NCBI GenBank assembly: GCA_903932685.1
Contig: CAIZGX010000005.1
Coordinates: forward strand, 1-37,159
DNA: 37,159 nucleotides
Source: an uncultured Bacteroidota bacterium
GTDB taxonomy: Bacteria; Bacteroidota; Bacteroidia; Flavobacteriales_D; Sanyastnellaceae
Reading direction: 5' to 3'
Shown here one piece after another: positions 1 to 37,159 of the stretch. The stretch's first letter is position 1, and the number at the start of each line of letters is the position of its first letter. The position numbers were made by a program, and so were the translations under genes. The notes under the pieces are model-generated. The model was not told where the DNA came from. It was given only the letters and a program-made list of their open reading frames with translations, and made no database searches.

Positions 1-1
1 C

Positions 2-250
2 GAGAAGCAGCTCTATAACAAACCGCACACTGTTGATATACCCTTCGGATCTGTCTCCATACTCGCTCAAATATCAATGGATGTTTATTCAAAACGTGAA
101 AACAACACAGCCACCTACAACTATAGATTGGGTGAGGTTCCAGCCTATCATAGACTAACGAATAAAAACAATCACACCCTTGTTTATATCACAAAAAAAG
201 ATTTAGCTAGAATCAGTCGTTCATCAACCCCTCAAACCCCAGCACCATGA
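2..250 (+). CDS. C-terminal fragment of an unknown protein (5' end outside window)
   Basis: Frame 2 is open from the window edge to a TGA at 248-250, giving 82 codons with no internal stop. The stop overlaps the ATG of the next gene (ATGA, 247-250), the usual signature of translationally coupled genes, so this is very likely the end of a real gene in the same operon. The peptide is polar, has no recognisable motif, and ends in a Ser/Thr/Pro-rich tail (SRSSTPQTPAP). I do not recognise the family. Confidence 0.6.
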   Translation, partial: EKQLYNKPHTVDIPFGSVSILAQISMDVYSKRENNTATYNYRLGEVPAYHRLTNKNNHTLVYITKKDLARISRSSTPQTPAP

Positions 251-1125
251 AAAACACCATTTTAATCATCGGCCTTTTGTTTCTTGGACTTGAAACAATG
301 GCACAAAAAGAAATTCAACGTTGCAATTTCGAGAAAGCAAAAAAAGAGAAAAAGATCTCTTTCAGCGGAATTGTTAATCATATTCGCAACCACGGTTATT
401 TTCAACTTACAGTAAAAAACACCACCAAGGATTCAATGGCCTTGCATGTTGAAACTGGAAGAGTATTCTATACGGCAACCAACGACTACCAGCCTTTTGT
501 TGTGTTGCGATCAAGAGAAATTTTCCTTGCCCCTGGAGAAGAGAAGTCTACGCTTTTGAATACGGCCTGCGGAAACGCAAGTGCCAAATCTACCGGAGAT
601 GGATTTCACGATTTAGGAAAAACAGAAATGGCTAATGCCGATCTTGTTGCCGCGCTAGAAGAAGTCGAAATGAAACGTTTAGGCAATTGCCCAGCCATTC
701 AACAGTTGGTTTGGACATTCACCAACGACCACAGTGTTGCGTCTATTGTAACTTATGACAGTGGGAAAATGATGACCAATGAACTTCAAGTTATTGCGGC
801 TAAACACAAGCGTGTTCCTATTCCAAGGTATCAAGTAGATTATGAAGAGACTGAAGATAACAGCGGACTTGCCTTCTCTGGTAAACCCAACCGTGTGGAA
901 AGCAACCTTCAATTTATACTGGAAAATCAGGAAGACGTGCGTGTAGTTCTTCGCGATGAGCAAGGTGAAATTGTGAAATTCGTTGAGCTTATTCACGGTC
1001 AAAAACCTGGACAATTGAATCTGCCTGTTGATTTAGACGTAAGCGGATTTAGTCGCGGAAACTATTCCCTTGCCGCCGAGAGCAGCACAGGGAAGGCTTT
1101 AAGCCAAATGACTATTCAAATCTAA
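247..1125 (+). CDS. Secreted protein of unknown function, possible T9SS-like C-terminal domain
   Basis: The 292-residue product starts with a clear signal peptide (about residues 1-19, cleavage near TMAQ-KE), so it is exported. The middle holds two cysteines (about 108 and 147) and no catalytic motif I recognise. The last about 65 residues look like a beta-sandwich tail: a 'VVLRDEQGEIV' strand, then 'DLDVSGFSRGNYSL', then a short terminal strand. This resembles the end of type IX sorting domains, but the typical 'YPNP' entry motif is absent, so T9SS export is only a possibility. It overlaps the preceding partial gene by 4 bp and is followed directly by a hairpin terminator, so it is the last gene of its operon. 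Confidence 0.75.
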   Translation: MKNTILIIGLLFLGLETMAQKEIQRCNFEKAKKEKKISFSGIVNHIRNHGYFQLTVKNTTKDSMALHVETGRVFYTATNDYQPFVVLRSREIFLAPGEEKSTLLNTACGNASAKSTGDGFHDLGKTEMANADLVAALEEVEMKRLGNCPAIQQLVWTFTNDHSVASIVTYDSGKMMTNELQVIAAKHKRVPIPRYQVDYEETEDNSGLAFSGKPNRVESNLQFILENQEDVRVVLRDEQGEIVKFVELIHGQKPGQLNLPVDLDVSGFSRGNYSLAAESSTGKALSQMTIQI

Positions 1126-1150
1126 CTCCCTTTGGGGAGTTATTTTTCTT
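1124..1150 (+). terminator. Rho-independent terminator
   Basis: A 7-bp perfect stem AACTCCC (1124-1130) / GGGAGTT (1135-1141) with a 4-base loop is followed by a T-rich run (1141-1150). It begins inside the stop codon of the secreted-protein gene and closes that operon. Confidence 0.8.
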
Positions 1151-1179
1151 TCAAATTATTGCATTTCGGATTATCTTTA
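1149..1179 (+). promoter_or_regulatory. Possible Bacteroidota-type promoter
   Basis: TATCTTTA (1172-1179) matches the TAnnTTTG -7 element at all but the last base. A weak TTTC lies at -33 distance (1149-1152). It would start transcription about 25 nt before the ATG at 1211, for the 912-residue protein gene and aroQ. Confidence 0.3.
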
Positions 1180-1210
1180 CGTGTGATTTAGGAATCTTAT
1201 TTAATCAACT

Positions 1211-3949
1211 ATGAATGCAATTCGCGTACTTATACTCTGGACGTCCCTCCTCGGTCTTCTTGTATCGAGCTACTCTGCATTAGGACAAAACGAAGAGATT
1301 CGAATTAAAAGCCAAGGGGCAATCATTGACAAAGACTCGGAGAAGAAATTAGATGGTGTTCAAATTATTGTCTTTAAAAATGGCGCTCAAGAAAGAGTCT
1401 TTGAGGCTGGCACATCGGGTAAATTCGATTTCACCTTACCTCTAGGATATTCATACGATTTAAAATTCTCTCGTGCAGATTATGTTACCAAAATAATTCG
1501 AGTTGACACCCGAAATATTCCTGCAGAAGATCGTGCTGGTGGATTTTTAATGGAATTCGAATCTTCTCTTTTCAAATATGTCGACGGATTCAACACAGAC
1601 ATTTTAAAAGAACCAATGGGGAAAGCCGCATTCAATTCTCAAACGAACTATGTGACTTTCGATTTCGACTACACAGCTGAAATGAACAAGAAGATTGATG
1701 CTGAATTCAAAAGATTGGCAGATTTGGCGAAAAACGGAGATAAGGTCAGAAAGGATTACGAAAAGCTTATGCTCGAAGGAGATGATCGCATGGCTGCAAC
1801 GAAGTTCGAAGAGGCCATGACAAAGTATAAGGCTGCGCTGGGATTATTTCCTTCAGACCAACCAGCCAAAGACAAATATGACGAGGCGGAGCGCAAATTT
1901 CGCGAGCAACAGGCGAACAAAAACAATGAAGCCCGTTACGCTCAATTGATCAAAGACGGTGACAGCCAATTTAAAAACCAAGCTTGGGAAGCTGCACAAT
2001 CGACCTTCACCGAAGCACAGGCCATTAAATTAAACGAGCCATACCCGAAAGCTCAACTAGAGGAGATCAAAAGGAAACTAGAGGCTGCTGAAAAAGAAAA
2101 ACAATACCGAGCACTTGTTGCACAAGCCGATTCTGAATTTAACGAAGAAAATTTCGCTGCGTGTATCACTACCTACAAAGAGGCGTTAAAGATAAAAAGT
2201 GATGAAGTCTATCCTAAAAAGCAAATAGATCTGGCACAAGCCGCGCTAGACGCCACAGCCAATGACAAAAACAAACTAGAGGAAATTGAAAGGCGCTACA
2301 AAGCCCTAATCACTGCAGCAGATGATTTTTACGCGAAAAAGCAATATCAAGAATCAATTAACAAGTACGAAAATGCTTCCGATGTTAAGCCTGAAGAGAA
2401 TTATCCCATTGTCCAAATAGACAAGGCTAAGAAAGCATTAGAAGCAGCGAATACTGTTGTGCGCAACACGACACCAACAGAAGATCCACAACTAAAAGAG
2501 TACAAACGACTCATTGCAGAAGGAGATAAACTCTTCGAGGAAAGCACTCTTTCCGACGAGTTGAAAATGACTGCGGCTAAGACAAAATATGTCGCTGCGC
2601 TAAATATTAAAATTGGAGAACGTTACCCGACTAAACAGATTGAAACGATAGACGCGGCTATTCTTGAACTTCATGCCACAGAGAGCCAAGCCGACATTGA
2701 CTGGAAAGAAAAGCGAATTAAGCAAGAACAGGAATTCGAGGAAATTCGTCGCCAGAAAGAGAAAGAGGCTGAAGAAAATCGACTTGCTCGTATTCGAGAA
2801 AGCGAAGAAGCTGAAGCCTCTCGTTTGGAAGAGGAGAACAGGAAAAGAGATCGTGCTAGAAATAGAAAGAGCGATGTAGATGCTGATGCAGAAAAGGCCG
2901 TTGATGATTTTTACCGCGACGCTCAAAAAAAAGCTGAAAAAAGAAAGATGTTAGACATCTTCCAAGACAAATCTCAAGACAGCACCGATCAAGCGGGTTT
3001 CCGATCAAACCACCGCAAGAATATTGAAGAAGCCGAAGCTGAAATCGACATCAAGGAAAATCAATTGATAGAAATCTCACGGAAATCGGAGCCTTATTTA
3101 ACTGCTAATCAAACGGCAATTGATTCCGCTAAAGAAGATATCGACACTCGAAAAGAAAGTTACACCCGTCGTCAAAGAAGAGATATTGAAAAAGCTTCTG
3201 AATTTACAGATGAGGACATCAATCAAATTACTGGTTTTTCAAAAAACGATAGAGAGCGTAAAAAAAATGAACGTGAAATTCAATCTACCCATGAAGAACG
3301 GAACAGCCAAACCTCTGAATACACGGAACGTTCAAAACGAGGTCGTAATAAAAACAGCAATCGAATTGAAGAAGAAAAAGAAGTAAATTCTGTCCTGGAA
3401 GTAAAGGGCAACGAAAGCCTTGCCACTGAAATAGCAGAACTTCAGGCAGAGAAAGAACACTTCACAGAAGTAGAAGAAAGCACAAAAACAGCGGGTCAAT
3501 CGGGAATCATCACCCATGGAAAAGAGATTGAAAAAAGTAAAACATTCCAAGAGGAATTAGATGACGACAGTCCTAACCTATTGGAAAAACAACGCATTGA
3601 GGTAAATGCTAATGCTCATGTACTGGCAACAAAAACTTTAGATGATAAAGAAAGAGCCGAAAAGACTAAACACGATTCTTCTAAAATTCGTCCGGAATAC
3701 CCTGCTGGACCCAAAGATCCATCTTTGCTAAATCCAAAACCAGGCACTGAAACCCTTGCCGAGGGAGTAACAGAAAAATCCTACGAGACGAGTCGTCCGA
3801 GCCAAAAGGTTATTGAAAGAACGGTGAAGATTGGAGCAAAGGTAGATGCTTATCAAAAGGTAATTTCTAAAACGGGTACTTACTACTTCAAGAACGACAT
3901 CAGTATTACTGAAGACCAATGGACATTAGACACCACCGTTCGTAAATAA
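1211..3949 (+). CDS. Large secreted TPR-like repeat / coiled-coil protein
   Basis: The 912-residue product has a signal peptide (about 1-25, ending LGQ-NEE). A beta-rich domain of the carboxypeptidase-regulatory/PEGA kind follows (about 30-115: 'GAIIDKDSEKKLDGVQIIVFK'-like start). About 185-490 holds at least five helical repeats of roughly 60 residues with the pattern Y..L...GD..F....(Y/W)..A...Y..A..IK....YP..QI, like tetratricopeptides. From about 500 to 700 it is a very charged coiled coil rich in E, K and R; the C-terminal part is polar and low in hydrophobics. No catalytic motif is visible. Such repeats usually scaffold protein contacts, so a periplasmic or cell-envelope structural role is an inference. 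Its stop overlaps the aroQ start by one base (TAATG), so the two are probably co-transcribed although their functions look unrelated. Confidence 0.85.
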   Translation: MNAIRVLILWTSLLGLLVSSYSALGQNEEIRIKSQGAIIDKDSEKKLDGVQIIVFKNGAQERVFEAGTSGKFDFTLPLGYSYDLKFSRADYVTKIIRVDTRNIPAEDRAGGFLMEFESSLFKYVDGFNTDILKEPMGKAAFNSQTNYVTFDFDYTAEMNKKIDAEFKRLADLAKNGDKVRKDYEKLMLEGDDRMAATKFEEAMTKYKAALGLFPSDQPAKDKYDEAERKFREQQANKNNEARYAQLIKDGDSQFKNQAWEAAQSTFTEAQAIKLNEPYPKAQLEEIKRKLEAAEKEKQYRALVAQADSEFNEENFAACITTYKEALKIKSDEVYPKKQIDLAQAALDATANDKNKLEEIERRYKALITAADDFYAKKQYQESINKYENASDVKPEENYPIVQIDKAKKALEAANTVVRNTTPTEDPQLKEYKRLIAEGDKLFEESTLSDELKMTAAKTKYVAALNIKIGERYPTKQIETIDAAILELHATESQADIDWKEKRIKQEQEFEEIRRQKEKEAEENRLARIRESEEAEASRLEEENRKRDRARNRKSDVDADAEKAVDDFYRDAQKKAEKRKMLDIFQDKSQDSTDQAGFRSNHRKNIEEAEAEIDIKENQLIEISRKSEPYLTANQTAIDSAKEDIDTRKESYTRRQRRDIEKASEFTDEDINQITGFSKNDRERKKNEREIQSTHEERNSQTSEYTERSKRGRNKNSNRIEEEKEVNSVLEVKGNESLATEIAELQAEKEHFTEVEESTKTAGQSGIITHGKEIEKSKTFQEELDDDSPNLLEKQRIEVNANAHVLATKTLDDKERAEKTKHDSSKIRPEYPAGPKDPSLLNPKPGTETLAEGVTEKSYETSRPSQKVIERTVKIGAKVDAYQKVISKTGTYYFKNDISITEDQWTLDTTVRK

Positions 3950-4362
3950 TGCGCATTCTCATTCTCAACGGACCCAATTTGAATTTGCTCGGAACACGCG
4001 AGCCTTCGATTTATGGTGCTGAAAATTTAGATTCATTGTTGCGAATTCTAAGTGAAAAATTTCCCAACGTTACTTTTTCACATCTTCAATCCAATCACGA
4101 AGGTGTGCTCATAGATGCTATTCAAGATTCTGAAAAATACGACGCGATTGTATTCAATGCTGGAGGATATACACATACAAGCGTATCCATTGCAGATGCT
4201 TTAGCAGCAGTAAAACCTAAAGTTATCGAAGTTCATATTAGCAATGTGCTTGCAAGAGAAAAGGAGCGACACACATCGCTCCTTGCTAAACACTGTCTTG
4301 GAACAATTTCTGGATTCGGTTTCGACTCATACGTCTTGGCCGTTGAACAACTCCTTCGCTAG
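3949..4362 (+). CDS. aroQ: 3-dehydroquinate dehydratase, type II
   Basis: AroQ catalyses the dehydration of 3-dehydroquinate to 3-dehydroshikimate, the third step of the shikimate pathway to aromatic amino acids. The 137-residue length is normal for the small dodecameric type II enzyme. By analogy with the M. tuberculosis enzyme, the active-site residues are present: N10 in 'NGPNLN', R17 and Y22 in 'GTREPSIYG', the 'QSNHEG' loop at 47-52, 'NAGGYTHTS' at 70-78, and E94/H96 in 'EVHISN'. Arginine 'REKERHTS' near 103-109 closes the site. The start codon overlaps the stop of the upstream repeat-protein gene. The convergent ferredoxin gene ends 2 bases downstream with no room for a separate terminator. 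Confidence 0.96.
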   Translation: MRILILNGPNLNLLGTREPSIYGAENLDSLLRILSEKFPNVTFSHLQSNHEGVLIDAIQDSEKYDAIVFNAGGYTHTSVSIADALAAVKPKVIEVHISNVLAREKERHTSLLAKHCLGTISGFGFDSYVLAVEQLLR

Positions 4363-4364
4363 GC

Positions 4365-4691
4365 CTACCCTCCTACTTCTGCTAACTTCACTTTCAATCC
4401 GTCGAAATTAGCTGCAATGTGCAACTGGCATCCGAGTCTACTATTTCCTTTAACAAAAAAAGCTTGGTCCAACATGGCTTCTTCGTCGTCGTTTCGTTCT
4501 CCTAAATCGTGATCTGAAAGAATATACATGTGACAACTTGCGCACATAGCCATTCCACCGCATGTTCCTTCAACAGGCAATTCATATGACTTACAAAGCT
4601 CCATCATATTCATACCCATGTCTGTTGGCGCATCTAAGATGTGCTCTATGTCTTCTCTGTCTACAACTGTAATTTGAACTGTATTCTCCAT
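4365..4691 (-). CDS. 2Fe-2S ferredoxin, adrenodoxin/bacterial type
   Basis: This 108-residue soluble electron carrier has the vertebrate-adrenodoxin-like cluster pattern: C44-x5-C50-x2-C53 ('CGGMAMCASC') and a fourth cysteine in 'RLGCQL' near 88. The acidic stretch 'ERNDDEEAMLD' before the fourth cysteine is typical of partners of reductases and P450 or Fe-S assembly proteins. It lies 3 bases downstream of the flavoprotein reductase gene on the same strand, which strongly suggests that the two form an electron-transfer pair (NADPH to reductase to ferredoxin). The final acceptor is not encoded nearby. Confidence 0.92.
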   Translation of the reverse strand: MENTVQITVVDREDIEHILDAPTDMGMNMMELCKSYELPVEGTCGGMAMCASCHMYILSDHDLGERNDDEEAMLDQAFFVKGNSRLGCQLHIAANFDGLKVKLAEVGG

Positions 4692-4694
4692 TTG

Positions 4695-5702
4695 TTAAAA
4701 TCCGTTTACACCGTTAACTGTTGTGTACTTCAAAACCAAATTTTTATCTGGATAGATGCGCTTGAACGCACTTTGAACCATCAATGTTGTCTCATGAAAA
4801 CCACATAGAATTAATTTCAATTTACCCGGATACGTATTGATATCGCCTATCGCATAAAGTCCTGGAACATTCGTTTGGTAATCGAACGTATTTACTTCAA
4901 TGCTGTTCTTGTCTATGTTCAATCCCCACTCAGACAGCGGGCCCAACTTTGGACTTAATCCGAATAACGGCAACCAGTGATCTGTAGTCAAGACAGTTTT
5001 AGTTTCGTCGTTGTGCTGAAGTGTAATGTTGCGAAGAACATCGTCTCCGGCTAATTCAACAACCTCTGCGTCTGTGTGCAGATTAATTTTCCCTGAAGCC
5101 GCCATGTCAAGCACTTTTTGCACTGAATCTGGATGACCACGGAAACTCTTACTTCTATGCACAAGGGTCACTTCCTTGGCTACTCCATTGGCAAGAAACA
5201 CTGCCCAATCTAAAGCTGAGTCTCCTCCTCCACTAATGATGACAGATTTTCCTCTATAGAATTCAGGATCGCGAACAATGTACTCGATCCCTTTGTCTTC
5301 AAAATCTACGATATTTGAAATAGGTGGTTTGCGTGGCTCGAAGCACCCCAATCCCCCTGCGATGGCAACAATTGGAGCAATGTGTTTCGTTCCTCGTGTA
5401 GTCGTCACAATGAACTTCCCGTCTTCAGTTTTCTCAAAAGACTCAGCGCGTTCTCCCAAGGTAAATCCCGGCTTGAACGGCTCGGCTTGTTTCATTAAAT
5501 TCTCTATTAGCTCTCCGGCCAAAATTTCGGGGAACCCAGGAATATCATATATGGGTTTCTTCGGATAAATTTCAGTCAATTGTCCGCCTGCCTGAGGCAG
5601 AGCATCTATCAAGTGACAACGTAATTTTAGAAGTCCAGCTTCGAATACGGTAAACAAACCACATGGGCCTGCACCAATAACAAGGATATCAGTTTCAATC
5701 AT
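4695..5702 (-). CDS. Ferredoxin--NADP+ reductase, thioredoxin-reductase-like (YumC type)
   Basis: The product (335 residues from the ATG at 5702) transfers electrons between NADP(H) and ferredoxin. It has the FAD-binding motif 'GAGPCG' at 10-15, the NADP-binding motif 'GGGDSA' at about 158-163, and the C-terminal FAD motif 'YAIGDINTYPGKLKL'. The CxxC redox centre of true thioredoxin reductases between the two nucleotide domains is missing, which with the length (B. subtilis YumC about 332) points to ferredoxin-NADP reductase type 2. A GTG 33 bases upstream (5735) could extend the protein by 11 residues, but the Rossmann fold begins right after the ATG, so the ATG is preferred. It is followed after 3 bases by the ferredoxin gene. 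Confidence 0.9.
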   Translation of the reverse strand: MIETDILVIGAGPCGLFTVFEAGLLKLRCHLIDALPQAGGQLTEIYPKKPIYDIPGFPEILAGELIENLMKQAEPFKPGFTLGERAESFEKTEDGKFIVTTTRGTKHIAPIVAIAGGLGCFEPRKPPISNIVDFEDKGIEYIVRDPEFYRGKSVIISGGGDSALDWAVFLANGVAKEVTLVHRSKSFRGHPDSVQKVLDMAASGKINLHTDAEVVELAGDDVLRNITLQHNDETKTVLTTDHWLPLFGLSPKLGPLSEWGLNIDKNSIEVNTFDYQTNVPGLYAIGDINTYPGKLKLILCGFHETTLMVQSAFKRIYPDKNLVLKYTTVNGVNGF

Positions 5703-5843
5703 AAGTGTGAAGTCGAGCAAAATTAATCCTTTCACTAGATATACTGCTCAATCTTATAAAAAACATTAACATTTGAAGGGGAATAATGTTTTTCATCATT
5801 CAAAAAGAATTCTTGTTAAATTGCTTTACCTAAAACCTTCAAC

Positions 5844-7076
5844 ATGAAAAAATTATTACTTGCAGTCTCTCTAATTTCTTTCTTAAATGCTAGTGCGCAG
5901 TGCGACGGTAACCGTTATTTGAATTATATTTTTAGCGATGTTCAGGTGACCTCAGATGTTCCTTACGGAGAAAACTTGAAAAACAACGGGACAAGTCAAG
6001 TCCTTTTGTGTGATGTATATGAGCCGGTTGGTGATAACGTAACCAACAGAGCCGTTGTTATTGTAGCCCACGGCGGATTTTTCCTTTCAGGATCGAAGAC
6101 AGGACCTGATGTTGTTCCTATTTGCGAGAGACTAGCCAAAATGGGTTATGTAGCCGTTTCAATGGAATACAGACTTGGAGTTACTATTACTGCGAACTTG
6201 GCTGGCCCAATGACCGAGGCTGTAATGCGCGGTGTTCAAGATGGCAAAGCAGCAGTGCGCTTTCTTCGTAAGACAGTGGCTGTAGATGGAAATCCGTACA
6301 ACATTGACCCGAATGAAATTTACATCGCAGGATCTAGCGCAGGCGGATACATTGCTTTGCACATGGCTTATTTAGATGAAATGGCTGAATTACCAGCGTA
6401 TGTAAATACGAGTAATCCAGGATTATCTGGTGAGTTAGAAGGTGACAGCGGAAATCCAGGATATCCTTCAGATGTAAAAGCTATTGTGAATATTTGCGGA
6501 GCAATTGGCGATACTGCGTGGATCCACGCTGGCGACGAACCTGCTTTGTTGTTTCACGGAACGAATGACCAAACAGTGCCTTATGGATCCGCTATGCAAT
6601 TTGCATTTGGCGTAGCCCCTGTTGTTGAAGTCGATGGAAGTTCGAGTATCAATGAAAAAATGAATCAAATTGGATTAGAACATTGCTTCGAAATTTATGA
6701 AGGACAAAATCACGTTCCGCATAGCACCAATGCTGCAATCTTGGATACAACCATGAGTATTATGTCGAATTTTCTTACTCATCACATTTGCTCAATTCCG
6801 CTTGATTGCAGTTACCGCACAATAACGGTTGGAACGGAAGAGCTAAGTGCATTAGAAGAAGATCTGTTGGTTTATCCGAATCCGGCTTCATCAAATGTAT
6901 TTATCTCAAGCAACGATTTGAAGCAAATTGAAGTCTATAACATGACTGGCGCGCTAGTTAAAACGGAATTCAACTCAAACACCATGGAAGTTTCTGCACT
7001 TCCAAATGGCTTGTATGTTTTCAGATTAACTACATCGAAAGGAAAAACGAACAAAACTGTACTTATTCAACACTAA
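5844..7076 (+). CDS. Secreted alpha/beta-hydrolase (carboxylesterase/lipase-like) with T9SS sorting domain
   Basis: This 410-residue protein has a signal peptide (1-18, 'NASA-QC'), an alpha/beta-hydrolase domain and a C-terminal Por secretion domain. The catalytic set is visible: oxyanion 'HGG' at 76-78, nucleophile S165 in 'GSSAGG', acid D242 in 'HGTNDQTVP', and H290 in 'GQNHVPH'. This layout fits the hormone-sensitive-lipase/feruloyl-esterase-like group, so an ester of a polymer or lipid is the likely substrate, not identifiable further. From about 341 the tail 'LLVYPNPASS' through 'GLYVFRLTTSKG' is a type A T9SS domain, so it should be secreted and attached to, or released from, the cell surface. 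The next small gene starts 1 base after its stop. Confidence 0.93.
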   Translation: MKKLLLAVSLISFLNASAQCDGNRYLNYIFSDVQVTSDVPYGENLKNNGTSQVLLCDVYEPVGDNVTNRAVVIVAHGGFFLSGSKTGPDVVPICERLAKMGYVAVSMEYRLGVTITANLAGPMTEAVMRGVQDGKAAVRFLRKTVAVDGNPYNIDPNEIYIAGSSAGGYIALHMAYLDEMAELPAYVNTSNPGLSGELEGDSGNPGYPSDVKAIVNICGAIGDTAWIHAGDEPALLFHGTNDQTVPYGSAMQFAFGVAPVVEVDGSSSINEKMNQIGLEHCFEIYEGQNHVPHSTNAAILDTTMSIMSNFLTHHICSIPLDCSYRTITVGTEELSALEEDLLVYPNPASSNVFISSNDLKQIEVYNMTGALVKTEFNSNTMEVSALPNGLYVFRLTTSKGKTNKTVLIQH

Positions 7077-7077
7077 A

Positions 7078-7287
7078 ATGAAACGCTTCTTCAGACTCTC
7101 TTACCTTCTGCTCGCCTTGCTTGGAACAGCAACTGTCGTGACTACACAGACCTCTTGTTCTAGCCCTAAGAAAGGGTATAATTATTCTTCGCATAATAAG
7201 AGGAATAAAAAGAATCAACGCTTTGTGAATTCACGTGTGAAGAAAACGAAAGGTGATCACACGAAAGTGAAATGTAAAACGCACTAA
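7078..7287 (+). CDS. Small basic lipoprotein-like protein, unknown function
   Basis: The 69-residue product has an N-terminal hydrophobic segment (about 8-24) followed by 'TQTSCSSPKK', where the cysteine could be lipidated although the lipobox is weak. The rest is polar and strongly basic (Lys, Arg, Asn, His). Similar tiny basic exported proteins are frequent in Flavobacteriales and have no assigned role. It starts one base after the esterase stop codon and is followed by a strong terminator, which supports it being a real second gene of that operon. Confidence 0.7.
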   Translation: MKRFFRLSYLLLALLGTATVVTTQTSCSSPKKGYNYSSHNKRNKKNQRFVNSRVKKTKGDHTKVKCKTH

Positions 7288-7288
7288 G

Positions 7289-7312
7289 AAAAAAAGCCCC
7301 TCGGGGCTTTTT
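7289..7312. terminator. Bidirectional rho-independent terminator
   Basis: AAAAAGCCCC (7291-7300) pairs with GGGGCTTTTT (7303-7312) around a 2-base loop, flanked by an A-run and a T-run, so it can stop transcription from both sides. It sits between the convergent small lipoprotein gene (plus) and prfC (minus) and touches the prfC stop codon at 7313-7315. Confidence 0.9.
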
Positions 7313-8899
7313 TTATGCATCTAATTCGCTGGTGAAGTGAAAACTTAACTCCGGATAGTTCTGCTTTTCCATGTCGAGCATAAACTGACTCGGTGCCAAG
7401 AAAACATCTCGATCTTCTTTGTCTTTCACAATGTTGTTTCCCTTAATACGCAAAAACTCAGCAAGCTTTGCAGGATCTGTTGTGGTTATCCAACAAGCCT
7501 TGTAGTATGACTTCGGTTCGAAAATACATTTCGCTCCGTATTCGTTTTCCAAACGGTATTTAATTACTTCAAATTGAAGTTCACCCACAGTTCCAACAAT
7601 CTTACGAGAACCTGGCTCTTGGAAGAATACCTGTGCAACACCTTCTTCCGTAAGCTGACGAATGCCTTTGTCCAATTGCTTCGTCTTCATTGGATCGCGA
7701 TTCACCAACTCCTTAAAGATCTCAGGCGAGAAGCTTGGAATACCCTTGAACATCATGTTCTCGCCTTCCGTAAGCGTATCGCCTATCTTGAAATTTCCAG
7801 TGTCATACAATCCTACAACATCACCTGGATAAGCTTCGTCAATGGTTGATTTCGCTTGAGCCATGAATGTAACCGGATTAGGGTATTTAAACTCTTTCGC
7901 TAAGCGAACATGCTTGTAGAATTTATTTCGCTCAAACTTTCCACTGCAAACGCGCAAGAAGGCTATGCGATCGCGGTGACGTGGATCTATGTTCGCGTGA
8001 ATCTTGAAAACGAATCCACTAAATTTTGTTTCGGTTGGATCTACTTCTCTTGTCTCTGTGTCGCGTGAACGAGGCGTTGGCGCAATCTCAATGAACTTCT
8101 CCAACAACTCACGCACACCAAAATTATTCATGGCTGAACCAAAAAACACAGGAGCCAATTTTCCTGCTTTGTAGGCTGCCACATCGAATGGATCGTATAC
8201 ATTGCTTATGAGTTCAACGTCTTGACGCAATTCATTGGCATATTGACCCGCTAATTCATCTAGAATCGGATCATTCAAATCTTCAATGTGAACGATGTTT
8301 TCTTCCACCTTCGTTTTGTTGGAAGCAAACAAATTAATGCTCTTGTCGTAAAGCTTATAAACGCCTTTGAAGCTGAATCCTTTTGAAATAGGCCAGGACA
8401 AAGGCTGAACTTTAATAGACAGCTTCGTCTCTAATTCATCCAGAATATCGAAACCGTCGCGTCCTTCCAAATCCATCTTGTTCACGAAAACTATCACTGG
8501 CGTGTCGCGCATGCGACAAACTTCCATCAATCGCTCTGTCTGTGTTTCTACGCCCTTCACACTATCAACAACCAAGATTACACTATCCACAGCTGTTAGT
8601 GTGCGGTACGTATCTTCTGCGAAATCTTTGTGACCGGGAGTATCGAGCAAATTAATCTGCTTGCCTTGGTATTCAAATACCATTACTGAGGTTGCCACAG
8701 AGATTCCTCTCTGTCTTTCAATTTCCATGAAATCGGAAGCGGCTGTCTTGGTAATCTTGTTACTCTTTACAGCACCTGCTGTTTGTATTGCACCTCCAAA
8801 AAGCAAGAGCTTTTCAGTTAATGTTGTTTTACCCGCATCGGGGTGAGAGATAATTGCAAACGTTCTTCTTCTTCCTATTTCTTCTTGCGCACTGGCCAT
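7313..8899 (-). CDS. prfC: Peptide chain release factor 3
   Basis: RF3 is a translational GTPase that recycles RF1 and RF2 from the ribosome after termination. The 528-residue length matches the family (E. coli 529). The G domain shows the P-loop 'SHPDAGKT' at 18-25, switch 'ERQRGISV' at 61-68, G3 'DTPGH' at 86-90 and G4 'NKMD' at 140-143. The effector-like G1 sequence and C-terminal 'GELQFEV' section distinguish it from EF-G and LepA. It is the last gene of the ctp - DUF1573 - prfC run, 12 bases after the DUF1573 gene, and ends in the bidirectional terminator. Confidence 0.97.
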
Positions 8900-8911
8900 G
8901 TTCTTCCTTTG

Positions 8912-9403
8912 TTATTTCGCAGCCGACGGTTCTACGTATGCTTTTATTTTAATGACAGTAGTTATTTCCGGTTCTGTATTCGCCGTAATGGTCACTGACT
9001 TCTCTTGATCTTTTTCTTTTTTGGTACTATCGAACTTCACATTAATTGCAGCCGATTGTCCGGGCTTAATGGCTTCTTTCGGCCACTCAGGAACGGTGCA
9101 TCCGCATGAACCTTTGCAATTTTCAATATACAAATCTTCTTCTCCGGTATTGGTAAATTCAAAATTAAACTCACGCTTCTCGCCTTCTTTCAACCGACCG
9201 AAATCGTGCACCATCTTTTTGAATTTCATTTTCGTCTTTGAACGTGCAATAGACTCTTCACCTGAACCTTTCTCAGGAGCTGCCTTTGGAAGAACCACAG
9301 GTGCCGGCTGACTTGGAATTACTTCTCCAGTGTTGGTTGAAGAAGTAGAACAACTTGCAAAAACAAGTATTGCACTTCCAAAAACAAGTACTAGCTTTTT
9401 CAT
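8912..9403 (-). CDS. DUF1573 lipoprotein
   Basis: Starting at the ATG at 9403 the product is 163 residues with a lipoprotein signal ('LVFASC', lipidated Cys about residue 17), a Ser/Thr/Pro/Lys linker, and a DUF1573 domain. That domain is an immunoglobulin-like fold recognised by 'HDFGRLKEGE', 'FTNTGEEDLYI', 'CGCTVPEWPK' and 'KPGQ...NVKFDST'. The family is common in Bacteroidota envelopes and its function is unknown. An upstream in-frame ATG at 9484 would add 27 residues before the signal peptide and overlap ctp by 77 bases, so it was rejected. The gene starts 4 bases after the ctp stop and is probably co-translated. Confidence 0.88.
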   Translation of the reverse strand: MKKLVLVFGSAILVFASCSTSSTNTGEVIPSQPAPVVLPKAAPEKGSGEESIARSKTKMKFKKMVHDFGRLKEGEKREFNFEFTNTGEEDLYIENCKGSCGCTVPEWPKEAIKPGQSAAINVKFDSTKKEKDQEKSVTITANTEPEITTVIKIKAYVEPSAAK

Positions 9404-9407
9404 TTTC

Positions 9408-11042
9408 TTATTTTTTCGATTTTGATTTACCCATTTTGTATTCATCGAATCCCAGTGGCATTTTCTCAAATTCACCATTGACAAGAATTTCCATTCCGCG
9501 TTTGAACGCTGGATTCAACTCATTGATAATTTCATAGAACGATTCGTTTTCATAAATTCCTCTTCCAACCAAAGCTTTCATTCTAACGAGAATCACTTGC
9601 TTTGAACGAGCGAATTCATCTTCATTGAATTTCACTTCCTTCTTTTCTGCAGCTTGAATAAACGCTTGTACTTCAGCTTCAGAAAACATGAATTGCGCAA
9701 TGAACTCTTTCGAGGTTGGATACTTCTTCTTCAACTCGTCGCGATGAGCATCTACGTATTCCATGGTCCAATCATTTGTAATTCCAACACGCAAAAGATT
9801 CGAAAAATATTTACTGTTCTCCGATGTGTCTAACGGAACAAAAATGTCAGGCATAATGCCCCCACCGCCGTATACCGTTCGCTTCGTCAAACGCGTTTCG
9901 TATTTATCTTTTTCAGAAAACTTAATGCTATCCGCATGGAAGAATTCACCGTTCTTCAATCGCTTCAAATAATCCATCTCGTAATCTTCCAATCCTTTCT
10001 CGTAAGGCTTTTGAATGCATCTTCCAGCCGGAGTATAATACTTCTGAACGGTTAAACGAACCATGGACCCGTCGGGCAATGGAATAGGTCGCTGCACCAA
10101 TCCTTTTCCGAACGATCTTCTTCCAACAATAACTCCGCGGTCCCAATCTTGAATTGCACCACTTACAATTTCACTTGCACTCGCCGATGACTCATCAATC
10201 AGCACGACCAATCTTCCCTCTTCAAACCTGCCTTTAACGCGAGGTTTTGCATTTGTTTTCTCTTCAGGAAACGTTCTTCCTTTCGTGAATACAATAAGTT
10301 TGTCTTTATCTAAAAATTCGTCGCACATATCAATAGCAGCGCTCAACATTCCACCACCGTTGTCTTGAAGATCTAGCACTAAATCGCGCATTCCCTTTTT
10401 CTTCAAATCGTCCAACGCCTTGTGTAATTCTTCGGTAGTTGTCTTCGCGAATCGAGACACTTTAATATACCCAATTCCTTCAGAGGCCATATATGCCGCG
10501 TCAATAGAATAGATTGGAATTTTATCTCGAATGATTTCATACGTCGCAACACCCGGAACTCCTTTTCTCAGAATACCCACCTTCACCTTTGTTCCTCGCG
10601 GACCACGAAGCTTCTTGAAAACATCGGTGTTCTTCATACCAACGCCCGCTACATTCACTCCATCAACCGTTACAATTTTATCACCTCCACGAATTCCTAA
10701 TTTCTCAGAAGGCCCTCCTTGAATAGGTTCCACCACCATAATAGTGTCATGAAGTATGTTGAATTGAACTCCAATTCCATCGAAACTTCCTTCCAACGGC
10801 TCATTCGCTTCTTGTACTTCTTCAGCGCTGATGTAGGTTGAATGAGGATCCAATTCTTCTAACAGAGAAATGATTGCTTTTTCTGTTAGTTCTTTCGAAT
10901 TTACCGAATCGACATACATATACTCAATGTAGTTCAACAACGATGCGAATTTGTCGGTTGTTGTTTTCGGATCTGGCTGTGCCCAAGCAGTGGCTGTAAT
11001 AAGCGATTGGACAGCTAAAAACAGGATAATTTTCTTTTTCAT
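9408..11042 (-). CDS. C-terminal processing protease (S41 family, CtpA-like)
   Basis: This 544-residue exported serine protease trims or degrades envelope proteins from their C termini. It has a signal peptide (about 1-22, 'TAWA-QP'), a PDZ domain at about 85-165 ('EPIQGGPSEKLGIRGGD'), and the S41 catalytic domain. The Ser-Lys dyad is visible as 'ESSASASEIVSGA' at about 284-296 and K313 in 'GRRSFGKGLVQ'. The start at 11042 was chosen over 11063 because 'MKKKIILF' opens a standard signal peptide and the earlier start would lie in the promoter region. A near-consensus promoter with an embedded perfect inverted repeat precedes it, and the DUF1573 and prfC genes follow closely. Confidence 0.93.
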   Translation of the reverse strand: MKKKIILFLAVQSLITATAWAQPDPKTTTDKFASLLNYIEYMYVDSVNSKELTEKAIISLLEELDPHSTYISAEEVQEANEPLEGSFDGIGVQFNILHDTIMVVEPIQGGPSEKLGIRGGDKIVTVDGVNVAGVGMKNTDVFKKLRGPRGTKVKVGILRKGVPGVATYEIIRDKIPIYSIDAAYMASEGIGYIKVSRFAKTTTEELHKALDDLKKKGMRDLVLDLQDNGGGMLSAAIDMCDEFLDKDKLIVFTKGRTFPEEKTNAKPRVKGRFEEGRLVVLIDESSASASEIVSGAIQDWDRGVIVGRRSFGKGLVQRPIPLPDGSMVRLTVQKYYTPAGRCIQKPYEKGLEDYEMDYLKRLKNGEFFHADSIKFSEKDKYETRLTKRTVYGGGGIMPDIFVPLDTSENSKYFSNLLRVGITNDWTMEYVDAHRDELKKKYPTSKEFIAQFMFSEAEVQAFIQAAEKKEVKFNEDEFARSKQVILVRMKALVGRGIYENESFYEIINELNPAFKRGMEILVNGEFEKMPLGFDEYKMGKSKSKK

Positions 11043-11052
11043 AAGTTCGGGA

Positions 11053-11082
11053 TAAAGGTACAACGCAGTTTCGTTGTACCAA
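11053..11082 (-). promoter_or_regulatory. Promoter of ctp operon
   Basis: Read on the minus strand, TTG (11082-11080) is followed by exactly 19 bases and TACCTTTA (11060-11053), which matches the Bacteroidota promoter TTG-N19-TAnnTTTG except in the last base. The predicted start is about 3-5 bases before the ATG at 11042. Confidence 0.6.
11057..11080. promoter_or_regulatory. Perfect 9-bp inverted repeat, candidate operator
   Basis: GGTACAACG (11057-11065) and CGTTGTACC (11072-11080) are exact reverse complements separated by 6 bases. The palindrome spans the whole spacer between the -33 and -7 elements of the ctp promoter, where a bound regulator would block or remodel the promoter. It is not followed by a T-run on either side, so a terminator is less likely. 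Confidence 0.55.
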
Positions 11083-11107
11083 TGTCCCTAACTAAAAAAC
11101 CGTACCA

Positions 11108-11560
11108 CTATTGCACGTCGAATTCCACAACCAACTCTTCGGCTGCATTTCCGCTTTCATCAACCGCCTGTAACTCCCAATGCCACACCCCATGAATGGT
11201 ATCAGGAACAACATAATACAAGGTCTTGGTCACGGTAGTGCCCGACAATGCAAGAATGCGCGTATCTACCCACAGCCCAACATTTGGAACAACCGCAGTT
11301 GTATCCACTTCACCATTGTGCCCGTGCCCATCTGCAGCATCGTGAATACTCGCCTTCATTTGACTTAAAGGATGACTATCGGTAATTGTAAAACGAATGG
11401 CCAAAGAATCCCCCGGTTGCACCAAGAAATCTAGCCCCATAACATCGTTCACAGAAACGGAACTGATTGCTGGCGGGGTTGTATCTTCTTGCTGACAGCT
11501 TTGAAGAATGAACGCTCCTCCGATTAACACAAGAAACGATTTAAGAATTTGTTTTTTCAT
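11108..11560 (-). CDS. DUF4625 lipoprotein
   Basis: This 150-residue product has a lipoprotein signal ending 'FILQSC' (Cys about 22) and a single beta-sandwich domain of the DUF4625 type: 'TPPAISSVSVND' start, 'VQPGDSLAIRFTITDSHPLSQMKASIHDAADGHGHNG' core, and 'WELQAVDESGNAAE' end. The loop 'DAADGHGHNGE' is His-rich and could bind metal. It lies 12 bases downstream of a TonB-dependent receptor gene on the same strand, a common setting for this family, so an accessory outer-membrane role in the same uptake process is inferred. Confidence 0.85.
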   Translation of the reverse strand: MKKQILKSFLVLIGGAFILQSCQQEDTTPPAISSVSVNDVMGLDFLVQPGDSLAIRFTITDSHPLSQMKASIHDAADGHGHNGEVDTTAVVPNVGLWVDTRILALSGTTVTKTLYYVVPDTIHGVWHWELQAVDESGNAAEELVVEFDVQ

Positions 11561-11572
11561 TTTGAGTTGATT

Positions 11573-13918
11573 TTAAAATTTAATTAATGTTTGAATAAAT
11601 ACATTTCGGCCCATTTCCGGAAGATTCAGTCTTCTGTAGTTACTCGTGTGATTGTAATAAAACGCATTGAAAAGATTGTTTACACCAAGGTTGCTTTCGA
11701 GTGTTATGCCACGCAACTTCCATTCAACTTTCAATCTGGAATCTAGCGTGTGATATCCAGGCGTTGTCTTCTCATTGCGGTCGACTCTGTTTTGCGCAGC
11801 AGCCCAATTGCCTTGCACTTCCAACTGAACATTCAACTTGTTTTTCAATTCGAATAATTTTTGTTGAAGCAATACACTCGATGAAATAGGTGGAGTAAAC
11901 GGAGAAGCTGTTCCCGATGAAAACAAATACGAAAACACCGACTGCGCGCTCCATTCTACCTTCGTTCGAGTATTCAATTGAAATTCACTTTTCATTTCAC
12001 CTCCAGAAAATAGTGCGCGGTCTTCCGCATAAACATAGACCTGCCCACCGTCTGACAATTCCGAAAAAACAGAAGAAGCCCGAAGGAAAATGTAGTTGGA
12101 AAAATAGTGCGCATATCCCGCCAACGACAATCGGAATTTTTCGGTTTGAAGTTCATACGCCGCATCGAAGAGATAACCCACTTCCGGATTCAGTTGCGCA
12201 TTGCCTTGCTCATGGCGGAAGGTACCGTGATGGACGCCGTTAATGAATAGTTCTGCAGCATTCGGCATACGCCATGCCCGCTGAAGACTGTACTTCAAAG
12301 ACTGCCCTTCGCGAATCGCAACGGCTTCTCCAATTTCGAACAACCATCCTGCAAAATTTCGAGAGTTCTCACTCGCACGGACGTAATAAGATCCAATGCT
12401 ATCAGCCGATGCATAAATTGGAGAACGGAAAGATTCATTGCGCATACTCCCCTGCTCCACTCGCATTCCTAAGGTTCGGAAGGTTTCTTTTTTTCTATGT
12501 TGAAGGGGAACGTTCTGTTGCACGTAAACCGCGTTCTGAGCTCCAGAATAGTTCGGCAACAAGAAATCATATCCGCCACGCGTATGCTGAAGCAATTCCG
12601 AAAATAATCCAACCAACGTCTTTGTTCCTTCCTTCGAAGTCATGCGCAAAAACGAATTGATTTGCGCTGAACGCAAACGCAAATCGTGCGCAACGTTGTA
12701 ATTCGGCAACGGCTGAAAGCCCTCTCTTCGCGGAAGAATAAACTCTTGTCTTCTGTTTTCCTGAACCCCTGCATTCGTTTCGAACCATCCCCATTTTGTG
12801 TTCGAAGAAAAATGCATCGCCGATTTAAAATGTCGGAGCGATACATTTGGAAATCCAACATTCCTAGAATCGCCATCGCTCTGAACACTGCCAACAGTGG
12901 GCACTCCGATCGCACCCACGAACATGCCCGCGTTCTGCGTGTACAAACTTTGCGACAACTGAATTTTCCCTTTGGGAAATAATCTTCCAACAACAAATTG
13001 CTCGTGCACATCTTTTCCAGCTGTATTCTGTAAAGCACCTTCGGCAAGCGGATAAATTCTTCTCAAATAAGTGAACGAATCGGCCGGCAATTGCATGTCG
13101 CCGTAATTCATTAACGTACTTCGAAGCTTCACGTAATTCTTATTTTTTCGAATTGAAATTTGAGCGGAATTACCAATGGTGTTGTTGTTCGATTGGAAGA
13201 TGGAACCCACGTTCCCATGAACACCTTCTTTCGGCACTTCGGGTAAGCGAATGGAAAGCACTCCGCCTATTGCGTCTGATCCATACATGACATTCCCCGC
13301 ACCTTTCCGCCATTCAATGTTCTCAATTTGAAAGGGGTCAATCTCTAGCCCGTGATCACTTCCCCACTGCTGCGCCTCATGCTTCATTCCTAAATCTTGA
13401 ATGAAGCAGCGTGAACCTGAATACGCCCGAATCTGCGGCTTGCTCATTCCTGCTCCGGTTGAAATGGAAGAAATACCTGGCTGAGATTTCAGCTTGTCTG
13501 AAAGCGTTAGTCCATTGGCCAACGTAAGTTCTGCTGCTGAAAGCGAAACCATGGCTTGTGAAGATCTTCGAACTTCTACTTTAGAAGTGCCGTCTTCAAT
13601 GACAATTTCATTCAATTGAAAATTTGAAGGAAGCAATTCAATGCGCAAGGTTGTTATGGAATCTCGCTCCACCCTGAAATCGAAAAGCTTCGCTGCGTAA
13701 TTGTCCTTCAACACATGTAAATGATATTTTCCTACTGGAATTTCTTCCACAATAAAATACCCCTTACCGTCGGTAATAACGTCGGTATTGAGTTCATGCA
13801 CTTCTACATGAACATGCGAAAGGGGTAATTGCGTGGAAGCATCAACTACAATTCCGTGCAGTTGCGCCTGTGCAAAATATCCCATTCCCAAAAAGAGAAC
13901 AAGAAAAAATAAACGCAT
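11573..13918 (-). CDS. TonB-dependent outer-membrane receptor, probable metal (zinc/copper) uptake
   Basis: The 781-residue product has a signal peptide (1-18, 'AQA-QL'), a carboxypeptidase-regulatory-like domain (about 20-110), a plug domain (about 120-225, with 'GAGNVMYGSDAIGGVLSI') and a 22-strand-type beta barrel ending 'NVFIQTLIKF' with a terminal phenylalanine. The segment 'NAAELFINGVHHGTFRHEQGNAQLNPE' region near 560-585 resembles the ZnuD-type receptors ('ELYA.G.H.AT..FE.GN..L'), and the plug contains 'QWGSDHGLEID'. The N-terminal domain has the His-rich strand 'SHVHVEVHEL'. With its two His-rich neighbours this suggests zinc or copper as substrate; the receptor class is sure, the substrate is an inference. 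Confidence 0.93.
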   Translation of the reverse strand: MRLFFLVLFLGMGYFAQAQLHGIVVDASTQLPLSHVHVEVHELNTDVITDGKGYFIVEEIPVGKYHLHVLKDNYAAKLFDFRVERDSITTLRIELLPSNFQLNEIVIEDGTSKVEVRRSSQAMVSLSAAELTLANGLTLSDKLKSQPGISSISTGAGMSKPQIRAYSGSRCFIQDLGMKHEAQQWGSDHGLEIDPFQIENIEWRKGAGNVMYGSDAIGGVLSIRLPEVPKEGVHGNVGSIFQSNNNTIGNSAQISIRKNKNYVKLRSTLMNYGDMQLPADSFTYLRRIYPLAEGALQNTAGKDVHEQFVVGRLFPKGKIQLSQSLYTQNAGMFVGAIGVPTVGSVQSDGDSRNVGFPNVSLRHFKSAMHFSSNTKWGWFETNAGVQENRRQEFILPRREGFQPLPNYNVAHDLRLRSAQINSFLRMTSKEGTKTLVGLFSELLQHTRGGYDFLLPNYSGAQNAVYVQQNVPLQHRKKETFRTLGMRVEQGSMRNESFRSPIYASADSIGSYYVRASENSRNFAGWLFEIGEAVAIREGQSLKYSLQRAWRMPNAAELFINGVHHGTFRHEQGNAQLNPEVGYLFDAAYELQTEKFRLSLAGYAHYFSNYIFLRASSVFSELSDGGQVYVYAEDRALFSGGEMKSEFQLNTRTKVEWSAQSVFSYLFSSGTASPFTPPISSSVLLQQKLFELKNKLNVQLEVQGNWAAAQNRVDRNEKTTPGYHTLDSRLKVEWKLRGITLESNLGVNNLFNAFYYNHTSNYRRLNLPEMGRNVFIQTLIKF

Positions 13919-13956
13919 TGAAAAAGATTAAGAATGAATCGGAAAAGAATTAACGA

Positions 13957-14259
13957 TTATCCTTGGGGAGGTCCTCTGCCCGATTGTTCTACAAAAAATG
14001 AATCTGAAAATGGCGAAACATAAACCGACGTTGTTGCAGGCAGTTCAACATTGCAATGAAAAGCAATGTCTAAAATTTCTACAGGTAAATAAGGAAGGGC
14101 TTTGATTGCACAATACTGGCATTGCTCGTCTTCATGCTCATGAGAAGTTTCTGAATCATGACTGTGCGCCGTGAGTTGATGAAAGGTTTGAAAAGAAAGC
14201 ACACCCACAAAAAGCACGAAAAGTGCTCTAGCTAATGATGTTCTTATTTTCAAATTCAT
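13957..14259 (-). CDS. Small His/Cys-rich membrane-anchored protein (DUF2946-like), putative metal binding
   Basis: From the ATG at 14259 the product is 100 residues: one hydrophobic helix (about 9-26), then 'HSHDSETSHEHEDEQCQYC' at 32-50 with four histidines and a CxxC pair, and a C-terminus 'SGRGPPQG'. The HxH/CxxC core and the RGPP ending recall DUF2946 proteins found beside metal-related receptors. The longer reading frame back to 14388 would run into the Gly-rich tail of the TPM gene in another frame and is Ala/Glu-biased, so it was rejected. A TATCTTCG element 4 bases upstream of this ATG also supports the start. It precedes the receptor gene by 38 bases and likely shares its transcript. 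Confidence 0.75.
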   Translation of the reverse strand: MNLKIRTSLARALFVLFVGVLSFQTFHQLTAHSHDSETSHEHEDEQCQYCAIKALPYLPVEILDIAFHCNVELPATTSVYVSPFSDSFFVEQSGRGPPQG

Positions 14260-14263
14260 GTCG

Positions 14264-14271
14264 CGAAGATA
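14264..14271 (-). promoter_or_regulatory. Possible -7 promoter element for the metal-uptake locus
   Basis: On the minus strand TATCTTCG lies 4 bases before the ATG at 14259, a common Flavobacteriales variant of TAnnTTTG. No good -33 TTG is present at 19-20 bases, so the call is weak. If real, the message would be leaderless or nearly so and the receptor locus could be expressed separately from the TPM genes. Confidence 0.35.
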
Positions 14272-14284
14272 GGTCATTTCAACA

Positions 14285-15115
14285 TTACCACGACCCACCT
14301 GCTCCGCCGCCGCCAAAGCTTCCACCTCCAAAACCGCCGAAGCCTCCTCCACCGCCTGATCCTCCGCCGAAGCCGCCGCTTCCTCCACGAAATGAATTGT
14401 AATAGCCCGAGTGACGCGTGTTCATAGATGCGAGTAAGGCCCATGCAGCCCAAAAGCCTAAGTTGTTTGTGCGTGCATATTGACGTGTGCTCTTCACTTT
14501 AAATAAAAAGAAAACGCTGGCAATTACGATGAAGAAAACCAGTGCACCAAGTATACCGCCTTTGTTCTTTTTCTTTTCAGGAGCATATTCACTTGCTGGA
14601 TATTTTCCGCGAGATAAATCAGAAAGTATTTGAACACTTTTGGCAATGCCTTCAAAATATTTTTTCTGTTTCGCTAATGGAATAAATTCATTTTCAACAA
14701 TGGTGTAAGAGATTGCATCTGGAATGGTTCCGTGAAGTCCTCTTCCAACTGCAATAAAAGCTTCTCCTTTGGAAGACGCTTGCTTCGGTTTAATGAGGAA
14801 TACGATTCCGTTGTCTTGCTTGGCTTGTCCCACTCCCCATTGCTCTCCAAGTTTTGTTGCGAAAGCGTACGGTTCAAATCCGCATAGGTCCTCCACAATC
14901 ACAACCACGATTTGCGTACCTGTTGTGCGAGCCAAATTTTGCAAGCTGTCTTCCAACAATTGGATTTCATTGGCTGCAAGCATTCCTGCTCCGTCATAAA
15001 CCAAACGTCGATCATCTTTCGCTGGGAAACAATCTTGAGCCTTTGCCTGTGCGCCAAAGACGAACAAAGCAGCAACGAATAATACTTTAACGGCTGACTT
15101 TATTGCTAATCTCAT
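14285..15115 (-). CDS. TPM-domain exported protein with Gly-rich tail (YgcG-like)
   Basis: The 276-residue product has a signal peptide (about 1-26), a TPM domain (about 38-170: 'VYDGAGMLAANEIQLLEDSLQ', 'GTQIVVVIVEDLCGFEPYAFATKLGEQWGVGQAKQDNG'-type core), one or two transmembrane segments (about 186-205 and 218-232), and a C-terminal run of Gly/Ser/Phe repeats. In this family the domain faces the periplasm; TPM proteins have been linked to photosystem II repair in plants and acid phosphatase activity in vitro, but their bacterial role is unclear. The gene overlaps the preceding TPM gene by 29 bases and belongs to the lemA operon. Confidence 0.9.
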   Translation of the reverse strand: MRLAIKSAVKVLFVAALFVFGAQAKAQDCFPAKDDRRLVYDGAGMLAANEIQLLEDSLQNLARTTGTQIVVVIVEDLCGFEPYAFATKLGEQWGVGQAKQDNGIVFLIKPKQASSKGEAFIAVGRGLHGTIPDAISYTIVENEFIPLAKQKKYFEGIAKSVQILSDLSRGKYPASEYAPEKKKNKGGILGALVFFIVIASVFFLFKVKSTRQYARTNNLGFWAAWALLASMNTRHSGYYNSFRGGSGGFGGGSGGGGGFGGFGGGSFGGGGAGGSW

Positions 15116-15512
15116 TGACGTCGTTTTCTTGATAAGGGAAAGATGATTTTAATGCCGAAGCAATGTTGAGGAAACACGCACGAATACCTTCAGCGTAGTT
15201 ATTCAACTTAAAATCATTGATTAAAGATGAAAGACAATTTGAAAGAAACTCTTCCGACAAATGCGCTTTCGCTCCTGCGTCTGCGAGTATCGAAACCTTT
15301 CGGTCGTTCACACTCACATACAAGAGAACGGCATTACGCTTCTCTGTTTTATGCAACTCTAATTCTGAAAAAACAAAAGCTGCTCTGTCCAGCAAGTCTT
15401 CCTTGCACATCTCTTCGATGTGCAATTTGAATTCTGCTGAAGTGAGCAGCTCTGCTTCTTCAATGGCTTTCTCTACCTGAATAGAGAATTGTTCCTCGAA
15501 GAAAAATCCCAT
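15087..15512 (-). CDS. Short TPM-domain protein without signal peptide
   Basis: This 141-residue protein is a TPM domain by itself ('AIEEAELLTSAEFKLHIEE', 'LLYVSVNDRKVSILADAGAKAHLSEEFL', then a helical end 'NNYAEGIRACFLNIASAL'). No signal peptide or transmembrane segment is visible, so it may act in the cytoplasm or at the inner membrane face. Its ATG overlaps the lemA stop by one base and its 3' end overlaps the longer TPM gene by 29 bases. The order lemA - short TPM - long TPM recurs in Bacteroidota, which suggests one functional unit of unknown role. Confidence 0.88.
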   Translation of the reverse strand: MGFFFEEQFSIQVEKAIEEAELLTSAEFKLHIEEMCKEDLLDRAAFVFSELELHKTEKRNAVLLYVSVNDRKVSILADAGAKAHLSEEFLSNCLSSLINDFKLNNYAEGIRACFLNIASALKSSFPYQENDVNEISNKVSR

Positions 15513-16111
15513 TATTCGAAACTAACCTTTGGCGCATTTTCGCTTCCAGCATCGGCTTCAAACATCTTACGAACCTTGAATTCTTCATCGTCGTCGCCAA
15601 CCAATCCAAGCGCCTTGTGCTTCCAAAAACCACGAACATAACTGTTGAATTGCTTCACCGCTTCGTTATAATAATCGCGCTCTGTTTTGACTTGATTCTC
15701 GGTTCCTTCCAATTGAGCTTGAAGAGTTTTGAAGTTTTCAGTGCTGTTTATTTGAGGATAACTCTCAACCGCAATCATTAATTGCTTAATTCCTCTGTCC
15801 ATGTTCTGGGCACTGGCCATATACTCATCTTGATTCTTTGCCGAAACCATTCCTGCGCGGGCATTGGTCACCTCGGTCAAAATCTTTTCCTCATTCGCTG
15901 CAGCACCTTTCACCGTTGCAATCAATTGTGGAACTAAGTCGGCGCGACGTTGATAGGCTGTTTGCACATTCGCCCATTTCTCGTTCACGGCTTCTTGCTT
16001 CTCTACGGCTCCGCTGTATACGCTTGTTCCGTATAGGTAGAAGATTCCAAAACTTACGACTATTACTCCGACTACTGCGAGCAGAGCCATTAACACTTTG
16101 TTTGATTTCAT
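15512..16111 (-). CDS. lemA: LemA family protein
   Basis: The 199-residue product has one N-terminal transmembrane helix (about 8-29) and a four-helix LemA bundle with 'VNEKWANVQTAYQRRADLVPQLIATVKG', split here as the conserved 'QRRADLVPQL' and 'ESYPQINSTENFKTLQAQLEGTEN' signatures, then 'YNEAVKQFNSYVRGFW'. The C-terminal region is acidic. The biochemical function of LemA is not known; it is anchored with most of the protein outside or inside the membrane depending on the organism. It heads the lemA - TPM - TPM operon and has its own promoter-like sequence between it and htpG. Confidence 0.95.
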   Translation of the reverse strand: MKSNKVLMALLAVVGVIVVSFGIFYLYGTSVYSGAVEKQEAVNEKWANVQTAYQRRADLVPQLIATVKGAAANEEKILTEVTNARAGMVSAKNQDEYMASAQNMDRGIKQLMIAVESYPQINSTENFKTLQAQLEGTENQVKTERDYYNEAVKQFNSYVRGFWKHKALGLVGDDDEEFKVRKMFEADAGSENAPKVSFE

Positions 16112-16128
16112 TTTTGTTTATTGTTGAA

Positions 16129-16160
16129 CGAAGTTGTTATTTTTTTTCTTGTTAAGCAAA
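16129..16160 (-). promoter_or_regulatory. Putative lemA operon promoter
   Basis: On the minus strand TTTG (16160-16157) is followed by 20 bases and CAACTTCG (16136-16129), close to the Bacteroidota TTTG-N19/20-TAnnTTTG pattern. It would start transcription about 10 bases before the lemA ATG, in the short gap after htpG. Confidence 0.4.
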
Positions 16161-18044
16161 TTATTTATTTAACGATTCGAAGTTTGCTTGAATGAACTTG
16201 GTTAATTCAGCACCTTTCAAAATACCTTTTGAAAGCATGGCCAATTGAACCGCTTGTTGCGCCAAACCTTTACCCGATTCTTTATCGGCAATGATCTTCT
16301 GCATTAAGGGGTGATTCGAATTCACGACAATCGTGTAGCTATCTGGAAGTTCTCCGTAGAAATTCATTCCTCCGCCTCCGCCTAATGCGCTCTGCTCTTT
16401 CATGCGGCGCATGAATTCGTTCTGCACAATTGTTACCGGGGCTTCCGTTGAAGACATGTTTTCAAAACTCACATTGAATGACTTGGTGTCCAAATTCTCT
16501 TCGAAAAAAGGCTTCAACGCTGTCTTTTCTTCTTCGGTAAGCAATGAGGCTGTGTTCTCTTCCTTTTCAATCAGCTTGTCTAAGACATCGCTATCCACAC
16601 GCTTGAACTTCAAGTTTTGATCTTTCGATTCAATTTGAGAAATCAAATGGGGCGTTAATGGTGAATTCATTTCAATAACCACGTACCCGCGATCTTTAGC
16701 AGAGGCAATAAATGAATCTTGCGCTTGACTGTCGTTGCAGTAGAGCACCACAGTATTTCCGCTCTTATCTTTCTGAAGGCCTTCCACTTTCGTTTTCAAT
16801 TCCTCCAAATTGAAATATTCGCTGTCGGTTGTTTTGAATAAATTGAAGTTAGCTGCTTTCTCGTTGAACTTCTCTTCCGACAACATTCCGTAATGAATGA
16901 ACACAGAGATGTCGTCCCACTTCGCTTCGAAATCTTTGCGGTCTGCGTTGAACATACTGTTCAATTTGTCTGCAACTTTCTTCGTGATGTGTGCAGAAAT
17001 CTTCTTCACGTTTCCGTCTTCTTGCAAATAGCTACGCGACACGTTTAACGGGATGTCTGGAGAATCTATAACACCGTGCAGCAGCGTAAGGAAATCGGGA
17101 AGAATGTTCTTCACTTCATCTGTGATGAATACTTGATTGCAATACAGCTGAACTTTGTTGCGGTTGTTTTCCATGTTCGCCTTCAACTTCGGGAAGAATA
17201 AAATTCCGGTTAGGTTGAAGGGGTAATCTACGTTAATGTGAATGTGGAACAACGGATCTTCGAAGGAATACGGATACAATTCACGATAGAAATTATCGTA
17301 GTCTTCTTGTTGAAGATCGGCTGGCTTCTTCGTCCAAAGAGGCGTTGTTGAATTGATAACGTTATCAACGGTAGTTTCTACGCGTTTCACATTTCCTTTA
17401 TCGTCAACCTCTCCGTTAGGATCTTCAACGTGCTCAGTCTTTTCACCGAACACAATCTCTACCGGCATGAATCGACAATACTTATTCAGAATTCCTTCCA
17501 AACGAGATTTTTCAGAAAACTCGGTTGAATCGTCTGCGATGTGCAAGATGATATCGGTTCCGAACGTTTCTTTCTCAACGGTTTCCATGGTGAAGTTCGG
17601 CGAACCGTCGCACACCCATTTAACAGCGGGCGCATCTTTTCTAGACTTCGAAATAATCTCTACTTCCTTCGCCACCATAAACGCGGAGTAGAAACCTAAA
17701 CCGAAATGTCCAATGATTTGGGCGTCTTGATATTTACTAACGAATTCTTCAGCACCGCTGAAGGCAATCTGATTGATGTATTTGTCAACTTCCTCTTCCG
17801 ACATACCCACTCCGTTGTCGCGAATGGTTAAGGTTTTGTCTGCTTCATTCAAAATAACTTCAACACGATAGTTCTCTGCTCCTTCTTTCAATTCGCCAAG
17901 GCTGCTCAGCGTTTTTGCCTTTTGGCAGGCGTCTACTGCGTTACTTACCAGCTCTCGTAAAAAGATCTCGTGATCTGAATACAAGAATTTTTTAATAATG
18001 GGAAAAATGTTTTCGGTTTGAACTGAAATATTTCCTTGTCTCAT
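16161..18044 (-). CDS. htpG: Molecular chaperone HtpG (bacterial Hsp90)
   Basis: The 627-residue ATP-dependent chaperone folds and remodels client proteins under stress. The N-terminal GHKL ATPase shows E31 and N35 in 'ELVSNAVDAC', D76/G80 in 'RDNGVGM', and the lid/glycine motif 'GHFGLGFYSAFM' near 112-123. The middle domain has the 'SRSYLQED' catalytic-loop arginine, and the C-terminal dimerisation domain ends 'LESLNK' without the eukaryotic MEEVD. Length agrees with E. coli HtpG (624). A putative sigma-54-type promoter and an upstream inverted repeat precede it, in keeping with stress control. It is followed by lemA after 49 bases, but that gene has its own promoter candidate. Confidence 0.98.
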   Translation of the reverse strand: MRQGNISVQTENIFPIIKKFLYSDHEIFLRELVSNAVDACQKAKTLSSLGELKEGAENYRVEVILNEADKTLTIRDNGVGMSEEEVDKYINQIAFSGAEEFVSKYQDAQIIGHFGLGFYSAFMVAKEVEIISKSRKDAPAVKWVCDGSPNFTMETVEKETFGTDIILHIADDSTEFSEKSRLEGILNKYCRFMPVEIVFGEKTEHVEDPNGEVDDKGNVKRVETTVDNVINSTTPLWTKKPADLQQEDYDNFYRELYPYSFEDPLFHIHINVDYPFNLTGILFFPKLKANMENNRNKVQLYCNQVFITDEVKNILPDFLTLLHGVIDSPDIPLNVSRSYLQEDGNVKKISAHITKKVADKLNSMFNADRKDFEAKWDDISVFIHYGMLSEEKFNEKAANFNLFKTTDSEYFNLEELKTKVEGLQKDKSGNTVVLYCNDSQAQDSFIASAKDRGYVVIEMNSPLTPHLISQIESKDQNLKFKRVDSDVLDKLIEKEENTASLLTEEEKTALKPFFEENLDTKSFNVSFENMSSTEAPVTIVQNEFMRRMKEQSALGGGGGMNFYGELPDSYTIVVNSNHPLMQKIIADKESGKGLAQQAVQLAMLSKGILKGAELTKFIQANFESLNK

Positions 18045-18068
18045 AGTTTAATAATTTTCGCAGGTTCT

Positions 18069-18084
18069 TTCAACCAATATGCCA
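18069..18084 (-). promoter_or_regulatory. Putative sigma-54 (RpoN) promoter of htpG
   Basis: On the minus strand TGGCATATTGGTTGAA matches TGGCAYRNNNNTTGCW at every defined position except C15 (A here), with the correct GG to G-x spacing. It lies 24 bases before the htpG ATG. A predicted start near 18058 leaves a short leader. Confidence 0.45.
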
Positions 18085-18104
18085 CTTGCGGCTTTAGGAC
18101 AACC

Positions 18105-18122
18105 TGTCAGCGAACACTGACA
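18105..18122. promoter_or_regulatory. Inverted repeat upstream of htpG, candidate activator/repressor site
   Basis: TGTCAGCG-AA-CACTGACA is an 18-bp palindrome with a single mismatched pair (8-bp arms). It is 20 bases upstream of the sigma-54-like element, about -50 to -65 from the predicted start, in the position expected for a regulator of the chaperone gene. No regulator gene is adjacent. Confidence 0.5.
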
Positions 18123-18125
18123 AAT

Positions 18126-18153
18126 AAAAAAGGGGCCGATTCCTCGGCCCCTT
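18126..18153 (-). terminator. Rho-independent terminator of the VCBS/ASPIC gene
   Basis: AAGGGGCCGA (18130-18139) and TCGGCCCCTT (18144-18153) form a perfect 10-bp stem with a 4-base loop. On the minus strand the stem is followed by six T residues, so it ends the transcript of the large secreted protein, 20 bases after its stop, before the htpG regulatory region. Confidence 0.9.
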
Positions 18154-18173
18154 CTCCTCTGCTAAAAAGTCTC

Positions 18174-21071
18174 TTAGCGAATTACGACACGTGAAGAAGA
18201 TGCTTTGCCATCTTTCACCATTTGCAATTCATAGATACCTGGAGCAATACCGTTAAGGTTAAGCTCTATGTTTTGTGTTCCTGTGCTTACAGTAACTTGA
18301 TTCGCTTGAACCATTTTACCAACTGCATCGATTAAGTTCACATTCATTGCACCACCCTTTGTGCTGTTTAAACGAACAGTTAAGTGGTCGGTAGCAGGAT
18401 TCGGGAATACAACTACGTTAGAAATAGTCTCTAACTCTTCAACACCAACAATTGAGATAACAACTTCTTCTCTTGGACTTGGACAGTCGAAAGAAGGTGT
18501 GTGTGCGTGCCATCTGTAGAAGAAATAGTAATAGTTATCTCCATCTTGGTTCTGGTTACCGTTAGTTACTGTAGTACCTGTGATGCTGATTAATCCGTTT
18601 ACGTCATATGGATAATCGTATGGAGAAGCAACAGTAATGTCACGATCTCTCCACAATCCAGGATTTCCGGTTGTTGTTCTCAAACCGTAACCGGTTCCCG
18701 CAGGAATGAAGAAGTTCAAAGGAACGTAAACAGAGTCATTCGGGATAGTAACTGTTGCAGATGCAATCACTGTTAAGTTAGCGTCAACAACTTCAATTGT
18801 GCGCGCTCCAGCAGCGTTAGAATAAACAAAAACACTATCCAAGATTACATCTTCCAATGCATCGAACTTGTTGAAGTTGGTTGGGGTATTCGCAAAGTAT
18901 GCACCAGCATCGTTTGTTACCTTACCACCGTTGCCAGCAGCACCGCCGAAAGTTGCTACGTCTTCTACCCAATAAGAAGTAGGAGAAGCTGTGATTGTTG
19001 GAGTCGTGAATGTTGAACCTGTTGCGATTGGAGATCCTCCAGTTGCAACATCATACCACTGAAGGTTTGTTCCTGTAGCTGTTAAGTCTGCAGTAATACC
19101 TGTAGCACCAATGGTTACATCGGCAGATGTTGGAGCAGCAGGGGCGTCGTAGACTACAACTGTTGTTGCAGCAGACATTGCCATTCCGCAACCGCCTTCA
19201 ACTTGAACGGTATATTCTCCCGGTAAAGCAGCATTGATTGTTTGCGTTTCTTCTCCGTTGCTCCACAAGTAACTTACACCTTCAGAAGCTGTCAATTGAA
19301 CTGACATTCCTTCACAGAATTCAAGAGCTCCTGCAACCGATACAGTTGGAGTTTGTACATCTGAATTCACAGCGACTGTAATTGCGTTCGAGTTTGAAGC
19401 ACATCCGTTTGCATCGTATGCAATTGCAGTATACAATCCAGGCTCACTTACAGTGATTGTGCTTGTTGTCGCACCGTTGCTCCAAATGAAGCTGCTTCCG
19501 AATATCGAAACTGATAAATCTACTGTTTGACCAACACACAATTGTGTATTTCCGCTAGCCGTTATAGAGGCAACAGGAGCAGTACAATCTGTTTCTATTA
19601 AGCTATGGTATTGATCTACACCCGGATTTGGAATAACTAGTGTACCTCCCGCAGGCCAATGAATGATTGCATAATCAATAGAAGTGTTAGCACCTATACC
19701 GAAATTCAAGATGTTCGAGTTTGTAATACCGTAGCTCACTCCTGAACGAACCTCACGCACTTGAGTTCCCCATGCACCGTGAATTTCCACAATTGCGCCT
19801 ACAGCATTCTTGTTAGACAATGAACCTTCCAAATGGAAACCTACCCAATGGTTGCTGTTTCCTCCGTTGATTTGAAGACGGTCTGCAACGTTACTTGGAG
19901 TTACGTATCCGTTTGAGTTACCATATCCAGCATAAACATCAACAAATCCATCGTTGTTTAAGTCACCCAATCCGAAACCGTGCATGGTCTGAGGATTGTT
20001 GAAAGAATTAGTTTGCGATGTAAAAGTGTGATCTCCATTGTTACGATAGTAACCGAAAGCACCACCAGCGTATACAACATCAATGAATCCGTCGTTATCA
20101 AAGTCAGTCATTTGACCTTGCATGAAGAATCCAGAAACGTTTTGTAATCCTGATCCAGCAGTAATGTCTGTGAAATATCCAAGTCCGTTGTTCTCGTATA
20201 ATTTCAAAGTGCTACTGTGGGTTGTCATCATACAATCGAAGTCACCATCGTTATCAATGTCGCCAAATGTCGCGGTCCAAGATTGTTGCAGGTTAACCAA
20301 TCCGCGAGCAGCAGCATCTTCATGAAATACATTATTTCCATCATTAACGAAAAGTATGTTTGTGCGGCGCTTATCTAAAGGGTCGTTAGAAGCCTGACGG
20401 CATTTCGCAACCAATAAGTCCAGATCACCATCACGGTCAAAGTCAGAAAACTCGTTTCCGTAGTTACCAGACATTAACGGGTCAGAGGTTCCAGGGTAGT
20501 TACCAGCGTAAAGGTTGTAGTCTAAAACAACGTTACCAGCACCGTCTAACATTATAGAATTAGCCTGGTGAACCATGTTGCCTGCACCGTCGTTTCTCCA
20601 CATATTTGATGGGCCATCATCGTGACAAGCGAAGAAATCTAACCATCCGTCGTTATCCATGTCACCAAGCGTACAAGCCTGAGTAAAAATTCCAACGGGA
20701 AGCGTTGTCTCAACAGCGGTTCCTGCTGCGTCAATATTGTAAACGTGAAGGTTATCATAACCACCACCGCTAATTACGTCACCGTAACCATCGTTGTCAA
20801 TGTCACCCACTGTCATTCCCCATTGCGAAGAACCCAATTGAGTTCCGGCGTTCACTTGCGTGAAAGATCCGTTTGATTGTTGATACAAAATACGAAGTGT
20901 TTTACTTTGGTCCATAACAACAATGTCGTTCAATCCATCATTGTTCATGTCCCAAACGCCTGTTACACCTCCGCTGTAGAATGAACCTGGAAGCGTTCCC
21001 GCTGTGAAGGTTTGTGCAGTTGCAGAAGCAAAAGCTGCTAATGCAAGGGCTAAAACGTAAAGTTTTTTCAT
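18174..21071 (-). CDS. Large secreted VCBS/FG-GAP and ASPIC/UnbV protein with T9SS sorting domain
   Basis: The 965-residue product has a signal peptide (1-19). Residues 35-400 form a beta-propeller of VCBS repeats with at least seven Ca-binding-like loops D-x-(D/N)-x-DG-x-x-D (starting near 41, 90, 137, 210, 271, 323 and 370). An ASPIC/UnbV domain lies at about 405-475. Two Ig/PKD-like repeats with 'WSNGATTSTITVSEPGLY' and 'WSNGEETQTINAALPGEY' motifs follow, then a further Ig-like region and a jelly-roll-like part. The tail from about 885 ('VVVFPNPATDHLTV' to 'GIYELQMVKDG') is a type A T9SS domain. It is probably a cell-surface adhesin or ligand-binding protein; no enzyme motif is seen. It is a single-gene unit with its own terminator. 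Confidence 0.95.
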   Translation of the reverse strand: MKKLYVLALALAAFASATAQTFTAGTLPGSFYSGGVTGVWDMNNDGLNDIVVMDQSKTLRILYQQSNGSFTQVNAGTQLGSSQWGMTVGDIDNDGYGDVISGGGYDNLHVYNIDAAGTAVETTLPVGIFTQACTLGDMDNDGWLDFFACHDDGPSNMWRNDGAGNMVHQANSIMLDGAGNVVLDYNLYAGNYPGTSDPLMSGNYGNEFSDFDRDGDLDLLVAKCRQASNDPLDKRRTNILFVNDGNNVFHEDAAARGLVNLQQSWTATFGDIDNDGDFDCMMTTHSSTLKLYENNGLGYFTDITAGSGLQNVSGFFMQGQMTDFDNDGFIDVVYAGGAFGYYRNNGDHTFTSQTNSFNNPQTMHGFGLGDLNNDGFVDVYAGYGNSNGYVTPSNVADRLQINGGNSNHWVGFHLEGSLSNKNAVGAIVEIHGAWGTQVREVRSGVSYGITNSNILNFGIGANTSIDYAIIHWPAGGTLVIPNPGVDQYHSLIETDCTAPVASITASGNTQLCVGQTVDLSVSIFGSSFIWSNGATTSTITVSEPGLYTAIAYDANGCASNSNAITVAVNSDVQTPTVSVAGALEFCEGMSVQLTASEGVSYLWSNGEETQTINAALPGEYTVQVEGGCGMAMSAATTVVVYDAPAAPTSADVTIGATGITADLTATGTNLQWYDVATGGSPIATGSTFTTPTITASPTSYWVEDVATFGGAAGNGGKVTNDAGAYFANTPTNFNKFDALEDVILDSVFVYSNAAGARTIEVVDANLTVIASATVTIPNDSVYVPLNFFIPAGTGYGLRTTTGNPGLWRDRDITVASPYDYPYDVNGLISITGTTVTNGNQNQDGDNYYYFFYRWHAHTPSFDCPSPREEVVISIVGVEELETISNVVVFPNPATDHLTVRLNSTKGGAMNVNLIDAVGKMVQANQVTVSTGTQNIELNLNGIAPGIYELQMVKDGKASSSRVVIR

Positions 21072-21170
21072 AAAGGTTAATTGGTTTTCAAAATTTCAGA
21101 TGTGAAAATACGACAAAGCCAAGTAAAACAAGACTGGTTGTGTGAAAAAAAAACGAGGAATTATTGAAAA

Positions 21171-21980
21171 CTATATTCGAGCCACGAGCTCTGAATACAA
21201 ATCGGTTAAATGAGTCTCATTACTCTCCGCTACGGCAATAATTTCTTGAATACTTGTTTTCTTGAGCCTCGCAGGATCGCAAGCATCGGTAAGTATGCTT
21301 ATCGCACAGCAAGGCACGCCCATGTGCACGCATGCAATAACTTCCGGCACGGTGCTCATACCGACGGCATCGGCTCCTATTGTCCGAAGAAAGCGATATT
21401 CCGCCCGGGTCTCGAGATTTGGACCTGGAACTGAGACATAAACCCCTTCATTGAGAGTGATCCCTTTTTCCGCGGCAATGTCTTTCAACAATCCGTTAAG
21501 TCTCTTATTGTAAGGTTCTAACATATCTGGAAACCGATTTCCCAAATCGTCATGATTGGGTCCGCGGAGCGGATTCTCAGGCTGGAGATTTATGTGATCA
21601 TCGATGAGCATAAGAGAGCCCAAAGCAAAATCAGGATTCAAAGCGCCGGCGGCATTGGATAAAAGGATAGCGTTCGCTCCAAGTAACTTCATAACGCGAA
21701 CGGGCAAAACCACTTCATCCATCGAATAACCCTCATAATAGTGAAACCTTCCAACGCAGGCCAGAACCTTCTTACCGTTCATTTCACCATATATTAATTT
21801 CCCGAAATGAAATTCAACCGTAGCAATTGGGAAATTTGGAATCATGCTGTAGCTAAATTCCTTCAACACCTTAATCTTATTCACCAGTCCGTGCAAACCG
21901 GTACCCAAAACGATTCCAACATCTACTTTTCCTACCCCTCTTTTGCTAAGCCACTCAGCACTCTCTTGAATTTCTATCAT
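21171..21980 (-). CDS. Purine nucleoside phosphorylase (trimeric, PNP/MTAP family)
   Basis: This 269-residue cytosolic enzyme splits purine nucleosides with phosphate into free base and ribose-1-phosphate for purine salvage. Family motifs are 'GIVLGTGLHGLV' (phosphate loop), 'GRFHYYEGYSMDEV', 'LLSNAAGALNPDF', 'GPNLETRAEYRF' and 'AVGMSTVPEVI'. In the base-binding motif the usual Asn of 6-oxopurine PNPs is Asp ('ILTDACDP'), as in adenosine/MTA phosphorylases, so 6-aminopurine nucleosides may be substrates. The start at 21980 is preferred to 22016 because homology begins at 'MIEIQESAEWL' and the earlier segment is not conserved in character. It diverges from parA across 222 bases. Confidence 0.92.
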   Translation of the reverse strand: MIEIQESAEWLSKRGVGKVDVGIVLGTGLHGLVNKIKVLKEFSYSMIPNFPIATVEFHFGKLIYGEMNGKKVLACVGRFHYYEGYSMDEVVLPVRVMKLLGANAILLSNAAGALNPDFALGSLMLIDDHINLQPENPLRGPNHDDLGNRFPDMLEPYNKRLNGLLKDIAAEKGITLNEGVYVSVPGPNLETRAEYRFLRTIGADAVGMSTVPEVIACVHMGVPCCAISILTDACDPARLKKTSIQEIIAVAESNETHLTDLYSELVARI

Positions 21981-22076
21981 ATTGAATAAATTAGTTTTAC
22001 TACGCTCACCTGCCAAAATGCTAACCTACTTATTTCTTGCGAATTAAAAAAGTTATGCACGGCTATTAACACTCCA

Positions 22077-22095
22077 TACACAAAGGTCGTGTGTA
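22077..22095. promoter_or_regulatory. Inverted repeat in the pnp/parA divergent region
   Basis: TACACA (22077-22082) and TGTGTA (22090-22095) are exact reverse complements with a 7-base spacer. The position between divergent genes suits an operator, but 6-bp arms can arise by chance. Confidence 0.3.
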
Positions 22096-22150
22096 AAACT
22101 TCATTCAGAAAAAAAATGTTCCGGGAGATAAAGCGACGTACTTTCGCTAA

Positions 22151-22173
22151 ACGTGTGAAACACGCGTGAAACA
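22151..22173. promoter_or_regulatory. parS-like half sites upstream of parA
   Basis: The segment reads CGTGTGAAACA then CGCGTGAAACA, two direct copies of the GTGAAACA half of the bacterial parS site (TGTTTCACGTGAAACA), with the palindrome CACGCGTG at 22161-22168. It is not a complete symmetric parS. It lies 29 bases before the parA ATG. A TACTTTCG element at 22139-22146 is a weak -7 candidate, which would place the repeats in the early transcribed leader, a suitable place for ParB autoregulation. Confidence 0.4.
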
Positions 22174-22202
22174 AGTAAAAAGAACTTAAAAACCCCGATA
22201 TC

Positions 22203-23015
22203 ATGGGAAAAATAATAACCGTTGCAAATCAGAAAGGCGGCGTTGGAAAAACAACCACTGCCATTAATCTTGCTGCTGCATTGGGCGTCTTGGAATTCAA
22301 AACACTTTTGGTAGATGCCGACCCTCAGGCCAATGCGACCAGCGGTGTAGGTGTTGATCCGAATACCGTTAAGACCAGCATCTATGAGTGCTTAATTAAC
22401 GATGTTGACCCACGTGATATTATTATAAAGACAGAAAGTCCGAATCTCGATCTTCTTCCTTCGCACATCGATTTGGTTGGAGCCGAAATTGAGTTGATTA
22501 ATATGCCCAGCCGCGAGTATATGCTTCGGGGTACATTGAATAAGATAAAAGACGATTACGATTTTATTATTATCGACTGCTCTCCTTCTTTGGGATTGGT
22601 AACTGTAAATGCATTGTCAGCTTCAGCCAGTGTCATTGTTCCGGTTCAATGTGAATATTTCGCTTTGGAGGGACTTGGGAAATTATTGAACACGATAAAA
22701 ATTGTTCAACAAAAATTAAATACAGAATTAACCATTGAAGGCATTCTGTTAACGATGTACGATACCCGTCTTCGCTTGAGCAATCAAGTGGTTGAAGAAG
22801 TGCGCATGCATTTTCAAGAGATGGTTTTCGACACTTTAATTCACCGCAACACTACATTGGGAGAAGCGCCTAGCTTTGGTCAAACGGTGATTATGCATGA
22901 CGCCTCGTGTAAGGGAGCGGTGAACTATTTGAATATGGCGCGTGAGCTTCTTCAAAAAAACAATTTGACGAAGATGGGTAGCGACGAAAAATACATTCCT
23001 TTAGATCATGAGTAA
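22203..23015 (+). CDS. parA: Chromosome partitioning ATPase ParA/Soj
   Basis: This 270-residue ATPase binds DNA nonspecifically as a dimer and, with ParB, moves replicated origins apart. It has the deviant Walker A motif KGGVGKTT at 11-18, Walker A' 'DADPQANAT', and Walker B '[14 protein letters not shown]' near 120-133. The '[13 protein letters not shown]' segment is typical of chromosomal Soj proteins, not of plasmid ParA with N-terminal HTH. Its last 8 bases overlap parB, so they are translationally coupled. The upstream 180 bases carry inverted repeats and parS-like half sites. Confidence 0.97.
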
Positions 23016-23919
23016 GAAACAAGCCTTAGGAAGAGGATTAAGCGCTCTGTTGGAGCATTCTCCGGTATCAAGTAAAAGTGAACTCGTTTCACAAGCTGCG
23101 CCAATTTCTGGAGAGAATGAAGTTGGACATGTCGCAGGTCCGATAACCTTGTTAAACATTTCGCAAATTGAAGCGAATCCTTACCAACCACGTAAGGACT
23201 TCAACAACGACGCATTAATTGAACTTGCCACAAGTATAGGTGAGCTCGGATTGATTCAACCGATAACGGTTCGAAAGGTTTCTTCTCAGAAATATCAAAT
23301 CATTTCGGGGGAACGTCGCTTCCGCGCGAGCCAAATGGCTAACCTTACAGAAGTGCCTGTATACTTGCGTGAAGCAGATGACCAAGGCATGTTGGAAATG
23401 GCATTGGTAGAGAACATTCAACGTGAAAACCTGAATGCACTCGAGATTGCCATTAGCTACAAGCGCTTGATGGAAGAGTGCAGTCTAACCACCGACAAGC
23501 TTGCAGACCGTGTAGGTAAAGACAGAACAACCGTTACAAACTACGTTCGCTTGCTTCGCCTTCCGCCTGAAATTCAATTTGGAATTATTGAAAAACGCAT
23601 TAGCATGGGCCATGCGCGAGCTTTAATTAACGCTGAACCAGAAAGCAAACAGATTAAAATTTTCAAGTTAATTCTTGAGAAAGACTTAAGCGTTCGCAAG
23701 GTGGAAGAGTTGGTGAAGGAAAACGACGCTCCGAAGTTGTTCGCATCGAAAGCGAATTTCATGCCGCTTGAAATTCAGAAAATGCAGGCAGACTTAAAAT
23801 TACGATACGGAAAGAAAGCCAAGGTTACTCGCAATGAAGGTGGCGTTGGAAAAGTTGAAATTCCGTTTACGACTGACGACGATTTAGAGCGCATAATTTC
23901 TATGCTCGGACTTAATTAA
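23008..23919 (+). CDS. parB: Chromosome partitioning protein ParB/Spo0J
   Basis: ParB binds parS sites, spreads as a CTP-dependent sliding clamp, and stimulates the ParA ATPase. The 303-residue product shows a basic N-terminal ParA-contact tail ('[13 protein letters not shown]'), the ParB/CTPase domain with 'NPYQPRKDF', 'GLIQPITVR', 'SGERRFRAS' and 'ENIQRENLN' (about 55-150), and an HTH region '[25 protein letters not shown]' in two halves near 165-190, followed by '[10 protein letters not shown]'. The C-terminal part is a dimerisation helix. It overlaps parA by 8 bases and is followed after 5 bases by the DUF5683 gene. Confidence 0.97.
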
Positions 23920-23924
23920 ACAGT

Positions 23925-24476
23925 ATGAAGCACGCGTTCATCGCACTTCTTATGCTTATTGCATTGAACAGCATTGCCCAAAGCAATGCTGTCGCTGTTT
24001 CAGACAGTTCCAAATTTCAATTGAAATGGAACCAGCCACACAGCCCACTTAAAGCAACAATTTATTCAGCCGTAATCCCCGGAAGCGGACAAATTTACAA
24101 TCGCAAATATTGGAAGGCTCCCATAGTCTACGCTGGGCTCGGAACTTGCGTGTATTTCATTTCCGACAACACGAACAACTATCGCTTTTGGAAAAATGCC
24201 TACATCGCATACAATGACATTGATCCATTAACTAATCCAAACGGAGAAGCCGAAGGATTGAGTAATGTACAGCTCGACGCCAATCAATTGTACTACAAAA
24301 AGCTAGTCGACATCAGCTATATGAGTTTCCTTGGCGTATACGCCCTTCAGATTATTGACGCGAATGTCGACGCGCATTTATTTTCATTCGATGTGAGTCC
24401 AAACCTCTCGTTGAACTACACGCCTGTTGTTTCTCCGCGATTTACCGGACTTCATTTCACCTTAAATATTCACTGA
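23925..24476 (+). CDS. DUF5683 membrane protein
   Basis: The 183-residue product has a signal peptide (about 1-19, 'SIAQ-SN') and the conserved motif 'KATIYSAVIPGSGQIYNRKYWKAP' core (residues about 43-66, given here as ending in GSGQIYNRKYWK), two hydrophobic stretches (about 68-82, 135-145), and 'NNYRFWKNAYIAYND'. This is the DUF5683 pattern of Bacteroidota, function unknown, probably envelope-located. It sits between parB and dapB, a neighbourhood that is widely conserved in Bacteroidota. Its stop overlaps the dapB ATG (TGATG). Confidence 0.88.
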   Translation: MKHAFIALLMLIALNSIAQSNAVAVSDSSKFQLKWNQPHSPLKATIYSAVIPGSGQIYNRKYWKAPIVYAGLGTCVYFISDNTNNYRFWKNAYIAYNDIDPLTNPNGEAEGLSNVQLDANQLYYKKLVDISYMSFLGVYALQIIDANVDAHLFSFDVSPNLSLNYTPVVSPRFTGLHFTLNIH

Positions 24477-25222
24477 TGAAAATTGCATTGTTGGGATATG
24501 GAAAGATGGGCAAAGCCATTGAGGCACTGCTTTCCGAATACGGACACACGTGCGTTGGGAAATTTACTTCCGAAAATCCTGCAACCATTGAAAAAATTAG
24601 AGAAGCTGACGTTGCCATAGAATTCAGCACACCTGAGCAATGCACGAAAAACATTGCGTTGTGTTTTGAAGCAAATGTTCCAGTAGTTGTTGGAACAACT
24701 GCGTGGTATGAACAATACGACGACGTGATTTCAAAAATGAAATCGGATAGCGCGATTTTATCTGCAACGAATTTCAGCATTGGTGTTCAAATCACCTTCC
24801 ACCTGAATAAAGAGTTGGCTCGCGTGATGTCGAAATTCCCTGAGTACAGGGCGAGCATTGAAGAGATTCATCATACTGCGAAGCTCGACAAACCCAGTGG
24901 AACAGCTATTACGCTTGCGGAAGGGATTTTAGAGAATGCCCCAAACCTCAGTTCATGGAAGTTGGACGAGGAGAATGCGGAAGAAAAGGGAAGAGAGGGG
25001 AAGAGAGGGGAAGATATTCTGAGTGAGCTGAGCATTTCAGCGCTTCGATTTCCAGATGTTCCGGGAACGCATACCGTTCGCTACACGAGCGAAATTGACA
25101 CGATCGAATTGAAGCATGAGGCACACAGCAGAAAAGGATTTGCTGCCGGTGCGATTCGCGCTGCGGAATTTCTTCATGGAAAGTCTGGTGTCTATACCAT
25201 GAAAGATGTCTTGAATTTGTAA
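24476..25222 (+). CDS. dapB: 4-hydroxy-tetrahydrodipicolinate reductase
   Basis: DapB uses NAD(P)H to reduce hydroxy-tetrahydrodipicolinate in the diaminopimelate/lysine pathway, feeding both peptidoglycan and protein synthesis. The 248-residue protein has the Rossmann motif 'GYGKMGKAI' at about 7-15, 'EFSTPEQ', 'GTTAWYE', and the catalytic/substrate motif 'EEIHHTAKLDKPSGTA' near 136-151. Between the catalytic part and the C-terminal 'PGTHTV' section is a low-complexity Glu/Lys/Arg/Gly loop encoded by a purine-rich 10-bp tandem repeat at 24981-25014, a likely lineage-specific insertion. It overlaps the DUF5683 gene by one base and is followed by lepB. Confidence 0.96.
   Translation: MKIALLGYGKMGKAIEALLSEYGHTCVGKFTSENPATIEKIREADVAIEFSTPEQCTKNIALCFEANVPVVVGTTAWYEQYDDVISKMKSDSAILSATNFSIGVQITFHLNKELARVMSKFPEYRASIEEIHHTAKLDKPSGTAITLAEGILENAPNLSSWKLDEENAEEKGREGKRGEDILSELSISALRFPDVPGTHTVRYTSEIDTIELKHEAHSRKGFAAGAIRAAEFLHGKSGVYTMKDVLNL
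24981..25014 (+). repeat. Purine-rich 10-bp tandem repeat inside dapB
   Basis: AAGAGAGGGG occurs twice in tandem (24991-25000 and 25001-25010) with partial units on either side (AAGAAAAGGG before, AAGA after). It encodes a charged loop. A similar string GAGAGGGGAA is found upstream of the YdeP-type gene near 36774-36783, hinting at a short dispersed repeat. Confidence 0.6.
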
Positions 25223-25246
25223 CTTCGCCCAACTAATAAAAAGAAA

Positions 25247-26902
25247 ATGAATCTTATTCCTTGGATATTACTTCTGTTGTTAATTGCTATTCAATGCGCG
25301 ACCACTCCTGCTTTCATGAAGCGCAGCGGATTGGATTTCAAGTTGCCGGGGTTCATTCCTATTCTGCATTTCCTTCCGTTATTAAAAATAATTGGAAGAC
25401 CTTGGTATTGGTTCTTGTTGCTGTTAGTGCCGGGCGTGAACCTCATTATGTTGGTTATTGTAAATGTTGAAGTTGGAATAGTTTTCAATCAACGATCAGC
25501 AGCCAGCCAATGGAAATTCGGTGCGTTGCCGTGGTATGCACTTTATGAATTGGCCTTCAAAAAGAACGAAGAAAAATATGTAGGTCCGCGCAATTGGAAA
25601 GACAAGAAAAAAAGCTGGGGCCGCGAATGGGGAGAAGCTATTTTGTTCGCCGTTGTTGCTGCAAGTATTATTCGTTCATTCACCTTCGAAGCCTTCACCA
25701 TACCTACTCCATCTATGGAAGCAAGTATGAAAGTGGGCGATTACTTATTCGTAGACAAGTTCACTTACGGAACGCGCTTGCCCATGACTCCGGTTTCAAT
25801 TCCGTTCTTCCACAATGCCATTCCAGGCGGATTAACGAACAGCTATCTCAGTTGGTTCAGTCTTCCTTATCTGCGCACACCTGGATTCGGAAAAGTAGAA
25901 CGCTTCGATCCGGTGGTATTCAACTTCCCGAATGGAGATACCGTATTGATTGACCCGTATTACGTTGGACATAACTACTCTGAATTGCTTCGCAACGAAG
26001 CAATAACAATGGCTGGAGGAAATATCGACACGTACTTATCAGACAAAGCGAAATACGACGCCATGGCGCGAAACAATTTCAACGATAAAAAAGTATGTAA
26101 GTCGTGTCGTGAGAACACTCCCGGCGGAAGAGGAAATTTGAAAATCGGTGGAACGCGTTACCGTCCACTCGACAAAAAAGAGATGTACATCAAGCGTTGT
26201 ATTGGTCTTCCTTGGGAAACGTTGGAAGTCCGCGACGGACAAGTATTCATTAACGGATCTGCGATTGAAAACAAAGCTGGAATGATGTGGAATCATATGA
26301 TTTCGGTTTCTTCTCCATCAGCTATTTCAAAACTTCAACGTGACTTCGGAAAACTGAACAGCGAAATTCAAATGATGAATCAAGAGGGAAATTTATTGCT
26401 TGTTCCTTTGACATCTGATGAAGCCTATAAAATGAAGGGCATGTCAGCGGACTTCCCTAGTGTTGTTCAGTTCCAAGACACCACTTCAGATCATTCGCTT
26501 TCCATATACCCGAACTCCAATGATTATCCGTTTAGCGAATGGTCAAGCGATCGTTTCGGACCGTTAACAATTCCGGCAGAAGGCATGACCATTGAAATGT
26601 CGCACGATGCCTTTGTTCGTTATGGCCGTGTAATAAGCGCTTACGAAGGAAATAGCATTGCTGAAAAAGACGGCAAGATTTTCATCAATGGACAAGAAGC
26701 CGCAACGTACACGTTCAAACAGAATTATTATTTCATGATGGGAGATAACCGTCACCACAGTGCTGACAGTCGTTTCTGGGGATTCGTTCCGGCAGACCAC
26801 ATTGTTGGAAAAGCGGTTTTCACCTGGTTCTCGAAAGAGAATATGGATTACCATGGAAGCAATAAGATTCGTTGGGATCGTATCTTCCATCTGGTAGATT
26901 AA
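25247..26902 (+). CDS. lepB: Signal peptidase I
   Basis: LepB cleaves signal peptides of exported proteins at the outer face of the inner membrane. The 551-residue protein has an N-terminal hydrophobic region (about 4-20 and 37-76), another membrane segment (about 130-145), then the S26 domain. Nucleophile S156 lies in 'TIPTPSMEA', general base K316 in 'MYIKRCIGLPWE', and 'MGDNRHHSADSRFWG' at 498-511 is box E. It is much longer than E. coli LepB (324) because of inserts between S156 and K316 and between K316 and box E; the first holds a CxxC ('VCKSCREN', C284/C287). Large forms like this are usual in Bacteroidota. It follows dapB by 24 bases and precedes the WbqC gene by 9. Confidence 0.96.
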   Translation: MNLIPWILLLLLIAIQCATTPAFMKRSGLDFKLPGFIPILHFLPLLKIIGRPWYWFLLLLVPGVNLIMLVIVNVEVGIVFNQRSAASQWKFGALPWYALYELAFKKNEEKYVGPRNWKDKKKSWGREWGEAILFAVVAASIIRSFTFEAFTIPTPSMEASMKVGDYLFVDKFTYGTRLPMTPVSIPFFHNAIPGGLTNSYLSWFSLPYLRTPGFGKVERFDPVVFNFPNGDTVLIDPYYVGHNYSELLRNEAITMAGGNIDTYLSDKAKYDAMARNNFNDKKVCKSCRENTPGGRGNLKIGGTRYRPLDKKEMYIKRCIGLPWETLEVRDGQVFINGSAIENKAGMMWNHMISVSSPSAISKLQRDFGKLNSEIQMMNQEGNLLLVPLTSDEAYKMKGMSADFPSVVQFQDTTSDHSLSIYPNSNDYPFSEWSSDRFGPLTIPAEGMTIEMSHDAFVRYGRVISAYEGNSIAEKDGKIFINGQEAATYTFKQNYYFMMGDNRHHSADSRFWGFVPADHIVGKAVFTWFSKENMDYHGSNKIRWDRIFHLVD

Positions 26903-26911
26903 GAATTTCGA

Positions 26912-27544
26912 ATGAACGCGCTTCCGCTCTGTTGCTTCGCTCCTGTAAGCTGGTATGTTTTGTATGCTGAAGACAGCTTCGCGCTGAGCGAAGAAGAATA
27001 TTTTCAGAAGCAGACGTATCGCAATCGATTCGACATACTCACGGGTAACGGCGTTCAAACATTAACGATTCCAGTTGAATCGACTGGTGGAGAACGAAAG
27101 CTTCTTCGCGATATTCGTATTAGTCCGGAATACAATGGGAAGAAAACACTGCAAGCCATTCGCAGCGCCTACGGCAATTCAGCCATGTATGATTTCATTG
27201 AACAGGAATTGGAAGAACTTTTTTTGAAGGAGGAAAAATTTCTTTTTGATTTCAATATGAGGTCACACAACTGGGTGTGTAGGTGGTATCCCCAAATCCC
27301 TAAGGGAAGATTGATTGAATCAAAGATTCCAGAGGAAAGATTGGCGGAGCCAAAGATTCACTTCGTGAAAGAAATGGAGGTGGAAAGATGGAAGCAGCGT
27401 GGGACAAGGCCGGTTGAGTTGAAGAGTTATCCGCAAGTGTTTGCCGATCGATTTCCGTTTGAAAAAGATCTTTCCATTCTCGATGCTATTTTCAATTTAG
27501 GAAAGACCTCTGTGAAGGCCCTTGGGCATGTTAACAATTCCTGA
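26912..27544 (+). CDS. WbqC family protein
   Basis: The 210-residue product matches the WbqC-like pattern: 'CCFAPVSWYVLYA' start, 'SEEEYFQKQTYRNRFDIL' (the E.Y.KQ.YRNR signature), and 'LTIPVE'. The family was named from O-antigen clusters and its function is not established. Here it is in a housekeeping neighbourhood instead, as is common in Bacteroidota. Residues near 130-152 contain a tandem repeated insertion (RLIESKIPEE / RLAEPKIHF) that corresponds to a DNA repeat. It begins 9 bases after lepB, so it is probably part of that operon. Confidence 0.85.
   Translation: MNALPLCCFAPVSWYVLYAEDSFALSEEEYFQKQTYRNRFDILTGNGVQTLTIPVESTGGERKLLRDIRISPEYNGKKTLQAIRSAYGNSAMYDFIEQELEELFLKEEKFLFDFNMRSHNWVCRWYPQIPKGRLIESKIPEERLAEPKIHFVKEMEVERWKQRGTRPVELKSYPQVFADRFPFEKDLSILDAIFNLGKTSVKALGHVNNS
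27305..27359 (+). repeat. Tandem 25/26-bp repeat inside the WbqC gene
   Basis: Two related units, 27305-27329 and 27334-27359, each begin GGAA(A)GATTG and end CAAAGATTC, separated by 4 bases. They keep the frame and add about 20 residues to a family region that is normally shorter. Directly upstream CCCTAAGGG (27298-27306) forms a small palindrome. Confidence 0.6.
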
Positions 27545-27574
27545 AATTAGTTTCGTTTTTCGCTGAAAGCATTG

Positions 27575-27582
27575 CATTTTTG
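27575..27582 (+). promoter_or_regulatory. Possible -7 promoter element of gldG
   Basis: CATTTTTG matches TAnnTTTG at all but the first base and lies 5 bases before the gldG ATG, in the 43-base gap after the WbqC gene. No clear TTG is present at -33, so gldG may equally be read through from upstream. Confidence 0.3.
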
Positions 27583-27587
27583 CATAG

Positions 27588-29327
27588 ATGAAGAAACGCA
27601 ATTCCGACCTCGTTCAATTTTTTCTAACTGTAGGCATTCTGTGCGCTGTTGCGTTGCTTTCCTCAGTGATTTTTTTCAAATTAGATATTACTGCCGAAAA
27701 GAGAAATTCGCTTTCGAAAACATCGTTAGACATGTTGGAAAGTTTGGAGGAGCCTGTGTATGTGCGTGTGTATTTGCATGGCGAATTTCCCGCTGACTAC
27801 AAGCGTTTGGAACAAGCTGTAGAGGAGCGTTTGGCTGAATTCAATAGTTTAAGCAACGGACTGATTGAATACGAATTCATTGATCCTTATGAAGAAGCCG
27901 ACGAGAAAAAGCGTCAAGAAATTTTCACCGCACTAGATGAAAAGGGATTGAAGTTTTCGAACATCACCTACGAACAAGACGGTGCAGAAGTCAACAAAAT
28001 TATCTGGCCGGGTGCTATTGTGGAATACAAAGGCAAGGAATATCCTGTGCAGTTCATGCGAAGCGAAATGCCGTTGTCAGATCCTGAAATGGTCAACTTC
28101 TCTGTAAACAATTTGGAATACGAATTGGCGAGCAGTTTCCGCAGAATTTTGCGTGATCGCAAGCCTTTGATTGGTGTGTTGGAAGGACACAAAGAAATTC
28201 AACGTATTCACATGGCCGATTTGCTTTACACGTTGAAAGACAATTACAACGTGAAGCCTGTTACCATCAATGGGAAATTAAATGCATTGAGCGACAAGCT
28301 TCCGGAATTTCAGTACCGCTCGAATGCCTACGACATGCTTATTGTAGCAGGTCCGGATACTGTTATTCCCGACAAAGACCGTTTCCTCATTGACCAGTTT
28401 GTGATGAACGGAGGAAAAGTATTGTGGATGCTCGACGCGCTTCATATGGATTTAGACAGCATTAAGACTGGTGGATTGGCCATGGCAGTTTCAAACGAAA
28501 ACGGCTTGTACGAAATGCTTTATGAATACGGCGTTCGCTTGAACCGAAACATGGTCGTTGATTTTCAAGGCGCTCCCATTATTCTAGACAAGGGTCCTAT
28601 GGGCAATCAGAGAAGTTATGTGGAAAAGAGCAACTACTTCGCTCCTATTCTCACTTCAGAAAAACACTCTCATCCGATTGCTGCGAACCTCGATCCGATA
28701 TTCACAGAATTCGCAGGATCTATCGACACCGTAAATCAAGACAAGAACATTCGCAAGACTCCCTTCTTGTTTTCTTCCGATTTAGCAAAAGAATTTAAAG
28801 CGCCTGTTCGAATAGACCTGGAATTGTTGCGCGAGACAGGAGACTATTTCAAAACCAACAACAAACCGAATCAGGTGATGGGTATTTTGTTGGAAGGAAC
28901 CTTCTCTTCTGCCTTCAACGATTATCTTCCAGATAGCGTAAGGAAATCTCCAGAGATTGCATACCGCTCTTCGAGTGAGCCAACACGCATGATTGTTATT
29001 TCAGACGCCGACATTGCGTATAACGAAGTTCAAGTTGAAAACGGAAAAGAATATCCTTTGCCACTGGGATATAGCAAGCAGTTCAAGCGTGTGGTATACG
29101 ACAACAAAGATTTGCTTTTGAATTGCGTTAACTTTTTGTTGGACGATGCAAGTCTAATTGACGTTCGTTCACGAAACATTCAAGTGAGAAAACTTGACAA
29201 GGATAAAATTTCCAACGAAAAAAATTATTGGAAATCGCTGAATACTGCATCTCCCCTTTTCGTGTTGGCCATCTTCGGAACGACAGTTATTTACTCAAGA
29301 AAAAAGCGTTGGACCAAGCAGAACTAA
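27588..29327 (+). CDS. gldG: GldG, gliding-motility-type ABC transporter auxiliary protein
   Basis: The 579-residue protein has an N-terminal transmembrane helix (about 11-30), a long periplasmic part and a C-terminal helix (about 552-568) followed by a basic tail, the layout of GldG. The start 'FFKLDITAEKRNSLSKTS' and inner 'YLHGEFPADYKRLEQAV' and 'VNNLEYELASSFRRI' blocks are family hallmarks. In Flavobacterium johnsoniae GldG works with GldF (permease) and GldA (ATPase) in an ABC transporter involved in gliding. Here gldF is not adjacent: the WbqC gene is upstream and a DUF4340-like gene starts 1 base after the stop. Gliding of this organism is not proven by this gene alone. Confidence 0.93.
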   Translation: MKKRNSDLVQFFLTVGILCAVALLSSVIFFKLDITAEKRNSLSKTSLDMLESLEEPVYVRVYLHGEFPADYKRLEQAVEERLAEFNSLSNGLIEYEFIDPYEEADEKKRQEIFTALDEKGLKFSNITYEQDGAEVNKIIWPGAIVEYKGKEYPVQFMRSEMPLSDPEMVNFSVNNLEYELASSFRRILRDRKPLIGVLEGHKEIQRIHMADLLYTLKDNYNVKPVTINGKLNALSDKLPEFQYRSNAYDMLIVAGPDTVIPDKDRFLIDQFVMNGGKVLWMLDALHMDLDSIKTGGLAMAVSNENGLYEMLYEYGVRLNRNMVVDFQGAPIILDKGPMGNQRSYVEKSNYFAPILTSEKHSHPIAANLDPIFTEFAGSIDTVNQDKNIRKTPFLFSSDLAKEFKAPVRIDLELLRETGDYFKTNNKPNQVMGILLEGTFSSAFNDYLPDSVRKSPEIAYRSSSEPTRMIVISDADIAYNEVQVENGKEYPLPLGYSKQFKRVVYDNKDLLLNCVNFLLDDASLIDVRSRNIQVRKLDKDKISNEKNYWKSLNTASPLFVLAIFGTTVIYSRKKRWTKQN

Positions 29328-29328
29328 G

Positions 29329-30366
29329 ATGAAAAAAAAGAATGTTATTCTCCTTGTGTTGTTTTTAATTCTTGCAGGGACTGCTGTTTTCCTTTATCCG
29401 AAGTTAAGTAAGAAAAATTCCACCGGAGACAATCCGTTCATGCAGTTTTCTATTGAAGACACGGCATCTATTTCGAAAATTACCATTCAAGATAGAAGCG
29501 GAACTGTCGCGTTATTGGAACGAAAGAACGAAAGCAAGGAATGGACCATCAACAAAAAATACAATGCGCGTAAGGATGTCATCAAACTTCTTCTTGAATG
29601 TTTCCATGACATTCGTGTAAGAGGAAATGTTCCAACCAAGATGCGTGACAACATGATGAGTGTGATGGCGACTTCGGCGAAGGAAGTGAAGATCTATGGC
29701 AAGAACAACGAGCTTTTAAAGACCTATTTCGTTGGTCCAAACACTCAAGACCATATGGGCACCATTATGTTGTTGGAAACGGTTGAAGACGGCCGCAGCG
29801 AAGAACCCTACATTACCCACATCGAAGGATTCACTGGATTCTTGAATCCACGCTTCTTCATTGATGAAATGGAATGGCGCAGTACCGATATTTTTTACTA
29901 TCCGAATAACGACATTGCTGAAATTGAATTGTTGCACATGACAGACCCGTCTAGCAGCTTCAAGTTAACGCACTTCGGAAATAACAAACTTAAATTCGAG
30001 CGCTACTTAAATGGGAAGCTTACCCCTTTTGCTCAGCTCGACACCGCGTTGGCCTTCGATTTAATGAAACGTATGCGCAAAGTAAATTTAGAGAGCTATA
30101 ACACCATGCTTAAGCCATCCGCGGCCGATTCAATCAAGAACATTGCACCTACGTTTGTATTGCGCGTAAAGAACAATGCTGGGGCTATTACTTCTCTTAA
30201 TTTGTATTTGAAGAAAGCAAAGCAAATGACTCCTGATGCAACTGGACAAATGACACCGTTTGACCCTGAGTATTTCTGGGCAAAGACAGACGCGAACGAA
30301 ATAGGACTTGCTCAGTTCTTTGTTTTCGAACCGTTGCTGCAGCCTGCAGGATTTTACGGGAGATAA
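29329..30366 (+). CDS. DUF4340-like membrane-anchored protein
   Basis: The 345-residue protein has one N-terminal helix (about 5-22) and a periplasmic beta-rich domain. The first part 'DTASISKITIQDRSGTVALLERKNESKEWTIN' (seen as the motif ITIQDRSG...W.IN) and 'YFVGPNTQDHMGTIMLLE' resemble DUF4340, a domain frequently found beside or fused to GldG-type ABC proteins. It follows gldG after one base with matching strand, so it is probably an accessory to the same transporter. The convergent RNA methyltransferase gene ends 1 base beyond its stop. Confidence 0.8.
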   Translation: MKKKNVILLVLFLILAGTAVFLYPKLSKKNSTGDNPFMQFSIEDTASISKITIQDRSGTVALLERKNESKEWTINKKYNARKDVIKLLLECFHDIRVRGNVPTKMRDNMMSVMATSAKEVKIYGKNNELLKTYFVGPNTQDHMGTIMLLETVEDGRSEEPYITHIEGFTGFLNPRFFIDEMEWRSTDIFYYPNNDIAEIELLHMTDPSSSFKLTHFGNNKLKFERYLNGKLTPFAQLDTALAFDLMKRMRKVNLESYNTMLKPSAADSIKNIAPTFVLRVKNNAGAITSLNLYLKKAKQMTPDATGQMTPFDPEYFWAKTDANEIGLAQFFVFEPLLQPAGFYGR

Positions 30367-30367
30367 A

Positions 30368-31099
30368 TTATTTTCTGGAAGTGGAAAGCGCAAATAGCGC
30401 GATTCCAGCTGCAATAGCAGCGTTCAAGCTTTCGGCCTCGCCCGATGCAGGAATGGTGAGATGTTCTTGCGCGGCATGCACAAACTCATTCGACACACCA
30501 TGACTTTCGCTTCCAACTACCAATGCCCATTTTTCCGGTGCACGAAATTCTTGAATGGGAGTGCCATTCAAATCAGCAGCTAAGACGGGAATAGCATTCG
30601 ATTTACAAAACTGAATAATTTCTTGTCCTGAAGTCATAACTATGGAAAGACGCAGAATACTGCCCATGGTCGCTTGAATAACTTTCGGATTGAATGGATC
30701 TACGCAATGTTCATCGAGTAACAGTGCGTCAACTCCGAACCATTCACATGTGCGAATAAGAGTTCCTAAATTTCCTGGATCTGAAATTGAATTTGCGATG
30801 CAGAACGTTTTCCCTTTCACCGATATCAAACTTGCTAAAGATTGTTTCAAAACGGCCAGGTATCCAGGTGCGTTCGTAAGGCTTGAAATCTGTTCCATGT
30901 CACGCATGTGAATCAAAGGCACCTTCATTTCCTCTGAGAATTCCCCGTCAGTCGTAAAGACCTTCAACACAGTTTCGCTCGACTTCAATGCCTCTTCCAC
31001 CGCCTTTCTTCCTTCCACAACGAACAATAGCTCTTGCATTCTGAATTTCTTCTGCTGCAAAGAGCGAATTAGTTTGATTTCGTTCTTGGAAATGGACAT
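30368..31099 (-). CDS. TrmH/SpoU-family RNA 2'-O-methyltransferase
   Basis: The 243-residue enzyme is expected to transfer a methyl group from SAM to a ribose 2'-OH in rRNA or tRNA. It has the N-terminal substrate-binding domain ('KNEIKLIRSLQQKKFR', 'FVVEGRKAVEEAL') and the knotted SPOUT domain with motif 1 'DPGNLGTLIRTCEWFG', motif 2 'LVVGSESHGVS', and motif 3 'IPASGEAESLNAAIAAGI'. This set defines the TrmH class; the exact nucleotide cannot be read from sequence. It diverges from tamL across 41 bases. Confidence 0.95.
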   Translation of the reverse strand: MSISKNEIKLIRSLQQKKFRMQELLFVVEGRKAVEEALKSSETVLKVFTTDGEFSEEMKVPLIHMRDMEQISSLTNAPGYLAVLKQSLASLISVKGKTFCIANSISDPGNLGTLIRTCEWFGVDALLLDEHCVDPFNPKVIQATMGSILRLSIVMTSGQEIIQFCKSNAIPVLAADLNGTPIQEFRAPEKWALVVGSESHGVSNEFVHAAQEHLTIPASGEAESLNAAIAAGIALFALSTSRK

Positions 31100-31127
31100 T
31101 AAATTTTATTTCTACAAAGATGCGTTA

Positions 31128-31135
31128 GATATTTG
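31128..31135 (+). promoter_or_regulatory. Possible -7 promoter element of tamL
   Basis: GATATTTG matches TAnnTTTG except at the first base and lies 5 bases before the ATG at 31141. It fits the short-leader arrangement seen upstream of several genes in the window; no strong -33 is visible. Confidence 0.3.
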
Positions 31136-31140
31136 TACAA

Positions 31141-33708
31141 ATGATGCAAAAGAAGATTTTTCAAAAACGTTGGTTCGTACAAACACTTGTTGGTGTAGTT
31201 CTTTGCCTCACTTATTCTTCTTGCGCCATTCAAAATAACTTGCGTGATGGTGAGGTTTATTTCGAAGATCATAAGATTGATTTCGTTGGACAGAAAAACG
31301 AATTACTTCCTACCACCGGGGTTAGCTCCGACGAGCTTTTGTATTTAACGAAGTTGAAGCCCAATCGAAAAACGTTAATGTTCCGATTGAATATGCGCTT
31401 GAATACTTTTGTTCCAGGGAAGTTTTTAGAACAATCAAAAGTTCGCATTGACAAGCGTTGCGCTCGAATAAATAAAAAGCGCTACGATAAAGAAACGAAG
31501 AAAAACAAAAAGCACAAAGACCCTAAGACGTGCAATGGACTGTGGCCTTGGCTTGCCTATACTGTAGGAGAGCCACCTGTTTTACTAGATACCATGCTCG
31601 TTAACAAAGGAGCAAGACAAATGGAAATCTATTTGCGTAAGAATGGTTATTTCAATGCAGAGGTTAATGGAGAAAGTATTATTAACGCAGAAAAAAGTTT
31701 ATTCTGGAAAGAAGGGAAGAAGAGTCGTGTGGTTTATCATGTTGAGCTGAAAGACTTGTACACCATTAAAAATGTTGAGTGGACAACAGATGACGCTAAC
31801 ATAAAAAAACAGCTTCCGAAACTTCAAGAAAAATCTTTGGTTAAAGCTAACGAACGCTTTCGCGTAACAAACCTAGATGCTGAGCGAGCCAGAATTACAT
31901 TGTTCTTGAGTAACGAAGGCTTCTACGAATTCATACCTGACTATATCGTCTATCAGTTAGACACTGTTACTTCTCCAAAAGAAGTAAACGTTAAACTCAC
32001 TGTTCTCAACCAAAAGGCACTCGATGGTTATGGAAATTTCACCGGAAAAACATTGCCTCATCGTAAGTTTTATATCGGAGAAATTTCGTTCAACACCTCT
32101 TTCAATCCATTGGATCCCAATGAGACTCCGACCGACACCATTGAATACAAAGGGCTAGACATTTATAGCGTTGGCTTATCGTGTGTGAAGCCTGTTATAC
32201 TCGACAGACGCGTTGAAGTTAAAGAAACGCAACTCTACCAACAGCGCTATCTCGATGAGACGTATAAACGCTTCACCCAGTTAGGTGTTTTCAAGACAGT
32301 GAACATTCAACTTTCACCGCGTAACGATGCCAAAACGGGACAAGCCTTGCTCGATGTTAAAGTGTTGTTGGCGCCGAACAAAAAGCAAGCGTTAAGTTTC
32401 GACCCGCGGGTGACCAACCGCTCGGGCAACATGGGTATTTATGGCAACTTCATATACAAACATCGCAATGTCTTTCGCGGGGCAGAGTCGTTTGAATTCA
32501 AGACGGTTGTCGGAGCTGAAGCTTCCCAAGTGTTGGGTGACGGCTCTGCGAACACCGGCAATCAAATTGTTCAGCGTACTTTTCAACTGAACACCTTCGA
32601 AATTGGTCCGGAATTGAATTTGATTTTACCGCGGTTGTTTCCGCGCGACTTGGCGAAGACGAGCCGAAGCAACGATCCGAAAACTACCCTGCGTGCCGGA
32701 TTGAATTATCAGCGCAGACCCGATTATACGCGAACACTTTCACAGGTGAGTTTCGGATGGACTTTCATTGAAAATCCAGAGACTGTATCTTCATTCGATA
32801 TTGAATGGGCGGAATTGAGTGTCATTAAAATTGATCGTTCTGCCGCTTTCGATCAATGGTTAGGGTCGCTGAACGACAGCTATTTGGCGAACAGTTATCA
32901 AGATCACTTGATCTTAGCCTCTCGATTGGGATATACCGTAAACACGCAGAAAGACGGCAACCAACCCCGCGCATTTTACTACCGCGGAAACATTATTGAA
33001 GGAGCGGGCAATTTACTTCGTGCGGTTTATCAACGCCTTCCAAATACAGATACTGATTCTTTGGGTAGCTACGAGATTAACAACATTCGCTTTGCGCAAT
33101 ATGTGAAGTCGGATCACGATGTGCGCTTCTATACGCAAAAGGATGACCGCAATAAATTCGCTTTTCGCGCATTTGTTGGTGTTGGTATACCTCTGAAAAA
33201 TCTATCTTCCCTACCCTTCGAAAAAAGTTATTTCAGTGGTGGTGCGAACGGATTGCGCGCGTGGCAAGCACGAACGCTGGGGCCAGGTAGTTTTCGCGAC
33301 ACGACGTTGGTTCGTTCGTTCAACAACATTGGCGATATAAAATTGGAATTCAATGCGGAATATCGTTTCAAGATTACGCACATGTTTCAAGCTGCTTTTT
33401 TCGTAGATGCTGGAAATATTTGGATAGCGAACAAAGACAACAGTCGTCCGAATGCAGAGTTCGATAAGAATCGTTTTTATAAAGAGTTCGCGCTGGGTGC
33501 TGGTGCTGGATTGCGCTTCGATTTCGATTTCTTTATTGTTCGAATGGATGTTGGAATTCCGTTGAGAGATCCGTTGAAAGTCGATGGAGAAAAATGGCTG
33601 TGGCAAGGGAAAGAGGAGTACAATGCATTTCTTTCCAACGTGAATAATTCTCCGAGCACATTCAAACTTCAACCCGTGCTGAACTTGGGATTGGGATTTC
33701 CTTTCTAA
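31141..33708 (+). CDS. tamL: TamL-type outer-membrane assembly lipoprotein (BamA/TamA superfamily)
   Basis: The 855-residue protein has a lipoprotein signal ending 'TYSSC' (Cys 28, then AIQNN), POTRA-like domains over about 40-400 ('IDFVGQKNELLPTT', 'VEWTTDDANIKKQLP', 'FYIGEISFNTSFN'), and a C-terminal Omp85 beta barrel. Barrel signatures are 'GGANGLRAWQARTLGPGSF' near 700-718 and the closing 'PVLNLGLGFPF' with terminal phenylalanine. In Bacteroidota TamL replaces TamA and works with TamB in outer-membrane biogenesis or lipid transport. It is divergent from the TrmH-type gene; no tamB is adjacent. Its stop overlaps the convergent plsC stop (33705-33708). The second codon is also ATG, so the start could be 3 bases later. 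Confidence 0.93.
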   Translation: MMQKKIFQKRWFVQTLVGVVLCLTYSSCAIQNNLRDGEVYFEDHKIDFVGQKNELLPTTGVSSDELLYLTKLKPNRKTLMFRLNMRLNTFVPGKFLEQSKVRIDKRCARINKKRYDKETKKNKKHKDPKTCNGLWPWLAYTVGEPPVLLDTMLVNKGARQMEIYLRKNGYFNAEVNGESIINAEKSLFWKEGKKSRVVYHVELKDLYTIKNVEWTTDDANIKKQLPKLQEKSLVKANERFRVTNLDAERARITLFLSNEGFYEFIPDYIVYQLDTVTSPKEVNVKLTVLNQKALDGYGNFTGKTLPHRKFYIGEISFNTSFNPLDPNETPTDTIEYKGLDIYSVGLSCVKPVILDRRVEVKETQLYQQRYLDETYKRFTQLGVFKTVNIQLSPRNDAKTGQALLDVKVLLAPNKKQALSFDPRVTNRSGNMGIYGNFIYKHRNVFRGAESFEFKTVVGAEASQVLGDGSANTGNQIVQRTFQLNTFEIGPELNLILPRLFPRDLAKTSRSNDPKTTLRAGLNYQRRPDYTRTLSQVSFGWTFIENPETVSSFDIEWAELSVIKIDRSAAFDQWLGSLNDSYLANSYQDHLILASRLGYTVNTQKDGNQPRAFYYRGNIIEGAGNLLRAVYQRLPNTDTDSLGSYEINNIRFAQYVKSDHDVRFYTQKDDRNKFAFRAFVGVGIPLKNLSSLPFEKSYFSGGANGLRAWQARTLGPGSFRDTTLVRSFNNIGDIKLEFNAEYRFKITHMFQAAFFVDAGNIWIANKDNSRPNAEFDKNRFYKEFALGAGAGLRFDFDFFIVRMDVGIPLRDPLKVDGEKWLWQGKEEYNAFLSNVNNSPSTFKLQPVLNLGLGFPF

Positions 33709-34430
33709 CCTTTTTCTATTTCTTGTTGAATAAGCGAGCGGGTGTGACTCGCCATTTCTTCAATAGACATGTCGAAGAATTCTTCACTATTCAAGGCTGG
33801 CAAAACGCGTAATTTCACGGTTGCAGGACGAAGAAAAAAACTACCACTGGCTAAAGCCTTCGCGCTTCCAATTATGGCTATGGGAACAATTGGAATTCTT
33901 CCTTCTTTCGAAATAGTAAAAACACCTTTTTTAAATTGAAGCAACTCATCTGTCTTCGTTCGCGTTCCTTCTGGAAAAGCGGCAATGCTCTTTCCTCCTT
34001 GAATATCCTGAATGGCAGTGCGCATGCTAGCCATGGCACGTTCTCTGTTTTTCCGGTCAACGAAAATCATTCCTACAATTTTCATGTATTGACTTAGAAT
34101 AGGAATCTTCTTCAACTCAATTTTCCCTATAAAAAATAGCGGCCGATTCACTCGTGTGCAGATGATAGGTATGTCTAATTGTGAAGCGTGATTCGCTGCA
34201 TAAATTGCCGGCACATCGAGAATGTTTTCCAATCCCGTTTCCTTCACACGAACCATTGAAATGGCTAGAATAACTGGAGAGAAAATGTAGTATCCCATTA
34301 TTCTATGCGAATACGTTGGATTAGTAACCAGCGCGAATACCATTCCAAACAGTCCACAGAAAATGGTCCAAACAAGCAACAAAATAAGTTGCAGGATATT
34401 TATTGGAAACCACAAAACTTTTGAAATCAT
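33705..34430 (-). CDS. plsC: 1-acyl-sn-glycerol-3-phosphate acyltransferase (PlsC-like)
   Basis: The 241-residue membrane enzyme transfers an acyl chain to lysophosphatidic acid in phospholipid synthesis. It has an N-terminal helix (about 8-35), the catalytic HX4D box 'NHASQLD' near 79-85, the substrate block 'FVDRKNR', and 'FPEGTRTK' near 154-161. A second hydrophobic stretch follows about 175-190. The start at 34430 was chosen because it overlaps the stop of the upstream gene by 4 bases (ATGA) and 'MISKVLWFPIN' begins the membrane domain; the longer frame to 34556 lies wholly within the neighbouring gene. Ether or lyso substrates cannot be told apart by sequence. Confidence 0.93.
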   Translation of the reverse strand: MISKVLWFPINILQLILLLVWTIFCGLFGMVFALVTNPTYSHRIMGYYIFSPVILAISMVRVKETGLENILDVPAIYAANHASQLDIPIICTRVNRPLFFIGKIELKKIPILSQYMKIVGMIFVDRKNRERAMASMRTAIQDIQGGKSIAAFPEGTRTKTDELLQFKKGVFTISKEGRIPIVPIAIIGSAKALASGSFFLRPATVKLRVLPALNSEEFFDMSIEEMASHTRSLIQQEIEKG

Positions 34431-36721
34431 CCTTCCTCTCCGTTGTATTTTTCGAATCGCACAATTAAGAATTTGCTGATGGGTGTATTGCTTCGTTCCG
34501 CTGTGTGATGAAGTGGAACCAAGCAATTCGTTTCCGGAAAATATGTCCCCACACATCCTTTGGGAATGTCGTAAGGGATGACGTGAAACTTAATTGCTTT
34601 GCGTTCTACGCCTTCATGCACTGAAATAATATTCACCAATTCTTTGTGTTGAAATCCAGCTGCAAGAATATCTTCTTCGTTCATCATTAACACGCGGCGT
34701 TCGTTCTCCACTCCGCGATAGCGATCGTCTAGTCCGTATACCGTTGTGTTGAATTGATCGTGTGTGCGAATGGTCATTAAGACGTAATGTCCGGTTGGAA
34801 CTTCTATGTGTTGAAGTGGCTCTGTTCTGAACTGAGCCTTTCCTGAAGGAGTTGTGAACTTGCCTTCGCGCGGACCGTTCGGAAGATAGAAACCGTCGAC
34901 GCCTCGAACGCGTTTGTTGTAATTATCGAAACCTGGAATGGTAGCTTCAATTTCTTCACGAATGAAATCGTAATTGCTTCTCCATTTTTTCCAAGGGAGG
35001 TCTGACGTATTCTTGCAAGCGTTTCCGATTTCGCAAACGATTGCGGGCTCGCTCATGCAGAGTTCGGAAGCGGGGGTAACGCTTCCGCGTGAGCGATGTA
35101 CGATTCCCATGGAATTTTCAACGGTCACGAATTGTTCTCCGCCTTCTTGCATGTCTATTTCCGTTCTTCCTAGGCACGGAAGAATGAGTGCCTCTTCTCC
35201 GGTTACCAGATGCGAGCGGTTTAGTTTGGTTGAGATGTGAACGGTTAATGGAACGCGCTGCATAGCCTTCCCGGTGAAGACGCTGTCGGGCGTTGCTGAA
35301 ACGAAGTTTCCACCTAGGCCAATGAATATCTTCACCTTGTCTTCCGACATGGCATCAATGGCCTCTACCGCGTCGAACCCGTGTTCTCTCGGTGCTATGA
35401 AGTTGTAACGTTTGTCGAGGGCAAGCAGGAATGGTTCGCGCGGTTTTTCGTTAATGCCCATGGTTCTATCGCCTTGTACATTCGAGTGTCCGCGAACCGG
35501 ACAAAGTCCCGCGCCTGGTTTTCCAATCGCACCTAACACAAGGTGAATGTTTACCACTTCTTGAATAATCGCAACGGCTTTTTTCTGTTGGGTAAGTCCC
35601 ATGGCCCAGCACGAAATAATATTTTTCTTTTTGGAAATGAGTTCGGCAATTTCGAAAGCTTGCGCTTTTGAAATGCCACTGATTTCAGAACACTCGTCGA
35701 GATTTACTTCATCGAGGCTGTTCCAATAGTTGATGAATCCCTCTGTTTTTTCTTCAACGAATTTCTGATCGAGCACCCCACCTACTTCTTGTTCAAGCGT
35801 CTTCAGGTAATGTCCGATCATTTTGAATAGCGCATGATCTCCGCCTACGCGCACTTGCAAAAAATGATCAGCGAGTTGCGTACCCCCCTTTAGAATTTCT
35901 ACTGGGCTTTGTGGATCAATGAACTTCGTTGTGCCCACTTCCGGAAGCGGATTGATATGTATAATCTTTCCTCCGTTTCCTTTGCATTTGGAAAGCGCCG
36001 CCATCATACGCGGATGATTGGTTCCAGGGTTTTGTCCGATTACCAAAATAGCATCTGCAATATAGAGGTCTTCGAGTTTCACTGTCCCCTTGCCTATTCC
36101 AAGAGACTCAATGAGCGCGGTTCCTGAACTTTCATGACACAGGTTGCTGCAATCCGGAAGGTTGTTCGTTCCGAATTTCCGAACGAAGAGTTGATAGAGG
36201 AAAGCCGCTTCGTTGCCTGTTCTTCCTGAAGTATAGAATACTGCTTCGTCGGGAGTTGTGCAATTGTCGAGTTCTTGCGCAATGCGACTCAAAGCAAAGT
36301 CCCATGAAACCGGTTTGTATTTGCTGCTTCCTTTTTCAAGGAACATGGGGTTGGTTATGCGTCCGCTTTTCCCAATGATGTAATCGCTCCAATCGCTCAT
36401 CTCTTCTACTGTGTGCTGCGCAAAGAAATCGGGAGTACAGCGTTTGTCGGTGGCTTCTTCGGAAATGGCCTTTGCGCCGTTCTCGCAGTATTCTCCGAGT
36501 TTCGATCTATGTGTAGGGTCTGGCCACGCGCAGCCTGGGCAGTCGACACCGTCTTTTTGATTTAATTTTTGCAGCAGTTTCCAACCTTTGATCATTCCCA
36601 TTTCATCGGCAATGTGTTTAATGGTTGAAGTAATAGCGGGCACACCGCATGCTGCGTCTTTGAGGTGTTTCAAGCGAATGCCTGTAAGAGTTGCAGGCGG
36701 TACTATTCGGATGTTTCTCAT
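34427..36721 (-). CDS. FdhF/YdeP-type molybdopterin oxidoreductase
   Basis: The 764-residue product belongs to the DMSO-reductase superfamily and should bind bis-MGD molybdenum. It has 'CPGCAWPDP' at about 61-69 (two Cys of a cluster-like site), 'SGRTGNEAAFLYQLF', 'CHESSG', 'IGQNPGTNHPRM', and 'RGHSNVQGDRTMGI', all typical of the YdeP branch (E. coli YdeP about 759). The typical four-Cys N-terminal Fe-S motif of formate dehydrogenases is replaced by the CPGC form. YdeP is linked to acid resistance in E. coli but its substrate is unknown. The start at 36721 is supported by a TATATTCG element 4 bases upstream and by the family length; 36787 would add 22 residues. It is followed by plsC with 4-base overlap. 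FdhD is not within the window. Confidence 0.93.
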   Translation of the reverse strand: MRNIRIVPPATLTGIRLKHLKDAACGVPAITSTIKHIADEMGMIKGWKLLQKLNQKDGVDCPGCAWPDPTHRSKLGEYCENGAKAISEEATDKRCTPDFFAQHTVEEMSDWSDYIIGKSGRITNPMFLEKGSSKYKPVSWDFALSRIAQELDNCTTPDEAVFYTSGRTGNEAAFLYQLFVRKFGTNNLPDCSNLCHESSGTALIESLGIGKGTVKLEDLYIADAILVIGQNPGTNHPRMMAALSKCKGNGGKIIHINPLPEVGTTKFIDPQSPVEILKGGTQLADHFLQVRVGGDHALFKMIGHYLKTLEQEVGGVLDQKFVEEKTEGFINYWNSLDEVNLDECSEISGISKAQAFEIAELISKKKNIISCWAMGLTQQKKAVAIIQEVVNIHLVLGAIGKPGAGLCPVRGHSNVQGDRTMGINEKPREPFLLALDKRYNFIAPREHGFDAVEAIDAMSEDKVKIFIGLGGNFVSATPDSVFTGKAMQRVPLTVHISTKLNRSHLVTGEEALILPCLGRTEIDMQEGGEQFVTVENSMGIVHRSRGSVTPASELCMSEPAIVCEIGNACKNTSDLPWKKWRSNYDFIREEIEATIPGFDNYNKRVRGVDGFYLPNGPREGKFTTPSGKAQFRTEPLQHIEVPTGHYVLMTIRTHDQFNTTVYGLDDRYRGVENERRVLMMNEEDILAAGFQHKELVNIISVHEGVERKAIKFHVIPYDIPKGCVGTYFPETNCLVPLHHTAERSNTPISKFLIVRFEKYNGEEG

Positions 36722-36725
36722 TGAG

Positions 36726-36733
36726 CGAATATA
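36726..36733 (-). promoter_or_regulatory. Possible -7 promoter element of the YdeP-type gene
   Basis: On the minus strand TATATTCG lies 4 bases before the ATG at 36721, matching TAnnTTTG apart from one T/C change. It supports that start; a matching -33 TTG is not clear. Confidence 0.35.
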
Positions 36734-36801
36734 ATGCTTAATTGAAAGAACTGTTAGTTGGTAAGAGAAGTTAAGAGAGGGGAACAAAAGGGAAGAATGT
36801 T

Positions 36802-36851
36802 GCGAAGCAACTGATGTGCAAGCACGAATGCCCGAAGGGCGAATGCTTCGC
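36802..36851. repeat. Nested inverted repeat
   Basis: Outer arms GCGAAGCA (36802-36809) and TGCTTCGC (36844-36851) are exact reverse complements, and an inner hairpin GCCC-GAA-GGGC (36830-36840) sits between them. CGAATG occurs three times in or beside it. No T-run follows, so a terminator role is unlikely. It lies in the 36722-37077 gap, upstream of the YdeP-type gene, and otherwise this gap shows only the repeats and promoter listed here. Confidence 0.6.
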
Positions 36852-36875
36852 GAATGTCTTCGACGATTATTTAAT

Positions 36876-36956
36876 AACGCAGTTCAAACAACGTAGTTCC
36901 CACTACGAAGTAGGAACAACGAAGTTCTAACAACGTAGTTCAAACAACGTAATTCC
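36876..36956 (+). repeat. Cluster of five imperfect 14-bp repeats
   Basis: The unit AACGTAGTTCAAAC (variants AACGCAG, AACGAAG, AACGTAA) begins at 36876, 36890, 36918, 36932 and 36946. The pairs are directly tandem, and between the second and third copy is a hairpin-forming insert (CTAC-GAA-GTAG, 36903-36913, flanked by GTTCC and GGAAC). It does not encode protein and is not CRISPR-like, as spacers of uniform length are absent. Confidence 0.65.
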
Positions 36957-37039
36957 ACCGCATAAACGCGCATAACCGTTTCTTGACTTTACTGAAAGTG
37001 CTAATCAATTTTGCGAGAAAGAAAATATTCATAATTCAT

Positions 37040-37057
37040 GTTGTCCGAATAGACAAC
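37040..37057. promoter_or_regulatory. Inverted repeat, candidate operator of the toxin locus
   Basis: GTTGTC (37040-37045) and GACAAC (37052-37057) are perfect reverse complements with a 6-base spacer. They cover the -33 element of the promoter in front of the RelE/ParE-type gene, a typical place for antitoxin autorepression. Confidence 0.5.
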
Positions 37058-37071
37058 TTAACCTAAATTTG
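37041..37071 (+). promoter_or_regulatory. Bacteroidota-type promoter of the toxin locus
   Basis: TTG (37041-37043), 20 bases, then TAAATTTG (37064-37071), an exact match to the TAnnTTTG -7 element. The ATG is 6 bases further on, so the transcript would start at or next to the initiation codon. Confidence 0.6.
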
Positions 37072-37077
37072 AAAAAA

Positions 37078-37159
37078 ATGAATGACGCTAAAAAGAGAAC
37101 GATAATCTTCTACCGAGATTATTTTTCAAGCTTTTACCTGAAGCAAAGACAAAAAGTAA
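37078..37159 (+). CDS. N-terminus of a RelE/ParE-family (Gp49-like) toxin, cut by window end
   Basis: The open frame from the ATG at 37078 runs to the window edge: 27 codons beginning MNDAKKRTIIFYRDYF and continuing SSFYLKQRQKV. This 'IIFYRDYFxxFYxKQxxKV' opening is characteristic of type II toxin-antitoxin RelE/ParE (phage Gp49-like, HigB-type) toxins of Bacteroidota, which cleave mRNA at the ribosome or inhibit gyrase. A perfect -7 promoter element and an operator-like palindrome lie immediately upstream. In this class the toxin commonly comes first and an HTH (Xre-type) antitoxin follows; that gene would be outside the window. The rest of the toxin is not visible, so identity rests on the N-terminus. 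Confidence 0.65.
   Translation, partial: MNDAKKRTIIFYRDYFSSFYLKQRQKV

Follow-up and report, generated by a model that had tools for sequence, protein, structure and literature searches.

The inverted repeat directly upstream of ctp is tentatively interpreted as a gene-boundary hairpin, i.e. a weak terminator-like insulator, that is nested in the ctp promoter; judged from sequence, this is the reading that we favour, although we place it slightly short of an even chance. The repeat lies in a window of 37,159 nucleotides (the whole stretch of DNA that was analysed) from the genome designated G000, one of the nine congener genomes compared (G000–G008). The symmetric elements and the genes around them are as follows.

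11057..11080, strand not assigned: perfect inverted repeat GGTACAACG-CAGTTT-CGTTGTACC (9-6-9), from the sequence, with arms invariant in six congeners
11044..11093, strand not assigned: extended imperfect dyad of 50 bp with symmetric 1-nt and 5-nt interruptions and outer arms AGTT and GGG, from fold and sequence
11043..11108, minus strand: near-invariant 66-nt block upstream of ctp, from alignment, with 6 of 66 columns varying in six genomes; includes a T6 tract (minus strand, 11099-11094)
11108..11560, minus strand: DUF4625 protein, the co-directional upstream neighbour of ctp here (Pfam PF15418; closely similar upstream sequence in G006)
9408..11042, minus strand: ctp, S41 C-terminal processing protease with PDZ domain (Pfam PF03572, PF17820)
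8912..9403, minus strand: DUF1573 protein, start picked by eye (Pfam PF07610)
7313..8899, minus strand: prfC, peptide chain release factor 3 (Pfam PF16658, PF00009)

Sequence, symmetry and fold of the element

The sequence GGTACAACGCAGTTTCGTTGTACC is present exactly, and only once within the window, at 11057-11080, which confirms the perfect 9-bp inverted repeat that an earlier note on this DNA had placed in the ctp promoter spacer; a match with up to three mismatches appeared in 0 of 100 shuffles. That description captured the 9-6-9 core, but the symmetry is larger and extends over 50 bp (11044-11093) in the layout AGTT.GGG.....GGTACAACG-N6-CGTTGTACC.....CCC.AACT. The 50-bp dyad stops 2 nt short of the ctp ATG, and the inner hairpin stops 14 nt short of it. 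For the dyad region, the RNA of the minus strand has a folding energy of -23.5 kcal/mol (z -3.5) and that of the plus strand one of -25.6 kcal/mol (z -7.6); because both strands fold, folding is uninformative on direction. The inner hairpin by itself gives -13.7 kcal/mol and has 5 of 9 GC pairs in its stem.

Exact 9-bp arms with loops of 3-12 were counted 14 times in the real window versus a mean of 2.25 (sd 1.95, maximum 9) in 60 dinucleotide shuffles, nested registers being scored separately in both. The claim that exact 9-bp arms are unlikely by chance therefore fails for arm length alone, given the shuffle mean, but holds for position and conservation; it is these that make the palindrome non-random, and it is not a chance feature.

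Conservation among congeners and in the family

The palindrome is exact in six of the nine congener genomes (G000, G001, G002, G004, G006, and G008) and always lies just before ctp, locus L001 being left out of this comparison as a duplicate of L004. In the assemblies of two of the other three, G003 and G005, no ctp orthologue was seen; in G003 a contig end cuts prfC, and an assembly gap is likely behind the missing ctp. The third, G007, whose Ctp is 73-74% identical, lacks the palindrome and any comparable hairpin at ctp, having upstream of it a long weak hairpin (z -1.8 from -55 to +12, and -2.9 in a wider stretch). The ctp start is thus contained in seven assemblies, and the 66-nt block is nearly invariant in six of these. 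At fourfold sites of ctp, the same six genomes differ by 29-51%, and this near-invariance is therefore not due to chance.

The block stays with ctp although the upstream neighbour differs among congeners: the gene 5' of ctp encodes the DUF4625 protein in G000, with a closely similar sequence in G006, and a protein with a glycine-rich TPM-type C terminus (by eye) in G001, G002, G004, and G008. With or without DUF4625, the upstream gene is co-directional with ctp. In the window, three genes (DUF2946-like, TonB-dependent receptor, and DUF4625; 11108-14298) reside between the TPM-domain gene and ctp, the DUF2946-like match being under the Pfam cut-off, and this set is a cassette gained or lost at the TPM/ctp junction.

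The variable columns in the six genomes fall in the loop (3/6) and the rest of the block (3/42), and none is in the arms (0/18); the arms are thus better conserved than the loop (p 0.01) but hold no such advantage over the other 42 columns (p 0.55). Between G000 and G004, identity over the 75 nt preceding ctp is 0.973, which shares ranks three to five among 29 regions. Upstream regions are generally well kept in the genus: in the G000-G004 comparison (29 of 72 orthologue pairs, with spacers of at least 60 nt in both genomes; a few of the best kept may be coding), the median identity over 75 nt is 0.893. Such values, together with an arm conservation that does not exceed that of the remaining block and with about two 9-bp repeats per shuffled window, would suit an incidental symmetry in a strongly conserved promoter, with the left arm as a by-product. 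We regard this as very improbable in view of the outer arms, which prolong the symmetry, and of the 18 of 18 fixed arm positions set against change at three of six loop positions.

Among 105 other genomes of the family, no exact palindrome was found, and the four nearest matches had two mismatches each. Folding of 30 ctp loci, taken from 60 genomes with a ctp match (-55 to +12, hand-picked starts), revealed no consistent hairpin outside the clade, and the idea that other genera keep the fold at ctp but not its sequence was rejected on this basis; in two loci, L027 and L028 (z -3.5 and -2.5), a hairpin is located farther upstream of ctp.

Hairpins at gene boundaries in the genus

The hairpin survey took in 411,838 bases from G000 and 1,064,760 from G004 and used simple ATG-ORF calls of at least 80 aa and spacers of 30-300 nt; hairpins with arms of at least 8, at least four GC, and a loop of 3-10 were regarded as GC-containing. 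Such hairpins were found in 41 of the 300 co-directional spacers and in 32 of the 74 convergent ones, as against 1 of 153 divergent spacers (co-directional vs divergent, Fisher p 4.6e-7). They are gene-end elements in the two sampled genomes, mostly T-tailed, and with one occurrence in 153 divergent spacers, such palindromes are not typical promoter operators here. When all hairpins with arms of at least 8 that end within 40 nt before a start were counted, co-directional and divergent starts had 5/78 and 0/94 in G000 and 15/222 and 8/236 in G004, respectively; restriction to arms with at least four GC (hand count) left 18/300 and 1/330. Within 120 nt of a start and with no GC filter, the counts were 37/300 for co-directional and 17/330 for divergent starts.

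Several of these hairpins are wedged against the next start codon, some with a -7-like TTTG at the foot. Three start-abutting examples (C12:51034, C1:32021, and C1:78457) were aligned across the genus, with the G002 row left out of two of the three alignments, its match lacking the N terminus. By eye, the arms are mostly fixed, the loops vary in two of the three, and the tails are T-rich; G007 carries a different hairpin at the same places (also by eye), and in G000 two of the three have the -7-like TTTG at the foot. Boundary hairpins in this genus thus keep their arms fixed and leave the loop free.

The tail after the ctp hairpin is TTTATCCCG in three species, with 4 T of 9, and TTTAACCCG in another three, with 3 T of 9; both fall below the T tail of at least 5 of 9 that is present in 36 of the 41 co-directional hairpins. 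Two of the five poorest-tailed hairpins are the ctp hairpin itself in two genomes. By base rate, therefore, it belongs with the gene-boundary hairpins, and by its tail it is a poor terminator. The earlier note had named, as an alternative, a terminator of the DUF4625 transcript; the confinement of GC-containing hairpins to gene ends in the sampled genomes favours this proposal, and the poor T tail weakens it. A terminator scan did not report the ctp hairpin in its output but reported a weaker T6-tailed stem at 11117-11101. This T6 tract with a CGTGC/GTACG stem was rejected as the real upstream terminator, the stem being predicted in G000, G006, G004, and G001 but in neither G008 nor G002.

Of the five poorest tails, two more belong to hairpins in short co-directional spacers that are likewise kept among congeners. 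One (ACCGAATGAAT/ATTCATTCGGT; L124:13370-13391, G004 C1:173370-173391) has no T tail, lies between rsmH-like and short ftsL-like genes (names by eye), and is present in 8 of 8 matched genomes of the nine congeners, with U-A in one and U-G in seven; it is a candidate intercistronic RNA element. The other, a palindrome GGTGCACGAATTT-loop-AATTCGTGCACC (L126 ~7590-7621, G004 C1:207590-207621), abuts the ATG of a histidine kinase gene (name by eye) and was found in 5 of 5 matched genomes of the nine, in one of them less perfect.

Promoter-like stretch before ctp

Two putative promoter boxes flank or overlap the palindrome.

11080..11082, minus strand: candidate -33 TTG, 19 bp from the -7 box, from the sequence; N19 is narrowly the commonest TTG spacing
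11053..11060, minus strand: candidate -7 box TACCTTTA, which overlaps the hairpin at its 3' foot, from the sequence, the excerpted consensus of PMC6847099, and genus counts

On the minus strand, TTG (11082-11080), N19, and TACCTTTA (11060-11053) are followed by the ctp ATG (11042-11040). The description 'near-consensus' in the earlier note was right as to TTG-N19-TACCTTTA and its place but generous as to the box, which agrees with TAHHTTTG at five of six fixed letters and lacks the G at -5 that is nearly invariant in the Flavobacterium johnsoniae consensus (PMC6847099, in excerpt). In the sampled G000 and G004 stretches, 119 instances of TAHHTTTG lie within 30 nt of a start, versus 27 of TAHHTTTA. 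Among the TTG spacings tested in the same genomes, N19 ranks top, narrowly, with 10 of 143, and N23 has 9. According to excerpts of the respective reports, transcription in F. johnsoniae starts 4-5 nt past the -7 box, with a mean 5' leader of 33 (PMC6847099), and 5' UTRs in F. psychrophilum have a median of 24 bp, with 5.5% leaderless mRNAs (PMC9723704). A ctp start site at 11047/11048 would give a leader of 5-6 nt, which is possible, if untypical.

Operator and RNA-element readings

In the operator reading, the duplex palindrome, with its centre in the -33/-7 spacer, would be bound by a dimeric regulator that represses ctp or activates it in MerR style. The 9-6-9 symmetry placed in the N19 spacer, the invariant arms and free loop in six genomes, and a T tail poor for a terminator all accord with this, as do the strong palindromes in 19-20 bp spacers described for MerR-family signals in the excerpted text of PMC1526738. 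Pfam MerR_1 matches two genes in eight of the nine congener genomes and one in the ninth; the two of the present genome are on contigs C64 and C71. Against these points, G007 has two MerR_1 genes yet no palindrome, 19 is the usual TTG spacing here rather than an abnormal one, and GC-containing palindromes are nearly absent from divergent spacers.

In addition, searches for further sites returned background. The only full palindrome match in the genome's own assembly is the ctp site; with up to three mismatches, the 22-mer matched nine places versus 15 for a reversed-pattern control, the next two best (C12:36850 with one mismatch and C64:4632 with two) being within open reading frames; a regulon was rejected on these grounds. 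In the sampled upstream regions (172 of G000 and 458 of G004), the second-best arm match had 13 of 18 letters, equal to that of permuted arms, and no regulator gene turned up when nine neighbours, prfC through LemA, were scanned with Pfam. The dedicated regulator of ctp - DUF1573 - prfC suggested earlier is thus not supported: there is no second site, in the genome or, beyond the four two-mismatch matches, in the other family genomes searched; no neighbour among those scanned is a regulator; and the arms are no better kept than the block. A dedicated operator is not favoured, and we rate the operator reading as rather unlikely.

Alternatively, the element may be an intercistronic RNA hairpin, neither terminator nor operator: ctp would mostly be co-transcribed with its upstream gene, and the stem before the ATG would tune translation or processing. 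The extended stem reaches to within 2 nt of the ATG, the fold is stable in six species (MFE from -21.2 to -24.4 kcal/mol, with z from -4.4 to -6.0), and the two other T-poor hairpins right before start codons (rsmH-like/ftsL-like and histidine kinase) offer parallels. In a wider stretch, z is -2.6 to -5.9, and 23 of 153 background starts are also below -3. We consider this reading unlikely, as pairing from -12 to +6 is near the median of 153 co-directional starts, the invariant arms show no compensatory change in the inner stem, no Rfam match overlaps the element, and a plausible promoter lies inside it. The Rfam covariance models gave two sub-threshold matches in 10700-11400 at E <= 5, neither of them overlapping. 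Start-codon occlusion as the main effect was rejected because start-region pairing in the read-through RNA is ordinary by comparison with the 153 co-directional starts.

XerCD dif sites have an 11-6-11 architecture. A dif site at ctp was rejected, the cumulative GC skew in G004 contig C1 climbing through ctp (569 kb) with no switch. Elsewhere in the window (22203-23919), ParA-like and ParB-like genes were recognized by eye, and parA is preceded by GTGAAACACGCGTGAAACA, which is reminiscent of a parS site; the ctp palindrome is unlike parS. Searches of a set of PMC papers brought up none recognized as dealing with a palindrome in the ctp promoter of a flavobacterium.

A proposed boundary hairpin within the ctp promoter

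In the favoured reading, the boundary hairpin would close the transcript of the upstream co-directional gene and be packed against ctp so tightly that its 3' foot (..GTACC-TTTA) doubles as the ctp -7 promoter box. Incoming transcripts, from the TPM-domain gene in four congeners and from DUF4625 here, would fold into the hairpin and pause or partly terminate at TTTAT/TTTAA, and read-through RNA would carry the ctp start behind a long stem. RNA polymerase at the promoter of ctp itself would start ~4-5 nt after the -7 box, yielding a leader of ~5-6 nt that excludes the left arm, and the transcript from this promoter would therefore be free of the hairpin. We infer promoter use, termination, and insulation at the ctp hairpin from sequence features.

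The main counter-evidence is the T-poor tail, TTTAT/TTTAA. In addition, the outer dyad arms run past the tail, which is odd for a terminator; the conserved block extends far beyond the hairpin on its upstream side, more than a terminator requires; a comparable hairpin is missing at ctp in G007; and hairpins counted with no GC filter also occur near divergent starts (17/330).

An extended version would assign three jobs to the one 50-bp dyad: ending the upstream transcript, hiding the ctp start in read-through RNA, and supplying the ctp -33/-7 promoter. The same letters would then give opposite outcomes for polymerase that comes in from upstream and for polymerase that initiates at ctp. This version seems improbable to us; if true, it would provide a small model for a terminator and a promoter packed into ~60 nt in small-genome Bacteroidota. 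For compact genomes in general, the case warns against taking every perfect, conserved palindrome in a promoter spacer for an operator, since fixed arms and free loops are also the pattern of boundary hairpins.

Comparison with known systems

The ctp element resembles MerR-family (COG0789) operator/promoters in that a promoter spacer of 19 bp holds a strong palindrome. It differs in its 9-6-9 arms of GGTACAACG, whereas MerR half-sites have the 7-4-7 TCCGTAC or a 9-4-9 form (PMC1526738, in excerpt, with other MerR-family consensuses partly compared), and also in being one site with no regulator among nine neighbours, ordinary 19-bp spacing, and Bacteroidetes -33/-7 boxes.

With flavobacterial sigma-A promoters (TTG / TAnnTTTG), ctp shares the spacing and the TAnnTTT core, and -7 boxes near the ATG are common in the genus. 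The ctp box, however, ends in A rather than G, and the predicted leader of 5-6 nt compares with the excerpted values of 24 (median, F. psychrophilum) and 33 (mean, F. johnsoniae).

Like the intrinsic (Rho-independent) terminators of the genus, the ctp element has a GC-containing stem of at least 8 bp located 3' of a co-directional gene, its inner hairpin forming a stable stem-loop after DUF4625 in the gene's own direction and after the TPM-type gene in four congeners; in both, the arms are mostly kept, the loops drift, and the next start codon is often hard by. The differences are a stem with 5 of 9 GC, a dyad that passes the tail, and, in place of a U-rich tract right after the stem, a tail of 3-4 T of 9, because of which the element is called terminator-like and is not classed as an intrinsic terminator.
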